Assembly (NCBI RefSeq): GCF_028713515.1
Contig: NZ_JAQTOD010000001.1
Location: 310,001-374,000, forward strand
Source of the DNA: Sulfurimonas sp.
GTDB lineage: Bacteria; Campylobacterota; Campylobacteria; Campylobacterales; Sulfurimonadaceae
Reading direction: 5' to 3'
DNA: 64,000 bases
The notes below the pieces were generated by a model. The model was not told where the DNA came from and did not search any database. It saw nothing but the letters and a program-made list of their open reading frames with translations. Within the stretch, counting starts at the first letter, position 1, and every line of letters begins with the position of its first letter. This document shows, one piece after another, positions 1 to 64,000 of the stretch. The translations under genes were made by a program, and so were the position numbers.

Positions 1-1
1 A

Positions 2-1333
2 GTAGAATCTATCGTTAAAAAATATTCAAATCATATTCCATTCGCAATATTTATGGATAAAGAAAAATATGTTTCAGCTAAAAAAGATGAAGATGGAAAA
101 GAGATAGAGCCATCAAGAACGGATATAGAAAATACTCAAATTAATCGTGCTAATGCACTCTGGACAATCTCAAAAAATGAGATAAAAGATGAAGAGTATA
201 AGGATTTTTACAGCTCAATCGCTCACTCTTCAGAGGAGCCTTTGGCGTGGATGCACAACAAAGCGGAGGGCGCTATTGAGTATACAACACTTTTTTACAT
301 CCCAAGTAAAGCGCCTATGGATCTCTATAGAGTTGACTATAAAACAGGAATCAAGCTCTACATAAACCGTGTTTTCATAACAGATGATGAAAAAGAGTTA
401 ATGCCGACATATTTGAGATTTCTGCGCGGTGTAATCGACTCAAAAGATCTTCCATTAAATGTTTCTCGTGAGATTTTACAATCAAACGCAGTAATGGCAA
501 AGATTAAAAACGCTTCTGTGAAAAAAGTACTCTCAGAACTTGCAAAATTGGCTAAAAATGATAAAGAAAAGTATAGTAAATTCTATGCTGAATTTGGCAA
601 TGTTTTAAAAGAGGGACTCTATAATGATTTCTCAAATCGTGAAAAAATTCTAGAACTTTTACAGTTCAACACACTAAATTCAAGTGAAAAAATAGATATA
701 GAAGAGTTTGTTAAAAATGTAAATACTGATAAAAAAGAGATCTACTATATCACTGGTAAAACCACATTAAGTATGTTAAAAAATTCACCATCATTAGAGA
801 GATTTAAGTCTCGTGGAATTGATGTTTTAGTTTTAAACGAAGAGATAGATGCCATTATATTCCCAATGGTAACTGAGTATAAAGAGTATAAGCTTGTTCC
901 AGTTGCTGATGCAAAATTCGAGGAGAGTAATGAAGAGAAAAAAGAAGAAGAGGAAGTTGCAAAAACTTATGAAGGCTTAGTAAAAGAGTTTAAAGACGCT
1001 CTTGGAGATAGCGTTAAGTCTGTTGAGACAACATTTGATTTGACTGATTCTCCTGTTGCAATAAAGGTAGATAAAGAAGATCCATCTTACATGATGGCAC
1101 AGATGATGAGACAAATGGGACAAGGCGCTGATGTGCCGGCTCCAGCTCCAATTTTTCAGATAAACCCTAAGCATGAGCTTATAATCAAGCTAAAAGAATC
1201 AGTTGATCAAAATCTTATTAATGATGCTGCTCATGTTTTACTAGATCAAGCGAAACTTTTTGATGGTCAAGAGCTCGGTGATACAGCAGAATTTATCGCT
1301 AGATTAAACAGAATTATAAGTAAAGCTATATAA
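2..1333 (+). CDS. htpG: HtpG (Hsp90 chaperone), 5'-truncated by window edge
   Basis: This is the C-terminal part of the Hsp90-family chaperone HtpG, an ATP-driven cytosolic dimer that remodels client proteins. The frame is open from base 2 (VESIVKKYSNHIPFAIF), so the ATG at 53 is internal and the N-terminal ATPase domain lies outside the window. Visible family signatures are the middle-domain stretch LYINRVFITDDEKELMPTYLRFLRGVIDS followed by LPLNVSRE. An acidic linker (EESNEEKKEEEE) and the C-terminal dimerisation domain follow (NPKHELIIKL). The gene is followed by a 10-bp hairpin and ends its own transcription unit. Identification is secure; only the length is unknown. Confidence 0.97.
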   Translation, partial: VESIVKKYSNHIPFAIFMDKEKYVSAKKDEDGKEIEPSRTDIENTQINRANALWTISKNEIKDEEYKDFYSSIAHSSEEPLAWMHNKAEGAIEYTTLFYIPSKAPMDLYRVDYKTGIKLYINRVFITDDEKELMPTYLRFLRGVIDSKDLPLNVSREILQSNAVMAKIKNASVKKVLSELAKLAKNDKEKYSKFYAEFGNVLKEGLYNDFSNREKILELLQFNTLNSSEKIDIEEFVKNVNTDKKEIYYITGKTTLSMLKNSPSLERFKSRGIDVLVLNEEIDAIIFPMVTEYKEYKLVPVADAKFEESNEEKKEEEEVAKTYEGLVKEFKDALGDSVKSVETTFDLTDSPVAIKVDKEDPSYMMAQMMRQMGQGADVPAPAPIFQINPKHELIIKLKESVDQNLINDAAHVLLDQAKLFDGQELGDTAEFIARLNRIISKAI

Positions 1334-1339
1334 TATTTA

Positions 1340-1365
1340 CAAATAACACTCTTTTGTGTTATTTG
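1340..1365 (+). terminator. Hairpin after htpG
   Basis: A perfect inverted repeat, CAAATAACAC / GTGTTATTTG (10 bp) with a TCTTTT loop, begins seven bases after the htpG stop. The downstream T run is weak, so it is either a modest intrinsic terminator or an mRNA 3'-end stabiliser. Confidence 0.6.
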
Positions 1366-1474
1366 AACTCTTTAATGATTGCAACCATTATCCTTTTAAT
1401 ATCAAAATTCTTTATAATAATTTTTATTATTACTTTTTAGTCAATAGATAAGATAATTATGGTATCTTACAAAT

Positions 1475-1981
1475 ATGATTAATATATACAAAGAGAAAAG
1501 AGAGCAGAAAAATGCTGAGCTTCGCATTTTAATTGATAAGATGCTTGATGATGGAAACTACTTTTTAGATAAATATTTTAAAGATTTAGATATAGCTGAA
1601 TATAGATATGACATCTTAGAAGCTATGGAAGAGCTATGTTTAGATAGATCTGAGGTTATTCAGCTTGTTGAAGATTATGTTATACAAATATTAAAATCAA
1701 AATCAAAATTTGATAAATATATAGACAAACTAATAGATGATAGCAGTAAAAACATTGACTTGGATTATGGTGATATAGTAAATCTTGCACATAAAAACCT
1801 TGGTGTTGCAAGAAATCTTAGGATTAAGGATGCGTCTATAGTGCTGGAAGTCATTATGTCTAAAACGGACCTTGATTATCTTCGTTTGTGTGCAAAGGCT
1901 TTGGAGATATTGGCGGTAAAATTAAATCCGAAATGCGCATATGATACATTGAGTTTAATACGAGTAAAAAATTCCCTATAA
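1475..1981 (+). CDS. Conserved-looking hypothetical protein, all-helical, 168 aa
   Basis: I do not recognise a family. The protein has no signal peptide or membrane segment. It is rich in Lys, Asp, Glu, Leu and Ile and looks all-helical, with an amphipathic N-terminal half (MINIYKEKREQKNAELRILIDKMLDDGNYFLDKYF) and a second helical half ending in LDYLRLCAKALEILAVKLNPKC. Codon use matches the native genes around it and the frame is clean over 168 codons, so it is very probably real. It stands alone between htpG and minus-strand small membrane genes. No Shine-Dalgarno sequence is obvious before the ATG. No function is proposed. Confidence 0.75.
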   Translation: MINIYKEKREQKNAELRILIDKMLDDGNYFLDKYFKDLDIAEYRYDILEAMEELCLDRSEVIQLVEDYVIQILKSKSKFDKYIDKLIDDSSKNIDLDYGDIVNLAHKNLGVARNLRIKDASIVLEVIMSKTDLDYLRLCAKALEILAVKLNPKCAYDTLSLIRVKNSL

Positions 1982-1992
1982 AGATATACTTA

Positions 1993-2148
1993 TTATTGCG
2001 TTGTGTGCCAACTAAACTCTTTTTGTTTTTTTAAAGTTGATTTGTCTTCCTTTGTGACTGGTAAAACAAATGCAAGTATGATAAATAAAAACGAAAAAAT
2101 AATTGCACCTAAGATAGCAAGAACAATTTTTAGTTTAAAATCACTCAT
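1993..2148 (-). CDS. Small single-pass membrane protein, 51 aa (below ORF-track cutoff)
   Basis: The minus strand encodes MSDFKLKIVLAILGAIIFSFLFIILAFVLPVTKEDKSTLKKQKEFSWHTTQ. An ideal Shine-Dalgarno (AAAGGTGA) sits about 8 nt before the ATG. One hydrophobic helix spans about residues 8-30, followed by a short charged tail. It lies 25 bp downstream of another minus-strand membrane protein, so the two are probably co-transcribed. The plus-strand ORF 2003-2233 is the shadow of this gene. The function is unknown; topology and ribosome site are what support it. Confidence 0.6.
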   Translation of the reverse strand: MSDFKLKIVLAILGAIIFSFLFIILAFVLPVTKEDKSTLKKQKEFSWHTTQ

Positions 2149-2173
2149 TATAAATTCACCTTTATTTTATCTA

Positions 2174-2470
2174 TTAAGAGCGGTTGGTTGTCATATAGAT
2201 CCAAAACTCTTTATGAGAGTAGCCTTTGTCTAGAAAATAAAGCTGCAGTATTGCAACTCTATAAAGTGTAATAATCATTTTTACAAATGGAATAAAAAGA
2301 GATATAGACACTAAAAGTGATTGTTCTTTATTGCCTTTTGATTCTATCATCTCGTGCACACCTATGTTTTTACTTAGATATACACCAAAAAAGATTGAAA
2401 AAGTAAAGTTTAAAATTATTCCAAAAATAATATATGCAAAAAAATCTTGCTCATTCATTCCAGCGATCAT
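2174..2470 (-). CDS. Hypothetical membrane protein, 98 aa
   Basis: A small inner-membrane protein with two clear hydrophobic segments, about residues 10-33 (YIIFGIILNFTFSIFFGVYL) and 50-72 (LLVSISLFIPFVKMIITLYRVAIL). A charged loop (MIESKGNKEQ) separates them. The first ATG is preferred because AAGGAA lies about 8 nt upstream; an internal start at MNEQDFF is possible. The plus-strand ORF 2331-2516 on top of it has no ribosome site and is rejected. I do not recognise a named family. It sits between a DUF3817 protein and the 51-aa protein, all reading leftwards, which suggests a small membrane-protein operon. Confidence 0.7.
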   Translation of the reverse strand: MIAGMNEQDFFAYIIFGIILNFTFSIFFGVYLSKNIGVHEMIESKGNKEQSLLVSISLFIPFVKMIITLYRVAILQLYFLDKGYSHKEFWIYMTTNRS

Positions 2471-2522
2471 TGTTAAAATTCCTTGTTTAAATAGTAAAAA
2501 ATTTTATCTAAAATAAACTTTT

Positions 2523-2813
2523 TTACTCATAAGTTTTTATTTTCTCTTTTGTAAAAAAAGTTCCAAACGGTACAAGCGATGCCAGAAAAAATATGAGAGT
2601 ATATTTAAGTGACCATTTTGCATCAAGAGAAGCCTTAATGAGCAAAAAACAAAATATTATAAATAAAATTCCATGAATCATACCAACAACTTTTACGGCG
2701 ATTGGAAATGCAAAAAAATATTTCATAGGCATCGCGATAAAAAGCAATATAATATATGAGTATCCTTCTGTTGTGTTGATCTGTCCAAATTTTTTAACAC
2801 TATTTTTTATCAT
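2523..2813 (-). CDS. DUF3817 family integral membrane protein, 96 aa
   Basis: The sequence fits the DUF3817 family of short bacterial membrane proteins, whose hallmark run is seen as TEGYSYIILLFIAMPMKYFF, then VKVVGMIHGILFIIFCFLL, and finally LASLVPFGTFF near the end. There are three hydrophobic segments. Length is normal for the family. A strong AGGAG precedes the ATG by about 6 nt. It is the first gene of the leftward trio, divergent from oadG. The family's function is not known, so only the family assignment is claimed. Confidence 0.85.
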   Translation of the reverse strand: MIKNSVKKFGQINTTEGYSYIILLFIAMPMKYFFAFPIAVKVVGMIHGILFIIFCFLLIKASLDAKWSLKYTLIFFLASLVPFGTFFTKEKIKTYE

Positions 2814-2948
2814 AAAAACTCCTGGTTGTTTTGTTGGCGAATTGTATTATCTTTTTAACTTTTTTTAGAAATTTATAAGAAAAATGGAAACTCTTTTTAA
2901 ACATATTTATCATACAATTATATAAATTTGTAGCTAGAAGGTGTATTT

Positions 2949-3167
2949 ATGGAAACTAATCTTGTTGTAGAGGGTGCTAAAATTATGCTGTTAGGTACAG
3001 GAACTGTTTTCTTGTTTATAGCAATAATGATAGTGGCAATGAATACTATGTCAGCTATTTTAACCAAGCAGTACCCAGAAGCAGATCCTATAGAGATAAA
3101 TAATCAATTAAATAATCAAAAAATTGTTGCAGCGATTGTAGCTGCAATAAAACATCATAGAAGTTAG
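2949..3167 (+). CDS. oadG: OadG, sodium-pump decarboxylase gamma subunit
   Basis: The small gamma subunit of the oxaloacetate/methylmalonyl-CoA-type decarboxylase sodium pumps, which holds the alpha and beta subunits together at the membrane. The 72-aa protein has one membrane helix at about residues 11-32 (IMLLGTGTVFLFIAIMIVAMN) and a short soluble tail with paired histidines near the C-terminus (AAIKHHRS), a possible metal site as in known OadG. Its size and position directly before oadA and oadB are diagnostic. An AGAAGG motif lies upstream of the ATG. The gap to oadA is 9 bp. Confidence 0.9.
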   Translation: METNLVVEGAKIMLLGTGTVFLFIAIMIVAMNTMSAILTKQYPEADPIEINNQLNNQKIVAAIVAAIKHHRS

Positions 3168-3176
3168 GGAGTAAAT

Positions 3177-4994
3177 ATGGCAAAAAAATTTATAGATGTA
3201 ATGGATACAACATTCAGAGATGGCTTCCAGTCAGTTTTTGGTGGTCGTGTATTGATGAATGATTTTTTCCCAGCTGTTGACGCGGCAAAAAATGCAGGAA
3301 TAACTCACTTTGAATTTGGTGGTGGGGCGAGATTTCAGTCCCTGTATTTTTACCTGAGAGAAGACGCGTTTGAGATGATGGATAAATTCCGGAGTATTGT
3401 GGGTCCTGATGCAAACCTTCAAACTCTTGCTCGTGGAGTAAATACAGTAATGCTAGATACTGGTTCTAAAGACTTGATAGACTTGCATGCAAAAATGTTT
3501 AAAAAACATGGAACTACGACCATTAGAAACTTTGACGCTCTAAATGATATTGAAAATCTTAGATATTCTGGTGAGAGAATCGTGCATCATGGACTTAAGC
3601 ATGAAGTTGTTGTAACAATGATGGATCTTCCTCCTGGTTGTCATGGTGCGCATACTGCTGAGTTTTATGAGAAAATCCTTCGTGAAATCCTAGATAGTGG
3701 TATCCCATATAGCAGTATATGTTTTAAAGACGCATCTGGAACATCAAATCCACAAAAAGTGTTTGAAACTATTACGATGGCAAGAAAGTTAGTTCCAGAG
3801 GGAACACATCTTCGTCTTCACACACATGAAACAGCTGGCGTATCTGTTGCTGGTTATATAGCTGCTCTTGAGGCTGGTGTTGATGGAATTGATATGGCGG
3901 CTTCTCCTGTTAGTGGAGGAACAAGTCAGCCAGATATCTTAACTATGATTCATGCTACAAAAGGTATGAATTATGATCTTGGCGGATTAGAAATTAACAA
4001 AATATTAACTTACGAGAAAGTGTTACAATCTTGTTTGGCGGACTATTTTATGCCTCCTGAAGCAACTATGGTTTCTCCACTTATTCCATTTTCGCCAATG
4101 CCTGGCGGTGCGCTAACTGCAAATACACAGATGATGCGTGATAATGGTATATTAGATAAATTCCCAGAAGTTATAGCTGCTATGACGGAAGTTGTAGAAA
4201 AGGGTGGCTATGGAACATCTGTAACCCCAGTATCTCAATTTTATTTTCAACAAGCACTAAACAATGTTATGCAAGGTCCATGGAATGCAATTGCTCCAGG
4301 CTATGGAAGAATGGTTCTTGGATATTTTGGAAAAACTCCAGTTGCACCAGATCCTGAGATTGTAAGAATTGCTTCTGAGAAGTTAGGTTTGCCGCCCACT
4401 ACCGAGAAAGCTCTTGATTTAGCAAATGCTGATGAGAGTAAATCTGTAGAGACTTGGATAAATAGACTTAAAGAAGAGGATGTTGAAATCACAGAAGAGA
4501 ACATCTTTATTGCAGCAGCATGTCAAGATAAAGGAATTGCTTTTTTAAAGGGTAAGGGCGAATTAAATGTTCGTAAAATATCAGAGATGAAAAAATTAGA
4601 AACAAAAACAGAGCAGGGAGAGTCAAATATGGGTAGCGGAAATTATACAGTAGTGGTTGATGGTCAAAAATTTAGTGTTCAAGTGGCTGAGGGTGATGCA
4701 AACATTCAAGTAACAGCAGTAAATGGAGAGAGTACATCAACTCCAGCGGCACCAACTGCTCCAGTAGCTGCAGCGGTTTCAGGGATAAATATCAAAGCGC
4801 TTTTACCTGGAAGTGTTTGGAAGATAGTTGCTAATCCAGGTCAGAGTGTTCAAGAGGGTGATGTTATTTTAATACTTGAATCTATGAAAATGGAAATTGA
4901 TATTATTGCACCAAAAGGTGGTGTAGTCAAGTCTATTAATGTTGCTACAAATGATAAAGTAGTTGAAGGTCAGATAGTAGCTGTGCTAGGATAG
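3177..4994 (+). CDS. oadA: OadA, oxaloacetate decarboxylase alpha (carboxyltransferase-biotin) subunit
   Basis: The soluble carboxyltransferase subunit that moves CO2 from oxaloacetate (or a related acid) to biotin. The N-terminal HMGL-like carboxyltransferase barrel is visible from [11 protein letters not shown], with the metal-binding motif HTHETAG and the substrate-side stretch [11 protein letters not shown]. The middle is the PYC/OADA conserved domain. A Pro/Ala linker ([14 protein letters not shown]) precedes the C-terminal biotinyl domain with the biotinylation motif ESMKM (Lys about 571). At 605 aa it has full length. Relatives are also called PycB (pyruvate carboxylase B), but flanking oadG and oadB favour the sodium-pump complex. 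A strong GGGAG lies before the ATG. Confidence 0.95.
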
Positions 4995-4998
4995 ATAT

Positions 4999-6315
4999 AT
5001 GAAAAAAGTCATAATAAAGTTTTTTGTACTATTTATGTTGTTTGGTTTAAATAGTGCTTATGCAAATGTCTCTTCAAGTATTAGTGTTGAAAAAGAAGAG
5101 AACTATATCCCAAAGCCCTTCTCTGAAATGATAGTTGGATTTCTAGAGTCAACGGGAATAAATGCGTTTATTAATCCAAGTCCAGATGAGTTAAACTCCC
5201 ATGGTGAACAGATGAGCGATTTCCATAAAACTTGGGGACGCCTGATTATGATACTGGTCACATTTGTGCTCTTTTATCTGGCGATAAAAAAGGAATTTGA
5301 ACCGCTTCTACTCCTGCCGATAGGTTTCGGTGGTCTTCTTGCAAATATACCAATAGCTGGCATAAGTGGCCCAGATGGACTTCTTGGAATTATTTATAGT
5401 ATGGGTTTATCAAATCAACTTTTCCCGCTTTTGGTATTTATGGGTGTTGGAGCAATGACTGATTTTGGTCCACTCTTATCTAACCCAAAGACTGCTCTTT
5501 TAGGTGGTGCTGCTCAGTTTGGTATATTTGGAACTCTTATTGGTGCAGTGGTGTTATCTCAGTACACAGATATTTTCAACTTTACTCTTCAGCAATCATC
5601 TGCAATTTCAATAATCGGTGGCACAGATGGTCCGACATCAATTTATATTGCAACAAAACTTGCTCCTGAGCTTCTTGGAGCAATAGCTGTTGCGTCATAC
5701 TCATATATGGCGATGATCCCAATCATTCAACCTCCAATTATGAAAGCGCTAACAAGCGAGAGAGAGAGAAAAATAAAGATGAGTACTCTTCGTCATGTTT
5801 CGCGTCTAGAGAAACTAATATTTCCGCTTATGGTTCTAGTGCTTGCTATCTTAATTTTACCAGAGTCAACCCCATTAATCGGTGCTTTTATGTTTGGTAA
5901 CTTTTTAAAAGAGTCTGGTGTTGTAGATAGACTCTCTGATGTTATGCAAAATGTACTTATCAATACTGTTACAATATTTTTAGGTCTAGCTGTCGGTTCT
6001 AAACTTGTGGCTGATCAGTTTTTAGTGGCGGAGACGCTTGCAATTTTAGCTCTTGGGATTGTTGCTTTTTCTGTTGGAACGGCTTCTGGTATTATAATGG
6101 CCAAAATAATGAACCTTTTTCCTGGAAGTAAAATAAATCCTCTGATTGGTTCAGCTGGCGTCTCTGCTGTTCCTATGGCTGCTCGTGTTTCGCACAAGAT
6201 GGGCTTGGAGTATGATAGAACAAATATGCTCTTGATGCATGCGATGGGTCCAAATGTTGCAGGTGTTATTGGCTCAGCTATTGCCGCTGGAGTGATACTG
6301 TCAATATTTAAATAG
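4999..6315 (+). CDS. oadB: OadB, sodium-translocating decarboxylase beta subunit
   Basis: The integral membrane subunit that decarboxylates carboxybiotin and exports Na+. The protein starts with a signal-like helix, then an exported linker and about ten hydrophobic segments. The family motifs [31 protein letters not shown] and [19 protein letters not shown] are intact; the Asp in the first motif is the conserved sodium-site residue of the family. [18 protein letters not shown] and [19 protein letters not shown] near the end also match. Length 438 aa is normal. Only 4 bp separate it from oadA, so G-A-B form one operon closed by the hairpin that follows. Confidence 0.96.
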
Positions 6316-6318
6316 GTT

Positions 6319-6369
6319 CATAGCGCCTCTTGCCTTTATAAGAGGTGCTATGTTTTGCAATTTTTTTTA
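6319..6369 (+). terminator. Strong intrinsic terminator of oadGAB
   Basis: CATAGCGCCTCTT / AAGAGGTGCTATG forms a 13-bp stem with one G-U pair and an 8-nt loop. It starts four bases after the oadB stop and is followed by TTTTGCAATTTTTTTT. It lies between oadB and the convergent cheV. Confidence 0.92.
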
Positions 6370-6370
6370 C

Positions 6371-7318
6371 TTAGTTTGGTTTCGTCATAATTTTAATTAT
6401 TAACGGTAAGATATTATGGCTTTTTGTTTTATCTATAAATCCATCTGCTCCTAAAACTTCTGCTTCTCTTTTGTTATTGTTTCCAGTCATAGAACTATTT
6501 ACGATTATTGGAATATTTTTTGTTTTGGGATTATTTTTTAAGAGCTTAACTACTGTAAATCCAGACATCTCCGGCATCTCTATGTCCGTAATTATAGCTG
6601 GAATCCGTGAAACATCGTCTCCGAGAGCATTTATATAATCAACAAGAAGTTTCCCATTGTTAAAAAGTTTCATTTTTATTTGAGAGTTTTCAAAAATCTG
6701 GGTTAAATGTTTCTGTGCTGTTTTTGAATCTTCAGCAATTAAAACAATACCATTTTTAAGTTTTATAGGGATTTCAATTTTTGATAAATTTAGAGGCGAT
6801 TCATTAACATCTACCATAGCTTGCGGAACAACATCTGCTAGGAGTTTCTCATAATCGAGTATCAGACAAATACTGCCATCTTCTAATCTTGTGTCATTGA
6901 TTACAACATTGTTATCACCAACTCTATAGCTATCTGGCGCGTGCATTTCGTTCCAGTTTTTCTTGATTACTCTAAAGGCTGACATTATTCTAAGACCAAT
7001 AATTATTCCATTGAAGTCGCAAATAAGTATATTTGATCTACCTAACTCTTCTCTTGTGAGGGCTATTCCAAGCCATGATGGGAGATTAAGTATTGGGATT
7101 TGTAATCCGCGAAGGACTATTGTGCCTTCAAGCATCGCATGCGAAGATGGAATTTGGGTTAAATAGTGGTTTTTTGACTCCACCACTTCTCTGGTTTTAA
7201 AAACATTGATAGCATAGTAAGCAGAGTCTGATTTGTCACTCACTCTAAACACAAGTAGTTGTAACTCATTATTTTTTGCTAGATTTGTGGCAGAATCTAC
7301 ATTATCCAAGACAGACAT
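6371..7318 (-). CDS. cheV: CheV, chemotaxis coupling protein with receiver domain
   Basis: A hybrid chemotaxis adaptor that links chemoreceptors to CheA, with phosphorylation-dependent tuning. Residues about 1-165 form a CheW-like domain (LQLLVFRVSD, then EGTIVLRGLQIPILNLPSWLG). Residues about 190-315 form a response-regulator receiver with the acceptor Asp in ITDIEMPEMSGF (about residue 245) and the conserved Lys in ADGFIDK. Length (315 aa) is typical. Campylobacterota carry several CheV proteins, so the exact paralogue is unknown. AAGGAGAA precedes the ATG. The gene is monocistronic here, convergent with oadB. Confidence 0.94.
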   Translation of the reverse strand: MSVLDNVDSATNLAKNNELQLLVFRVSDKSDSAYYAINVFKTREVVESKNHYLTQIPSSHAMLEGTIVLRGLQIPILNLPSWLGIALTREELGRSNILICDFNGIIIGLRIMSAFRVIKKNWNEMHAPDSYRVGDNNVVINDTRLEDGSICLILDYEKLLADVVPQAMVDVNESPLNLSKIEIPIKLKNGIVLIAEDSKTAQKHLTQIFENSQIKMKLFNNGKLLVDYINALGDDVSRIPAIITDIEMPEMSGFTVVKLLKNNPKTKNIPIIVNSSMTGNNNKREAEVLGADGFIDKTKSHNILPLIIKIMTKPN

Positions 7319-7475
7319 AATTCTCCTTTTTGGTATATTTTAGAAATATTTTTTGAGTTAATATACTTTATTAAATACTGCTTTATAATACCAAAAAAAT
7401 AAATGGATAATGCTTAAATATTAGTAATGAAGTGGTAAAATCAGCACTAATTATTTATGCTAAAAGGGATTTTGT

Positions 7476-8276
7476 ATGGTTAGAATTTTTATAGCTCTTA
7501 CTTTTGTGGTTACTTGTTCTTTTGCGAAAGTTTACTATGCGAAAGTTGAGCCATTTGAGCTTAGAAATATATCATCAAGCGTCGCTGGACTGGTTATCAG
7601 TGCTGATGAAAATCTAGTCGGCACAAAACTCTCCTCCTCTGCTTTTGTCGTGATAGATTCAGAAGTTGATAGAGAAGAGTTGGGTTACATTCAGAGCAAA
7701 ATTATCTCCATAAAAGAGATTATAAAAGTTAACGAAAGCGTCTTGTTAAATCTATCTGATACTTTGAGTAAAAAACGAGAAAATTATAAGAAAGTAGAGG
7801 GTTTAAAGTTTAAATCCACTGTGGAAAAAGATAAAGAGTTTTATGACCTTGTCTCTAATGAAAATCTATATCTGAGCACAAAAAAAGAGATTGAAAATCT
7901 AAAAATACAAATTAGCGATATGAAGCTAAGAGAAGTCCAGCTTCAAAGAACGCTAAGAGATAAAAAAATAAGCGCCAAAGGATTTACTCTTTATGAGTTG
8001 CTTGTAAAATCTGGACAGGTGGTTGGAATTTCTACTCCTATTGCAAAAGTTGCAGATGTATCTAAAGCAAAACTTACTCTGTATCTTGATGAGGCGGATG
8101 TAGCGAATGCAAAACAAAAAGTTATATATATTGATGGTATTAAAACATCATATAAAATATCAAGATTGCTGAGTATTGCTGATGGTAAAAATATATCAAA
8201 ATATATGGCACAGATAGTTATAGAGTCTCCAAAGCTATTTTCAAAACTTGTTAAAGTTGAAGTTGAAGATAAATAA
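7476..8276 (+). CDS. Exported HlyD-like (membrane-fusion-type) protein, 266 aa
   Basis: The protein has a signal peptide (MVRIFIALTFVVTCSFAK) and the architecture of a periplasmic adaptor. A short lipoyl-like half motif (VEPFELRNISSSVAGLVISADENLVG) comes first, then a long coiled-coil hairpin at about residues 70-165 and a return half (SGQVVGISTPIAKVADVSKAKLTLYLDEADV). That layout matches HlyD/RND-type adaptors, although the beta-barrel part is short. No inner-membrane transporter gene is adjacent. A TolC-like gene lies two genes downstream in the same run, so the two may work together. An AAAAGGGA ribosome site is present. The specific substrate is unknown. Confidence 0.75.
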   Translation: MVRIFIALTFVVTCSFAKVYYAKVEPFELRNISSSVAGLVISADENLVGTKLSSSAFVVIDSEVDREELGYIQSKIISIKEIIKVNESVLLNLSDTLSKKRENYKKVEGLKFKSTVEKDKEFYDLVSNENLYLSTKKEIENLKIQISDMKLREVQLQRTLRDKKISAKGFTLYELLVKSGQVVGISTPIAKVADVSKAKLTLYLDEADVANAKQKVIYIDGIKTSYKISRLLSIADGKNISKYMAQIVIESPKLFSKLVKVEVEDK

Positions 8277-8277
8277 C

Positions 8278-10011
8278 ATGAAAAAAACTACAGCATGTCC
8301 ACTGGATTGTTATGACGCATGTGAGATTGTTTATGATGATGGTGTGTTAAAAGGTCTGAAATCCGGACACACTAATGGCTTTTTGTGCCCACATTTAAAT
8401 CATTATGAAAAGCATCAAATCATAACTAAGCCGAGATATAACGGTATAGAGATAAGTTTAGAAGAAGCTATTGTAAAACTAAAAGAGATAATTTTCTTAA
8501 CTCAAAAAAGTGAGATATTGCACTATCGTGGCTCTGGAAACTTTGCTCTTATGCAAGAGGTGACTGATCATTTTTTTGCTTCATTTGGAGCAACACTAAT
8601 AGATGGAACTCTTTGTGACGGAGCAGGGGAAGCTGGGATTATTCAAGGTAGAGGAAGCAATAAAAATATGTCAATCCAAGAGATAGCAAAATCTGAGGTT
8701 GTGATATTTTGGGGTAGAAATCCGCACACAACTTCTACTCATCTGCTACCGCTTATTAAAGATAAAACTATTATTGTTATTGATCCTCTTAAAACAAAAA
8801 TAGCTAAAATTGCTGATTTGTATATTCAGATAAAACCGCGTGGCGATAAGCTTTTAGCAATGCTACTTAGTCGTTTTTTACATATAGAAAATGGTTGTGA
8901 TATTGAATATTTGGATGAGTATGCAAGTGATTATGAGGAGTATTATGAGCTTACTCAAAGTATAAGAATAAAAGCAACACTAGAGCAGATAGATGTGACA
9001 CTTGGAGAAGTTGGAGCAGTTTTAGATCTGGTTAGAGGCAAAAGAGTAGCCATCGTTTGTGGTGTAGGCATACAAAAATATAGTGATGGTGCTGATATTA
9101 TGAGAGCCATCGACGCATTTGCTGTTATGCTGGGGCTTTTTGGTAAGGAGGGCTGTGGCGTGGCATATCTTGGTGAATCAAAAGCTGGAATCACTTCGCC
9201 ATTTTTTAGAGATGCAAAAAGAGTCTCAAAAGTAGATACTGAATTTTCTGATTACAAAACACTCTTTGTTCAGGGCGCAAATCCACTTTCTCAGATGCCA
9301 GATACTCTAAGGGTGCGAAAGTCAATGTCAGGACTACAAAATGTAATCTATTTCGGACTTCATGAAAACGAGACAAGCGAGATAGCAAATCTAGTTATAC
9401 CCGCTAAGAGTTTTTTGTATAAAAATGACTTGCGGACATCATATTCACACAATGCGATGATGCTTATGCCAAAAGTTGATGAGCGTAAGAGTGGAATTAG
9501 CGAGTATGATTTGAGTGCTTATTTGTGTAGAGAGTTTAATATCGAGATAGAAAAAGAGGAGTTTTATATAGATCACTTTAAAAATTTTGCTATTAAGAAA
9601 ATGGACGGCGTCTTCTATGTAGAAAGCAGGGAAGAGATACCGTATCAAGATGGTTTTGACACAAAAAATGGCAAGTTTTTATTTCTAGAAGAGTTTGAAA
9701 TAGGAATGGATACAAATGAAAAGTTCCATCTTATAACACCAAAGAGTCAAACCAGTCTAAACTCGCAGTTCAACAGGGAAAATTGTGTCTATCTGCACAA
9801 CTCTTTAGGATTTAGTGAGGGTGAAGTTGTTACAATTAGCTCCATAAATGGAAGCGTCGAATTAAGAGTAAAAAATAGTAGCGATTTGAGGCCCGATACT
9901 ATTATGATTTATAGTGGTACTAAGGGTGTAAATAATTTAACAACTTCAAAGCACAGCGAAGATGGAAAAAGTGCAATATTTCAAGAAAACAGGGTAGAGA
10001 TAAAAAGATGA
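8278..10011 (+). CDS. Molybdopterin-dependent oxidoreductase with N-terminal [4Fe-4S] motif
   Basis: A DMSO-reductase-superfamily enzyme that should bind bis-MGD molybdenum cofactor and one 4Fe-4S cluster. The cluster motif is CPLDCYDAC...C (Cys 7, 11, 15, 37), the spacing of the subgroup with CPLDCPDxCS-like starts. Rossmann-type cofactor-binding segments (VVIFWGRNPHTTSTHLLP, FVQGANPLSQMPD) and a C-terminal MopB-binding domain (FHLITPKSQTSLNSQF) follow. No Tat signal is visible, so it is probably cytosolic. At 577 aa it is shorter than classic formate or nitrate reductases. The ORF-track start at 8248 overlaps the previous gene by 29 nt; the ATG at 8278 gives the proper N-terminus. Substrate unknown. 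The stop overlaps argD (ATGA). Confidence 0.88.
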   Translation: MKKTTACPLDCYDACEIVYDDGVLKGLKSGHTNGFLCPHLNHYEKHQIITKPRYNGIEISLEEAIVKLKEIIFLTQKSEILHYRGSGNFALMQEVTDHFFASFGATLIDGTLCDGAGEAGIIQGRGSNKNMSIQEIAKSEVVIFWGRNPHTTSTHLLPLIKDKTIIVIDPLKTKIAKIADLYIQIKPRGDKLLAMLLSRFLHIENGCDIEYLDEYASDYEEYYELTQSIRIKATLEQIDVTLGEVGAVLDLVRGKRVAIVCGVGIQKYSDGADIMRAIDAFAVMLGLFGKEGCGVAYLGESKAGITSPFFRDAKRVSKVDTEFSDYKTLFVQGANPLSQMPDTLRVRKSMSGLQNVIYFGLHENETSEIANLVIPAKSFLYKNDLRTSYSHNAMMLMPKVDERKSGISEYDLSAYLCREFNIEIEKEEFYIDHFKNFAIKKMDGVFYVESREEIPYQDGFDTKNGKFLFLEEFEIGMDTNEKFHLITPKSQTSLNSQFNRENCVYLHNSLGFSEGEVVTISSINGSVELRVKNSSDLRPDTIMIYSGTKGVNNLTTSKHSEDGKSAIFQENRVEIKR

Positions 10012-11192
10012 ACAACATAAAAGATTTAGATAAAAATTTCGTTTTGCCAACTTATGCAAGAGCAGATGTTGAGTTTGTGAGTGGTGATAATGCAAGGCTT
10101 ACTGATGCCAATGGAAAAAAGTACATAGACTTTGCTTCAGGTATAGCGGTTTGTAGTGTAGGACACGCAAATAAAAGAGTAAATGATGCAATTTGTAAAC
10201 AACTCTCAAATATAACACACACTTCAAATCTCTACTATATAGCGCCACAAGCGCGTGCGGCACAAAAGATAGTTGAGGCTAGTGGATATGACATGATGTG
10301 TTTCTTTGGAAACAGCGGAGCAGAGGCAAATGAGGGTGCAATCAAGATAGCTAGAAAGTTTGGTGAAAAAGATGGCGAACTAAAGAGGTACAAAGTAATA
10401 ACGCTTCAACACTCTTTTCATGGAAGAACTATTACAACCGTAAAAGCAACTGGACAAGAGAAGATGCATAACTATTTTGGACCTTATCCTGATGGTTTTG
10501 TGTATGCAGATGATATAGACCATGTTGCGAGTTTGGTAGATGACCACACTTGTGCCGTTATGATAGAGCTTGTTCAAGGAGAGGGAGGAGTTCAACCACT
10601 AGATAAAGAGTCAGTTCAAAAACTTGCAAAATTTTTAAAAGAAAAAGATGTTCTTTTGATGATTGATGAGGTTCAAACTGGAGTTTATAGAACAGGGAAG
10701 TTTTTGGCATCTAACTACTATGACATCAAGCCTGATGTTGTAACACTTGCAAAAGGTTTAGGTGGTGGCGTTCCAATAGGTGTTGTTATGACAACTCTAA
10801 AAGATATTTTTAGTGCAGGAGACCATGGTTCAACTTTTGGTGGTAATTTCTTAAGCTCAAGCGCTGCTTGTGAAGTTGTGGACATTTTAAATGAGATGTA
10901 TGAGAGCAGAGAGTTACAAAAAGGTATAGACTATTTTGACGCTGAATTAGAGAAATTTTATGACTCATGCAGAGATATTTTTACATCAAAAGTGGGCATC
11001 GGTATGATGTGTGGTTTGCGTGTAAAAGATGCTGACACTTTAACTAAAATCATCACAAATGCAAGAGAAGAGGGCGTTATAGTTTTAAAAGCAGGGCGTG
11101 ATACGCTGAGACTTTTACCAGCTTTAACAATTACAAAAGAGGAAATAGATGAAGGTTTTAAAGCCCTTAATCGCGCTCTTAGTTCTATATAG
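10008..11192 (+). CDS. argD: ArgD, acetylornithine aminotransferase
   Basis: A PLP-dependent class III aminotransferase that converts N-acetylglutamate semialdehyde to N-acetylornithine in arginine synthesis, and possibly acts on succinyl-diaminopimelate as well. Signature segments are GNSGAEANEGAIKIARKFG, HSFHGRT, the cofactor Asp in LLMIDEVQTGVYRTG and the Schiff-base Lys in VTLAKGLGGGVPIG. Length 394 aa is standard. The start codon overlaps the stop of the molybdoenzyme gene (ATGA), implying translational coupling. The 3' end overlaps the next gene by 44 nt. argB and argH are elsewhere in the window, so arginine genes are scattered. Confidence 0.96.
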   Translation: MNNIKDLDKNFVLPTYARADVEFVSGDNARLTDANGKKYIDFASGIAVCSVGHANKRVNDAICKQLSNITHTSNLYYIAPQARAAQKIVEASGYDMMCFFGNSGAEANEGAIKIARKFGEKDGELKRYKVITLQHSFHGRTITTVKATGQEKMHNYFGPYPDGFVYADDIDHVASLVDDHTCAVMIELVQGEGGVQPLDKESVQKLAKFLKEKDVLLMIDEVQTGVYRTGKFLASNYYDIKPDVVTLAKGLGGGVPIGVVMTTLKDIFSAGDHGSTFGGNFLSSSAACEVVDILNEMYESRELQKGIDYFDAELEKFYDSCRDIFTSKVGIGMMCGLRVKDADTLTKIITNAREEGVIVLKAGRDTLRLLPALTITKEEIDEGFKALNRALSSI

Positions 11193-12372
11193 CACTCAGA
11201 TTTTTGCGCAGGAGAAGTACGATAATTTAGAAAATTATCTCTCCAAAGATAAGCAGGATTATTATAAACTAGAGCGTGAAAAAACTAAATCTAGCAGTGA
11301 TAAGCTAAGAAACTCTTGGATTTCTCCTGTGATGCTCAACTACAACTATGGCGTTAGTGGGGCGTATGATGCAGATACGGTTACGAAAAAAACTTCCATA
11401 ACTATTGATCAACCTATATTTCAAAGTGGCGGGATATATTTTGGAATCAAGTTCGCAGAGGCATCTAGAACTTACTCCAAATACTCAGTTGATGTTGCAA
11501 AAAGAAAACTAATTAAAGATGCTATCTCTCTTTTGATGCAGATAAAACAGAGCGATATGAATATAAAAAAACAGCAACTTTTGATTAAAAATTCAGAAAT
11601 ATCTCTTGCTCAAAAAAAAGAGGATTATCTAAATGGTCAGCTTGATTCTGGCTTTTTAAATAGCGCAATCATAGATAGGAATGTTGTGATTCAGGCTCTT
11701 TTTGACATAGAAGCCAGCAAAGAGAGAGCTGTTTCAAAGTTTTGTACTATAAGTGATTTGAGTTACCAAGATGCAATTTTGCCGCATCTAGAGCTTATTA
11801 GTGAAGATAAATTTTTAGCAAACAACATCTCTTATAAACTTTCAAAAAGTTTAACAGAAAAAAATAGATATGCTAAAAATATTACCACTTCAAAATACCT
11901 TCCATCTATAAATGTATATGGTGGATATAATTGGGATAAGATTGAGAATCTTAATTTTGGTGGCGTAACTATGGGTGGTGGAAGTACGGATTATGCAAAT
12001 TATGGCTTCAAAATTTCTATGCCACTAAATATAAATAGCTCAGACGATATACAAACGGCAAAGCTAGAGTATCTGGAGTCAAAAATATTAGAAACAGACA
12101 AAAAAAGAGAGCTCTCTGCTATGTTTGAGCAGGTTATGCAGAATATTGAGAGTTTCCAGAAGAAAAAACAGTTAAGTATTGAAAATATAGACATGTATAG
12201 CGAGCTACTTCTCGATACAAAAGAGCTATATAAGGCTGGCTATAAAACACAATATGATGTAGAGATTTTAGAAAATTCAGTGGAGATTGCTAGACTTAAC
12301 TCTATGATTTTCGACTTAGATAAGCAGCTAGAGTTGCTGTCACTTTATGAGATGTACACAGATGAAGTTTAG
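11149..12372 (+). CDS. TolC-family outer membrane protein, 407 aa
   Basis: An outer-membrane channel-type protein with signal peptide MKVLKPLIALLVLYSTQIFAQ and two long alpha-helical repeats typical of TolC/OEP proteins (AKRKLIKDAISLLMQIKQSDMNIKKQQL, and the later IQTAKLEYLESKILETDKKREL). Sequence between them (SKYLPSINVYGGYNW) matches the beta-barrel strand segment at the start of the second repeat. The start lies inside argD (44-nt overlap), preceded by GAGGAAATAG. It may pair with the HlyD-like protein encoded upstream. The true inner-membrane partner is not visible. It is distinct from the second OEP gene at 13534. Confidence 0.85.
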   Translation: MKVLKPLIALLVLYSTQIFAQEKYDNLENYLSKDKQDYYKLEREKTKSSSDKLRNSWISPVMLNYNYGVSGAYDADTVTKKTSITIDQPIFQSGGIYFGIKFAEASRTYSKYSVDVAKRKLIKDAISLLMQIKQSDMNIKKQQLLIKNSEISLAQKKEDYLNGQLDSGFLNSAIIDRNVVIQALFDIEASKERAVSKFCTISDLSYQDAILPHLELISEDKFLANNISYKLSKSLTEKNRYAKNITTSKYLPSINVYGGYNWDKIENLNFGGVTMGGGSTDYANYGFKISMPLNINSSDDIQTAKLEYLESKILETDKKRELSAMFEQVMQNIESFQKKKQLSIENIDMYSELLLDTKELYKAGYKTQYDVEILENSVEIARLNSMIFDLDKQLELLSLYEMYTDEV

Positions 12373-13357
12373 TGAGTATATGAACCAATGGCTTTATGGC
12401 GAAAATGGCTATTATATGACATATAAGAGTATAGGAAAAGATGGCGACTTTTATACTGCTGTAAGTAGTAGTAAATTTTTTGGTGGAACTATTGCAAATC
12501 ACATCATAAGGTTAGTTGATGAGGGATTTTTAGCTAAAGATGGAACTGTCTGCGAGATTGGCGCCCATCATGGCTATTTCTTGGCGGATATCGTTGAGTT
12601 TATATATACACTCAGACCAGAACTTCTAAAAACTCTTGATTTTGTAATCATCGAGCGATACGACTCACTAAAAGATTTTCAAATAAACTATTTCCAAGAG
12701 AGCTTCGGCGATGTTGTAAAATTAACACATTATAAATCTTTAAAAGAGTTAAAGTGCAACAATGCCTTCTTTGTGGCAAATGAGATATTTGATGCTTTTC
12801 CTTGCGAGCTGTATTACAAAGGTAAGTGTGCTAGAGTTGAGAGACATGAGATAATTTTTGATATTGATGATAGTTTTACAGAAGAAAAAACTAAAAAATA
12901 CTATAAAGATAGAGGCGAGATTGCCATAGGTTATGAAGAGTTTGCAAAAGATATGGCAGCCTCATGTAAGAAGTTTGAGTTTATGAGTTTTGATTATGGG
13001 GAGATGAGTGCCAGACCAGATTTTTCAATTAGAGTATATGCAAAACATAATGTAATTCCATTTTTTGATGAAAAAATAAACCGCGCTGAATTGTTTGCAA
13101 ATTCTGATATAACTTATGATGTGACCTTTGAACATGTAAAAGATGCATTTGTTAGTGCAAGTGTTGAGTTTTTAGAGTTAAAAGCCCAAATGACAGCACT
13201 TGTTAACATGGGGATTTTAGATCTATTAGAGATATTGAAAGAAAAATCAGATGAGAAGATATACAAGCAAGAACTGGAAAAAGTAAAAATATTAATAATG
13301 CCAAATTTTTTAGGCGAGCGTTTTAAGATGATAAAGTTTAGACAAAATAGATTATAA
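12362..13357 (+). CDS. SAM-dependent methyltransferase, MidA/NDUFAF7 family
   Basis: The protein resembles the MidA/NDUFAF7 family of methyltransferases. The beginning MKFSEYMNQWLYGENGYYMT and then DFYTAVSSSKFFGGTIANHI match the family's LYHPxxGYY/GDFxTAPE region in altered form. The SAM-binding motif I is CEIGAHHGYFLADI, and FFVANEIFDAFPCE matches the N-E-x-x-D-A-F/L-P signature. In mitochondria and some bacteria this family methylates an arginine of complex I; whether that is so here is inference. The start at 12362 overlaps the TolC-like stop by 11 nt. The longer ORF-track start at 12347 adds five residues inside the previous gene. Predicted 331 aa. Confidence 0.82.
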   Translation: MKFSEYMNQWLYGENGYYMTYKSIGKDGDFYTAVSSSKFFGGTIANHIIRLVDEGFLAKDGTVCEIGAHHGYFLADIVEFIYTLRPELLKTLDFVIIERYDSLKDFQINYFQESFGDVVKLTHYKSLKELKCNNAFFVANEIFDAFPCELYYKGKCARVERHEIIFDIDDSFTEEKTKKYYKDRGEIAIGYEEFAKDMAASCKKFEFMSFDYGEMSARPDFSIRVYAKHNVIPFFDEKINRAELFANSDITYDVTFEHVKDAFVSASVEFLELKAQMTALVNMGILDLLEILKEKSDEKIYKQELEKVKILIMPNFLGERFKMIKFRQNRL

Positions 13358-13365
13358 ATCTATTT
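13345..13365 (+). terminator. Hairpin at the end of the argD/TolC/MidA operon
   Basis: AAATAGATT / AATCTATTT is a perfect 9-bp inverted repeat with a 3-nt loop that includes the methyltransferase stop codon. It is AT-only apart from one G-C pair per arm, with no long T run. Possible weak terminator. Confidence 0.4.
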
Positions 13366-13533
13366 AGCATTGTTATATGTATTTTCTAATATAAATGTAG
13401 TTCATAAAATAAATTACATAGGTTGTGTGGATAGAATGAATATATGTATATTATGGTTTTTACTATCTATTTACTAATTTCATTTGTGGTCTGATATCAT
13501 TGCGCTAAGAATTATTTTTTTAAAGGCACATAT

Positions 13534-14778
13534 TTGAGAATTATTTATTTTTTATTGTTGCTATTGTTAATTGTTCCATCTCTATTTGGAGAGACTTTTA
13601 GTTTTGATGCTGCCGTTAAACAATATCTGGAACATAGTGTTGAGCTCAAAATTGCTCGGCAAGAGGCTGATAAATCTTATGCTGACCTTACAACGGCAAA
13701 AGAACACCCAAATCCTACTCTTAATATTTCAAATGAGTATATGAAGCTTAGCAAGAAATCTACCGATGCTTCAGCTGGTACTGGAATGAGTCCAAGTATC
13801 TTGTTGGTTCATACATATGAGACAGCAGATAAGCGTCAACGAAGGATTGATTTAGCGCATCGCTCTATAGCGTTTAGCGGATTACTATATGACGATATTG
13901 TTAGAAAAAATTTAAGAACTTTAGTTGATGCTTATTATGGAGTATTAAATGATCAAAATGATTTAGCGGATGGGAAAGAGAACGCAAAGGATTATGCGAA
14001 AATAGTTGCTGTTGCAAAAGCTAAATTTGATAGAGGTTTTTTATCGCAAGTAGATTATCAAAAAATATTACTTCAAGAAATTGATTATGCAAAAGATGTG
14101 GAAAATAGCGCTCTTTCTTTGGCGGTGGATCGTGAAAATCTTGCTTTTATGCTGGCCCTTCCATCATCAGAAATTATTGCAATTGCACCATCAAGTGCTA
14201 TAAACACTATTGAGCCACTTGAAAAATATTTAGATAGAATAAATGAGCGAACAGACTATAAGGCAGCAAAAGAGAATTTATTGATAACTGAAGCAACGCT
14301 AAAACTTGAAAAAGCCAATGCTGTACCAAATATAAGTTTTGGTATTGATTACTCTTCTTATGGACCAAATTACGAACCTTTGGTTGGCATTAGTGCTTCT
14401 ATTCCTCTTGCTATTTTTGACCACAATGAGGGAACTATAGAAAAAGCTCGCATTGGAGTTCTTCAAGCTGTTAGCCTCTCAAATAGGGCACTTGATGCCG
14501 CTAAGATGGAAATTATTCAAAGTTACAAAACCGTTCAATCATATATTAAAATATATAATGCAATGAGAGATGGATTTAGTTCTGCAAAAGAGTTAAAAGA
14601 AAAAGAAGAAAAGATTTTTGCTCTTAAGGGAATGTCAGTATTAGAACTAATCGATGCTCAAAAAAGTTATCGTGACTATCAAAGGAAAATGAATCAAGCT
14701 TTTGTTGATTTGCATGGTGCGTATGCCCTCTTAAAACTCAATTCAGAACTATTTTTAAAAGAATTTAAAGGAAATTAA
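13534..14778 (+). CDS. CusC/CzcC-like outer membrane efflux protein
   Basis: The outer-membrane channel of a tripartite RND metal-efflux system. A signal peptide (IIYFLLLLLLIVPSLFGE) is followed by two OEP repeats: FDAAVKQYLEHSVELKIARQEADKSYADLTTAKEHPNPTLNI starts the first, and RTDYKAAKENLLITEATLKLEKANAVPNISFGIDYSSYGP starts the second. The start is TTG, preceded by AAAGG about 9 nt upstream. The stop overlaps the adaptor ATG (TAATG), so 13534-18864 is one operon in C-B-A order. Codon choice (more CGT, GCT) differs a little from flanking genes. No regulator is adjacent. Confidence 0.9.
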   Translation: MRIIYFLLLLLLIVPSLFGETFSFDAAVKQYLEHSVELKIARQEADKSYADLTTAKEHPNPTLNISNEYMKLSKKSTDASAGTGMSPSILLVHTYETADKRQRRIDLAHRSIAFSGLLYDDIVRKNLRTLVDAYYGVLNDQNDLADGKENAKDYAKIVAVAKAKFDRGFLSQVDYQKILLQEIDYAKDVENSALSLAVDRENLAFMLALPSSEIIAIAPSSAINTIEPLEKYLDRINERTDYKAAKENLLITEATLKLEKANAVPNISFGIDYSSYGPNYEPLVGISASIPLAIFDHNEGTIEKARIGVLQAVSLSNRALDAAKMEIIQSYKTVQSYIKIYNAMRDGFSSAKELKEKEEKIFALKGMSVLELIDAQKSYRDYQRKMNQAFVDLHGAYALLKLNSELFLKEFKGN

Positions 14779-15830
14779 TGCGATTTATATTACTTGCTCT
14801 ATCTTACACTGCTTTGTTTATATTGTTTTCTGGATGTCAAAAAGGGAGTGCTGAATCAAAAGAAATTGTATCTATAAAACCAACAATTACAACAGTATTG
14901 CCAAAATATGGCAAATTTAGTAGTGAGGTAAAAGCAACTGCTTCTGTGCAACCTTCTCCTGATGGAATAATATCAATAGTTTCACCAATATCGGGTGTTG
15001 TTGATGTATTGCATGTTGGTATAGGCGATAAAATTTCTAAAAACTCATCACTTGTTGCTATTCGTTCTTCTGATGTTAGTGATATTCAAAACAGCCGTTT
15101 GTCCGCTGAGGCTGCCTACACTCAAGCAAATCACCTCTACTCTATGAATACAGAACTCTTTAAAATAGGGGCTATAACTGCAAACGACCTAAGTATATCT
15201 AAAAGTAATGCGGAACAAGCAAAAGCACTTCTCAACGGTTTCATACAAAAATTAAATTATATTGGAGCTTCATCGGGACAAACTTTAATGGTTCGTTCTC
15301 CTATTAATGGAGTTGTATATGAAATTAACGCCCATATAGGTGATAAAGTATCTAATGATTCTGCGCAACAACTTTTAAAAATTGCAAATATTCATAAAAA
15401 AATAATTGTTGCAACTGTATATGAAAAAGATTTATCGGCATTTTTTGTAGGAAAAAAAGTTATTATAAAAAGTTTAGAAGGAAAGCGAAGTATTGAGGGG
15501 AAGGTTACATATATCAGTGATGTATTGGATCCTGAAAATAAAACAAATAAGGTTTATATTAAACCTTTGGTTGATATTCCAGAGTTACGCATTAATATGT
15601 TTGTAGATGTGCTTTCTAATATTGAAATAGAAGATGCATTTTCAATTCCCAAGAAATCTTTACTTTTTAAAGAAGGAAAATTTATTGTATTTGTCAAAAA
15701 AAATGATGCATTTGTTCCTACAACAGTAACTCTAGCTAGTGATGATCCCAAAGATGATTTCTCGCTTATAAAGGGACTTTCAAAAAAAGTAGAGATTGCT
15801 AAAGAGGCAATCTCTTTGGATAAAGAGTAA
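14778..15830 (+). CDS. CusB/CzcB-like periplasmic adaptor lipoprotein
   Basis: The membrane-fusion subunit of the RND efflux system. It begins with a lipoprotein signal (ALSYTALFILFSGCQKG, lipobox Cys about residue 20). Two lipoyl half motifs follow (ISIVSPISGVVDVLHVGIGDKISKNSSLVAI and LMVRSPINGVVYEINAHIGDKVS), then a short helical hairpin and a beta-barrel domain (IIVATVYEKDLSAFFVGKKVIIKS...). It has 350 aa, in the normal range for CusB/CzcB. It overlaps the upstream channel gene by one base and is followed by the pump after 1 bp. The metal substrate cannot be read from the sequence. Confidence 0.9.
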   Translation: MRFILLALSYTALFILFSGCQKGSAESKEIVSIKPTITTVLPKYGKFSSEVKATASVQPSPDGIISIVSPISGVVDVLHVGIGDKISKNSSLVAIRSSDVSDIQNSRLSAEAAYTQANHLYSMNTELFKIGAITANDLSISKSNAEQAKALLNGFIQKLNYIGASSGQTLMVRSPINGVVYEINAHIGDKVSNDSAQQLLKIANIHKKIIVATVYEKDLSAFFVGKKVIIKSLEGKRSIEGKVTYISDVLDPENKTNKVYIKPLVDIPELRINMFVDVLSNIEIEDAFSIPKKSLLFKEGKFIVFVKKNDAFVPTTVTLASDDPKDDFSLIKGLSKKVEIAKEAISLDKE

Positions 15831-15831
15831 C

Positions 15832-18800
15832 ATGCAAAGGTTAGCCAATTTTTTTATAAAAAATTTTCTTGCCGTATTGCTTTTTACTGCTATTGCTGTT
15901 GCTGTGAGCATATTGATTGTTCGTGATCTCAATATTGAAGCATTTCCAGATCCTGCACCACCTATTTTAGAGATTGTAACCACAAATGAAGGGCATTCTG
16001 CTGAAGAGATAGAAAAACAGATTACTGCACCGTTAGAGATTGCACTAGCCGGTATGCCTGGACTTGATAATGTTAATAGTGTTTCATTATATGGGCTATC
16101 TGATATTAAATGTAAATTTTCTTATGATGTGTCCTATAAAGATGCTCGTCAAGAGGTTTTAAATCGGCTTGCCCAAGCAGATTTGCCAGTAGGGGTAACT
16201 CCAGAGATTATTCCAAGCGCTATTGGTGAAATCATGCGTTATCAAGTTAAGGGAAATCGCAGCATGACTGAACTGCGTACTTACCAAGACTGGGTTGTGT
16301 CACGATATCTGAAAACTGTTCCAAATATTGCTGATATTGGGAGTTACGGAGGTACAATAAAAGCATATTCTGTTGTTGTTCGCCCAGATGATTTGGTTAA
16401 ATATAAAATTTCATTAAGCACAGTTATTGAAGCACTCTCTAAAAGTAATGTTAATGTTGGAGGTCGCGTATTAGAGTTTGGAGATCAATATTATACAATC
16501 CGAGGAGTGGGTCTTATAAAGACCGTTAAAGATATTGAAAATACTATTGTAGCTACCATTGCCAATCACCCTATTTTTGTTAAAAATATTGCAGATGTTT
16601 CAATCTCTGCAATGCCGCGTACAGGTCTTGTGGGCTTGGATAAGAGCAATGATATTGTTATGGGTGTTGTTGTTCTTCGTAAAAATGCACCGAGTGTAGC
16701 TGCAATGGATGAATTGCATAGAAAGATTGACGAACTTAATAATGGAATACTTCCAAAAGATATCAAAGTCGTCCCTTTTTATGACCGCCAAGATTTACTT
16801 CACACTGTTGTGGATAAGCTTAAAGAAACAGCTTCCGTCGGTATGATTCTAGTATTTGTTGTTATTCTTATTTTCTTGGGTGATTTGCGTGCAGCATTAA
16901 TTGTGGCAGCAATTATTCCAATGTCTCTTCTTTATACACTTGCGTTGATGGCTTACCAGCATGAGTCAGCGAATCTTTTGTCTTTAGGCGCTATAGATTT
17001 TGGAATTATTGTTGATATCCCTCTTATTGTTATTGAAAATTATTTCCGTTTAAAGCATCAAGGTCGTGAGCATACTTTTGCTATTTTGGAGACTGCAAGT
17101 GAAGTTGGTAAGCCAATTATGTTTGCCATCCTTATTATTTTCCTTGCATTTATTCCGCTTTTTGCCATGAAGGGAGCTGAATCTCAAATCTTTCTTCCTA
17201 TGGCTAAAACATATGTTTATGCAATCGCTTTTGCGTTTATTTTAACATTTAGTTTTCTTTTGGCTAGCAAGTTTAGTTTCTTGGTTAATTCGCATGAGAG
17301 AGTGTCGCCAATTCTTGAGCGGTTAAAAGAAAAATATATGCAAAGTGTTTCAAGAATTACTAGTAAAATGGCACTTATCGCAACTGGAGTTATTTTTGCA
17401 CTTACAATTTTGATAGGTACAACTCTAGGTTCTGAATTCTTACCTAAAATGGATGAAGGAAATCTCTATATCCGCGCTATCTTTCCATACTCCATAAGTC
17501 TTAATAAAAGTTATGAAAATTCCAAAAAAATGCGTGATATTTTGGCAAAATATCCAGAAGTAAAAACAATTGAATTTCAGGCAGGTCGCCCTGAGGATGG
17601 AACAGATCCAACAGGACCATTTAATACTGAGTATTTTGTAAAACTTAAAGATTACAAAGATTGGCATCGTGGCATTAGTAAAGAAGAGCTAGAAAAAGAA
17701 ATTCGCCAAGCACTGCGCACTTCATTTCCAATAGCAGATATTAGTGTGTCACAGTACATAGAGGATAATCTTGCAGAAGCAATGTCTGGCGTAAAAGGTG
17801 AAAATTCAATAAAAATTTTCGGAGATGATTTATTTATTCTTGATCGTCTCGCAAAAGAGATTGAATCCAAAATAAAGAAAATTGATGGTGTAATTGATGT
17901 TGGAATTTTTAAAGAAACGGGACAACCGAGCCTTATTATAGAAGCAAACCGTGAAAGAGCAGCTTTATATGGAGTTGATGTTCAAGAGCTAATGGATGTT
18001 ATTTCGTCATCATTGGATGGTCGAGCAATAACTAAAATCATTGAACAGGATAAACGATTTGATCTTGTGGTCCGTTTTCCAGATTATTATAGAAAAAGTA
18101 TTGAAAACATAAAGGACATCCCTATTGTTCTTGAAAATGGCGGTATAGTGCCACTCTCAAAAATTACTGAAATTTATTATGATACGGGAGCTTCATTTAT
18201 TTATCGTGAGAATTTTAAACGCTTAATACCTATTAAATTTGCAGTTGCTTCCAATGATTTATCTGGAACTGTAGCTAAAGTTCAAGATGTTATTAGGACG
18301 GTTAAAATGCCAGAAGGGTATCTTACTAGTCTATCAGGACGATTTGAACAAATGCAGAGTGCTTTTGGGCGTTTAAAAGTTATGACACCTTCTGCACTAT
18401 TTTTAATAACATTAGTGCTTTTTATCTATTTTGGATCACTTAGAAATACTTTTATAATATTGACTGCAGCTCTCTTTTCTGTTTTTGGCGGTCTTATATT
18501 TTTAATGTTCCTTGGTCAATCCCTTAGTGTTTCCGCATCGGTAGGTTTTATATCAATCCTTGGGGTTAGTATTCTTAATGCTTCCATCTTTGTCATACAT
18601 TATCTTCAACTGCGCGACAATGGACAAAATATGGAAATGGCTATTTTTAAGACCGCTTCAGATAAGTTTAGAGCAATTTTAATGACTGGACTAACTGCTT
18701 CAATTGGATTGCTTCCTGCAACGCTGGCAACGGGCGTAGGTTCACAAGTACAAAAACCATTAGCAATTGTTGTTGTTGGGGGAATGCTGATAGGAACTTT

Positions 18801-18864
18801 TATATTATTGATGTTAATGCCGGCGCTTTTGCAATATGTGAAGCATGACACCGCTAAAAACTAG
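15832..18864 (+). CDS. CusA/CzcA-like heavy-metal RND efflux pump
   Basis: The inner-membrane proton-driven pump of the operon. With ATG at 15832 (rather than the track start at 15796 inside the adaptor) it has 1010 aa and begins MQRLANFFIKNFLAVLLF, as expected for the first RND helix. Twelve hydrophobic segments and two large periplasmic loops are visible. The proton-relay residues of the heavy-metal (HME) subfamily are present in helix 4, DFGIIVDIPLIVIE (Asp389, Asp395, Glu402). The stretch VDIPLIV departs from the usual VDGAVI, which is unusual. SEFLPKMDEGNLYIR is another HME signature. Substrate is probably a metal cation (Cu/Ag, Zn, Co or Cd); this is inference. Confidence 0.93.
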   Translation: MQRLANFFIKNFLAVLLFTAIAVAVSILIVRDLNIEAFPDPAPPILEIVTTNEGHSAEEIEKQITAPLEIALAGMPGLDNVNSVSLYGLSDIKCKFSYDVSYKDARQEVLNRLAQADLPVGVTPEIIPSAIGEIMRYQVKGNRSMTELRTYQDWVVSRYLKTVPNIADIGSYGGTIKAYSVVVRPDDLVKYKISLSTVIEALSKSNVNVGGRVLEFGDQYYTIRGVGLIKTVKDIENTIVATIANHPIFVKNIADVSISAMPRTGLVGLDKSNDIVMGVVVLRKNAPSVAAMDELHRKIDELNNGILPKDIKVVPFYDRQDLLHTVVDKLKETASVGMILVFVVILIFLGDLRAALIVAAIIPMSLLYTLALMAYQHESANLLSLGAIDFGIIVDIPLIVIENYFRLKHQGREHTFAILETASEVGKPIMFAILIIFLAFIPLFAMKGAESQIFLPMAKTYVYAIAFAFILTFSFLLASKFSFLVNSHERVSPILERLKEKYMQSVSRITSKMALIATGVIFALTILIGTTLGSEFLPKMDEGNLYIRAIFPYSISLNKSYENSKKMRDILAKYPEVKTIEFQAGRPEDGTDPTGPFNTEYFVKLKDYKDWHRGISKEELEKEIRQALRTSFPIADISVSQYIEDNLAEAMSGVKGENSIKIFGDDLFILDRLAKEIESKIKKIDGVIDVGIFKETGQPSLIIEANRERAALYGVDVQELMDVISSSLDGRAITKIIEQDKRFDLVVRFPDYYRKSIENIKDIPIVLENGGIVPLSKITEIYYDTGASFIYRENFKRLIPIKFAVASNDLSGTVAKVQDVIRTVKMPEGYLTSLSGRFEQMQSAFGRLKVMTPSALFLITLVLFIYFGSLRNTFIILTAALFSVFGGLIFLMFLGQSLSVSASVGFISILGVSILNASIFVIHYLQLRDNGQNMEMAIFKTASDKFRAILMTGLTASIGLLPATLATGVGSQVQKPLAIVVVGGMLIGTFILLMLMPALLQYVKHDTAKN

Positions 18865-18865
18865 A

Positions 18866-18891
18866 GTATTTCCATTTTTAAGTGGAAATAC
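18866..18891 (+). terminator. Hairpin between the RND pump and pilT
   Basis: GTATTTCCA / TGGAAATAC forms a perfect 9-bp stem with an 8-nt loop, starting two bases after the pump stop codon. It lies between convergent genes and probably ends the efflux operon. The T tract after it is interrupted. Confidence 0.6.
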
Positions 18892-18927
18892 CAATGAGAT
18901 AATTGGAATTTTTATATTATTTTGAAG

Positions 18928-20010
18928 CTAGAGTGCAGCTATTATCTTCATTAACTCTTCCGGTCTATTTGAGCTTTTAATGGCGGTTTCTTTTGATATA
19001 ACCCTTTTTTGTAGAAGTGTTATAAGTTCATCAGTTTGTGTGGTCATATGCGTCTCAGCTTGGTTTAGTTGCATTTGAGAGTAAATCTGATGAACTTTAT
19101 CTTCTCTAATAATATTTTGAATAGCTGGATTTGTAATTAATACCTCTTGTGTTGAGACGATTCCACCGCCGATTCTTGGCATAAGAGATTGAGAAATAAT
19201 TGCGATAAGAGAGGATGAGAGTTGGGCTCTAACTTGAGCTTGTTCACCCGCATCAAAAACATCTATAATACGATTTATGGTTGCAGGTGCTGAATTTGTG
19301 TGTAGTGTTCCAAATACGATATGCCCAGTTTCGGCCGCCGTTAGTGCCGCTGAAATAGTCTCCTTATCTCTCATCTCACCGATAAGTATAACATCTGGAT
19401 CTTGTCTTAGTGCAAATTTTAGTGCTGTTGCAAATGAAGCAGTGTTGTCGCCAACTTCTCTTTGCGAAAAGAGTGATTTGATGTTGCTGTGAACAAATTC
19501 AACTGGGTCCTCGATTGTTATAATATGTTTGTTTTCAGTTAGATTAATCTCATGCAACATTGAAGCTAGTGTAGTCGATTTACCACTACCAGTTGGTCCA
19601 GTTACTAAAATAAGCCCTTTTTCTTTTTTTACAAGCTCTTTAAAGATTGGGTTGTTGTTAAATTTTTCAAGTGGTGGTATCTCGATTGGAATCATACGAA
19701 ACGCACATGCAATCCCTCCGATAGTACGATAGTAGTTTGCGCGGAAACGACCAACATCTTCTAATTCAAAAGAGAAGTCAAGTTCATTTTTATCTTCAAA
19801 TATCTTTTTTTGCTTATCTTCAATAAGAGAATAAGCCATCTCTTCAACCTCTTTCGCGGTCAATATGGGCAAATTTAGCGGCTTCAGTGCCTTGTCTATT
19901 CTTATCTGTGGTTCACTGCCTGGAACAAGGTGCAAGTCTGAAGACTTAAAATGTAGAACACTTTTTAATAATTTTTTTATATCAATAGATTTTTTTACCT
20001 CTTCACTCAC
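18928..20010 (-). CDS. pilT: PilT, type IV pilus retraction ATPase
   Basis: A hexameric AAA+-like secretion ATPase that retracts type IV pili. The N-terminal PAS-like domain (SDLHLVPGSEPQIRIDKALKPL) is followed by Walker A GPTGSGKSTT, the Asp box IITIEDPVEFVH, Walker B RQDPDVILIGEMRD and the His box TGHIVFGTLHTNSA. The AIRNLIRE-like C-terminal region of PilT appears as AIQNIIREDKVHQIYSQMQ. Length 360 aa is typical. Pilin and assembly genes are not in the window. It is encoded leftwards behind gatC with a 98-bp gap. Confidence 0.95.
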   Translation of the reverse strand: MSEEVKKSIDIKKLLKSVLHFKSSDLHLVPGSEPQIRIDKALKPLNLPILTAKEVEEMAYSLIEDKQKKIFEDKNELDFSFELEDVGRFRANYYRTIGGIACAFRMIPIEIPPLEKFNNNPIFKELVKKEKGLILVTGPTGSGKSTTLASMLHEINLTENKHIITIEDPVEFVHSNIKSLFSQREVGDNTASFATALKFALRQDPDVILIGEMRDKETISAALTAAETGHIVFGTLHTNSAPATINRIIDVFDAGEQAQVRAQLSSSLIAIISQSLMPRIGGGIVSTQEVLITNPAIQNIIREDKVHQIYSQMQLNQAETHMTTQTDELITLLQKRVISKETAIKSSNRPEELMKIIAAL

Positions 20011-20108
20011 AATAATCCCTTTTTTTGTTTTTTACTAAAGTTTTATTTTCTATATCTAAAGAATTAAATTTATTATATCCTACTACATGTTTAAAACAAG
20101 CTTTGCTG

Positions 20109-20399
20109 TTACTCTATAATTTTTGGAACAATAAAAAAATTATCCTGAGATAGTGGCGCATTTTTAAGTATATTTTCGTTTATTGTACCATCTAATTGTA
20201 CTGTATCTTCTCTTAGATGCGTAGCTTCATTGCCCACAGCAAATTTGCTATCAATCTCATTTGTATTTAATTCACTTAAATTATCAACAAAGTTAACAAT
20301 CTCTGATAGTTGAGTTATAATCTGCTCTCTTTTATCATCAGAAATTTTTAAAAATGATAATTTTTCTAATTTTGTCAACAACGCGTCATCTACTTGCAT
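20109..20399 (-). CDS. gatC: GatC, Asp/Glu-tRNA amidotransferase subunit C
   Basis: The small subunit of GatCAB, which converts mischarged Glu-tRNAGln or Asp-tRNAAsn to the amidated forms. The 96-aa protein shows the family pattern LTKLEKLSFLKISDDKREQIITQLSEIVNFVDNLSELNT, then LREDTVQ and the C-terminal NAPLSQDNFFIVPKIIE. Length is normal. gatA and gatB are not adjacent, which is common in Campylobacterota. It is divergent from the YfgM-like gene, sharing a roughly 110-bp intergenic region. Confidence 0.93.
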   Translation of the reverse strand: MQVDDALLTKLEKLSFLKISDDKREQIITQLSEIVNFVDNLSELNTNEIDSKFAVGNEATHLREDTVQLDGTINENILKNAPLSQDNFFIVPKIIE

Positions 20400-20512
20400 A
20401 TATAATCCTTATTTTGATGATAGAATTTTAACTAAAAAATCCATCTAATTGATGTAACTTTAACAAACTATGCGATACTATTTTGAATATTTTATAGATA
20501 GAGGAATGTTTT

Positions 20513-21100
20513 TTGAGCTTAAAAGATAATATTAATATGGTAAAAGAAGAGCTAAGCTCTGAAGAGAAATTTTTTGAAAAAGCGATAGTCACTGAGAGAT
20601 TTATTAAGAAATATAAAAAACCAATGATTGCTTTAGTTGTTATGGTTATTTTGTTTATTGGTGTAAATATTGCCTATGAGATAAATAAAAATACTAAAAT
20701 TAGAGATGCAAATATAGCACTAGATAGTCTTCTTTTAAATCCAAAAGATGGCGATGTTTCAAATGATTTGAAATCTTTAAGTCCCAATCTTTATGAAGTG
20801 TGGAGTTTTTCGCAAGCAGTTGCAAATAAAGATTTAACAACTATGAAGAAATTAGAAAACTCACAAGCACCACTAATTGGAGATTTGGCTAAATATGAGC
20901 TGGCAAATAGTGTATCTTCTCTTGATGAGTACGCTTCGACACAAGGCGCTATATTCAAAGATTTAGCGCTAATTAGAAGTGCAATTATGTTGATGAATGA
21001 AAATAAAATAGAAGACGCTCATAACAAACTTCTAAAAATACCAAAAGAGTCACCTTTAAGTAAAACAGCAAAGGCTCTTCTTCACTATGGCGTTAAGTAA
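20513..21100 (+). CDS. YfgM/TPR-like membrane-anchored protein, 195 aa
   Basis: A bitopic inner-membrane protein with a cytoplasmic N-terminus, a single helix at about residues 37-57 (PMIALVVMVILFIGVNIAYEIN) and a periplasmic helical region of TPR-like repeats ending in SPLSKTAKALLHYGVK. This topology and size resemble YfgM (TPR_21 family), a periplasmic chaperone ancillary to the translocon. The next gene encodes a BamB-like lipoprotein, which reproduces the yfgM-bamB order of gammaproteobacteria and supports the call. Overall similarity is weak, so this is inference. The start is TTG with GAGGA about 8 nt upstream. The stop overlaps the next start by 14 nt. Confidence 0.65.
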   Translation: MSLKDNINMVKEELSSEEKFFEKAIVTERFIKKYKKPMIALVVMVILFIGVNIAYEINKNTKIRDANIALDSLLLNPKDGDVSNDLKSLSPNLYEVWSFSQAVANKDLTTMKKLENSQAPLIGDLAKYELANSVSSLDEYASTQGAIFKDLALIRSAIMLMNENKIEDAHNKLLKIPKESPLSKTAKALLHYGVK

Positions 21101-22100
21101 AATTTTAAAGTTAATATATCTAGCATTTGTCGTAGCTGCTGCTATATTACTTAGTGCATGTAGCTCGAAAGAGATATATAAACCAAAGCTTATCTCTGGG
21201 AGTTGGGAAAATCACGGTAAAAGTGATGTTGTAATCAAAAAAATCGCTCAAGATGCTGCGTTAATTGAAGATAATAGGGTGTTGGCGCTAGATGTGGAGC
21301 AGAAGGTACACATATCTAAAAATGATAATTTAATAAGCTATAGTGATGGCTGGGTTATTAGCGCAGATATCGATGGAAATACAACACTGCATAATTTAGC
21401 AGATTTAAATAAAACTCAAAAATTTAGTCTAAAAAGAACAATAGCATCTGCGAGCGTAAAAGATGACACTCTTGCGGTACTTTTCTCAAACAATGAAATG
21501 GCTCTATATTCAATCTCAACTAAAGCAATGATTTTAAAGGAGAACGGTGATGCGCCAATTGCTGTAAATTCAAAAATTGTAAAACCATACTTTAAAGATG
21601 ATTTGGTAACTTTTTCAACTCTAGATGGAAAAATTGTTATTATAAACGCTAAAACAAAAAAGAAATTAAGAACAATTGTTGTTAGTGGAGAAGAGCAGTT
21701 TAACAATATTATCTATTTTGATATAGTTGATAACAAAATTATTGCGGCGACTGGATATAAGATACTCTCTCTAGCAGAAAAAGAGATTAGAGTTGCATAT
21801 GATATTAGAGGCGCAGTGAGTGATAAAGAAAATATTTTTATAACCACTAAACAGGGTGAGGTTATCTCTCTTACGCCAGAACTTAAAGAAAATGCAAAGA
21901 TAAAATTCCCTTTTGCGCATCTTTTAGGTATAGTAAATAGCGGTGACAAACTATACCTTTTAGAAAAAAGTGGTTATGTTATAGAAGTTGCTAAAAATCT
22001 ACTTGAGTATAGAGTTTATAAGGTAAGCATTGATGATGGGTATATATATCTATCAGGTAAAGTTTTTTATATAAATAACCAGTATATCTCAGCAGAGTAG
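21087..22100 (+). CDS. BamB-like beta-propeller lipoprotein
   Basis: An exported lipoprotein (LAFVVAAAILLSACSSKE, lipobox Cys about residue 25) followed by repeated short beta strands typical of a PQQ/YVTN-like propeller: VISADIDGNTTLHNLADLNKTQKF, VTFSTLDGKIVIINAKTKKKLRT, IFITTKQGEVISLTPEL. The 337-aa length and pairing with a YfgM-like gene suggest an analogue of BamB, the outer-membrane-protein assembly accessory factor. The sequence lacks the strong AxDxxTG...W repeats of enteric BamB, so the assignment is tentative. It overlaps the gene before and lies 4 bp from xerH. Confidence 0.65.
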   Translation: MALSKILKLIYLAFVVAAAILLSACSSKEIYKPKLISGSWENHGKSDVVIKKIAQDAALIEDNRVLALDVEQKVHISKNDNLISYSDGWVISADIDGNTTLHNLADLNKTQKFSLKRTIASASVKDDTLAVLFSNNEMALYSISTKAMILKENGDAPIAVNSKIVKPYFKDDLVTFSTLDGKIVIINAKTKKKLRTIVVSGEEQFNNIIYFDIVDNKIIAATGYKILSLAEKEIRVAYDIRGAVSDKENIFITTKQGEVISLTPELKENAKIKFPFAHLLGIVNSGDKLYLLEKSGYVIEVAKNLLEYRVYKVSIDDGYIYLSGKVFYINNQYISAE

Positions 22101-22104
22101 CCTA

Positions 22105-22932
22105 TTGTCTAATGAGCTAGAAGCTTTTATAGAGTACATTAGCGTTATACGAGCCTTAAGCAAGAAGAGCATAGAGGCATATAAAAGTGATTTACTCGCT
22201 TTGGAGCATGGACTCAATAGACCACTTGTAAAGCTAGACTCGAGTACTCTCTTTGGTTTTTTGGGGGTCTACAAAAATAAAAGAACACTAAACAGAAAGC
22301 TCTCTTCAGTAAATGCTTTTTTTGATTTTTGCTATAAAAATCAATTTTCAGATGAAAAAACAAAGCTAAAATTTTCCAAAATAGCTAAATTACTGCCTAA
22401 ATTTTTATCATACAAAGAGATACAAACATCACTTGATTTGATTGATAGAAACTCATGGATTGGGGCTAGAGACTATGCTTTAATTTTATTTTTATATGCA
22501 ACAGGAGCTAGGATTAGTGAGTGCTTGGCTTTAAAGAGAGATGATATAGATGGCGATTGGCTTCATATACGAGAAACAAAAGGTGATAAAGAGAGAATGG
22601 TTCCGGTTGCTAAAGTTGCAATAAGTGCAGTTGAGCTTTATATGCAGGCAAGAGAGAGTAAAAATGAGTATATCTGGTGTAACTACAAAGGCGAAAAACT
22701 TAGCAGAATCTCTGCATATAAAATAACTCAAAAACATTTAGGAGTCTCTCCGCATGTGCTTCGCCACTCTTATGCGACATCGCTTATTTCTGGTGGAGCA
22801 GACTTAAGGATAGTGCAAGAGTTGCTTGGTCATGCTTCGCTTTTAACGACACAAATATATACTCATATACAAAAAGAGAATCTAAAAGAGACAGTAGAAG
22901 TCTGTCATCCGATGGCAAAAATTGATTTTTAA
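22105..22932 (+). CDS. xerH: XerH-type tyrosine recombinase
   Basis: A site-specific recombinase that resolves chromosome dimers; Campylobacterota use a single recombinase (XerH) in place of XerC/XerD. The N-terminal SAM-like DNA-binding domain covers about residues 1-90. The catalytic domain has the full set: Arg in TGARISECLAL, Lys in ETKGDKERMVP, His-x-x-Arg in SPHVLRHSYATSLI, His in LLGHASLLTTQ, and nucleophile Tyr in IYTHI. Length 275 aa is typical for chromosomal Xer rather than phage integrases. It starts with TTG, 4 bp after the BamB-like gene. A 29-bp near-palindrome lies 48 bp after the stop. Confidence 0.9.
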   Translation: MSNELEAFIEYISVIRALSKKSIEAYKSDLLALEHGLNRPLVKLDSSTLFGFLGVYKNKRTLNRKLSSVNAFFDFCYKNQFSDEKTKLKFSKIAKLLPKFLSYKEIQTSLDLIDRNSWIGARDYALILFLYATGARISECLALKRDDIDGDWLHIRETKGDKERMVPVAKVAISAVELYMQARESKNEYIWCNYKGEKLSRISAYKITQKHLGVSPHVLRHSYATSLISGGADLRIVQELLGHASLLTTQIYTHIQKENLKETVEVCHPMAKIDF

Positions 22933-22979
22933 TACCTCCTTATTGCTAGAAATTATCTATCTATTTAAGGTAAGAAATG

Positions 22980-23008
22980 AGAAATAGTATATTTTCAAAA
23001 CTATTTCT
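22980..23008 (+). terminator. Inverted repeat downstream of xerH
   Basis: AGAAATAGT / ACTATTTCT forms a 9-bp perfect stem (10 of 11 matches if extended) around an 11-nt centre. It is followed by AAAATCACTATTTTTTATT, which fits an intrinsic terminator. The dimensions (two ~11-bp arms, 7-bp centre) also resemble a Xer recombination site; see findings. Confidence 0.5.
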
Positions 23009-23112
23009 AAAATCACTATTTTTTATTCAAAACAATTATGCCACACATTCTGATGTAGTGCAGATATGACACTTTTTATATAAATTTTCTAAAAAATCAT
23101 GGAGATAATTAG

Positions 23113-23619
23113 ATGAAAAAGAGACTTGCGCCCTTTATGATTATTACTATAATATCAATAGCTATTGTTGCTACATTTTTATCCCTCGCATCTGTAAAAA
23201 AATTTATTGTTACCAAAGATGGTGATTTAGCGCAGCTCCCCATTGCTATGCAGATAGATACATTTCAGGATGGCGATTGTGGTATGGTTATAAATGACCT
23301 AAAAGATGCTTCACAAGTTATATCAAAAAGTGGAAAAGTTTGGTTTTTTCATGACCACGGTGGAATGGCGAAGTGGCTAGAAGACAAAGAGTTTAAAGAT
23401 GGTGCAAAAATATGGGTTATGAGTAGAGATACAAAAAAATGGATAGATGGCAGAGTGGCTCACTACTCATTGAGTGATAAAACGGCTATGGGAAATGGAT
23501 TTGGAGCTTATGAAAATAGTAGAGAAGAGTATGTTGATTTTGATACAATGCGACTTAAGATGTTAAGGGGAGAGACGCTTCGTAATCCACTTATAAGAAA
23601 ACAACTCTCAGGAAAATAG
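23113..23619 (+). CDS. NosL-like exported metal-site protein, 168 aa
   Basis: A small protein with an N-terminal membrane anchor or signal (APFMIITIISIAIVATFLSLASV). A core resembles NosL, the copper-binding accessory protein of nitrous oxide reductase: GDCGMVINDLKDASQVISKSGKVWFFHDHGGMAKWLEDKEF. In NosL the motif is C-x-x-C-G-M; here only the second Cys and the Met remain (DCGM). No lipobox Cys is visible. No nosZ genes are in the window, but Sulfurimonas-type organisms commonly respire nitrous oxide. The next gene (TauE/SafE-like) lies 9 bp away. Role in Cu handling is inference. GGAGA precedes the ATG. Confidence 0.72.
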   Translation: MKKRLAPFMIITIISIAIVATFLSLASVKKFIVTKDGDLAQLPIAMQIDTFQDGDCGMVINDLKDASQVISKSGKVWFFHDHGGMAKWLEDKEFKDGAKIWVMSRDTKKWIDGRVAHYSLSDKTAMGNGFGAYENSREEYVDFDTMRLKMLRGETLRNPLIRKQLSGK

Positions 23620-23628
23620 CAAAATAGT

Positions 23629-24354
23629 ATGGAAACCGTAAATATATTAACAATTATAAGCATAGCTTTTCTTGGCTCTTTTGGGCACTGCATCGGGATG
23701 TGTGGCGGAATTGTTTTGGCATATTCAACCATAAAGATTGAGCCAAAAAGCTCTAAAGTATCTCAAGGAGTAGCGCATCTGCTTTACTCTTTTGGCAGAG
23801 TTTTTACATACACGATTCTCGGCGCAATATTTGGAGCGCTCGGTGGCGTGGTAACTTTTAGCAACAATGCAAATGGAGTACTTTTTCTAGTAGCAGGTTT
23901 AGCTATGATTCTTGCAGGACTCTCTCTCATGGGAAAGATAAAGTTTTTAACTCTAATAGAACACTCTTTTTCGTCATCATCTATATATAAAGAAGCCTTT
24001 AGAGCAGTTCTTAACTCTCACTCAAATTCCAGCTTTTTTATACTTGGAATGTTAAATGGACTGCTGCCGTGTGGGTTTGTTTACTTTTTTGCAATCACTG
24101 CTGCAAGTACGGCAAGCCCATTTTATGGAGCGTTTGTGATGATGATTTTTGGGCTGAGTACCACTCCTGCAATGTTTTCTCTTGGCTTTTTAACAACTCT
24201 CTCAAGTGCTACAAACTTTAGAAATATGATGATGAGCTTATCCTCTTTTGCTGTAATAATATATGGTGTATTTACTGTCTATAAGGGATACGACTATATA
24301 ACAAGACCAACAAAATCTATTACAGAGTGTCATGTTAACAGTAAGCTTAACTAG
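23629..24354 (+). CDS. TauE/SafE-like (UreH/DsbD-type) membrane protein
   Basis: A 241-aa membrane protein with six hydrophobic segments of the sulfite exporter TauE/SafE or UreH-like transmembrane family. The hallmark is the GHCIGMCGGIVLAY motif in the first helix. A second conserved motif, NGLLPCGFVYFFAITAA, follows the central loop. Relatives often sit with cytochrome oxidase maturation (ccoGHIS) or metal-handling genes and are thought to move copper or reducing equivalents. Next to a NosL-like protein, a metal or redox role is plausible, but the substrate cannot be read from sequence. Confidence 0.82.
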   Translation: METVNILTIISIAFLGSFGHCIGMCGGIVLAYSTIKIEPKSSKVSQGVAHLLYSFGRVFTYTILGAIFGALGGVVTFSNNANGVLFLVAGLAMILAGLSLMGKIKFLTLIEHSFSSSSIYKEAFRAVLNSHSNSSFFILGMLNGLLPCGFVYFFAITAASTASPFYGAFVMMIFGLSTTPAMFSLGFLTTLSSATNFRNMMMSLSSFAVIIYGVFTVYKGYDYITRPTKSITECHVNSKLN

Positions 24355-24356
24355 CC

Positions 24357-24378
24357 TTATGTATCTATGTGTACATAA
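24357..24378. repeat. Inverted repeat between the TauE-like and HDOD genes
   Basis: TTATGTA / TACATAA, perfect 7-bp arms around an 8-nt centre, two bases after the TauE-like stop and upstream of the HDOD promoter. It could be a weak terminator or an operator; the sequence alone does not decide. Confidence 0.35.
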
Positions 24379-24409
24379 TTTGTTGAGTCTGGTATAAGTA
24401 AGTTGATGA

Positions 24410-24415
24410 TATAAT
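24410..24415 (+). promoter_or_regulatory. Probable -10 box for the HDOD gene
   Basis: A perfect TATAAT lies 24 bp upstream of the TTG start, in a T/A-rich context. Campylobacterota sigma-70 promoters usually lack a conserved -35 box, so only the -10 is assigned. Confidence 0.5.
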
Positions 24416-24438
24416 AAACCTAAAAAAAGGCGCTTTGA

Positions 24439-25248
24439 TTGAAAACTTCTATAGCTGATAGTATTAAATCCCTTCCTCCGCTCTCAACAACAATCCTTGA
24501 AGTAAATAGAATATATGCTGATGATAGTTCCACAATAAGTGAGATGGCAAAAGCTATAGAAAAAGACCCAATGATTGTTGCAAATATTTTAAAAACAGCA
24601 AGCTCTCCACTTTATAATTTTAGTAAAGAGATAACAAGTGTTGCGCAAGCTGTCTCTCTTTTTGGAATGAGTATGACTCGCTCAATAGTCGTAGGTAATT
24701 CCATAAGGAAACTCTTAAATGTAGATATGCAACCATACAGAATAACTTCAGAAGAGTTTGCCCGTATATCATCGCTTCAAGCTGCACTAATGCTTAGATG
24801 GTATAAGAAAGTTGATGCTAAAAAAGCAGAAAAATTATATTTAGCAGCTTTTTTGCAAGAGACGGGAAAAATTATTATAGCTAGTGAGATTATTCAGCAA
24901 GATGAGATGACGAGTTTTGCCAGTGAGATAGAAAACTCAAATAATATAGCGGCAGTTGAAAAATCTTATACAGAGCATACATGTGGTGAAATTGCAGCTA
25001 TTGTGTTTAATCATTGGGGTTTTGATGGAGAATTTATAGATATGATAAAGTACTCAGATAACCCACTCTCTGCTCCATCCGCGACTAAAGAGTATGCAAC
25101 GGCTCTAAATATAGTAAAAACAATAATACCAATCAATAAGCCACTTAGTGAAGTTGCTATAAATATCGGACTCAATAAAGCAATGGAAGCTGGCTATGAT
25201 CATGAGATACTTGAAGATGCCATTGATGATGTATTAGATTTGCTGTAG
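24439..25248 (+). CDS. HDOD domain protein
   Basis: A 269-aa signalling-type protein made of an HDOD domain (PF08668-like). Typical features are the start IKSLPPLSTTILEVNRIYADD and the segments IEKDPMIVANILKTASSPLYN and VAQAVSLFGMSMTRSIVVGNSIR. LAAFLQETGKIIIASEI occupies the place of the HD motif, and no catalytic His-Asp pair is present, as usual for HDOD. Stand-alone HDOD proteins act in regulatory roles in chemotaxis, motility or c-di-GMP signalling; the specific role is unknown. It starts with TTG after AAAAAGGCG. polA follows after 9 bp. Confidence 0.88.
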   Translation: MKTSIADSIKSLPPLSTTILEVNRIYADDSSTISEMAKAIEKDPMIVANILKTASSPLYNFSKEITSVAQAVSLFGMSMTRSIVVGNSIRKLLNVDMQPYRITSEEFARISSLQAALMLRWYKKVDAKKAEKLYLAAFLQETGKIIIASEIIQQDEMTSFASEIENSNNIAAVEKSYTEHTCGEIAAIVFNHWGFDGEFIDMIKYSDNPLSAPSATKEYATALNIVKTIIPINKPLSEVAINIGLNKAMEAGYDHEILEDAIDDVLDLL

Positions 25249-25257
25249 AGAGATTTT

Positions 25258-27975
25258 ATGAGCAAAGTAGTAACGGTAATAGATACATTTGGTTTTTTCT
25301 TTCGTAGTTTTTATGCACTTCCACAACATCTTAAAAACAGAGATGGTTTTCCAACAGGACTTTTAACTGGTTTTATAAATTTTATTTCAACTCTTCAAAA
25401 ACAACACGATAGTGATTACATAGTTTTTGCAGTTGATTCTAAAGGTTCGACTTTTAGAAATGAGATAGACGCAAATTACAAAGCAAATCGTCAAGCACCG
25501 CCACCAGAGCTTATTATGCAGCTTCCAATCGCAATTGAGTGGATTGACAAAATGGGCTATAAGACGCTTGGAAAAGTTGGTTTTGAAGCAGATGATGTTA
25601 TTGCCACGGTTGTAAAGTTTGCGAAAGAGCAAAATTATATTGTTCGTATCGTCTCTCATGATAAGGATTTATACCAACTCATAGATGATGGAAAAATTGT
25701 TTTAGTAGATGCTATAAAAAGAACAACAGTTGATGAAGAGGCTTGTTTTGCGAAATATGGTGTAACTCCAAAGCAGTTTATAGACTATCAGTCGATTCTG
25801 GGAGATAGTGCAGATAATGTACCAGGAGTTAAAGGGATAGGAAAGGTTGGGGCGGAAAAACTCATCAAGGAGTACGGTTCTCTTGATAACATATATGAAA
25901 ATATAGAAAATATTACCGGTGCAAATCAGAAGAAACTTATAGAATCAAAAGAGCAGGCTTATATGTCTAAAATGCTTGTTAGCTTAAGAGACGATGTTTA
26001 TGATAGTTTTGATTTTGAAGAGTTTAAAATGGATATAGAACATCCGTTTTTAAATATTTATGATGAGCTTGTAAAGTATGAACAGAATGCAATATTAAGG
26101 GTTTTGCATGCTAAAAATATGGTTAGTAGCGAAACAAAGCAACAAGCGCAAGAGATAGCAGATGAGCAAAGTGCAAAAACAAAGAGTGTTGATTTTAATC
26201 CAATACTTATAACTGATGAGAGTCTCTTAGATGCTATTTTGTCTAAGCTTGATGAGAATACAATAGTTGCGTTTGACACGGAGACAACTGGTCTGGATTA
26301 TGAAAAAGATTCACTTGTAGGTTTTAGCTTTTGTTTTGAAGAACAAGATGCGTATTATGTTCCGATTGCTCACTTTTATCTTGGCGTACCACAACAAATA
26401 AGCAAAGACGCTGCAAAAAAAGCAATTAGAAAAATCTTTAAATCCCGTGTTGTTGGGCATAACATAAAGTTTGACCTACATTTTGTAACTAGATTTTTAG
26501 AAGATGATGAGTTAGAAATTTATGCAGATAGTATGATTTTGGCTTGGCTTGTGGACTCAGATAGTGCACTTTCTCTTGATAAACTCTCGCAAACACTGCT
26601 CAATCACCAAATGATAGCTTTTAAAGATACTGTAAAAAAAGATGACACATTTGCAAATGTAGATTTAGAAGATGCTTGTAAATATGCAGCTGAAGATGCG
26701 TTTGTGACACTAAAGTTATATGTTTTGTTATTAGAGAAATTAGAGCTTCAAGATGCATCACACATAATAAAAGAGGCGTTTAGTGTTGAGATGCCTTTTA
26801 TAAAAACACTTCTTCATATGGAAAAAGATGGGATAGCTGTTGAGCGTGCATTTTTGGAGAAATTCTTAGTAGAGGTTAAAGAGACTCTTGCCGAACTGAC
26901 AAAAAAAATATACACGCAAGCTGGTGGTGAGTTTAATATCAACTCAACACAGCAACTAGGAAATATACTCTTTGAAAAGCTTGGTTTACCTGTCGGCAAA
27001 AAGACAAAAACTGGATACTCAACAAATGAAGATGTGCTTAGTCAACTTTGTGATTCGCATGATATTATCCCTTATCTTTTGGAATACAGAGAGGTCTATA
27101 AACTTTTTTCTACATATATTGAGCCCCTTTTAAAACTTAGCTATGAAGATGAGCAGGGTAGGGTTCATACATCTTTTGTACAAACAGGAACCACAACGGG
27201 ACGACTAAGTTCTAAAAATCCAAATCTGCAAAATATACCAGCGAGAACTTCACTTGGTTTAAAAATAAGAGAGGCTTTTGTTGCGCCAAAAGGGAAAAAA
27301 CTCATAGGTATAGACTACTCGCAGATTGAACTCAGGCTTTTGGCTCATTTTTCTGGGGATAAGGTTTTGGTTGATGCTTTTAAAAATAACAAAGATATTC
27401 ACAGGCAAACAGCCGTGGCTCTTTTTGGCGAAGATGAAGCAGATGCAAAGAGAAATATAGCAAAAACAGTAAACTTTGGACTGCTTTATGGGATGGGACA
27501 AAAAAAACTCTCAGATACTCTTAGCATAACCACTAAAGAGGCAAAAGAGATTATTGAGAAATATTTTCAATCATTCCCAACCGTAAAAAGTTATTTTCGC
27601 TCCATAGTTGATAGTTCAAAAGAGAGAGGATTTGTAGAGACCATCCTCGGACGCAGACGCTATTTTGACTATGAAAATGCATCGCCAATGTTTAGAGCAT
27701 CTTATGAGAGAGAAGCAGTAAACAGCGTATTTCAGGGAAGTGCTAGTGACTTGATTAAGCTCAGTATGAATAAAATAGATAGTTTGATTAGACATAAAAA
27801 CCTAAATGCAAAAATGCTTCTGCAAATCCATGATGAGCTGATTTTTGAGGTAGATGAAAATCAGGCAGATGAACTCGGCAGAAAGTTTAAAGCAATTATG
27901 GAGGAGATAATGGAGTTAAGAATTCCTCTTGTTGCTAGTATGAATATTGGTAATAACTGGAGTGAGTTAAAGTAA
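25258..27975 (+). CDS. polA: DNA polymerase I
   Basis: Repair and Okazaki-fragment-processing polymerase, 905 aa, with all three domains. The 5' nuclease (about 1-290) shows DTFGFFFRSFYALP and FAVDSKGSTFRNEIDANYKANR. The 3'-5' exonuclease (about 310-490) keeps its catalytic acids in FDTETTGLD, HNIKFDLHF and AAEDAF, so proofreading should be intact. The polymerase domain has motif A DYSQIELRLLAHFSGD, motif B RNIAKTVNFGLLYGMG and motif C QIHDELIFEV. The 3' end is 9 bases of sense before native sequence gives way to the island edge about 120 bp on. Confidence 0.98.
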   Translation: MSKVVTVIDTFGFFFRSFYALPQHLKNRDGFPTGLLTGFINFISTLQKQHDSDYIVFAVDSKGSTFRNEIDANYKANRQAPPPELIMQLPIAIEWIDKMGYKTLGKVGFEADDVIATVVKFAKEQNYIVRIVSHDKDLYQLIDDGKIVLVDAIKRTTVDEEACFAKYGVTPKQFIDYQSILGDSADNVPGVKGIGKVGAEKLIKEYGSLDNIYENIENITGANQKKLIESKEQAYMSKMLVSLRDDVYDSFDFEEFKMDIEHPFLNIYDELVKYEQNAILRVLHAKNMVSSETKQQAQEIADEQSAKTKSVDFNPILITDESLLDAILSKLDENTIVAFDTETTGLDYEKDSLVGFSFCFEEQDAYYVPIAHFYLGVPQQISKDAAKKAIRKIFKSRVVGHNIKFDLHFVTRFLEDDELEIYADSMILAWLVDSDSALSLDKLSQTLLNHQMIAFKDTVKKDDTFANVDLEDACKYAAEDAFVTLKLYVLLLEKLELQDASHIIKEAFSVEMPFIKTLLHMEKDGIAVERAFLEKFLVEVKETLAELTKKIYTQAGGEFNINSTQQLGNILFEKLGLPVGKKTKTGYSTNEDVLSQLCDSHDIIPYLLEYREVYKLFSTYIEPLLKLSYEDEQGRVHTSFVQTGTTTGRLSSKNPNLQNIPARTSLGLKIREAFVAPKGKKLIGIDYSQIELRLLAHFSGDKVLVDAFKNNKDIHRQTAVALFGEDEADAKRNIAKTVNFGLLYGMGQKKLSDTLSITTKEAKEIIEKYFQSFPTVKSYFRSIVDSSKERGFVETILGRRRYFDYENASPMFRASYEREAVNSVFQGSASDLIKLSMNKIDSLIRHKNLNAKMLLQIHDELIFEVDENQADELGRKFKAIMEEIMELRIPLVASMNIGNNWSELK

Positions 27976-28120
27976 TCTGCTGATGCAATACTCAGTACAC
28001 ACTTACTACTAGTTTGAAACAATTTTACTTAAGATATATCGATATAAATGATTTGTAATCTCCTAGTTAATGTAGTTTTTAATAATATTGATTAAACATA
28101 AAAAGCCATCTTGGGCAATG
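27976..28120. other. Gene-free spacer, left edge of the compositional island
   Basis: AT-rich sequence of native type follows polA with no ORF, tRNA or clear terminator. Around 28101-28120 it holds AAAAGCCATCTTGGGCAATGCT. Its 12-mer GCCATCTTGGGC recurs at 28996 in the leuA leader region. On the minus strand it could form a weak AGCAT/ATGGCT hairpin followed by TTTTTA, acting as terminator for the DUF1294 remnant. Confidence 0.4.
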
Positions 28121-28315
28121 CTATATTTTTTTTGATTTGTGACGAAAGATTTTTTGTGCAAAAACAGCTCCAACGCTTCCCCAAAAAAAGGCAAGACTCA
28201 AAAGTGTTTTTTCACTGACCTGTCGACGGTTAGTACGCGCTAAATATTTATCGTATCCAAATACAAAGAATGTCACGAGATTAAAAAATAGAAAAAGAAG
28301 AACGAAAGCTTTTAT
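28121..28315 (-). pseudogene. DUF1294 family membrane protein remnant
   Basis: Reading leftwards, the frame gives FFNLVTFFVFGYDKYLARTNRRQVSEKTLLSLAFF, then WGSVGAVFAQKIFRHKSKKI and a stop. This matches DUF1294 (NxxxFxxxxxDKxxA, RVSExTLL, GxxGAxxxxxxFRHKTxK). No ATG, GTG or TTG precedes the first membrane helix; the only in-frame start is a GTG inside it (28276). The last helix after RHKSKK is missing, with the stop falling right after an A8 run. So it appears broken at both ends at the island boundary. A shortened but expressed form cannot be excluded. Confidence 0.65.
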
Positions 28316-28399
28316 TGTTGGGGATTATAGCATATAAGGATTGTCGATTGTAGGAATATAATTTGCTTCTAAGACGATCGATACCCTTAAGGAGAGACG

Positions 28400-28810
28400 A
28401 TGCGATCCGTTTACAGTTCTTATAACAACAGCACCACCCCAACCACCACCAATTCCTATCAGCAAGACAAAGATAAATTGAACACGTTCATGGACAAAAT
28501 GAAAAAATCGATCGAGGGCGGTGATTTTGAGAGTGCCAAAGCACTGTTAGAAGAAGCCGACAAATTGGTTCAGACCAATTCTACCCAAAATAGAAGCACC
28601 AAGATAAGTCAACAGCAAGAGGAACTTAAAAGCCAGCTGGACACGCTCTCCGATACCCTCAATAAAAAAGACAAAAAATCGGCGTTAGAGACCATAACGA
28701 ACATCAAAGACGAGCTCAAAAACAATAAAAACCTTGTCTTAAAATCGCACAGCTCTTCCGACATCGTTGCCGAACTGCGATCGCAATTTTTACTCTCCGT
28801 TTATGCGTAA
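28400..28810 (+). CDS. Hypothetical coiled-coil protein, 136 aa
   Basis: I do not recognise a family. The N-terminus is low complexity (SSYNNSTTPTTTNSYQQ). A long heptad-rich helical region, about residues 24-115, follows (DKLNTFMDKMKKSIEGGDFESAKALLEEADKL, then QQQEELKSQLDTLSDTLNKKDKKSALETI), and it ends SDIVAELRSQFLLSVYA. There is no signal peptide or membrane helix. A strong ribosome site (AAGGAGAG) precedes the ATG. Codon use (ATC, GCC, GAC, CTC) matches the island and not the native genes. Helix pairs and Ala-containing repeats faintly recall TPR. It lies upstream of the leuA leader with 58 bp between. Confidence 0.75.
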   Translation: MRSVYSSYNNSTTPTTTNSYQQDKDKLNTFMDKMKKSIEGGDFESAKALLEEADKLVQTNSTQNRSTKISQQQEELKSQLDTLSDTLNKKDKKSALETITNIKDELKNNKNLVLKSHSSSDIVAELRSQFLLSVYA

Positions 28811-28836
28811 GAGTATTAAAACGTACAAAAATAAGC

Positions 28837-28842
28837 TACAAT
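28837..28842 (+). promoter_or_regulatory. Candidate -10 box for the leuA leader transcript
   Basis: TACAAT (within AAGCTACAATTTC) lies 26 bp upstream of the leader-peptide ATG, in the 58-bp gap after the coiled-coil gene. No convincing -35 is visible. Confidence 0.4.
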
Positions 28843-28868
28843 TTCACAACATATAAAAAGGAGAGACC

Positions 28869-28955
28869 ATGAAAAGTCATACCATGCCTATTTCAAACCC
28901 AATTACGGACAACCGTATCGCGAGCTTTTCTCTCCTCCTGCTAAACCTGCTGTAA
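28869..28955 (+). CDS. Leucine-rich leader peptide of leuA (28 aa)
   Basis: A short ORF too small for the track encodes MKSHTMPISNPITDNRIASFSLLLLNLL and stops 107 bp before leuA. It has a strong ribosome site (AAGGAGAG, 5 nt spacing). Six of the last seven codons are leucine (CTC CTC CTG CTA, then AAC, CTG CTG). A leucine run directly before the stop, upstream of the first leucine-pathway gene, is the hallmark of a transcription-attenuation leader peptide such as enteric leuL. It is followed by two competing hairpins and a T run (see next entry). The role is inferred from this arrangement. Confidence 0.82.
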   Translation: MKSHTMPISNPITDNRIASFSLLLLNLL

Positions 28956-29003
28956 TTTTCCTTTTTTCCCGTTTCTTTTTTTAATCTTTAGTTTTGCCAT
29001 CTT

Positions 29004-29039
29004 GGGCGTAATGCGTCCATATGTCGGCATTTTTTTATT
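29004..29039 (+). promoter_or_regulatory. Attenuator-like alternative hairpins upstream of leuA
   Basis: Two short structures share bases. GGGCG-taatg-CGTCC (29004-29018) could form first. The alternative AATGCG...CGGCATT (29010-29031, one bulged G) is directly followed by TTTTTATT and looks like an intrinsic terminator. Because they overlap, only one can exist at a time, as in terminator/antiterminator pairs. Stems are short (5-6 bp) and were found by eye, and the link to ribosome stalling on the leader codons is not worked out. Confidence 0.5.
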
Positions 29040-29062
29040 GTTAAACAGTTAAGGATAACTCT

Positions 29063-30370
29063 ATGCACACGCATACAAAATACACGCCGTATCCAACGGT
29101 AAAATTGGAGAATCGAGAGTGGGCGGATAAGTCTGCCACAGTTGCCCCTATGTGGGTTAGTACCGATTTACGAGATGGTAATCAAGCACTTGCTAATCCG
29201 ATGGGAACCCAGCAAAAGATCGCGTATTTCAAAGCGTTGGTTGAGTTTGGATTCAAAGAGATCGAGATTGCCTATCCGAGTGCATCACAGACGGAGTTTG
29301 ATTTTTGCCGTCGTTTGATAGAGGAAGGATTGATTCCCGATGATGTCACTATCGGTATCCTCGTTCCCTCGATAGAGCGTCATATCATTCGTAGTTTCGA
29401 GGCATTGCGCGGAGCAAAGCGAATTAATATGCACCTTTATAATCCAACCGCGTCGAATCAGCGCGATGTTGTGTTTAAACGGAGTAAAGAAGAAATCATC
29501 GCGTTGGCATTACAAGGGGTAGAGTGTATCAAACGCGAAGCAGGGACGTTTGAGGGAGAGGTGATATTCGAGTATTCGCCGGAGAGCTTTTCGCAGACGG
29601 AGTTGGAGTTTGCCCGTGACATCTCTAATGCCGTGATCACAGTATGGCAACCGACGCGAGAACAGCCGATGATCTTGAATTTGCCTAACACCTTGGAAGC
29701 GTGTTCGCCGAACATCTATGCCGATCGTATCGAATGGATGGGCAAACAGATCATTCACCGTGATTGTGTCATCATCAGCGTCCACCCGCATAACGACAGA
29801 GGGTGTGCGGTGGCGAGTGCGGAGTTGGCAGTATTGGCAGGTGCGCAGAGGGTGGAGGGGACGATCCTTGGCAACGGCGAGCGGGCAGGGAACGTCGATT
29901 TGGTGACGTTGATGTTTAACTACTACGCACAAGGGATCGATCCGAAGCTTCATATCCAAAAAGTCGATGAGATATTGAGCCGTATCACGGCGATTACCGC
30001 GCAAAGCGTCCCAGAACGTCATCCGTATGTGGGATCGCTTATCTATACCGCGTTTTCAGGGACACACCAAGATGCAATCAAAAAAGGGATTGAGCATCGT
30101 CGTACTCAGAGGAGCGATAGATGGGAAGTCCCGTACTTGGCAATCGATCCGCGCGATATAGGTCGGGAGTACACCGATACGATCCGTATCAACTCACAAT
30201 CGGGCAAAGGGGGCGTCGCTTATATCTTAAAAGAGATTTATGGCATCGAGATTCCCAAAGATATGCAGTCGATGATAGCCGACGAAGTGAAACGTATCTC
30301 CGAATCACGTGGCGGCGAGATCAGCAGTGATGAGATATTAGGGATTTATGAGGGGATGAGACGGTTGTAA
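29063..30370 (+). CDS. leuA: 2-isopropylmalate synthase, catalytic part only (no LeuA regulatory domain)
   Basis: The first committed enzyme of leucine synthesis, condensing acetyl-CoA with 2-oxoisovalerate. The N-terminus (YTPYPTVKLENREWADKSATVAPMWVSTDLRDGNQALANPM) belongs to the long actinobacterial/yeast-type LeuA. Metal and active-site motifs are present: STDLRDGNQ and VHPHNDRGCAVA. That type is normally about 550-600 aa, with a C-terminal leucine-binding domain. Here the protein ends at 435 aa just after the linker subdomain (EISSDEILGIYEGMRRL). No continuation is seen in any frame downstream, so it is a natural short form. Leucine feedback should be lost; attenuation by the leader may replace it. 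AAGGATAA precedes the ATG. Confidence 0.92.
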   Translation: MHTHTKYTPYPTVKLENREWADKSATVAPMWVSTDLRDGNQALANPMGTQQKIAYFKALVEFGFKEIEIAYPSASQTEFDFCRRLIEEGLIPDDVTIGILVPSIERHIIRSFEALRGAKRINMHLYNPTASNQRDVVFKRSKEEIIALALQGVECIKREAGTFEGEVIFEYSPESFSQTELEFARDISNAVITVWQPTREQPMILNLPNTLEACSPNIYADRIEWMGKQIIHRDCVIISVHPHNDRGCAVASAELAVLAGAQRVEGTILGNGERAGNVDLVTLMFNYYAQGIDPKLHIQKVDEILSRITAITAQSVPERHPYVGSLIYTAFSGTHQDAIKKGIEHRRTQRSDRWEVPYLAIDPRDIGREYTDTIRINSQSGKGGVAYILKEIYGIEIPKDMQSMIADEVKRISESRGGEISSDEILGIYEGMRRL

Positions 30371-30384
30371 AAGATGAGTGACTA

Positions 30385-30412
30385 GAGTACGCGATTCAAG
30401 ATTCGCGTGCTC
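30385..30412. terminator. Hairpin between convergent leuA and the HEPN gene
   Basis: GAGTACGCGA / TCGCGTGCTC forms a 10-bp stem with one G-U pair and the small loop region TTCAAGAT, reaching into the stop codon of the leftward gene. It is GC-rich, with no long T run on either side. Probable bidirectional transcription-end structure. Confidence 0.55.
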
Positions 30413-31217
30413 ATACCCTTTCAAGCTTATCTTTTTTCTTTAATATCCAGTAATCTAAATTACATCTACTATCAGAAATAATGCATATCATTAATTGTCC
30501 ATGACATATTGGACATCGTTCTATATCACACATATCTAAATGATATTCTCCCTTTTTTACACCACAATCATCACATGTGTCATGTTCAGGAAACTCATTA
30601 TTTATTCCATATACTTGACGAGAATAATATTTATATCCACTATTTGTTTTTTGTTTTAATGCTGTGTATTTTTGAGATAATACAATTTCTAATGGAAGAT
30701 AATTTGGTAGTTTTTGCCCTCTATATTCAACCCATTCATTTTTAAAATCAGATAACAGTTCTGATTCTCTTTTCCATAGTTTTTTATCAATATAATCATG
30801 TAGCTCAATTTGAAAATGCTTTTTATGGAAATAGTGAATAAATTCAAATAATTGTATAAATATGGAATATTGATGGGATGGATTGAGTTCATATTCATGA
30901 TGAACAATTTTATTTCTTTGAGAAATCGCACGATTTATTATTTTAGTTTCATCTGAATCTATATCAACATTAGCTATATTTTTTAATCTTTCAAGGGCTT
31001 GTTTTAAACTTACAGTGTTTTTAGGACTATCAATATTTTCATAAATTAAAATTGGATGTTCTTGATTTAGAAGATGTTTTAACATTAGTTCTAAACCTTG
31101 TATAAGATGTAGTATTGAAAATGATAAGTATTTTGAGTCTTTCTTAGCTTTTCTTGAATTTAATATTGCTTCATTGACAAAAGTATATGAATTTTCTATA
31201 AGTGATATTTTGTCCAT
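30411..31217 (-). CDS. HEPN-like protein with C-terminal zinc ribbon, 268 aa
   Basis: The N-terminal half is helical and carries SQRNKIVHHEYE (Arg101-x4-His106), the R-x4-H signature of HEPN domains, which are often RNases in toxin-antitoxin, Abi and CRISPR-linked systems. The segment LSFSILHLIQGLELMLKHLL fits the first HEPN helices. The C-terminus has a clustered metal site, CDDCGVKKGEYHLDMCDIERCPICHGQL (Cys215, Cys218, His226, Cys230, Cys235, Cys238). It is very AT-rich although flanked by the GC-richer island genes, so it probably came from another donor. It stands alone with no visible antitoxin. Nuclease or defence activity is inference. Confidence 0.72.
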   Translation of the reverse strand: MDKISLIENSYTFVNEAILNSRKAKKDSKYLSFSILHLIQGLELMLKHLLNQEHPILIYENIDSPKNTVSLKQALERLKNIANVDIDSDETKIINRAISQRNKIVHHEYELNPSHQYSIFIQLFEFIHYFHKKHFQIELHDYIDKKLWKRESELLSDFKNEWVEYRGQKLPNYLPLEIVLSQKYTALKQKTNSGYKYYSRQVYGINNEFPEHDTCDDCGVKKGEYHLDMCDIERCPICHGQLMICIISDSRCNLDYWILKKKDKLERV

Positions 31218-31299
31218 ATTTTTCCTTTAGCTTAAATTTTTATTCCCAACTATTATAATTAAAACAACTTATGCTTGCCAAATAAAAAGCACAAAGCAA

Positions 31300-32670
31300 C
31301 TATTGATGTGTAATTAAAAATACTTCCGCAAACGCTTCCACCGCACGCTCTATCTCCTCCATCTCAAAGCCCCCGAATCCCATCCGTATCGCGTCCCATT
31401 CTCCCCCTGAGTGGTTCTTTGCAAAATAGAGTTTGATTCCCGCTTCTTCGGCCCTGTGTCGTAATAGATCAAGGTCGATGTCTGACGCGGGGCGGATATT
31501 GATCGATAGACCGCCACCCTCGCTCATTATAGTAATCGCATCGCCCAAATGTTTGATAAGGCTCTGTTTCATCAGATCGTGCTTCTTGCGGTTCAGGTTT
31601 CGCACCCGTCGCAGATGACGTTCCCAATGCCCCTCGTGCATGAACAGTGTCAGCGTTTTTTGTTCCATCAGAGAGACTCGTGCGAACGTACCGTGGAAGG
31701 CTCGGTAACGATTCATGAGAGGGCGGGGAAGTACGAGGTATCCGATGCGCAGTGCAGGGGAGAGGGCTTTTGCAAACGTACCTATGTAGATGACACGCTC
31801 GGCATCGTCAAGTCCTTGAAGTGAGGGGATGGGACGGGAGCGGTAGGTGAGTTCGCTGTCATAATCGTCTTCGATGATGTAGGCGTCGTTTTGGCGTGCC
31901 CATTTGAGTAGGCGTAGACGGTTGGCGACGGGCATGGAGGAACCTGTGGGGTATTGGTGTGAGGGGGTGATATAGACCACACATGCATCGGACTCGGCAA
32001 GCTCATCAATCATGAGTCCATTTTCATCTACACCTATAGGGGTAATATCATAGAGATGGTGTTCAAAAACTTTTCTGGCGATATGGTATCCGGGGTGTTC
32101 GATGGCAAAGTGCGGATGGGTCGGACGGAGTATATCGGCGATCATCCCCATCGCATCAATAAACGCACCACTCACTATAATCTGAGATGAGTCGCATCGC
32201 ACGCCGCGCAACTCTGTGAGATAACGCGCTATCTCTGCTCTCAGCGCAAATTCTCCCTGCGGATCGGGGTAGGTACCCATGTCGAGATTCTCATCGACGG
32301 CACGGTTAAAAAGGCGTTTGTAGAGTTTGAGAGGAAAAAGGTCGCGAGATAATCGGACAGGGTAGAAGTTGTATCGGTATGTCGGTGAGGGTTTGGAAGA
32401 GGTCTCGTCTTTGGTTATCATCCCAATAGGGTGAAAATCTGCATCTGCGACATAATAGCCGCTTTTGGGACGGCTCTCGATATACCCTTCGGCATAGAGC
32501 TGTGCGTAGGCGGATTCAACGGTATTTTTGCTAATCTTGTACTCTTGGGAGATTTTACGGATAGATGGGAGTTTGCTTCCAATGCTTAAGTCGGTGGTAA
32601 TATTGTGTTTGAGCGCTTTGTAGAGCTGAAGATGCAAAGGAATATCTGAAGTAGCGTCGAGAAGATACAT
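31300..32670 (-). CDS. MocR/PdxR-type regulator (GntR HTH fused to class I aminotransferase)
   Basis: A transcription factor with an N-terminal GntR-type winged helix (HLQLYKALKHNITTDLSIGSKLPSIRKISQEYKISKNTVESAYAQLYAEGYIESRPKSGYYVA, about 10-75). A PLP-binding aminotransferase-like domain (about 120-450) follows. The PLP Lys region is YIGTFAKALSPALRIGYLVLP, and EDDYDSELTYRSRPIPSLQG is also diagnostic. Length 456 aa is typical. It is transcribed divergently from a PNPOx-like gene with 87 bp between them, the classic position of a MocR regulator controlling its neighbour. The PLP ligand suggests B6-related or detoxification control; the true target is inferred. Codon use is island-type. Confidence 0.92.
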   Translation of the reverse strand: MYLLDATSDIPLHLQLYKALKHNITTDLSIGSKLPSIRKISQEYKISKNTVESAYAQLYAEGYIESRPKSGYYVADADFHPIGMITKDETSSKPSPTYRYNFYPVRLSRDLFPLKLYKRLFNRAVDENLDMGTYPDPQGEFALRAEIARYLTELRGVRCDSSQIIVSGAFIDAMGMIADILRPTHPHFAIEHPGYHIARKVFEHHLYDITPIGVDENGLMIDELAESDACVVYITPSHQYPTGSSMPVANRLRLLKWARQNDAYIIEDDYDSELTYRSRPIPSLQGLDDAERVIYIGTFAKALSPALRIGYLVLPRPLMNRYRAFHGTFARVSLMEQKTLTLFMHEGHWERHLRRVRNLNRKKHDLMKQSLIKHLGDAITIMSEGGGLSINIRPASDIDLDLLRHRAEEAGIKLYFAKNHSGGEWDAIRMGFGGFEMEEIERAVEAFAEVFLITHQ

Positions 32671-32757
32671 AAACTGTCCCTATAGAATTGAAATATTTTG
32701 TCACTTGTTAAGAGTATAAATAAGCGATATAGTATCACAAAAAATAAAAGGAAATAG

Positions 32758-33369
32758 ATGAGACGCTCAGAGTTTGAAGTGACTGACAAAAAAGAGATTG
32801 AATCGTTTTTAGGTGAGTGCGAATACGGCGTGCTCTCGCTCATTAGTGGAGATAATCCCTATGGTATAGCAGTGAATTTTGCTTATGAGGATGGAAAGTT
32901 TTATTTTCATGGTGCACTCCAAGGGCGAAAAGCTGAAGCGATTGGAGAAGATACCAAATGTTCGTTTACGGTTGTGAAACCTTATGCGTATATCCCCTCG
33001 TATTTTAGCGATACCCGTTCGGCATGTCCCGCGACACAATTTTTTGTTTCGGTCATTGCAGGTGGAATGGTGACACGTATTGATGATCTCGTGCAAAAAG
33101 CTTTCGGACTTACGGCACTAATGGAAAAAATGCAGCCAGAAGGTGGATATGAGCCGATTGATGCGGCAAATCCGATCTATACGAAAATGATGAGTAAAAC
33201 TGGAGTGTATGTGATAGAGCCTGATTTCATCACCCTCAAAGTCAAAGCAGGGCAAAATTTACCTAAAGTTCGCCATGATGCAATAATGGAGCAGATAAAA
33301 GGTCGAAATAGCGCTATCGATCACGAAACCATATCGCTTATAAAACATACTCAAATCAAGGAATTGTGA
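32758..33369 (+). CDS. Pyridoxamine 5'-phosphate oxidase-like (NimA-like) flavin protein
   Basis: A 203-aa split-barrel flavoprotein of the PNPOx-like superfamily. The order RSEFEVTDKKEIESFLGECEYGVLSLISGDNPYGIAVNFAYEDGKFYFHGALQGRKAEAI fits the branch that includes nitroimidazole-resistance (Nim) proteins. ALQGRKAEAIGEDTKCSFTVV is the usual FMN-phosphate-binding stretch. True PNPO activity is less likely than a flavin-dependent reductase or detoxification role. It is divergent from the MocR regulator and overlaps the N-acetyltransferase start (TGATG), so the three form one regulated unit. AAAAGGAAA precedes the ATG. Confidence 0.85.
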   Translation: MRRSEFEVTDKKEIESFLGECEYGVLSLISGDNPYGIAVNFAYEDGKFYFHGALQGRKAEAIGEDTKCSFTVVKPYAYIPSYFSDTRSACPATQFFVSVIAGGMVTRIDDLVQKAFGLTALMEKMQPEGGYEPIDAANPIYTKMMSKTGVYVIEPDFITLKVKAGQNLPKVRHDAIMEQIKGRNSAIDHETISLIKHTQIKEL

Positions 33370-34124
33370 TGACAGCCGAAAACTTCAACCTCTCTAACTA
33401 CCTCTCCCGCATCGGATTTGAAGGTGAAGCTAATAATGATGTCGCAACGCTCACACAACTGATGCAGAGACAACTGCGCACAATCGTGTTTGAAAACACT
33501 GAGGTGCAAGCAGGGTGTATCCCATCATTGGTACCTGAGGACATCGTGGAAAAAGTGATCGTGAACCGTCGCGGAGGATACTGCTACGAGATCAACGGCG
33601 TGTTTGCGATGGCACTTACCGCTATAGGGTTCGAGTGGTATTTTGCGGGGGCTCGCTCGATGCTCTATCCGACCCGCCGTCCTAAAACGCACATGGTTCT
33701 AATCGTCCGAGTCGATGGATGCAATTATCTGTGCGATACGGGATTTGGCGGATACGCACTACGCGCTCCGATGGTGATCGAAGAGGGTGAAGCTGTTCAG
33801 GACGGCGATCGTTTTCGACTCGAAATACTTGATGCTGAGTATGTGCTCGGCGCGATGGTGCAGGGGGAGTGGCAGCGTCTGTACGGCTTTACCCTCCAAC
33901 CGCAGGAGTGGATTGAGTTTAGCCTCGCAAACTATTTCAACGCGACAAGCCCCGATACGATTTTCACGCAGAAAAAAATTGCCATCATGCAAACCCCTAA
34001 GGGGCGTAAAATCCTCGTGGATAACAAGCTAAAGCTGATTGAAGAGGGGAAACTGGAAGTTTTAGAGGTTGATTACGAGACGGCTCTAAAAGAATATTTT
34101 GGATTAGAGCCTTTTAAAAAATAA
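33369..34124 (+). CDS. Arylamine N-acetyltransferase
   Basis: A cytosolic enzyme that transfers acetyl from acetyl-CoA to arylamines, hydrazines or similar compounds. The Cys-His-Asp triad is intact: Cys72 in NRRGGYCYEINGVF, His108 in KTHMVLIV, Asp123 in YLCDTGFGG, almost at canonical numbering (69/107/122). Length is 251 aa with the ATG at 33369. The track's GTG at 33366 would add one Met. The start overlaps the PNPOx-like stop, so translation is coupled. Physiological substrate unknown; with its neighbours a xenobiotic or metabolite detoxification role is plausible. It is the last island gene before native AT-rich sequence returns. Confidence 0.92.
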   Translation: MTAENFNLSNYLSRIGFEGEANNDVATLTQLMQRQLRTIVFENTEVQAGCIPSLVPEDIVEKVIVNRRGGYCYEINGVFAMALTAIGFEWYFAGARSMLYPTRRPKTHMVLIVRVDGCNYLCDTGFGGYALRAPMVIEEGEAVQDGDRFRLEILDAEYVLGAMVQGEWQRLYGFTLQPQEWIEFSLANYFNATSPDTIFTQKKIAIMQTPKGRKILVDNKLKLIEEGKLEVLEVDYETALKEYFGLEPFKK

Positions 34125-34254
34125 TTACTACATAAAAGGAAAATAAGCTATATTTATCATTTCACTTACATTAAACTTCTAGAAAAACAGTTGTCAGGTA
34201 ATATTTATAGCTACGCTTTTTTGCAAAAATAAAAACAGCTAAAACAGTAAAACT

Positions 34255-34851
34255 CTACCCCTGTGTTTTTATCCAATAGTCAGCGTGTTGCTGCTCTTTT
34301 TTGATTGTGGTTGTGTTGCCATGCCCTGGATAGATGATTTTGTCGTACGCTATCTCTTTAAATTTTCTTAGACTCTCTTTCATATCTTGTGGGCTTGAGT
34401 ATGGAAAATCAGTTCGTCCAATAGAGCTATCAAATATAAAATCCCCACTAAACATAGCGTCGCCAATTTCGATAGTAGAACACCCAGGACAGTGTCCAGG
34501 GAAATGTCTAAATTTTACCTTTACGCCATCGAAATCAAACTCTTCATCACCGTTTACTTCAACATCAGGTTTTGATGGCGGTAAGTCTGGCATCCAGCTA
34601 CTCTCACCAAGCAACATAACATCACCTTTTGGTGTGTAGAGTGGGATTTTTAGTTTCTCTTGAAGTTCGGCGTTGCTCCACACATGATCAAAATGTCCAT
34701 GTGTGTTTAGTATAGCAACTGGATTTGTTACATTCGCAAGAACCCATGGAGTTGCATCAACACCCGGATCGATGATAAAATCTTTCCCATCAATACTAAC
34801 TATATAGCAGTTGGTTTGATAAACACCCATTGGCCTAACTTGTATCTTCAT
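34255..34851 (-). CDS. MBL-fold metallo-hydrolase (glyoxalase II-like)
   Basis: A 198-aa zinc hydrolase of the metallo-beta-lactamase fold. The core motif THGHFDHVWSN supplies the H-x-H-x-D-H metal ligands. Further ligands appear in FPGHCPGCSTI, MFSGDFIFDSSIGRTDFP and IIYPGHGNTTTI, the pattern of the YcbL/GloB-like class. Substrate could be a thioester such as S-lactoylglutathione or another small ester. It is native in codon use and monocistronic, divergent from nadE. An ATG preceded by AGAGTAACAAC has a poor ribosome site. Confidence 0.9.
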   Translation of the reverse strand: MKIQVRPMGVYQTNCYIVSIDGKDFIIDPGVDATPWVLANVTNPVAILNTHGHFDHVWSNAELQEKLKIPLYTPKGDVMLLGESSWMPDLPPSKPDVEVNGDEEFDFDGVKVKFRHFPGHCPGCSTIEIGDAMFSGDFIFDSSIGRTDFPYSSPQDMKESLRKFKEIAYDKIIYPGHGNTTTIKKEQQHADYWIKTQG

Positions 34852-34931
34852 GTTGTTACTCTTTGAATTATTTTTTTGAAATTGTAACGAAAGAATAGAA
34901 ATGTGACAGTTTGTAGGTTACCATTTTTTGA

Positions 34932-34937
34932 TATAAT
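34932..34937 (+). promoter_or_regulatory. Probable -10 box of the nadE operon
   Basis: A perfect TATAAT lies 31 bp upstream of the nadE ATG in a T-rich stretch (TTTTTTGATATAATATTTTTTG), fitting Campylobacterota sigma-70 promoters. Confidence 0.6.
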
Positions 34938-34968
34938 ATTTTTTGTTAAAGTTTTATAAAGGTTTGAG

Positions 34969-35775
34969 ATGAAAAAGTATGAGCAGATTACAATTTATCT
35001 GCAACATTTTTTAGATAATGAAGTTCGTAAAACAGGGATAAATAGGGTGGTTCTTGGGCTTAGTGGCGGGATTGACTCTGCTGTTGTGGCAGTTCTTGCA
35101 AAAAGAGTTTTTGATAGTGATCTGCTTTGTGTAAAGATGCCATCGCACTACTCTTCAGCTTCCTCTTTAAGTGATGCCGATGAGTTTTGCGCTGATTTTG
35201 GTATAAATGCAATTACTGCTTCAATAGAGCCGATGTTAAGGGCTTACGAAGAGCTAAACCCTGATATGAATAATCTAAGAAAAGGCAACTTATCTGCACG
35301 TCTCAGAATGACAACACTTTTTGATATCTCAGCGAGAGAGAACGCTTTGGTTTTAGGTACAAGCAATAAAAGTGAGCTTCTTTTGGGATATGGAACGCTT
35401 TATGGAGATTTGGCGAGTGCCTTAAATCCAATAGGTGATTTGTATAAGAGTGAAGTGTATGAGTTGGCGGAGTATTTGGGTGTAACAAAGAGTATTATAA
35501 ATAAGGCTCCATCAGCTGATTTGTGGGATGGACAGAGCGATGAAGCTGATTTGGGCTACTCATATGCTAAACTAGACGAAGCAATGAAGCTTTTTGTTGA
35601 AGATAGAGTAAATAGAGATGAGATGATAAAAAAAGGGTTCGATAAAGAGATGTTGGATATGATTATCACAAGAATTTTTCGTAATCAATTTAAAAGAAAA
35701 ATGCCATTAATTGCAAAGCTTACATCAAGAACAATTAATCATGATTTTAACTATCCGCGAGATATAACACTATAA
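34969..35775 (+). CDS. nadE: NH3-dependent NAD+ synthetase
   Basis: The last enzyme of NAD synthesis, amidating deamido-NAD. The ATP-pyrophosphatase P-loop is GLSGGIDSAVVAVLAK. TSNKSELLLGYGTLYGDLASALNPIGDLYKSEV and KAPSADLWDGQSDEADLGYSY are further family blocks. At 268 aa it lacks the N-terminal glutaminase domain, so it uses free ammonia. AAAGGTTTGAG precedes the ATG. First gene of a four-gene run (nadE, degT-like, lpxK, argB) with gaps of 11 bp or less. Confidence 0.95.
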   Translation: MKKYEQITIYLQHFLDNEVRKTGINRVVLGLSGGIDSAVVAVLAKRVFDSDLLCVKMPSHYSSASSLSDADEFCADFGINAITASIEPMLRAYEELNPDMNNLRKGNLSARLRMTTLFDISARENALVLGTSNKSELLLGYGTLYGDLASALNPIGDLYKSEVYELAEYLGVTKSIINKAPSADLWDGQSDEADLGYSYAKLDEAMKLFVEDRVNRDEMIKKGFDKEMLDMIITRIFRNQFKRKMPLIAKLTSRTINHDFNYPRDITL

Positions 35776-35786
35776 GGATTCAAAAA

Positions 35787-36908
35787 ATGAAAATTCCATT
35801 TTATAAGTATGAGAGTAGTCGAGATGCACACTCAAATGTAAGTGATGTCTTAGATGATGAAGATATAAATCAAGTTGATGAGCTAGAGTCCGAGTTTCTG
35901 TCATATATTGGCGCAGACTTTGCTCTTGCAACTTCTAGCGGTACAGCAGCACTTCATTTAGCAATGTTAGCACTTGATCTAAAGAGAGGCGATAAAGTAG
36001 TCTGTTCTGTAAATGCTCACCCAAGTGTTGCTGAAGTTGTTCGCCATTTTGATGCCGAGCCCGTTTTTATAGATATAGACTCTGATACATACAATATTGA
36101 TCTTGATAAACTAGAGAGCTATCTTGAAGACAATAGAGCGAAGAAGTTAAAAGCTGTTATTGTTACACATATTGCTGGACAGTGCGTTGATTTGGACAGG
36201 CTCTATAGAATGGGTACTGTTTATGATGTAAAAATTGTTGAAGATGCAAGCGAAGCTTTTGGTGCGACTTATAAAGGCAAAAAAATTGGCTCAACGGGTG
36301 CTGATATTGTATGTTTTAACTTCTCTCCATATCTAAAAAAAGATATCTGTAGTGGAGGCATGATTGTCTCAGGTTCACAAGAGATAATAGAGCGAGCAAA
36401 ACTTTTAAGTTCACATGCAATGCAGGTCAACAGCGATGCTCTCGAATATATTTATGATGTAACGGATATTGGCTTTGACTACTCTATGAGTCAGCTTGAT
36501 GCAGCATATATAAGATCTAAACTAAAAGAGCAGGATAAAAATCTAAAACGAGTTAAAGAGATTGCCCAGATGTATAATGAAGCGTTAAAATCTGTTGAAC
36601 ATATAGCTATTCCAGCGGTAATAAGTGATGAGCATCCATACTCTCTTTATATAATTAAAGTTGATAAAAATAGAGACTCTTTTGCACTAGAACTTAAAAA
36701 AGGAGGAGTAGAAGTAGGGCTTCACTATATTCCACTTCACTTTTTGTCATACTACAAGACAAAATATTCACTAAAAATAAATAGTTTTCCAACAGCACTA
36801 AGAGTATTTCAGCAAGTAATGTCACTTCCTATTTATGCAAAGATGCAAGACAAGGATGTTAAGTTTGTGATTGAGACGATTAAGTCTATTTCGCACACAA
36901 GAGTTTAA
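35787..36908 (+). CDS. DegT/DnrJ/EryC1/StrS-family PLP aminotransferase
   Basis: A sugar-aminotransferase-type enzyme of 373 aa. Visible blocks are LATSSGTAALHLAMLAL near the N-terminus, VEDASEAFGATYKGKKIGSTGADIVCFNFSPYLKKDICSGGMIVS with the likely Schiff-base lysine (Lys184 or 185), and the C-terminal VGLHYIPLHFLSYY. These enzymes aminate keto-sugars for lipopolysaccharide, capsule or flagellin glycosylation. Position directly before lpxK points to a cell-surface glycan role, but the sugar is not identifiable and PseC identity is not claimed. Native codon use. Confidence 0.88.
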   Translation: MKIPFYKYESSRDAHSNVSDVLDDEDINQVDELESEFLSYIGADFALATSSGTAALHLAMLALDLKRGDKVVCSVNAHPSVAEVVRHFDAEPVFIDIDSDTYNIDLDKLESYLEDNRAKKLKAVIVTHIAGQCVDLDRLYRMGTVYDVKIVEDASEAFGATYKGKKIGSTGADIVCFNFSPYLKKDICSGGMIVSGSQEIIERAKLLSSHAMQVNSDALEYIYDVTDIGFDYSMSQLDAAYIRSKLKEQDKNLKRVKEIAQMYNEALKSVEHIAIPAVISDEHPYSLYIIKVDKNRDSFALELKKGGVEVGLHYIPLHFLSYYKTKYSLKINSFPTALRVFQQVMSLPIYAKMQDKDVKFVIETIKSISHTRV

Positions 36909-36919
36909 AAAGTTCTGCG

Positions 36920-37825
36920 TTGAAAAAAAAGATAGTTTTTTGGGTTGAAGAGTATTTCTATGACCCAAATCTATTTCAAAAATCCCTTTCTATTTTATTT
37001 CTACCACTTAGTTTTATTTACTGTTTTATTGTCTATTTGAAATACAAAATGAGCAAACCATATGATTTTGGCATTGATATTGTTAGTGTTGGAAATCTTA
37101 GCGTTGGTGGAAGTGGAAAAACTCCGCTTGTAACCGCACTTGCGCAGCATTATGAGAATTCCGCTGTTGTTTTAAGAGGTTATGGACGAGCAAGCAGAGG
37201 CTTAGTTGTAGTAAAAAACAGTAATGAAGTTTTGTGTAATGTTGATGTGAGTGGCGATGAAGCGATGATTTATGCGCAAAAAATTCCACATGCAATAGTT
37301 ATAGTAAGTGAAAATAGAGCAGAGGGCATCTTAAGAGCTAAAGAGTTGGGTGCAAAAATAATTTTTTTGGACGATGGATACTCAAAACACAACATTAAAA
37401 AGTTGGACTTTTTGATTGATGTTGATAGCGTAAATAGCTCCTGTATTCCATCTGGACCTATTAGAGAGAGGCTTTGGTCAAAAAAAGAGGCAGTGATACT
37501 TAAAGAGCAGATAGATTTTAAAAGAGTAGTGGAGCTTAAAAATAAAAGTGATAAAATGTCGCTAGTAACTGCTATAGCAAAACCTGGCAGGCTTGATTCA
37601 TTTTTGCCAGAAGTGCTTAGTAAAAACTACTTTGAAGATCATCACTTATTTACAAAAAGTGAGCTAGAGGATATTTTAAGGCGAGATGGCGCTGATTCTA
37701 TACTTTTAACATATAAAGATTATGTAAAAGTGGAGTCGTTTGCCCTTCCAATATCTCTTTTGGATTTACATGTGGAAGTAGATGAGAGAGTTTTTAATAT
37801 TATTAATGATTATAGGAGAAAATAG
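36920..37825 (+). CDS. lpxK: LpxK, tetraacyldisaccharide 4'-kinase
   Basis: A membrane-associated kinase that phosphorylates lipid A disaccharide at 4'. An N-terminal membrane-anchor helix (ILFLPLSFIYCFIVYL) is followed by the Walker A-like SVGNLSVGGSGKTPLV, the VVLRGYGRASRG block and IIFLDDGYSKHNIKKLDFLIDVD. Length 301 aa is standard. The start is TTG. The stop overlaps the argB GTG start by one base (TAGTG). The presence of lpxK shows a lipid A-containing outer membrane. Confidence 0.94.
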   Translation: MKKKIVFWVEEYFYDPNLFQKSLSILFLPLSFIYCFIVYLKYKMSKPYDFGIDIVSVGNLSVGGSGKTPLVTALAQHYENSAVVLRGYGRASRGLVVVKNSNEVLCNVDVSGDEAMIYAQKIPHAIVIVSENRAEGILRAKELGAKIIFLDDGYSKHNIKKLDFLIDVDSVNSSCIPSGPIRERLWSKKEAVILKEQIDFKRVVELKNKSDKMSLVTAIAKPGRLDSFLPEVLSKNYFEDHHLFTKSELEDILRRDGADSILLTYKDYVKVESFALPISLLDLHVEVDERVFNIINDYRRK

Positions 37826-38676
37826 TGCAAAAAAAGATAGAAACAGTAAAAACGCTACTGGATGCATTGCCGTTTATACAAGAGTTTAGAGATGAGATTA
37901 TTGTTGTTAAATATGGTGGTTCCGCCCAAGAATCCCCACAACTAAAAGAGAGATTTGCAAGAGATATTTTACTTATGTACCTTGTTGGTATTAAGCCTGT
38001 TATTGTTCATGGAGGCGGAAGACAGATTAATGAGATGCTTGAAGCTTTACATATTGAGTCAAAATTTATAGATGGACAGAGAGTTACTTCAAAAGAAGTT
38101 ATGCGTATTGTTGAGATGGTTTTGAGTGGTGAGATTAATAAAGAGATAGCTTCGCTTTTAAACTCTCATGGCGCAAAAGCTATAGGCATCAGCGGAAAAG
38201 ATGCTCATTTTATTACAGCAAAATCAAAAGAGTTTGCAAAATGGGGATTCACAGGAAATATTACAAGCGTAAAACCTGAAGTTATTTTAAACCTTATCGC
38301 AGAGAAATTTATACCAGTTATTGCGCCAATAGCCGCTGGCGAAGAGATGGGACATCCTGGTTTTAACATTAATGCAGACCTTTGCGCATCATTTGTTGCA
38401 AAAGCAATTGGAGCAAATAAAATCATATTTTTAACAGATACAGCAGGTGTGCTAAATAATAATAAAGAGCTATTGAGCACCCTTACAAAGGCTGAGGTTG
38501 AGGCACTAAAGGCAGATGGAACTATCCATGGCGGAATGGTTCCAAAGGTTGATGCATGTTTAGAAGCAATTGATGGTGGAGTTCATAAGGCACACATAAT
38601 AGACGGAAGATTAGAGCACTCGATGTTGTTAGAGTTGTTTACTTCAGAAGGCATAGGTACGCAGATAGTTGTGTGA
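37825..38676 (+). CDS. argB: ArgB, acetylglutamate kinase
   Basis: The second step of arginine synthesis. The amino-acid-kinase fold shows VKYGGSAQESPQLK (phosphate-binding), VHGGGRQINEMLEAL, and the C-terminal substrate block GTIHGGMVPKVDACLEAIDGGVHKAHIIDG. Length 283 aa; the N-terminal helix (QKKIETVKTLLDALPFIQEF) is of the kind found in arginine-sensitive hexameric enzymes. It starts with GTG after AGGAGAAAAT. Last gene of the nadE run. Confidence 0.96.
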   Translation: MQKKIETVKTLLDALPFIQEFRDEIIVVKYGGSAQESPQLKERFARDILLMYLVGIKPVIVHGGGRQINEMLEALHIESKFIDGQRVTSKEVMRIVEMVLSGEINKEIASLLNSHGAKAIGISGKDAHFITAKSKEFAKWGFTGNITSVKPEVILNLIAEKFIPVIAPIAAGEEMGHPGFNINADLCASFVAKAIGANKIIFLTDTAGVLNNNKELLSTLTKAEVEALKADGTIHGGMVPKVDACLEAIDGGVHKAHIIDGRLEHSMLLELFTSEGIGTQIVV

Positions 38677-38880
38677 TTTAGTTTTGTACGCAAATATTTT
38701 TAATCTAAACATATAGACATAGTAATTATTTATATGCTTGTATGCCAGCTATTAATAATAAATTAAAAATTTATTAATTTATTGTTTAATTATTACCGGT
38801 ACATAAAAATTAAGTATTTTAATACTAATATCTTCATCGTATACAAATTACATAATAAATGAATACGAGAAGGAGAGTCA

Positions 38881-40221
38881 ATGAATAGACGAGACGCATT
38901 AAAGTTTGTCGGTATATCTGTAGCGACAACTGCAGTTTTAGGAAATGAAGCTAGCTTAAAAAATGATTTATCCAACACAAATGGTGTTGTCCCCGTTGCA
39001 AAGCTTCCAAAAAACGGTAAAGGTCCACGGATTGTGGTTATTGGTGGAGGATGGTCTGGACTATCTGTAGCAAAAAGATTAAAGCAGTATGTGCCTGACG
39101 CGGATGTTGTTATGGTAGAGCAAAGAACATCTTTTGTCTCTTGCCCAATCAGCAACCTTTGGTTGGTAGGTGGTGTTGAGCTAGAGTTTCTTTCGCATAG
39201 TTTTTTAGATGCAGCCAACAATAATGGATATACATACTTTAACGCATCTGTTTATGATATTGACAGAAAAAAACGCACAGTCTATACAAATCAAGGTTCT
39301 GTAGATTATGAGTACCTTGTTATAGCGTCTGGGATTGACTATGATTACAGTAGATGGACAAAAGGTGACGCAACACTTGAGTATGAGCTAAGGACAAAAT
39401 ATCCCGCAGGATTTCAAAATCATGGAGAGCACGAAACAATAAAAGGAAAAATAAAAAACTTCAAAGGTGGGAATTTTATACTAACAGTTCCAGGTGGAAA
39501 CTACAGATGTCTACCTGCTCCTTACGAGAGGGCTTGTCTTATTGCTGATTATATGAAAAAGAATAAGATTAAGGGCAAAGTAATTGTAATGGATGAGAAT
39601 CCTGAGATTACCATAAAAGCAAAAGGATTCCACTCTGCATTTAGTGAAATGTATAAGGATTATATTACTTATATGCCTGGCACTGTTATTGAGGAGTTTG
39701 ACTTGAAGAACAAAAAAGTTACTACTGACTTTGGTGATGATATCTCATTTTCAGATGCTGCTTTTTATCCGCGTGTTAGAGGTAGTAAGCTTCTAGAGAT
39801 AGCAGGTATTGCTAAGGATGGAATCAATAAAGGTGAGGCAAATATCGATCAAATTACTTATCAAGTCATAGGGGATGACCGTGTCTTTTGCTCTGGAGAT
39901 TTGAGACCTATGACATTTAGTAAATCAGGAAATACAGCAAATACAGAAGGGCACAATGTTGCAAGAAGTATTGCTAGTAGAATCTTAGGCACAAAATATA
40001 TATGGGAATCCCCACATACTAGATGCTACTCGGTAGTTGCACTTAAGCCAGCCCGTGCAATATTTGTAAACACTGACTATAAGTGGAATGATTCTGATAA
40101 AACTTTTACATTCTTTAATGCTGCAACCATGGAAGATTGGCGTGTAAAAGCTGGAGTTGACGCAGGAAAAGCCCTTATTGGATGGGGAAGTAATCTATAC
40201 CAAGATATGTTTTATAAATAA
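38881..40221 (+). CDS. Tat-exported FccB/SQR-like sulfide dehydrogenase flavoprotein
   Basis: A periplasmic FAD enzyme of the flavocytochrome c sulfide dehydrogenase / sulfide:quinone reductase superfamily. A twin-arginine signal opens the protein (MNRRDALKFVGISVATTAVLG). The FAD-binding VVIGGGWSGLSVAKRLKQY, the SCPISNLWLVGG region, RCLPAPYERACLIADYMKK with the family's redox Cys region, and the late FAD block FCSGDLRPMTFSKSGNTANTEGHNVARSI follow. The C-terminus (KPARAIFVNTDYKW...) fits the FCSD flavin-binding C-terminal domain. 446 aa. No fccA cytochrome gene is adjacent. AGGAGAG precedes the ATG. It abuts the convergent mnmC-like gene with no spacer. The substrate (sulfide) is inferred from family. 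Confidence 0.87.
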   Translation: MNRRDALKFVGISVATTAVLGNEASLKNDLSNTNGVVPVAKLPKNGKGPRIVVIGGGWSGLSVAKRLKQYVPDADVVMVEQRTSFVSCPISNLWLVGGVELEFLSHSFLDAANNNGYTYFNASVYDIDRKKRTVYTNQGSVDYEYLVIASGIDYDYSRWTKGDATLEYELRTKYPAGFQNHGEHETIKGKIKNFKGGNFILTVPGGNYRCLPAPYERACLIADYMKKNKIKGKVIVMDENPEITIKAKGFHSAFSEMYKDYITYMPGTVIEEFDLKNKKVTTDFGDDISFSDAAFYPRVRGSKLLEIAGIAKDGINKGEANIDQITYQVIGDDRVFCSGDLRPMTFSKSGNTANTEGHNVARSIASRILGTKYIWESPHTRCYSVVALKPARAIFVNTDYKWNDSDKTFTFFNAATMEDWRVKAGVDAGKALIGWGSNLYQDMFYK

Positions 40222-41385
40222 TCACAAAACAGTAGATATACAGATTTTACTCCTTGCCATTTTGTAAAAGAGCTTCTCACTTGAGAGCTCTTTTGGTATT
40301 TTTTTGGACTCTAAAATTTCTTCACATAAGAGTTTTGCAAGCAGAGGGGCTACTACAAAACCTCTTGAGCCAAGCGCATTTATGATATAAAGATTTGGAA
40401 AGTACTCTAACATTTGTGGTGGAATTTTTGTACCGTTTTGAATAGACGGATACTTTTTTATAGATTTTTCATAATCAATGACTTTACCAATAACTGGAAA
40501 ATAACTCTTGATTGTTGCTCTTGCACCTTTATAAATATTAACCACTTCTAAATTATCAAGTTTTATAAGTTCGTCGGCAAGAGAGAGAAGAGTCTCTACC
40601 TGCTCTTGCTGACTATTTGGATTAAAGCTACATTTGTCACAAGTTGTTAAACACTCCATTTCTGTGGTATCGTGTCTCTCTTTTGTGGCTCCAATAGCAA
40701 CGGTTTCATCGTTTTTATTTGTTGAAATAGAGATAGATTTATGTATATTAAATGGTATTTTTGTAGTTGTTTTAACATCTATTTTAACTCCAAAAATTGG
40801 AGATATTTTTATATATGGAATCGAGACTAAAGATTTAATTGCTCCTTGAGCCAAGACAATACTATCTGCTTTTATATCTTCCAAGTTGTAGCAATTTCCA
40901 TCATGAAATAACTCTTTAATATCTTTATTATAAAAATCACAACCCTCTATTAGTTTTGTGCAAACTTTGAGAGGGTCTAAAATTGCCGCATTTTCATAAA
41001 AGTACCCATCTATTTTAGTAAAATTTTCAGATATTTTTTGTAGTTCATCGGTCGAGATATATCTATTTTTTATGTTATTAGTTTGTAATTTATCATCGCT
41101 AAAGTTGTCGTTTGTGACTCTTAGAACCCCATTTTTTTTGATTGATTCTGGAGAGAGCTTCTCATAAAAGTTTAATGAAAATTCTAAAGAGTTGTTTACG
41201 AAAGTATTGTATAAATTTTCTTTTCCAGGAAGTGGGGATAAAAATGCTCCAGCTGCTCCGCTTGCACCTTTTGCTATGCCCTCATTATCGACAATCGCAA
41301 CTTTTTTACCATTTTTTTTAAAACGGTATGCCATATTGCATCCAGCACTTCCGGCACCGATGATGAGATAATCATATTTTTTCAT
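40222..41385 (-). CDS. FAD-dependent DAO-family oxidoreductase, MnmC C-domain-like
   Basis: A 387-aa flavoprotein of the D-amino-acid oxidase superfamily. The Rossmann motif YDYLIIGAGSAGCNMAYRFKKNGKKVAIVDNEG opens the protein. GASGAAGAFLSPLPGKENLYN and the C-terminal NALGSRGFVVAPLLAKLLCEEI resemble the oxidase domain of MnmC, which removes the carboxymethyl group of cmnm5U in tRNA wobble positions. The methyltransferase domain of bifunctional MnmC is absent, so this would be a stand-alone MnmC(o). A glycine-oxidase-like function is the alternative. Internal Cys pair CLTTCDKCSF is unusual. Stop codon directly adjoins the stop of the convergent gene. Confidence 0.8.
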   Translation of the reverse strand: MKKYDYLIIGAGSAGCNMAYRFKKNGKKVAIVDNEGIAKGASGAAGAFLSPLPGKENLYNTFVNNSLEFSLNFYEKLSPESIKKNGVLRVTNDNFSDDKLQTNNIKNRYISTDELQKISENFTKIDGYFYENAAILDPLKVCTKLIEGCDFYNKDIKELFHDGNCYNLEDIKADSIVLAQGAIKSLVSIPYIKISPIFGVKIDVKTTTKIPFNIHKSISISTNKNDETVAIGATKERHDTTEMECLTTCDKCSFNPNSQQEQVETLLSLADELIKLDNLEVVNIYKGARATIKSYFPVIGKVIDYEKSIKKYPSIQNGTKIPPQMLEYFPNLYIINALGSRGFVVAPLLAKLLCEEILESKKIPKELSSEKLFYKMARSKICISTVL

Positions 41386-41536
41386 GGTAGCAATTATAGA
41401 AAAAATGGGCTTAATCCATTTAAGCTTTGTTGTGTTGGAGTTAATCAGCTGTGTTGTTTAAGAGCTAAAAAACGCCTTTGATTAAGTTTGATATTATTCT
41501 TGTCGTATGTTAAGTTAATCTTATTATAGTGACTGA

Positions 41537-41542
41537 TATAAT
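41537..41542 (+). promoter_or_regulatory. Probable -10 box of the ispB-hemA-proS-hemC-ubiD operon
   Basis: Perfect TATAAT (GACTGATATAATTGC) 21 bp upstream of the first ATG. It is the only good -10 before a nine-gene co-oriented run with gaps of 31 bp or less. Confidence 0.6.
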
Positions 41543-41563
41543 TGCTAAAAAATAGGAACTATA

Positions 41564-41845
41564 ATGTACGGATTATTTGAAGACGAAGATGACATATTTA
41601 TGGGTTCACCAAAAAGCAAACTGATGGATGTTGTGTTTAATGCTAACAACGATGTTGTAAGAATGGAGTTGCAAAATTTTATAGATAGGACTGCAGCTAT
41701 GGAGATTATGATGGCTGAAAAATTTGGTGATGATTTTGACACTGATATTGCAAGATTTATAATATCAAACAGAGATGCTGTGGAGAACTACTCTAAGAGC
41801 CTATATATTGAGCTGATGGGTAAGATATTATCACAAAGTGAATAA
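41564..41845 (+). CDS. Hypothetical acidic protein, 93 aa
   Basis: I do not recognise a family. The N-terminus is highly acidic (MYGLFEDEDDIFMG). The rest is predicted helical (LMDVVFNANNDVVRMELQNFIDRTAAMEIMMAEKFG...) without membrane segments. It is the first gene of the long heme/quinone operon and is followed by a TTG start with no gap. ATAGGAACT upstream of the ATG is a weak ribosome site. Codon use is native. Probably real, and possibly a lineage-specific small protein. Confidence 0.75.
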   Translation: MYGLFEDEDDIFMGSPKSKLMDVVFNANNDVVRMELQNFIDRTAAMEIMMAEKFGDDFDTDIARFIISNRDAVENYSKSLYIELMGKILSQSE

Positions 41846-42286
41846 TTGAAGAGACTTTTAAGTGTTTATTTAGTTGCTCTTTTTGTAGCAACCACTTTAT
41901 CTGCTGAGTGGTTTACTCAAAAAGAGGAGATAAGGCTTAAAAAAGATGAACAAAAGAAAATTCTTGTAAAATATGATGACAAAAAGAAACTGTTTGTATT
42001 TAGATGGACGCTTTATAAAAATGGTGGCTTAGTTATGTTTAGGGTGTATGATAAAATCGTTGCTCAAAATGTACTTTATCTAAGATATCAAAACGAAAGT
42101 TTTAGATTTGATTTAAAAAATAGAAGTTTAGATGCCTACGAAGTCCCATATATACTAGTTAAATTTAAAGAGTTTGATGATGTAAAAAAAGAGGCAGTGT
42201 TTGATCTTTTTTTATTTGATAAAAAAAAGCAAGTTGAGTTAGAATTTTTAAAAAATGAGCTAAAGAGAGATAATGCAAAGAGTTGA
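41846..42286 (+). CDS. Exported hypothetical protein, 146 aa
   Basis: A signal peptide (MKRLLSVYLVALFVATTLSAEW) precedes a lysine- and phenylalanine-rich beta-type domain (KILVKYDDKKKLFVFRWTLYKNGGLVMFRVYDKIV...). The protein should be periplasmic. The family is not recognised. It starts with TTG immediately after the previous stop and overlaps the polyprenyl synthetase gene by 14 nt, so it belongs to the operon. No catalytic motif is evident. Confidence 0.75.
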   Translation: MKRLLSVYLVALFVATTLSAEWFTQKEEIRLKKDEQKKILVKYDDKKKLFVFRWTLYKNGGLVMFRVYDKIVAQNVLYLRYQNESFRFDLKNRSLDAYEVPYILVKFKEFDDVKKEAVFDLFLFDKKKQVELEFLKNELKRDNAKS

Positions 42287-43160
42287 AAATGAAATAGCAA
42301 GATTAATCAAAGAGATAGATTATGATGAAGTCAGCAATCTCTTTAACACTCTCTCTGGCGGGAAAAGAGTTCGTGCCAAATTGATTTTAAAAATAGCAGA
42401 TAAGCATGAAAAAGCTCCTCTGCTTGCAGCTATAGTGGAGTTAATCCACGCTGCAAGTCTGCTTCATGATGATGTTATAGATGAAGCAACTATAAGACGA
42501 GGGGTTGCTTCGGTAAATGCAACAAATGGAAGCAAAACTGCTGTGATGCTTGGAGATATTCTCTACTCAAAAGCTTTTAGTGAGCTTACCTCTTTTGGTG
42601 AAAATATCGCTAAAATTGTCTCTTCTTCTGTCACGGCCTTGAGTAAAGGCGAGATGATGGATGTCAAAATGGCTGAAAATTTTAATAGTGATGAAGATAA
42701 ATATTTAGAGATGCTTTATCTAAAAACTGCAACTCTGATTGAAGCTTCTGCTGAATCTAGTGCCATTTTAGTTGGCAAAGATGCCGTGTCTTATGCTCTT
42801 TATGGAAAAAATCTCGGTCTCTCTTTTCAGATAATTGATGATATTTTAGATATTACTTCAGACAAAGAAACTCTCGGTAAACCTGCTTTGAACGATTTTG
42901 TAGAGGGTAAATGCACGCTGCCGTATATTTATCTCTATAAGCTCTCAAATGAAGATGATAAAAAACGACTACTCTCTCTACATGCTAAAACTCTAAATGA
43001 GTTTGATGGTTCTTGGATAAAACAGAAGATGCAAGAACAAAAAACTATAGAAAAATCTTTTGAGCTAGCAGTTTCTCTCTCGAATGAAGCAATGAATGCA
43101 GTAAAAAATGATACTGAGCTCGTAAATATTTTACAAACCATGATAAAAAGAAGTTATTGA
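42273..43160 (+). CDS. ispB: Polyprenyl diphosphate synthase (IspB-like)
   Basis: A trans-prenyltransferase that makes the long isoprenoid chain of the respiratory quinone. Both Asp-rich motifs are intact: FARM LLHDDVIDEATIRRG and SARM QIIDDILDITSDKETLGKP. The KRVRAK segment binds IPP. The residue layout just before FARM (ELIHAASLLHDD) fits long-chain rather than farnesyl products. 295 aa. Within the operon it precedes heme genes. A ubiD-type gene for quinone synthesis ends the run. Confidence 0.92.
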   Translation: MQRVENEIARLIKEIDYDEVSNLFNTLSGGKRVRAKLILKIADKHEKAPLLAAIVELIHAASLLHDDVIDEATIRRGVASVNATNGSKTAVMLGDILYSKAFSELTSFGENIAKIVSSSVTALSKGEMMDVKMAENFNSDEDKYLEMLYLKTATLIEASAESSAILVGKDAVSYALYGKNLGLSFQIIDDILDITSDKETLGKPALNDFVEGKCTLPYIYLYKLSNEDDKKRLLSLHAKTLNEFDGSWIKQKMQEQKTIEKSFELAVSLSNEAMNAVKNDTELVNILQTMIKRSY

Positions 43161-44461
43161 TGCACTATTTAAACATAAGTTTCTCACACAAAAATTCAAC
43201 TCTTGAGGTTAGAGAAAAACTCTCTTATCCAGATGATTATCATGTTAAGGGTTGCTTAACAAAATTAAATTCATGTGATGCTATAAACGAGGCTATTCTA
43301 ATCTCTACATGCAACAGAATGGAAGTTTTTTGTAGCTGTAGCGATATCGCACAAGCGACAGAATATATTTTTACTACTCTTTCACAAAGAGCTGGGATAT
43401 CTATTGATGAGCTAGAGGGAAGGGCAGATGTCTATGATAACAGTAGTGCCATACATCATCTTTTTGCTGTTGCATCTTCACTTGATTCTATGGTTATTGG
43501 CGAAACACAAATTGCAGGACAACTCAAAGATGCTTTTAGATTGTCATACGACAGCGGATTTTGTGGTCAAAAGCTAGCTCGTGCCATGCACAATGCGTTT
43601 AAGTGTGCTGCAAAAGTTAGAAATGCTACGGATATTTCATCTAAACCAGTCTCTATAGCTAGTGTAGCTGTTTCAAAATTAAAATCAGTCTTAGATAATG
43701 TTAGTGGCAAAAAAGCTCTAATTATAGGTGCTGGAGAGATGTCAGAGATAACAGCAAAGCATCTCGCTTCTAGTGGAGCAGATGTTTATATAATGAACAG
43801 AACAAAAGAAAAAGCTATAAAACTAGCAGAGGAGTGCTCAGTAAAAGTACTAGATTTTGAAGAGTTGCCAAATGCAGTAAATGAGTTTGAAATTCTTTTT
43901 ACAGCAACTTCTGCACCAAAAGCAATCATTACCGATGAGATTATAAAGGCTTGTGATTTTGATAGGTTTTGGTTCGATATGGCACTTCCGAGAGATATCG
44001 ACTACAATAAAGGTGAACGCATAAACCTTTATGATATTGATGACTTAAAAACTATTGTAGATGAAAACAAATCTATCCGTGAAGATAGTGCCAGAAAAGC
44101 ACATGGAATCATTGGGAGAAGTACTGTTGAGTTTTTTGAGTGGTTAGACACTCTGAATATAGAACCTATGATAAAAGAGATTTACGAAAAAGCATTTAAA
44201 GCCGCAAGAGAAGAATCAAATAGAGTAATGAGAAATGGGTATATTCCAAAAGAGTATGAAGCCCAAGTTCATAAAATGAGCCAACAAACTATAAAAAGAT
44301 TTCTTCATGATATGACCTCGAAAATGAGGAGTGTATCCGAAGAATCAAAATCTGATATGGTAACAAGTGCGCTTCAATTTCTAATAAAAGAAGATAAAAC
44401 AGAGATATTAGATAAGTATAAGTGTGAACATGAGCTAAATAGAGCAGAAGGAAAAAGATGA
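43160..44461 (+). CDS. hemA: HemA, glutamyl-tRNA reductase
   Basis: The first committed enzyme of C5-pathway heme synthesis, reducing Glu-tRNA to glutamate semialdehyde. The catalytic Cys lies in [12 protein letters not shown] (about residue 50). Conserved [20 protein letters not shown], the NADPH-binding [19 protein letters not shown] and the C-terminal dimerisation helices follow. The true start is ATG 43160, overlapping the upstream stop (TGATG). The track's TTG at 43157 is one codon earlier. 433 aa, normal length. The 3' end overlaps proS (ATGA). Confidence 0.96.
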
Positions 44462-45759
44462 GAAGAAGTAGAGCTTTTATACCAACAACAAAAGAAGCGC
44501 CATCAGACGCGACTTTAGCTAGTCATATCTATCTTAGCAGAGCAGGATTTATCTCTCAAGTTGCAAGCGGACTTTATAGCTATATGCCAATGGCAAAAAA
44601 AGTAATCACAAAAATAGAAAATGTGATAAATCAAGAGATGGCTAATGCTGGATGTGAAGAGGTTGAGCTCAGTTTTGTGACACCAATTACTCTATGGGAA
44701 GAGAGTGGAAGAAGCGAGAAGTTTGGCAAAGAGTTATTGAGATTCCACGACAGAAAAGATAATATGTTTGTTTTGGGTCCAACACATGAAGAGATGATGG
44801 TTGATTTGGTTCGTAACCGTGTTACAAGCTATAAGCAACTCCCAATAAATCTTTATCAGATGAAAATCAAGTTTCGTGATGAAGCAAGACCTAGATTTGG
44901 CATCATGAGAGGTCGTGAATTTCTTATGAAGGATGGTTATAGTTTTCACTCTTCAGTAGAAGATTTGGATAGAGAATTTGATGCAATGGAGAGAGCATAT
45001 AAAAAAATCTTAGCCAGACTTGGGCTTGATTTTAGAGTAGTTGAAGCTGATAGTGGCGCTATTGGTGGAAGCGGTTCAAAAGAGTTGATGGTAATTGCTG
45101 GAAGTGGCGAAGATACTCTGGCTGTTTGTGATAGCTGTGAGTATGGTGCAAACATAGAGATATTTTTAGGTGCCAGCGATGAAGCTCAAAAAGATATTAT
45201 TTTCACAAGCGTTAAAGATATAAAAGGTGATGAAATATGCCCAAATTGTGACGGAAAACTCTCTCTTACAAAAGGGATAGAGGTTGGGCATATCTTTAAG
45301 TTAGGCACCACATATTCGGCACCTTTAAAGGCTCACTATTTGGATGAAAATGGCAAAGCTCAACCGTTTATTATGGGAACATATGGCATGGGCGTCAGTA
45401 GAATTATGGCGGCAATTATTGAACAAAACCATGATGAGAGTGGTTGTATCTGGACAAAGGAGAGCGCACCATACTCTGTAAATATCATAATTTCAAACAT
45501 CAAAGATGAGGCTCAAGTAAAACTAGCCGAAGAGCTTTATGAGAATCTAAAATCTTTGAATGTTGAAGTTATGCTTGATGATACAAAAGAGAGATTTGGC
45601 TTTAAGATGAAAGATGCCGAACTTATTGGTTTTCCATATAGTGTAATCATTGGCAAAGAGCTAGAAAATGGTGTTGTTCAGATTTTTGATAGAAAAACGA
45701 AAGAGATAACCCCCATTAATGCTCAAGATATTAAAACTAAGATTTTAGAACTTTTATAA
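44458..45759 (+). CDS. proS: Prolyl-tRNA synthetase, short form lacking the INS editing domain
   Basis: A class II aminoacyl-tRNA synthetase. Motif 2 is [25 protein letters not shown] and motif 3 [20 protein letters not shown]; the anticodon-binding domain is at the C-terminus ([35 protein letters not shown]). Standard bacterial ProRS is about 570 aa with a roughly 180-aa insertion (INS) that removes mischarged Ala. Here the protein is 433 aa. After [13 protein letters not shown] only about 30 residues remain before [23 protein letters not shown]. The INS domain is absent while its flanking CxxC pairs persist. Such mini-ProRS occur in some bacteria. Editing must come from a trans factor or be absent. 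Confidence 0.95.
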
Positions 45760-46188
45760 ATGGTATATTTTTTACTATATCTTTTTTTAGAGTTAATGAT
45801 TACCATCAATATCTCCTCTGCTATTGGTGGATTTGCTACTTTTTTAGAGATTATAGTTAGTGCTTTTATTGGTATAGTGATACTGATAAATTTCAAAAAC
45901 ACTCTGTTTGAAAATATGAGCAAATTGTCTCGCAATCAGATAAATGTAGGAGAGTTTGAGAGATTAAATCTTTTTACAATCTTAGGTGCTTTTTTGTTGA
46001 TTTTACCTGGATTTTTAACAGATATAGTCGGATTATTGTTGCAATTTGGTGCTGTTAGTTCAATGGTCGTTAACCGTTATAGTGTAAAATTTAGCACTAA
46101 AGAAGAAAAATTTGAAAAAAATTATAGAGAAAAGGAATCAGATGTCATTGATGTTGAAATTATTAGCGACAATAGCTATATTAAGTAG
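45760..46188 (+). CDS. FxsA family membrane protein
   Basis: A 142-aa inner-membrane protein of the FxsA family. The N-terminal helix FLLYLFLELMITINISSAIGGFATFLEIIVSAFIGIVIL is followed by LNLFTILGAFLLILPGFLTDIVGLLLQF, the most conserved FxsA block. FxsA was named for suppressing phage exclusion when overproduced; its normal function is unknown. Starts directly at the proS stop with no gap and overlaps the following gene by 47 nt, so it is fully embedded in the operon. Confidence 0.87.
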   Translation: MVYFLLYLFLELMITINISSAIGGFATFLEIIVSAFIGIVILINFKNTLFENMSKLSRNQINVGEFERLNLFTILGAFLLILPGFLTDIVGLLLQFGAVSSMVVNRYSVKFSTKEEKFEKNYREKESDVIDVEIISDNSYIK

Positions 46189-46969
46189 TGTTATTTATGC
46201 AAGTGATGAGAACAAAGTTGAAAAGTATCTAAAGGATAGTTTCGGCAGTAACCCAAATATTAAATCTATAAAAGTAAATACAACTAATATTATAGAGATT
46301 AAGGAACATAAGGGATGGAGTGCGTATTACATTGAAGCAGATGCAATTTTAAAGCAAGATGGTAGACAGGTTGTTCAGAAAATGCTTTGGTTTTCAAATG
46401 GAACTCTAATAACTAAAGAGTTAGCTGATTTAAATAGTAGGCAAGATATAAGTGATTTAGTTTCTTTACCATTTAAAAATGAGTATTATAAAAAAGAGAA
46501 TCTAATTTATGGAAATGCTAATGCTAGACATAAAGTTGTAATATTTTCTGATCCACTTTGTCCTTTTTGTAGAGAATTTGTGCCAACTGCGCTGGAATAT
46601 ATGAAAAAAGATCCAAGTAAATATGCGGTATATTATTATCATTTTCCACTTCAGTCACTCCACCCAGCAGCAGTTGAACTAGTTCAAGCAGCAATAGCGT
46701 TAGAATTAAAAGGCGTAAAAGATGTTGTGCTAAATCTTTATAAAGTAAAAATAAATCCAAAAGAGCGTTCTAATGAGGTTATTTTGGCTGAGTTCAACAA
46801 AGTAATGAACTCTAAAATCACTATGGCTGATTTAATGTTGCCAGCGGTCACGACTCACTTTCAGAGCGACATGAAAATAGCCGACACGCTTATGGTTAAT
46901 GGAACACCAACTATGTTTTTTAACGGTGTGGTCGATAAAACAAAAAACAGATATAAAGAAGCAAAATAG
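46142..46969 (+). CDS. Periplasmic thioredoxin-fold protein (DsbC/DsbG-like)
   Basis: An exported thiol-disulfide protein. A signal peptide (LKLLATIAILSSVIYA) leads to an N-terminal cystatin-like domain, then a thioredoxin fold with active site FSDPLCPFCREFVPTALEYM (C-P-F-C), YYYHFPLQSLHPAAVELVQAAIAL and the cis-Pro loop MVNGTPTMFFNG. The layout suits DsbC/DsbG or bacterial DsbA-like family members. The ATG at 46142 (AAAAGGAATCAG upstream) is chosen over the track start at 46112, which would put charged residues before the signal. 275 aa. Could serve cytochrome c or other periplasmic thiol maturation. Confidence 0.85.
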   Translation: MSLMLKLLATIAILSSVIYASDENKVEKYLKDSFGSNPNIKSIKVNTTNIIEIKEHKGWSAYYIEADAILKQDGRQVVQKMLWFSNGTLITKELADLNSRQDISDLVSLPFKNEYYKKENLIYGNANARHKVVIFSDPLCPFCREFVPTALEYMKKDPSKYAVYYYHFPLQSLHPAAVELVQAAIALELKGVKDVVLNLYKVKINPKERSNEVILAEFNKVMNSKITMADLMLPAVTTHFQSDMKIADTLMVNGTPTMFFNGVVDKTKNRYKEAK

Positions 46970-47929
46970 ATGAAAAAACTAACAATTGCAACAAGAGCAT
47001 CAGCACTTGCACTTTGGCAAGCTTATCATATCAAAGATAGAATAGAAGCCTCTTATCCAGAAATTACAGTAGAATTAAACGAGATTGTAAGTAACGGAGA
47101 TAAAGTTTTAGATAGGCCATTGGCACTGATTGGTGGAAAGGGACATTTTACAAAAGAGCTCGAGGATGAGATGTTGGCGGGAAATGCCCATTTAGCTGTC
47201 CATAGCCTAAAAGATGTTCCAACTTACATACCTGAAGGTTTAGAGTTGGTAGCTGTTACTGCAAGGCAAGATCAAAGCGATGTTTTCTTGTCACACAACT
47301 ATGAGAGTCTTGATGCACTGCCTCATGGCGCGGTGGTTGGAACAACTAGCTTAAGAAGAAGAATGCAACTTTTGCGACAACGACCAGATCTAAAAGTAAA
47401 AGATTTAAGAGGTAATGTAAATACAAGACTTAGAAAACTTCAAGAAGGGCAGTATGATGCAATTATTTTAGCGTTTATCGGCCTTCATAGATTGGATCTG
47501 CTAAAAGATATTCCACATGCACAAAAATTGTCACTCGACATGATGATACCACCGATGGGACAAGCTGCCTTAGGAATTGAAATAGTTTGTGGTAATGATA
47601 AAGTTAGAGAGATAGCGCTTAGTCTAAGAGATGAAAAAACATTTATTTGTACAAAAATAGAGAGGGATTTTATCTCTAAAATTGGAGCAGGATGCTCGGC
47701 TCCCGTAGCTTGTAATGCTGTTGTAAATGATAATGTTATTACTTTTAGAACAATGATTGGATTTCCAGATGGTACAAATGTAATGCAAGAAAAAATAGTT
47801 AGAAATATTGAGGAGTCTGATAATCTAGGATTTGAGATGGCTCAAATTATGATAGATAATGGTGCTATAAAGTTACTCGATGATGCACAGAAGATAGCAT
47901 TTAAAAATGAAATGCCACAGAGATTATAG
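46970..47929 (+). CDS. hemC: HemC, porphobilinogen deaminase
   Basis: Polymerises four porphobilinogen units to hydroxymethylbilane. Conserved blocks are IATRASALALWQAYHIKDRI, GDKVLDRPLALIGGKGHFTKELEDEML, AVHSLKDVPTYIPEGLEL, VGTTSLRRRMQLLRQRPDLKVKDLRGNVNTRLRKL, and the dipyrromethane-cofactor Cys in GAGCSAPVAC. 319 aa, normal. It begins one base after the previous stop. Together with hemA it forms the heme part of the operon. Confidence 0.97.
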   Translation: MKKLTIATRASALALWQAYHIKDRIEASYPEITVELNEIVSNGDKVLDRPLALIGGKGHFTKELEDEMLAGNAHLAVHSLKDVPTYIPEGLELVAVTARQDQSDVFLSHNYESLDALPHGAVVGTTSLRRRMQLLRQRPDLKVKDLRGNVNTRLRKLQEGQYDAIILAFIGLHRLDLLKDIPHAQKLSLDMMIPPMGQAALGIEIVCGNDKVREIALSLRDEKTFICTKIERDFISKIGAGCSAPVACNAVVNDNVITFRTMIGFPDGTNVMQEKIVRNIEESDNLGFEMAQIMIDNGAIKLLDDAQKIAFKNEMPQRL

Positions 47930-47960
47930 CAGTATCACAAAATAAAACAAAAGAACAACT

Positions 47961-49775
47961 ATGAAAAAAACTATAGAACTGTTAAAAAAAAATAATGAGT
48001 TGAGAATTATTAGTGATGAGCTTGATATTTATCTTGAGATTCCTCATTTAGCATATGCAGAGGTAAAGAAAAAAGATGGCGGTAAAGCACTTCTTTTTAC
48101 TAGCGTTGTTGATAAAAAGAATGGCTTAAAATTTGAAGAGCCTGTTGCTATGAATATTTTTGGCTCATACAAAAGGTGTGAACTACTTTTTGGCAGAACT
48201 ATAGAGTCTGTTGCTGATGAGATAACAAAGCTTCTTCATATGAAACCACCAGCTAAATTTATGGATAAGTTATCTATGGCAGGTGATTTGTTTGCGCTTA
48301 AAAATATATTTCCTAAAAAGTTAAAATCAAAAGGCGCATGTCAAGAGATTAAATATCTGGACGAAAATATAGATTTGTCTAAACTGCCAGTTCTTACTAC
48401 TTGGGAGCAAGATGGTGGACCTTTTATTACTATGGGGCAGGTTTATACGCAGAGTCTTGATGGCGATATGGTAAATCTTGGTATGTATAGACTCCAAGTT
48501 TATGATAAAAATCATCTAGGTATGCACTGGCAGATTCATAAAGACTCTTCTCATTTCTTTGATCAGTATCAAAAAGCTGGTAAAAAAATGCCTGTAAGTG
48601 TTGCTATCGGTGGAGACCCGCTCTATACTTGGTGTGCAACCGCTCCACTTCCTTATGGTGTTAATGAGCTACTTATGTATGGACTTATCAAAAAAGAGCC
48701 AGCAAAATTAGTAAAATCTCTAACGACCCCACTTTATATACCGCAAGATGTTGATTATGTAATTGAGGGATGGGTTGATACTCAAAATATGAGAATGGAG
48801 GGTCCATTTGGAGATCATACTGGCTACTACACACTAAAAGAGTCATATCCAGTTATGGAAGTAAGTGCGATTACTATGAAAAAAAATCGTACTTTTTTAG
48901 CTACAGTTGTTGGGAAGCCGCCACTGGAAGATAAGTATATGGGATGGGCGACAGGGAAGATATTTTTTCCACTTTTAAAAACAACCGCACCTGATTTACT
49001 TGATTATCATATGCCAGAAAATGCAGGTTTTCATAACCTTATTTTGGCAAAAATGCAACCACATTATAAAGGTCACGCCAAACAGTTTATGCATGCATTT
49101 TGGGGTGCAGGGCAGATGAGTTTTGTAAAACATGCTATATTCTTAGATGAAAATTCTCCTAAATTAGACAACTACGAATCTCTAACTTCATACATATTAG
49201 ATAGATTTACTCCAAAATCACTTTTTATCTCAGAGGGAATTTTAGACGCACTTGATCACTCTTCGCCAGAGTCTTTAGTTGGTGGAAAGCTTGGTATTGA
49301 TGTAACTGTTGGAAAAAGAATTGAGCCTCCAGAGCTTTTGGGTGATGAGGAACTTCTTGTTAAAGTAAAAGAACTTGTGCCAGATACAGTAGACCTCCAT
49401 CAGTATATGAGAAGAACTAAAAATCCAATTACGGTAATCTCCATTAAAAAAACAAAAAATGTAAAAGAGCATTTTAATGCGCTTACTAAACTAAGTTCAA
49501 ATTTAAGAGTAGTTATTTTTGTTGATGAGCTTAAAAATGATATTTTTAATCCATATATGTTAATTTGGAGAGTCACTAACAATATGGATGCTATTAGAGA
49601 TATTTATATATCAGATCCTATGGTTGCTATTGATGGAACAACAAAAAATTTGTTAGATGGATTTACTAGAGAGTGGCCAGATGATGTTGACTGTACAGAG
49701 TCTGTTGTTGAGTCATTAAAGCAAAGAGACATCTGGGATTTAGATGATAAAATATATAAAAAATTTCAATTATAG
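47961..49775 (+). CDS. UbiD-family decarboxylase
   Basis: A prenylated-FMN-dependent aromatic decarboxylase of 604 aa. Recognisable blocks are LPVLTTWEQDGGPFITMGQVYTQ, NLGMYRLQVYDKNHLGMHWQIHKDSSHFF, AIGGDPLYTWCATAPLP and MEGPFGDHTGYYT, which carries the catalytic Glu/Asp region. In Campylobacterota, which make menaquinone by the futalosine route, this protein is the likely late decarboxylase (MqnP-type) rather than a ubiquinone enzyme; that assignment is inference. Last gene of the operon, 31 bp after hemC. Confidence 0.9.
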   Translation: MKKTIELLKKNNELRIISDELDIYLEIPHLAYAEVKKKDGGKALLFTSVVDKKNGLKFEEPVAMNIFGSYKRCELLFGRTIESVADEITKLLHMKPPAKFMDKLSMAGDLFALKNIFPKKLKSKGACQEIKYLDENIDLSKLPVLTTWEQDGGPFITMGQVYTQSLDGDMVNLGMYRLQVYDKNHLGMHWQIHKDSSHFFDQYQKAGKKMPVSVAIGGDPLYTWCATAPLPYGVNELLMYGLIKKEPAKLVKSLTTPLYIPQDVDYVIEGWVDTQNMRMEGPFGDHTGYYTLKESYPVMEVSAITMKKNRTFLATVVGKPPLEDKYMGWATGKIFFPLLKTTAPDLLDYHMPENAGFHNLILAKMQPHYKGHAKQFMHAFWGAGQMSFVKHAIFLDENSPKLDNYESLTSYILDRFTPKSLFISEGILDALDHSSPESLVGGKLGIDVTVGKRIEPPELLGDEELLVKVKELVPDTVDLHQYMRRTKNPITVISIKKTKNVKEHFNALTKLSSNLRVVIFVDELKNDIFNPYMLIWRVTNNMDAIRDIYISDPMVAIDGTTKNLLDGFTREWPDDVDCTESVVESLKQRDIWDLDDKIYKKFQL

Positions 49776-49840
49776 CTGCATGTGAAAAAAAGTATTCTTT
49801 GTGCTATTTTATAAGGTTCGTATAATAAATAGTTGTGTAC

Positions 49841-49846
49841 TATAAT
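49841..49846 (+). promoter_or_regulatory. Probable -10 box for the small cytochrome c gene
   Basis: TATAAT (GTACTATAATTAATT) 22 bp before the ATG. A second TATAAT lies 20 bp further upstream at 49821-49826. Confidence 0.45.
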
Positions 49847-49868
49847 TAATTATTATTAAGGCTAACTC

Positions 49869-50210
49869 ATGAATAAATTTTTAATCGTCGTATCGTCCTT
49901 TTTTCTTTTGAGCTCTATGGATTGTAGTGCTGCTGTCTATAAAGGTCAAAAAGAGTATGTTAAAAAGTGTGTAATTTGTCATCATGCTGGACAAGAGTTT
50001 ATAGCTACTAAGAAAAAAAGAGAGTGGGCAAGCCTAATGAGAAATGGTGGAGAGGCATTGGCCCAAATTCATATTGAAAGCAAAAATAGAAAAGCTGAAC
50101 CATCTGTTGAATATTTTCAGAGTGATGACTTCGCCAGTAGTGCTAAACACTTGAAAGATTTTATGAAAGAGTACGCGCAAGATAGTGGAAATGTACCAGC
50201 TTGTAATTAA
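49869..50210 (+). CDS. Small periplasmic c-type cytochrome, 113 aa
   Basis: A signal peptide (MNKFLIVVSSFFLLSSMDCSAA) precedes a single heme-binding motif CVICHH in YKGQKEYVKKCVICHHAGQEFIATKKKREWASLMRNGG. A conserved Met ligand is not obvious apart from MRNGG and MKEYA. The layout is that of a small monoheme cytochrome of the kind Campylobacterota use in abundance. Monocistronic between the ubiD and argH units, with its own promoter and a good terminator. Electron partner unknown. Confidence 0.85.
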   Translation: MNKFLIVVSSFFLLSSMDCSAAVYKGQKEYVKKCVICHHAGQEFIATKKKREWASLMRNGGEALAQIHIESKNRKAEPSVEYFQSDDFASSAKHLKDFMKEYAQDSGNVPACN

Positions 50211-50221
50211 TATAAATCTTC

Positions 50222-50250
50222 ACAGGTAGAGTTTTCTCTATCTGTTTTTG
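50222..50250 (+). terminator. Intrinsic terminator after the cytochrome gene
   Basis: ACAGGTAGAG / CTCTATCTGT, a 10-bp stem with one G-U pair and a TTTT loop, followed by TTTTG and a pyrimidine-rich tail. Lies 11 bases after the stop codon. Confidence 0.85.
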
Positions 50251-50274
50251 TCCCTCTTTAATTTTGTAAAATCA

Positions 50275-50280
50275 TATAAT
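50275..50280 (+). promoter_or_regulatory. Probable -10 box of argH-osmC
   Basis: Perfect TATAAT (AATCATATAATTTAGC) 38 bp upstream of the argH ATG and downstream of the cytochrome terminator. Confidence 0.55.
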
Positions 50281-50318
50281 TTAGCTAAAATACCGAACTT
50301 TTTACTACTGGAGAAATC

Positions 50319-51698
50319 ATGGACAAAATGTGGTCAGGTCGTTTTTCTGCAACTGCTTCAACACTCTTGGATCAATTTAATGCATCTATTATGTTTGATA
50401 GAAAACTTTATCGTGAAGATATTGAGGGTTCATTGGCTCATGCCGCAATGCTAACCAAACAAGGAATTTTAACCACAGAAGAGTTTCACCAAATAAGTGA
50501 TGGTTTGAGTCAAGTTATGATAGAGATAGAATCAGGCGAATTTGAGTGGAAGATTTCAGATGAAGACTTGCATATGGCTATTGAGAAGCGCCTAACGGCA
50601 ATTATTGGCGATACTGGAAAAAAACTTCACACCGCAAGAAGTAGAAATGATCAAGTTGCGGTTGATTTTCGTCGTTATGTTCTGAGAAAAAATTTAGAGA
50701 TAGTTGATGCTCTTAAACTTTTGATGAGTGAGATTTTAGTGGTTGCTCATAAACATACGGAAACCTTGCTCCCAGGGATGACACATCTTCAGCATGCTCA
50801 ACCAATTAACTTTGGTTTTCATTTGGGTGCTTATTTGTCAATGTTTAAAAGAGATATTGAGAGATTTGAAAGCTCACATAAAAGAAACAATGTCTCTCCC
50901 CTTGGCTGTGCTGCACTCGCTGGAACACCACATAATATCAATAGAGATATGACAGCGGAACTTTTGGGATTTGATGAAGTTAGCATCAACTGTCTAGATA
51001 CTGTTAGTGACAGGGATTTCGCATTAGAGATTTTGTTTGGCATCTCAACTATGATGATGCACATATCGAGACTCAGCGAAGAACTTGTTATGTGGTCTAG
51101 TTATGAGTTCGCATTTGTTGAGCTTAGCGATGAGTACTCGACTGGCTCTTCTATTATGCCACAAAAGAAAAATCCTGATGTTCCAGAACTCTTACGCGGA
51201 AAAACAGGAAGAGTTTATGGCTCACTTATGGGACTTCTAACTGTTATGAAGGGGCTTCCTTTGGCGTATAACAAAGACACGCAAGAGGATAAAGAGGGTG
51301 TTTTTGATGCAGTTGAGACTGCTGAAATATCTTTAGCGATATTAAAAGAAGCAATCAAAACTATGCAGGTAAAACCTCACAACATGCTCAAAGCTTCTAA
51401 GGTTGGGCATTTAAGCGCTACGGATTTAGCTGATTATCTGGTACAAAAATGCAATATTCCATTCCGCGAGGCTCATTTTATAACAGGAAAAGCTGTTGCA
51501 AAAAGTGAAGAGTTGAAAATTGACTTAAGCGATATTGAGCTCAAGTATCTTCAAGATATAGATAGCAGAATAGGTGGTGATGTTTTGGAATTTTTATCCA
51601 TCACAAACTCAATGAACGCGAGAACCTCCGCCGGTGGAACTGCTAGCATCAGAACAAAAGAACAACTGCAATATTTTAAAACTTTTTTGGAGAAGTAG
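50319..51698 (+). CDS. argH: ArgH, argininosuccinate lyase
   Basis: Last step of arginine synthesis, splitting argininosuccinate into arginine and fumarate. The start MDKMWSGRF is typical. The superfamily signature [20 protein letters not shown] and the [18 protein letters not shown] and [19 protein letters not shown] blocks are intact. 459 aa, standard. A ribosome site (GGAGAAATC) precedes the ATG. The plus ORF 50248-50454 in another frame is a shadow. Confidence 0.97.
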
Positions 51699-52163
51699 AT
51701 GAAAGTAACCGTATCGCACCAAGATGGAATGAAGTTTGAAGCAAAAACTGAAAAAAGTAGCTTTATAATCGACTGCCCAACAATTTCACCTGTTGAGTAT
51801 TTTCTAGCAGGAGTTATCTCATGCAGTGCAACTGACATAGTTTTGCTACCTAAAAATCAAGGTAAAACGGTATCTAATTTGGCTATAGATGGCGAAGTTG
51901 TCAGAAACGAAGAACAACCAAGAAAGTTCAATCAGCTTCATTTGACATATAGATTCAACTCAGATGCTGATGATATAATGGCTTCAAGATGGGTTATGGC
52001 ATCGTTGGAGACATACTGTTCAACTATAAATACTATCCGAGACACAACGGAGATTTCATACTCTATAATTCACAATGGAAACATTGTTTGTGAAAACCAA
52101 AAGATGATTTCAGGTGGTGGAGCAAAGATTGATTTGGGAAAAATAGAGTCTTGCCCAAGCTAA
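51699..52163 (+). CDS. OsmC/Ohr family protein
   Basis: A 154-aa protein of the OsmC/Ohr fold, which reduces organic hydroperoxides using two cysteines. The first Cys is in YFLAGVISCSATDIVLL and the second in VMASLETYCSTINTIRDTTEISY, the expected spacing. The N-terminus (VSHQDGMKFEAKT) is the short beta-sheet domain; the branch is YhfA-like rather than Ohr. Starts directly after the argH stop, so it is co-transcribed. Peroxide detoxification is inferred from the family. Confidence 0.86.
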   Translation: MKVTVSHQDGMKFEAKTEKSSFIIDCPTISPVEYFLAGVISCSATDIVLLPKNQGKTVSNLAIDGEVVRNEEQPRKFNQLHLTYRFNSDADDIMASRWVMASLETYCSTINTIRDTTEISYSIIHNGNIVCENQKMISGGGAKIDLGKIESCPS

Positions 52164-52236
52164 TCTAGTAAGTTGGTATAGTTAATGCTAATGCTGCATA
52201 TAGACTAAATAAACATGGTCTTATGTAGGAGATATT

Positions 52237-52353
52237 ATGCTAGAAGCTGTTTTTGTACTACTGTTATTTGCTATTGTGGCAATAGTTACTTATGAACTAA
52301 AAGCCATGTTCAGCAGAAGAGAATGGGGTGAAAATTCTAAATCGCTTTTTTAG
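52237..52353 (+). CDS. Small membrane protein, 38 aa (below ORF-track cutoff)
   Basis: Encodes MLEAVFVLLLFAIVAIVTYELKAMFSRREWGENSKSLF with one membrane helix at residues 3-22 and a basic cytoplasmic-like tail. A strong ribosome site (GTAGGAGAT) sits about 6 nt before the ATG. The last codons overlap a terminator-like hairpin. The small size makes it uncertain, but ribosome site, topology and native codons agree. Function unknown. Confidence 0.55.
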   Translation: MLEAVFVLLLFAIVAIVTYELKAMFSRREWGENSKSLF

Positions 52354-52366
52354 AATTTCTCCACCC
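52326..52366. terminator. Bidirectional terminator hairpin before the MltC-like gene
   Basis: GGGTG-A-AAATTCTAAA / TTTAGAATTT-CTC-CACCC: a 10-bp perfect inner stem plus a 5-bp outer stem, separated by a small internal loop. It sits between the 38-aa ORF and the convergent lytic transglycosylase gene and overlaps the ORF's stop codon. Confidence 0.75.
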
Positions 52367-52377
52367 TCTTTAAATAT

Positions 52378-53565
52378 TTACTCACTATAAATTTTCTCAT
52401 ATATGGTAATTCTACTAAGCACATTTTTAAGATAATTTTTCGGTTCTTCATATTTTAGGTCACTAAGAAGCTTATTGTATACATCATCCGCTGTCATACT
52501 ATTTATAATTAACGCTGCTTTTTTCATGTCATTGCTTTTTACAAATGCCCATGCTACATTTCCGCCACCAGTATTATAGGCCGCAACGGTGCAGTAAAGA
52601 CGGCTTTGTGGATCTTTTATCTCTTTTAGATATTTGTAATAAAGTATATGTAAATATGCAGAACCAATAGTTATATTATTTGTACTATTATATAGATATT
52701 CATCACTCATCAATTTCTTTTCACTGTATAAAAATTGGTATGTATCTAATCCTGCGCTGCTTGGAACTATTTGCATGAGACCATATGCCGGAATAAAAGA
52801 TCTTGCATATGGATTAAAGCAGCTCTCAGTATGTATAACAGCGTAAATTAATGAGATAGGTATTTGTTGCTTAAGTGAATGCTCTTTTACATCACTATAA
52901 AATATTTTTGACCTCTCTAGTGTTGCATTGTCTGGCATCTTTACGCTTAGTGTGTAAATCTTATCATTTCTAATTTTGCTTGATTCTTTTGATGATATAT
53001 CTAGATCGTCTGTATTTTTATCTACAAACTCTTTTAAACTATTTTGTGTTGGCGATTTTCCAAGCATGATACCAGAGAGTATCGGTTCTGCTTTTGTTGG
53101 GGCGTCAACAATACCATCTGGCTTAGCTATTTTTTGTAGTTTTTGCTCTAATGGATCACTCTCCTGGACCTTTTTTGTATCAATAGTGACAACTCTTGCT
53201 AGGGCTTGACGGAGTTTTTGTCTCGCTTCGTTTGGGTTTGAAGAGATTACCTCAATGGTTATTTTTTCATGCTCAAAATCCACGCTGGTTCTTATTTTTT
53301 TATCTAAAGTATAAGAGACCCAATTTTTTTTATCAGAGAGCTTTGGATCATCCCAGTAGGCTCCAACCTCTTTTTTGTAATCAAGTATTGCTTTTTCTTG
53401 AGCTTTTTTATAGTTTTCAAACTCTCTATTTGTCTCTTTTTTGAATGTATCAAATTTAGAGTTTTCTTTTTGAAATCCTTGCATCTGCTCTCTTGCAAAG
53501 TCATCCGCACTTTGGGCGCTAAGCAGAGTTACTGTTGAGGAGATTATTATAATTTTTTTAATCAT
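52378..53565 (-). CDS. MltC-like lytic murein transglycosylase
   Basis: A periplasmic enzyme that cleaves peptidoglycan glycan strands. A signal peptide (MIKKIIIISSTVTLLSA) is followed by an N-terminal domain like the MltC N-domain (EVGAYWDDPKLSDKKNWVSYTLDKKIRTSVDFEHEKITIEV). The C-terminal SLT domain carries the catalytic Glu in LIYAVIHTESCFNPYARSFIPAYGLMQIVPSSAGLD. AAYNTGGGNVAWAF is the third SLT motif. 395 aa. The signal shows no clear lipobox, unlike E. coli MltC. Leftward, 37 bp after the HIT gene. Confidence 0.88.
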   Translation of the reverse strand: MIKKIIIISSTVTLLSAQSADDFAREQMQGFQKENSKFDTFKKETNREFENYKKAQEKAILDYKKEVGAYWDDPKLSDKKNWVSYTLDKKIRTSVDFEHEKITIEVISSNPNEARQKLRQALARVVTIDTKKVQESDPLEQKLQKIAKPDGIVDAPTKAEPILSGIMLGKSPTQNSLKEFVDKNTDDLDISSKESSKIRNDKIYTLSVKMPDNATLERSKIFYSDVKEHSLKQQIPISLIYAVIHTESCFNPYARSFIPAYGLMQIVPSSAGLDTYQFLYSEKKLMSDEYLYNSTNNITIGSAYLHILYYKYLKEIKDPQSRLYCTVAAYNTGGGNVAWAFVKSNDMKKAALIINSMTADDVYNKLLSDLKYEEPKNYLKNVLSRITIYEKIYSE

Positions 53566-53602
53566 TTCAATTCCATTTTTTTAATTAAAGACAGTGTTAA
53601 TG

Positions 53603-53959
53603 TTATAAAAATACTTTAGGATCGGTGTCGCTTAAGTGCGTCCAAGCTAGTTTTGCACCACCGAGTATGTGAAAATGAAGATGTTTTACCTCTTGCCCAC
53701 CATCATCGCCAACATTAGTAATAACTCTATATCCGCTATCTTTGAGGTTCATTTCGTTAACAACTTCATGAATAAAAAGTGTCATTTTTGCCATTATATT
53801 TGAATCTACATCATTAAAGCTTTCAACATGAGTTTTTGGAATTACAAGTATATGAACTGGAGCCTTTGGATTTATGTCATGAAATGCTATAAATTCATCA
53901 TTTTCTAGTACTGTATTTGATGGAATTTTATGATTAGATATTTTGCAAAATAAACACAT
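53603..53959 (-). CDS. HIT-family nucleotide hydrolase (HinT-like)
   Basis: A 118-aa histidine-triad protein. The Zn-site start CLFCKISNHKIPSNTVLENDEFIAFHDINPKAPVHILVIPKTHVES and the triad VKHLHFHILGGAKLAW are intact. HinT-type enzymes cleave AMP from phosphoramidates or lysyl-AMP. Physiological role unclear. AAGGAAAGAAA precedes the ATG. First gene of the leftward pair with the MltC-like gene. Confidence 0.93.
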   Translation of the reverse strand: MCLFCKISNHKIPSNTVLENDEFIAFHDINPKAPVHILVIPKTHVESFNDVDSNIMAKMTLFIHEVVNEMNLKDSGYRVITNVGDDGGQEVKHLHFHILGGAKLAWTHLSDTDPKVFL

Positions 53960-54063
53960 TTTCTTTCCTTTATTTCTTGTTCTTGTGGGCTAATTATATA
54001 AAAAAATTCTTTTATTCTAGCATACAAACAGGTAAATGAAGCTATATGTAAAATATATTTGAC

Positions 54064-54069
54064 TATAAT
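54064..54069 (+). promoter_or_regulatory. Probable -10 box of the pheS operon
   Basis: Perfect TATAAT (TTGACTATAATCC) 33 bp upstream of the pheS ATG. The adjacent TTGAC is too close to act as a -35. Confidence 0.55.
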
Positions 54070-54084
54070 CCATATTAAAATTTA

Positions 54085-54101
54085 AGAGGATATTTTCCTC
54101 T
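54085..54101 (+). promoter_or_regulatory. Hairpin covering the pheS ribosome-binding site
   Basis: AGAGGA-tattt-TCCTCT is a perfect 6-bp inverted repeat just before the pheS ATG at 54103. The left arm is the only Shine-Dalgarno-like sequence, so folding would hide it. It might control translation of pheS; chance is possible for such a short stem. Confidence 0.45.
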
Positions 54102-54102
54102 A

Positions 54103-55110
54103 ATGAGTGAGATAATTTTGAAAAAATGGTATGACGCAATAAGAGAGGCACAGAGTGTTGAGAGCATCGAAGATATTCGCATATCTGTGTTTGGTAAAAA
54201 GGGTGTTTTAGCGGAAGAGTTTGCTAAAATGAAAACAGCATCAGATGAAGAAAAATCAAAAATAGCACAAGAGTTAAATATTCACAAGAATGAACTTATG
54301 AATGAGCTAAACAGTAGAAAAATAGTTCTTCAAACAGTAGAGTTGCAAGAGGCCATGAAGGCTGAAGCTATTGATGTATCTCTTTTTAGTTCACAAAGTC
54401 AAGCAGGAGCTCTTCATCCTGTGATTGAGACAATGGATAGAATTGTTGAGTATTTTTCAAGTATGAATTTTGCTATAAAAACAGGGAATATGGTTGAGGA
54501 TGATTTCAATAACTTTGAAGCTCTAAACCTCCCTAAATATCATCCAGCTCGTGATATGCAAGACACATTTTATTTTAAAGACGAGATGCTTCTTCGTACA
54601 CATACTTCGCCAGTTCAGATAAGAACGATGATGGGCACAAAACCACCGATTCGTATGATAGCTCCAGGTGCTGTTTTTCGCCGTGATTATGATATTACAC
54701 ACACGCCTATGTTTCATCAAGTTGAAGGTCTTTTAGTGGACGAAGAGGGGAAAGTTTCATTTGCAAATCTAAAGTATATTTTAGAGGATTTTTTAAAGTA
54801 TATGTTTGGTGATGTAAAAGTCAGATTTCGTCCATCTTTTTTCCCTTTCACTGAACCATCGGCGGAGGTAGATATCTCTTGTGTTTTTTGTAGTGGAGAT
54901 GGCTGTAGGGTTTGTTCAAAAACTGGTTGGCTGGAAGTTCTGGGTTGTGGAATAGTTGATCCAAATGTGTTTGAAGCAGTTAAATATAAAAATGTAAGTG
55001 GTTACGCTTTTGGTTTAGGTGTTGAGAGATTTGCAATGCTTATCCATCAAATAGGAGATCTTCGCTCGCTTTTTGAGGGAGATATTAAGTTGTTGGAGCA
55101 GTTTCGATGA
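54103..55110 (+). CDS. pheS: Phenylalanyl-tRNA synthetase alpha subunit
   Basis: The catalytic subunit of the alpha2-beta2 enzyme. An N-terminal coiled-coil arm (about 1-90) is followed by class II motif 1 ([19 protein letters not shown]), motif 2 ([25 protein letters not shown]) and motif 3 ([28 protein letters not shown]). [11 protein letters not shown] is part of the Phe pocket. 335 aa. The Ala of the substrate pocket lies in [14 protein letters not shown]. The stop overlaps the pheT start (ATGA). Confidence 0.97.
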
Positions 55111-57440
55111 TAGTTACTAAAAGTTGGTTAAATGAGTGGGTTGATTTAAGCGGAATCACGACAGATGATTTGGTTAAAACACTTAACTCAATAGGTTTAG
55201 AAGTTGATAGCGTGAAAACATATAAAATTCCAAACAAGATAATATTTGGTCGAGTTCTTGAGTGTGTTAAGCATCCAGAGGCAGATAAACTTAGTGTTTG
55301 TCAGGTTGACATTGGAGAGAGTACTCGTCAAATTGTATGCGGTGCATCTAATGTTAGAGCAGGTTTAACCGTCGTTGTAGCAACTATCGGCGCTGTAATG
55401 CCAAGTGGTTTAGTAATAAAACCGGTAAAGCTTCGCGGTATCGAATCAGATGGTATGATATGTTCTGCGAGTGAGATAGGACTAGAAGATCTGCAAGATG
55501 GGATTTTAGAGCTTGATGGCAGTATCGGTAAGTTTAAGCTAGGTCAAGAGGTTTGCACAAACACTTTTTTTAATGATGATATAATAGAGATAGAACTAAC
55601 AGCAAATCGTGGTGACTGTTTAAGCATAAGGGGTGTTGCTAGAGACCTAGGTGCCGCATATGATAGAATTTTAAAAGATAAAAATATAAAAGAGAATGAA
55701 GAAAAAAGAGTTGGTATTGGTAGAGTTTTAACTTTCTCTCATGAAAATAATCTAGATGTTTCTGTGCGATACAAGGCTGTGGATGTAGAAAATATAAATT
55801 TACCTTTTATTATAAAGCTCAGATTAGCTCAAATTAATGAGAAAAAATCCACAAATATAGACTCTATATTGCTCTATGCAACACATAGCAGCGGCGTAAT
55901 CTTAAGAGCATATAGTCATGAGTTCCTCTCTGTAAATAAAGAGAGCATGGCAAAAATAGAGTTAGTCAAAGATAATAATGGATTTGTTTGTGTTATGGCA
56001 CAAAATAGGGCTTCTGTTGTAGGTGTTATTCAGGATGAGGAGTCTAGAATTAGCGTCGATAATGGAGTTATTTTTATTGAAGCGAGCTATATATCGCCAG
56101 AGATAATTTCTAGAAAAATGCAAGAAGTTAAAATAAATTCTGACGCACTATATTATAAAACATCAAGAGGAAGCGAACCTGAGTTAAATGTAGGCCTTGA
56201 TTTTTGCCTAAACCTCATCGAGCTCAACTCATCGTCAGTTGTTTATGGTGGTGCAATCGAGTATGCCAAAGTAGATGAGGATAGAATAATAAATGTAACC
56301 AAATCTGAGATTGATGAGATTATTGGTGCAAATATTGACAAGGCAAAAATTGCAAATATATTAAAGAATCTAGGCTTTAACAAAATCAAATCTTCAACTG
56401 ACTCTTTCGTTGTCTTGGTTCCTAAATTTAGACATGATATATACAACAAACAAGATATAGCTGAAGAGATTGTTCGTCTTGTTGGGATTGATAATATTCC
56501 ATCGAAAGCTTTTGCATTTACAGAAGAAAACAGACTAAAAGATGACTATTTTAGCTATAAAAAGAGATCAATATATAGACACAAAGCAGCCTATAGTGGC
56601 TTTTTTGAGTCAGTAAGTTTTGTTTTTGATGATAAAAAAACTCTAAAAAAATATGGTTTCGAGACAGTTGATGAAAGTTTGGAGCTGCTAAATCCAATTA
56701 TCAGCACTTTGGATACGCTTAGAACAACGCTGCTTACAGGGCTTTTAAAATCAGCATCTCATAATAGTAAAAATGGTTACTCATCAATAAAACTTTTTGA
56801 AGTTGGTTCGGTATTTAATTCAAAAAGAGAAGAATCGATGAAAATGGCGATGCTTTTTAGTGGTTACAGAGAGTCTGAAAACTTAACTAACTCTGGAAAA
56901 CCTATGAAGGTTGATTTTGCACTATTTGCTCAAGCATTATCTGATATCGTAGGTAGTTTTGAACTACAACAATATAATACAGCACATTCACTATCTCACA
57001 TATACCAATGTGCTAAAGTGTTAATAGATGGCAAGCCAATTGGAGAGCTTTTCCGTCTTCATCCAGATGTTGAAAATTGCTATGATTTAGATGTAACATT
57101 TATGTGCGAACTTGATTTTGACAAACTTCCAAATGAGCTAAAGAGAGCAAAAAAATCATCAAAATATCAAGCTTCTTTTAGAGATTTAAGTATCATAATG
57201 CCAAAAAAAATGAGTTATGAAAAAGTTAAATCAACAATTGAATCATCCGCAAGCAGTGAGCTTGTCCGTTTTTATGTTGTTGATAAATATAGCGATAAAT
57301 CTCTTGGTGAAAATATGAGTTTGTCTATCCGTTTTATTTTACAATCTTTTGAAAAAACATTAGAAGAGGATGATATTTCAAGTGTAATGGATAGCATCTT
57401 GGAGTCACTTAAAAATAAACTCGGAGTTGGACTCAGATGA
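55107..57440 (+). CDS. pheT: Phenylalanyl-tRNA synthetase beta subunit
   Basis: The structural, tRNA-binding and editing subunit. Features are the N-terminal [16 protein letters not shown], a tRNA-binding (EMAP-II-like) domain at about 40-150 ([23 protein letters not shown]), B3/B4 editing domains, B5 ([19 protein letters not shown]) and the C-terminal ferredoxin-fold anticodon-binding domain ([25 protein letters not shown]). 777 aa, normal. Overlaps pheS and aroA by 4 nt each, so the three are translationally coupled. Confidence 0.97.
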
Positions 57441-58714
57441 ACAGCGTAGAAGTTACTAAATCGTGTAAATTTTCACTCTCTATTTCTGATATTGCTCCTG
57501 ATAAATCTATATCCCATAGATGTGCTATGTTCTCAATGCTGGCAGAGGGAACAAGTGAGATAACTAATTTTTTAAGGGCCGAAGATACCATGAACACACT
57601 AAGTATCGTTAAAAATCTTGGCGCAATAGTTAGTGATGATGGTATTACAATCAAGATAAGTTCAGGTGGTATAAAAGAGAGTAGTGAAATTTTAGATTGT
57701 GGTAATTCCGGAACAGGAATGAGACTTTTTTGTGGACTTTTAAGCTCTGCAGATGGTCATTTTATATTAAGTGGAGATGAGTATCTTCGTCGCCGTCCCA
57801 TGAAGAGAGTAACGGCTCCACTTCGCGATATTGGTGCAAAGCTTGATGGAAGAAACAACGGAGATTTGGCTCCGCTAAGCATAAGAGGAGCTTCCTTAAA
57901 AGCCTTTAATTATGAGAGCAAAATTGCATCAGCGCAAGTTAAAAGTGCCATGATTCTGGCTGCTCTTAGAGCAGATGGAGTATGCACATATAGTGAACCA
58001 GAGCTAAGTCGTGACCATACGGAGAGAATGCTAAAGGGAATGGGTGCAGAGATTGAAGTGAATGGTTTAACTACGATAATCAAGCCTATGAAAAAACTTT
58101 TAAATCCTCTTAATATTAGAGTTCCAGCCGATCCATCAAGTGCATTTTTCTTTGCTGTTGCTGCTGCCATAACTCCTGATTCTGATGTTATTCTGGAAGG
58201 CGTCACCCTAAATATAACAAGAATTGAAGCTTTTAAAGCGTTAGAGAGGATGGGCGCGGATATAAAGTATGAGATTACGGAGAGTAAATATGAGCCAATC
58301 GGAAACATACATGTAAGGTATGCTCCGCTTGAAGCAATTACTATTGAAGATAATATTTCATGGCTCATAGATGAACTTCCAGCACTCTCTATAGCGTTTG
58401 CGTGTGCGGATGGTATTAGTATTGTAAAAAATGCCGAGGAACTTCGTGTAAAAGAGAGTGACAGGATCTCAACTGTCGTAAATGGTCTAAGGGCTTGTGG
58501 CATAGAGGTTGAAGAGTTTGAAGACGGCTATAGCGTAGTTGGTGGAGAGTTAAAAAAAGCTACAATAAACAGCCATGGAGACCATAGAATTGCTATGAGT
58601 TTTATTATTGCTGGAATGAGATGCGGAATGGTTGTTAAGGATATTGATTGTATCAACACCTCGTTTCCAAACTTTTTCGAAATAGTTGAAAAAATTACTA
58701 GAATAGATAAATAA
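57437..58714 (+). CDS. aroA: AroA, 3-phosphoshikimate 1-carboxyvinyltransferase (EPSP synthase)
   Basis: The sixth shikimate-pathway step, joining PEP and shikimate-3-phosphate. Motifs are [58 protein letters not shown] and [21 protein letters not shown], then [14 protein letters not shown]. 425 aa. The active-site GNSGT with unaltered Gly-Asn fits a conventional enzyme. Coupled by ATGA overlap to pheT; its product route leads to phenylalanine, so the operon groups Phe supply with Phe charging. Confidence 0.96.
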
Positions 58715-58744
58715 AAACCTTTTTTACTAAGGAGAAAAACAGTT

Positions 58745-59572
58745 ATGAAAATTGAATTAGCTGAAAATTATGGATTTTGCTTTGGTGTAAAAAGAGCTAT
58801 AAAAATTGCCGAAGAGAATAAAAACTCAACAACATATGGCCCATTAATCCATAATTCAAAAGAGATTGAAAGATTAGAAAAAGACTTTAATGTTGGTTTG
58901 GCAAATAATCATAAGAGTTTTTTATCTGGCGACAAAGCTGTAATTCGTACTCATGGAATACCTAAGGACGAGCTAGCAGAACTAAAAGCAAACAGAGTAG
59001 ATGTTGTTGATGCAACTTGTCCCTATGTAACAAAGCCACAGCAAATTTGTCAGGAGATGAGTGAGGCTGGATATGAAATAATTATTTTTGGTGACGAGGC
59101 TCATCCTGAAATAAAAGGTGTTAAGAGCTATGCAACCTTTGGTGCTATAGTTGTAACATCCTCAAAAGAACTTATAGATGTTAAATTGAAAGACAAAATA
59201 GCACTAGTAGCACAAACAACAAGACGCGTTGAAGATTACATGGAAGTTGCTAATTATTTGATTCCTCGCTACAAAGAAGTTAGAGTATTTAACACTATCT
59301 GCAATGCAACATTTGAAAATCAAGAAGCTGTAAAAAAGATCTCTACTAAAGCTGATATTATGATAATAATTGGTGGAAAAGATTCATCTAATACAAAACA
59401 ACTCTTTAGCATCTCAAAGGATAACTGCAAAGATAGCTATCATATAGAAGATGAGAATGATTTAGACTATGAATGGTTTAAAAATAAAGAGTTCTGTGGA
59501 ATAAGTGCTGGTGCATCTACTCCAGATTGGATTATACAGAGTGTTGTTAATTCAATTGAAAAAAATTGTTAA
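58745..59572 (+). CDS. ispH: IspH, HMBDP reductase
   Basis: The last enzyme of the MEP isoprenoid pathway, a [4Fe-4S] reductase producing IPP and DMAPP. The three cluster cysteines appear in NYGFCFGVKRA, VVDATCPYVTKP and FNTICNATFENQEAV. GDEAHPEIKG and GISAGASTPDWIIQ are further signatures. 275 aa. AAGGAGAAA precedes the ATG. It follows aroA after 30 bp and is followed by a 14-bp inverted repeat. Confidence 0.97.
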   Translation: MKIELAENYGFCFGVKRAIKIAEENKNSTTYGPLIHNSKEIERLEKDFNVGLANNHKSFLSGDKAVIRTHGIPKDELAELKANRVDVVDATCPYVTKPQQICQEMSEAGYEIIIFGDEAHPEIKGVKSYATFGAIVVTSSKELIDVKLKDKIALVAQTTRRVEDYMEVANYLIPRYKEVRVFNTICNATFENQEAVKKISTKADIMIIIGGKDSSNTKQLFSISKDNCKDSYHIEDENDLDYEWFKNKEFCGISAGASTPDWIIQSVVNSIEKNC

Positions 59573-59589
59573 TATCACTTTTATAATCT

Positions 59590-59622
59590 CCTATTATTAA
59601 TAAGAAAATTATTAATAATAGG
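59590..59622. repeat. Perfect 14-bp inverted repeat upstream of rpsA
   Basis: CCTATTATTAATAA / TTATTAATAATAGG with a GAAAA loop. It lies 17 bp after the ispH stop and ends two bases before a TACAAT -10 box (59624-59629), so it covers the -35 region of the rpsA promoter. It could be an ispH terminator, an operator, or both. Stem is AT apart from the terminal CC/GG. Confidence 0.7.
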
Positions 59623-59623
59623 A

Positions 59624-59629
59624 TACAAT
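59624..59629 (+). promoter_or_regulatory. Candidate -10 box of rpsA
   Basis: TACAAT (AGGATACAATCACG) 33 bp upstream of the rpsA ATG, immediately after the 14-bp inverted repeat. Confidence 0.45.
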
Positions 59630-59661
59630 CACGAAATTTTTATGTAACAAGAGGATGGGTA

Positions 59662-61314
59662 ATGGCGTTCGATAACGAATTATTTGAAGAAGAAAATTTT
59701 GCAGAAATGTTTGCAGCAAGCGAGAAACAGCAAGAGACTAGTCGTATAGTAGAGGGCGAGATTGTTGAGATTCAGGTTGCTGAAAACAGAGCATTAGTAG
59801 GTGTTGGCGATAAGCTAGAAGGAGTTCTGAGCTTAGACGAAATCAGTGAAAATGGAGAGCTAAAATTTAAAACTGGTGATAAAATCAAAGTAATGGTAAC
59901 TGGATACTACAATGAGCGTCCTAAGATATCTTATAAAAAAGTTTTAGAGTTACAAAAAACTATTGATTTTATTGAAAAAAACAAAGAGAATTTTGAAGAG
60001 ATTATTATTGAAGGTATTATCACTAAGAAAAACCGTGGTGGTTTTGTAGTTGAAGCTGATGATATCTCATTCTTTATGCCTCGTTCATTGGCTGCCTTTA
60101 AGGAGACAGATGAAGTAATTGGTCGTAAAATAAAAGCTCAAGTTGTTAAGATTGATGAAGAGCAAAACTCTATAGTTGTATCTCGTAGAAAACTATTCAA
60201 TGAAGAGAGAAAAAAGAAAAAAGACATCATAGACAAACTTTTAGAAGAAAGCGCAATCGTTGAGGGAACAATCAAGAAAATAACCAGCTATGGAATGTTT
60301 GTTGATGTTGGCGGGGTTGATGGTTTAGTTCATTATAATGAAATTAGCTATAAAGGCCCAGTTAATCCATCTAAACTCTATAAAGATGGTGATGTTATAA
60401 CTGTAAAAGCTATTTCATATGATAAAGACAAGAGGCATCTTTCGCTATCTATAAAAGCTGTTCAATCTGATCCTTGGGCAGAAGTTGAGAGTGAGCTTGA
60501 TGAGGGTGACACTATTACTGTAACTGTTTCTAATGTTGAAGCTTATGGTGTATTTGTTGATTTAGGAAATGACATTGAAGGCTTCTTGCATATATCTGAG
60601 ATTTCATGGGATAAAAATGTTAAAAATCCTGCTGATTATTTAAGTGTTGGTCAAGAGATTGATGTTGAAGTTATTGAAATAAATTCTAAAACTCATAAAC
60701 TTCGTGTTTCGTTAAAGAGACTTTTACCTAAGCCATTTGATGATTTTATGAAGAAACACAGAGAGGGAGATTGTGTAACAGGAACAGTTACATCTTTGAC
60801 TGATTTTGGTGCCTTTGTCCGCATTTCTGGAGTTGAAGGACTTTTACACAATCAAGATATCTCTTGGGATAAAAATGTTAAATGTAGAGATTTACTAAAA
60901 GTCGGCGAAGAGATTGAAGTAAAAATTGCTAAAATAAGCCCAGAAGATCAAAAAATATCCCTAAGCAGAAAAGCTCTTTTGGAGAGTCCAATAGATAAAT
61001 TTGCAACTACACATAAAATAAATGCTGTTGTTAGTGGGACGATTAGAGATATTAAAGAATTTGGTGTATTTGTATCTTTAGAAAATGGAATTGATGCGTT
61101 GATTCGTGATGAAGATTTGTCTCCGCTTGTTAAAAGTGAACTCTCTGTTGGTCAAAAAATTGAAGCAGTTATTGCGGTTATAGATACTCGTCGTGACCGT
61201 ATCCGCCTATCTGTTAAAAAATTAGATTACATAAAAAATCAAGCAATGCTAGAAGATATTAACGACAATGAATCACACTCGTTGGGTGATTTGATTAAAG
61301 ATAAATTCAAGTAG
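59662..61314 (+). CDS. rpsA: 30S ribosomal protein S1
   Basis: The large mRNA-binding protein of the small ribosomal subunit. The 550-aa protein holds tandem S1 OB-fold repeats. The best are VEGTIKKITSYGMFVDVGGVDGLVHYNEISY, VTVSNVEAYGVFVDLGNDIEGFLHISEISWDKNVKNP, VTGTVTSLTDFGAFVRISGVEGLLHNQDISWDKNV and VSGTIRDIKEFGVFVSLENGIDALIRDEDL; two divergent repeats precede them. Six repeats in all matches standard S1. AAGAGGATGGGTA precedes the ATG. Followed after 5 bp by the orphan 159-aa gene and serA. Confidence 0.97.
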   Translation: MAFDNELFEEENFAEMFAASEKQQETSRIVEGEIVEIQVAENRALVGVGDKLEGVLSLDEISENGELKFKTGDKIKVMVTGYYNERPKISYKKVLELQKTIDFIEKNKENFEEIIIEGIITKKNRGGFVVEADDISFFMPRSLAAFKETDEVIGRKIKAQVVKIDEEQNSIVVSRRKLFNEERKKKKDIIDKLLEESAIVEGTIKKITSYGMFVDVGGVDGLVHYNEISYKGPVNPSKLYKDGDVITVKAISYDKDKRHLSLSIKAVQSDPWAEVESELDEGDTITVTVSNVEAYGVFVDLGNDIEGFLHISEISWDKNVKNPADYLSVGQEIDVEVIEINSKTHKLRVSLKRLLPKPFDDFMKKHREGDCVTGTVTSLTDFGAFVRISGVEGLLHNQDISWDKNVKCRDLLKVGEEIEVKIAKISPEDQKISLSRKALLESPIDKFATTHKINAVVSGTIRDIKEFGVFVSLENGIDALIRDEDLSPLVKSELSVGQKIEAVIAVIDTRRDRIRLSVKKLDYIKNQAMLEDINDNESHSLGDLIKDKFK

Positions 61315-61319
61315 ATAGC

Positions 61320-61799
61320 ATGCAAAAGATTTTGAAGTGGCTTACTCCGCTTATTGCAATTGGGGTAGCTATTTTTCTTATCTTTTTTTTTATTTCTATA
61401 AATTCAAATGAGAATTTAAGAGATGATGTTCAATTAAAACATAAAAGTGAAGTTACTGTAAAAGAGCTAAAGCAAAATTGGTTAGACTACTTTTCTAAAA
61501 CAGAAAAACTTGGATATTTTTACCCAGTTAATGAAGTTTTTATAAAAATTGATTTAAATGAAAGTGTAGCAACCAGAACAGTATACAAACTCTCCGCACA
61601 ATCTTTAGATCCATATCAGCTTTTTTGTTTAAAAGAAGAACTCAAACAACATAAATTAAAATATTATCTGAAGCAAGACAAAAGTGGAGTTGAGCTATAT
61701 GTTTACTCCCAAGACAAAGAGAAGTTAAACTCTCTTGTTGTAGTTCTAAAAAATTATCAAATTTCAGCCAAAATAGGGCTAATCAAAGAGGATATATAA
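61320..61799 (+). CDS. Hypothetical membrane-anchored protein, 159 aa
   Basis: One N-terminal membrane helix (LTPLIAIGVAIFLIFFFISI, about residues 8-27) precedes an alpha/beta domain of roughly 120 residues. The domain looks like two repeated half units (NEVFIKIDLNESVATRTVYKLSA... then LKYYLKQDKSGVELYVYSQDKEKLNSLVVVLKNYQ), reminiscent of a SPOR-like or ferredoxin-like fold; this is only visual. The domain would be periplasmic. Family not recognised. It sits 5 bp after rpsA and overlaps serA by one base, so it is part of that operon. Confidence 0.78.
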   Translation: MQKILKWLTPLIAIGVAIFLIFFFISINSNENLRDDVQLKHKSEVTVKELKQNWLDYFSKTEKLGYFYPVNEVFIKIDLNESVATRTVYKLSAQSLDPYQLFCLKEELKQHKLKYYLKQDKSGVELYVYSQDKEKLNSLVVVLKNYQISAKIGLIKEDI

Positions 61800-63388
61800 T
61801 GCAAAAACATACCATAGTGGTTTGTGACCACATTCATGAAGCTGGATTAGAAATGCTTCGAAATGATAAAAATATAAATTTTATCATGGCAGCAGATGAA
61901 GATAAAATAAAACTACTTGATATTTTAGCTTCAGCTGATGTAGCAATAACAAGAAGTTCTACTGATGTTGATGAAAAATTTATTGCAGCATCAAAGAACA
62001 TGAAAGCAATAGTCCGTGCTGGAGTTGGTGTTGATAATGTAGATATTCCTGGCTGCTCAAAAGAAGGTATTATTGTTATGAATGTACCAACTGCAAACAC
62101 AATTGCTGCGGTTGAACTTACAATGGCGCATATGTTATCTTGTGTAAGAATGTTTCCATATTCACATAACCACTTAAAGCAAGAGAGAGTTTGGAAAAGA
62201 GAGAAGTGGTATGGTTATGAACTAAAAGGTAAAAAACTTGGAGTAATTGGCTTTGGCAATATTGGTTCTCGTGTTGCAAAAAGAGCTGCTGCGTTTGAGA
62301 TGGATATAGTCGCTTACGACCCATACATAAACCCTTCAAAAGTAACTGATTTAAATATGACATATACTAAAAATTTTGATGATATTTTAGCTTGTGATGT
62401 TATAACAATCCATACTCCTAAAAATCAAGAAACTATAAATATAATCAATAGTGCTGAGATTTCTAAAATGAAAGATGGTGTTGTTTTGATTAACTGTGCT
62501 AGAGGTGGTCTTTACAATGAAGAAGCACTCTATACAGGGCTTACAAATGGTAAAATTAGATTTGCAGGAATTGATGTTTTTGTGAAAGAGCCAGCAATAA
62601 ATAATCCACTTTTAGACCTTGATAATGTTACGGTTTCTCCACACCTAGGAGCGAACACTTATGAATCTCAATACAATATTGGTGTTCAAGCTGCTGCAAA
62701 TGCGATACAAGCTGCAAAGGGAATATCGTATCCCAATGCTATGAATCTTCCAATTGATGAATCAAAAATTCCACCTTTTGTTAAACCGTTTTTAGAGATG
62801 GGGCAAAAGATTGGTTTTTTAGAGTCTCAGCTTAACAAATCTCAAATAATCGCAATAAAAGTTAGTGGTCAAGGCGAAATAGCAAAATTTGTAGATTCTC
62901 TCTCTACATTTGTGGCGGTTGGTGCTATGAGTCAAATGAGTGACGATACGATTAACTATGTGAATGCTGATTTTGTTGCAAAAGAAAAGGGCATAAAAGT
63001 AGAGTTTGAAGCATTAAATGACTCAGTTGTTTATAAAAATTTAATTACAATAAAGCTTACAACTGCTGAGGGCGGGACGACTACGATAGGTGCTACAATT
63101 TTTGACGATAATGTTTTTAGAATTGTCTCTATTGATTGTTTTGATATCGAAGTAGCACTAAAAGGTGACATGATAATACTTAAAAACCAAGATGTACCAG
63201 GCGTTATTGGGCAAATTGGAACAACTTTGGCAAAGTACAATGTAAATATCGCAGATTTTTCACTTGCAAGAAATGATAAAAAGCAAGCCCTAGCTGTTAT
63301 TTTAGTTGATAGTATTATTAGTGACGATACGCTGGATGAGCTGTTGAAAATTGATGCTTGTATAAGTGTTAGATACGCTCGCTTATAA
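61799..63388 (+). CDS. serA: SerA, D-3-phosphoglycerate dehydrogenase
   Basis: First step of serine synthesis. The NAD-binding motif is LGVIGFGNIGSRVAKRAAAFEMDIVAYDPYI. Catalytic Arg, Glu and His regions are NCARGGLYNEEAL, GIDVFVKEPAINNPLLDLDNVTVSPHLGANTYESQ. An intervening (ASB) domain and a C-terminal ACT domain (LKNQDVPGVIGQIGTTLAKYNVNIADFSLAR) give the 529-aa long form, which is typically serine-regulated. Starts overlapping the orphan's stop (TAATG). Confidence 0.96.
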   Translation: MQKHTIVVCDHIHEAGLEMLRNDKNINFIMAADEDKIKLLDILASADVAITRSSTDVDEKFIAASKNMKAIVRAGVGVDNVDIPGCSKEGIIVMNVPTANTIAAVELTMAHMLSCVRMFPYSHNHLKQERVWKREKWYGYELKGKKLGVIGFGNIGSRVAKRAAAFEMDIVAYDPYINPSKVTDLNMTYTKNFDDILACDVITIHTPKNQETINIINSAEISKMKDGVVLINCARGGLYNEEALYTGLTNGKIRFAGIDVFVKEPAINNPLLDLDNVTVSPHLGANTYESQYNIGVQAAANAIQAAKGISYPNAMNLPIDESKIPPFVKPFLEMGQKIGFLESQLNKSQIIAIKVSGQGEIAKFVDSLSTFVAVGAMSQMSDDTINYVNADFVAKEKGIKVEFEALNDSVVYKNLITIKLTTAEGGTTTIGATIFDDNVFRIVSIDCFDIEVALKGDMIILKNQDVPGVIGQIGTTLAKYNVNIADFSLARNDKKQALAVILVDSIISDDTLDELLKIDACISVRYARL

Positions 63389-63398
63389 TATGATTTCT

Positions 63399-63422
63399 TT
63401 CACAAATCTTTAGATTTGTGAA
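63399..63422. terminator. Hairpin 1 after serA
   Basis: TTCACAAATC / GATTTGTGAA, a perfect 10-bp stem with TTTA loop, 10 bases after the serA stop, followed by GATTATTTCT. Between convergent genes; probable bidirectional terminator. Confidence 0.7.
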
Positions 63423-63449
63423 GATTATTTCTACATAAAAATTCTATAT

Positions 63450-63474
63450 GTAGTTGTTATAATATAACAACTAC
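63450..63474. terminator. Hairpin 2 between serA and the RND gene
   Basis: GTAGTTGTTAT / ATAACAACTAC, a perfect 11-bp stem with an AAT loop. It shares its GTAG with an alternative weaker stem CTACATA (63431) / TATGTAG (63447). Likely part of the bidirectional termination region for the leftward RND gene. Confidence 0.6.
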
Positions 63475-63485
63475 AGTTTCCCACT

Positions 63486-64000
63486 TTAGTCTAAACCAAA
63501 ATGTCTTTTTAGATCAGCGTTAAACATAAGTATAGGAACAATTATCAAAGATGCAACAACTGCAGCAATAGTTCCAAAGATAAGTGAAACGCCAAGTCCA
63601 CCAAAAACAGCGTCTCCAGCTAGAAGAGTTGAAGCTAGAATGATGGCAGCGGCTGTTAGAAAGATTGGTTTAGCACGAGTTGCTGTTGCACATGCTATGG
63701 CTTCCGCTTTAGCCATTTTTTTATCTCTCATAAGTGATTTTGTAAAGTCTATCAACAGAAGAGAGTTTCTTGAGCTGATTCCTATTAGGGCGATAAATCC
63801 AATAAGTGAAGTAGCGGTTAAAAAGAATGTATCAGCTGTAAATATATTCATTATGAAGTGACCAACTATTACTCCTATAATTGACAAGAATGAGCCTAAA
63901 AGTATGATTCCGCTTAGAGTATAGCTCTTATAATAAATTACCATAAGTAAAAATATAAGTACGAGTGCCGCGATAAATGCAGCTCCTAGTTCAACAAAAG
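63486..64000 (-). CDS. RND-family efflux pump, C-terminal part (cut by window edge)
   Basis: The frame is open to the window end (FVELGAAFIAALVLIFLL before the track's Met), so this is the C-terminal piece of a larger leftward gene. It contains three to four membrane helices with the RND helix-11 motif GFIALIGISSRNSLLLIDFTKSLM and the late ATATRAKPIFLTAAAIILASTLLAGDAVFGGLGVSLIFGTIAAVVASLIIVPIL. The motif resembles hydrophobe/HAE or uncharacterised AcrB-like pumps rather than the CusA-like pump at 15832. Substrate unknown. Confidence 0.88.
   Translation of the reverse strand, partial: FVELGAAFIAALVLIFLLMVIYYKSYTLSGIILLGSFLSIIGVIVGHFIMNIFTADTFFLTATSLIGFIALIGISSRNSLLLIDFTKSLMRDKKMAKAEAIACATATRAKPIFLTAAAIILASTLLAGDAVFGGLGVSLIFGTIAAVVASLIIVPILMFNADLKRHFGLD

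Follow-up and report, generated by a model that had tools for sequence, protein, structure and literature searches.

Covariation between the leucine codons and the Shine-Dalgarno sequence of leuL-type leaders suggests a self-locking attenuator upstream of leuA in Sulfurimonas

Upstream of a short leuA gene in Sulfurimonas sp., we identified a leucine-rich leader ORF whose ribosome site can form a long-range helix, here called P1, with the serine and leucine codons of the same leader, and across a wider collection of such leaders the two strands of this helix covary. Judging from sequence comparison, we consider it probable, at roughly 0.6, that the leader is a leucine-responsive attenuator of the leuL type whose control codons have the further role of locking the leader's own ribosome site. 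Below, the window denotes the whole stretch of 64,000 nucleotides that was analysed, to which all coordinates refer.

Results

The leader ORF and its conservation

The leader, leuL, is an ORF of 28 codons on the forward strand (28869-28955, stop included) with the product MKSHTMPISNPITDNRIASFSLLLLNLL, preceded immediately by the ribosome site AAAAAGGAGAGACC, in which AGGAG is the Shine-Dalgarno (SD) sequence. Its last seven codons, CTC CTC CTG CTA AAC CTG CTG, comprise six leucines and give the peptide the C-terminus SLLLLNLL; they are followed by the stop codon TAA (28953-28955), from which 107 bp separate the leuA start codon, ATG at 29063. The sequence thus bears out the preliminary description, which had pointed to a 28-codon leucine-run ORF with a strong ribosome site at this distance from leuA. 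Upon scanning both strands of the 64-kb window for SD-preceded ORFs of 10-50 aa with at least six leucines in the last seven codons, we found leuL to be the only one. A candidate -10 box of a putative leader promoter, TACAAT, lies at 28837-28842 on the forward strand, and TACAAT or TATACT occurs at a similar spacing 5' of the leader in the orthologues L002, L003 and L091-L093; a consensus scan gave no match to a -35 element for this promoter. Rfam returned no match above the gathering score in the window, and only sub-threshold matches at chance level for 28780-29120.

Leaders were present at all 16 host-family orthologues of the 435-aa leuA, the window counted in, and at all 16 short-leuA orthologues of a second family (L004, L097-L111). 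Since 31 further orthologous loci carry it too, the reality of the leuL ORF is settled at the level of sequence, and the same conservation supplies the retention of the leucine run in homologous upstream regions that the preliminary description had named as a check. Extending the collection across the order, with leaders selected by SD and leucine content and without use of pairing, we obtained 95 SD-preceded leuL-type leaders (59 non-redundant), located upstream of leuA of both enzyme types. The N-terminal half of the leader diverges and the terminal leucine run is retained in all orthologues; host-family leaders carry an S-L-L-L-(L) run near their end, replaced by ALLLRLLLSL in L094-L096, and second-family leaders terminate in VVVLLLKLR or a near variant. 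In the latter, three valine codons are followed by three leucine codons, mostly as SLVVVLLLKLR, which suggests that these leaders may sense valine and leucine jointly. No leaders were found at full-length leuA loci of the same genus.

The preliminary description knew of no such case in Campylobacterota, a view that the literature corrects: Porcelli et al. 2013 (PMC3847290) report LeuL, TrpL and MetL leaders in C. jejuni, a LeuL of 28 aa with five rare leucine codons, and LeuL-like ORFs in most Epsilonproteobacteria possessing leucine genes; they propose attenuation and state that the leader RNAs "terminate shortly behind the stopcodon". Translation of C. jejuni LeuL was demonstrated by Ribo-seq in 2025 (PMC11955535). 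Judged by the features that define LeuL in this phylum, namely 20-35 aa, a ribosome site, C-terminal leucine codons and a position upstream of leucine biosynthesis genes, the leader in the window is a LeuL by sequence, with 28 aa, AGGAG and six leucines among its last seven codons. It differs from C. jejuni LeuL in preceding a lone short leuA paralogue without feedback domain instead of leuABCD, and in being followed by a terminator hairpin. In the main text of Porcelli et al. (PMC3847290), neither "hairpin" nor "stem-loop" occurs and no pairing of an SD with leucine codons is mentioned.

Pairing between the leader ribosome site and the leucine codons

In the window, P1 consists of 8 bp between the leader SD, AGGAGAGA (28859-28866, forward strand), and TCTCTCCT (28929-28936, forward strand), which lies within the Ser-Leu-Leu codons; both strands emerged from the covariation tests, from RNAalifold and from the fold spanning SD to stop. 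The remaining leucine control codons, beginning at codon two of the run (CTC CTG CTA AAC CTG CTG), occupy 28935-28952. Across loci P1 is a long-range helix of 8-10 bp, and RNAalifold recovered both it and the terminator hairpin unprompted from an alignment of 12 homologues, with nothing further than a trivial 2-bp pairing inside the leucine run.

Because P1 is nearly invariant inside the host clade, its proof was drawn from the wider leader set. There, the bases after the SD core differ between lineages and the leucine codons change in step, as seen in GGAGAGA/TCTCTCC (window), GGAGAAG/CTTCTCC (L094-L096), GGAGAAA/TTTCTCC (L115), GGAGCAG/CTGCTCC (L113), AGGAGGATAGA/TCTATCCTCCT (L039), AGGATAGAAG/CTTCTATCCT (L043), GGAGAAGT/ACTTCTCC (L021) and AGGAGAGAT/ATCTCTCCT (L142). 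Upon pairing each SD with its own leucine window in the 59 loci, we obtained -10.82 kcal/mol compared to -9.52 kcal/mol with swapped partners, a difference reached in 0 of 2000 shuffles; in a stricter set of 38 loci, in which no SD 9-mer occurred twice and leucine windows were less than 70% identical, own-partner pairing was matched by 0 of 20,000 partner shuffles, a procedure that leaves some relatedness among loci. When the register was set by AGGAG only, the four bases following it gave 128 matches to their predicted partners, compared to 92.6 expected (0/5000). Synonymous recoding of the same peptides, with codons taken from the same leaders, reached the observed pairing in none of 300 trials. 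As the leaders had been picked by SD and leucine content and not by pairing, these tests are not circular. P1 was absent or weak in L033, L053, L055, L056, L127, L134, L140 and L158.

When the leader locus of the window was folded in full context, its SD favoured the U-rich tract behind the stop codon over the leucine codons, with a probability of SD:Leu pairing of at most 0.27; in the orthologues L091 and L094, the fold favours P1. Though it competes with P1 in the window fold, pairing of the leader SD with the post-stop tract was rejected as a conserved interaction, as the same shuffle test gave no covariation for it.

A covarying helix at the leader ribosome site might also serve a narrower purpose: P1 could merely limit synthesis of the leader peptide or stabilise a short leader RNA, with leuA set by the hairpin or by a separate promoter and leucine not sensed by the codons at all. 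A sequence resembling a -10 box does lie in the leader-leuA spacer of many lineages (L048, L057, L115, L172), and mutation of the leucine codons in the leuA leader of S. coelicolor did not produce classical attenuation, as cited in PMC1262725. Yet the six leucines among seven terminal codons, found in all orthologues, are hard to explain without leucine sensing, and in the spacer of the window we noticed nothing that resembles a -10 box, so we regard this account as unlikely.

We likewise examined the other ribosome site within reach of the leucine codons, that of leuA. In the actinobacterial LEU element, the base stem joins leucine codons to the leuA SD (Seliverstov et al. 2005, PMC1262725), and translational control of the same type, with the leuA SD held by the leucine codons and freed by a stalled ribosome, could appeal to this precedent and to the purine-rich leuA SDs of our loci. 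The leuA SD paired with its own leucine region at -6.18 kcal/mol, however, compared to -6.07 kcal/mol for swapped partners, and 558 of 2000 shuffles were as good; given this lack of covariation, sequestration of the leuA SD by the leucine codons was rejected, and control of this type appears very improbable. The LEU element and leuL share a leucine-run leader ORF before leuA and leucine codons that themselves pair with an SD, but the partner is the leuA SD within a pseudoknot fold in the former and the SD of the leader ORF in the window.

The terminator hairpin

Homologue alignment, RNAalifold and a shuffle test all indicated a nested terminator-like hairpin with a U-tract at 28995-29036 on the forward strand. 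Its outer stem joins TGCC (28995-28998) to GGCA (29026-29029), its inner stem GGGCGT (29004-29009) to GCGTCC (29013-29018), and the U-tract spans 29030-29036. The hairpin scores -13.7 kcal/mol and is followed by TTTTTTTA, while shuffled sequences averaged -3.0 kcal/mol, with 0 of 12 as good; a generic terminator scan missed it, as its interior loops exceed the limits of that scan. Among 15 homologues, the structure UGCC[GGGCGU...GCGUCC]GGCA retains 96.7% of its pairs, and in the majority of them a U-rich tract comes next. It is likely an intrinsic terminator in the host clade, placed, as in classical attenuation, between the leader and the structural gene.

The preliminary description had read this region as the layout of ribosome-mediated attenuation with two mutually exclusive stems. 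A leucine leader and a terminator-like hairpin before leuA are indeed present, and the complementary segments of the second stem exist in the window as well (AATGC, 29010-29014, and GCATT, 29027-29031, followed by TTTTT), but the competing stems are not conserved. In an enteric-type switch, GGGCG/CGTCC and AATGCG/CGGCATT would act as antiterminator and terminator under the control of a stalled ribosome; this draws on the ability of both stems to form in the window, on the order of leucine run and U-tract, and on L112 and L114, where overlapping GCCC/GGG and GGG/CCC pairings also precede T-runs. Against mutual exclusion, AATGC/GCATT retains 80% of its pairs in the 15 homologues, being lost in four of them (L003, L094-L096), whereas the nested hairpin is kept almost throughout; RNAalifold gives no alternative structure; and the stems lie about 40-75 nt 3' of the stop codon, out of reach for a ribosome on the leucine codons. 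An enteric-type switch is thus doubtful, and more so than the narrower role of P1 considered above. Compensatory changes, which the preliminary description had proposed as a check, are slight in the nested hairpin: L091 has one pair of the outer stem changed on both sides, from CG to UA, and several one-sided changes were seen besides. Its other proposal, folding of 28869-29062, did not help the case: the 194 nt folded no better than shuffled sequences (z -0.04), so that folding energy alone is no evidence here.

With a cut-off of -5 kcal/mol or better, a clear intrinsic terminator was found in 9 of the 59 non-redundant leuL spacers, and in none of the 23 spacers that measure 66 nt or less from leader stop to leuA. 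Because most leuL loci are without an intrinsic terminator, the leuL family as a whole cannot rely on competition between hairpins of the classical kind.

The post-stop tract and the spacer

Directly behind the leader stop, the window contains a G-poor, C/T-rich unstructured tract (28956-28994, forward strand), which by its composition is a candidate Rho loading region. Over the first 40 nt behind the leader stop, G averages 5.7% and C 18%, compared to 12-13% each in control regions, and C exceeds G in 58 of the 59 non-redundant leaders, compared to 34:20 upstream of the leader. As a rho gene is present in the genome, most lineages have no terminator, and the post-stop tract is G-poor and C-containing, the simplest general reading would be that Rho loads beside the stop codon, at a site masked whenever a ribosome stalls on the final codons; the rut assignment is made from base composition.

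The spacers vary in other ways. Those of L021, L115, L116, L169, L171 and L172 share a conserved TTTGCATAT..TTTATGCTATATT motif, which may fold into a small hairpin or, resembling a -10 box, mark a second promoter. In L097, L099 and L105, repeat-like blocks with inverted repeats (GTTCTTGCAAAATAGCAAGAAC...) are inserted between the terminator hairpin and leuA, stretching the spacers to about 340-390 nt.

The leuA genes

The gene behind the leader (29063-30370, forward strand) encodes a 2-isopropylmalate synthase of 435 aa, assigned by NCBIfam to the type-2 family NF002991 (648 bits) and by Pfam to a catalytic HMGL-like domain followed by IPMS_D2; the LeuA_dimer regulatory domain was not found in it by Pfam. 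The sole LeuA_dimer of the genome resides in a full-length LeuA paralogue of 552 aa on contig C2 (L031:1548-3206), whose gene lies downstream of a glutamine-synthetase-like gene and has no leader before it. A lone leucine-rich candidate at that position was rejected, as it starts with TTG, is not preceded by an SD and straddles the end of the coding region of the gene before it. In Sulfuricurvum-type relatives, the catalytic part of the short LeuA is joined to a C-terminal SAM-dependent methyltransferase domain that takes the place of the missing feedback domain (L120:4001-6094, 697 aa, Methyltransf_11, E 6.5e-23), and open frames of 682-683 codons likewise occur in L091 and L094-L096; the short LeuA of the window is without this fusion.

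Discussion

From the elements obtained by sequence comparison, namely the leader, its leucine run, the P1 helix, the terminator hairpin of the clade and the G-poor tract, we assembled the following scheme. A first ribosome would initiate on the leader before the leucine codons are transcribed. With leucine plentiful, it would complete the leader and depart, upon which the Ser/Leu codons (28929-28936) could pair with the leader SD (28859-28866) and block re-initiation, keeping the RNA behind the leader free of ribosomes, and the transcript would end before leuA. Under a shortage of Leu-tRNA, the ribosome would instead stall on the terminal leucine run, so that P1 could not form and the leader would stay occupied, a state that would let RNA polymerase reach leuA. 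Termination would be brought about in the host lineage by the nested hairpin (28995-29036), the likely intrinsic terminator, and in most other lineages, which have none, probably by Rho, with the ribosome on the last codons covering the loading site in a manner comparable to TnaC. That leucine is sensed by the leader is suggested by its codons, and P1 would be the element that shuts leader initiation. What leads from P1 to leuA is presumed, as is relief of the hairpin by stalling; the scheme does not account for read-through of the hairpin upon stalling, because the hairpin shares no bases with P1, and neither homologue alignment nor RNAalifold gave a conserved, mutually exclusive antiterminator.

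In the enteric leu, ilv, his and trp attenuators, the leader peptide abounds in the amino acid under control, and a terminator precedes the first structural gene. The leuL loci resemble them in the composition of the leader and, in the host lineage, also in the terminator, but differ in that they lack a conserved antiterminator/terminator switch and that most members have no intrinsic terminator. For E. coli trp, a limit on leader translation that arises when the ribosome site of the leader is occluded has reportedly been discussed. In E. coli TnaC, a stalled ribosome masks a rut site that lies immediately past the stop codon, giving Rho-dependent attenuation (PMC8429421). The window shares with tnaC the end of an ORF as the (here proposed) site of stalling and an adjoining candidate rut region; tnaC, however, stalls through its nascent peptide in excess tryptophan, whereas we propose a starvation stall on codons together with the SD lock.

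LeuL itself is already known in Campylobacterota; for control codons that pair with, and thereby lock, the SD of their own leader, we found no description in the open-licence literature searched. Our wider proposal is more tentative than the reading of the leader as a leuL-type attenuator, and we hold it at somewhat less than even odds: Campylobacterota may possess a distinct form of amino-acid attenuation, with control codons that act as the anti-SD of their own leader, with re-initiation only while a starved ribosome occupies those codons, and with termination that in most species depends on Rho instead of on competing hairpins.

Control of leucine synthesis through a leader peptide had been proposed for Campylobacterota without a mechanism, because most leuL loci are terminator-less, and a helix that covaries between SD and control codons offers a mechanism that can be tested. 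P1 would account for the "rare" CTC and CTG codons found in place of TTA; if the wider proposal is true, codon choice in the leader is set by pairing with the SD and not by codon rarity alone. P1 may further serve as a signature for detecting leaders that annotation has missed. For the organism, the arrangement would place a leucine synthase that lacks its feedback domain under leucine control at the level of RNA, while the leaderless full-length paralogue retains the feedback domain.
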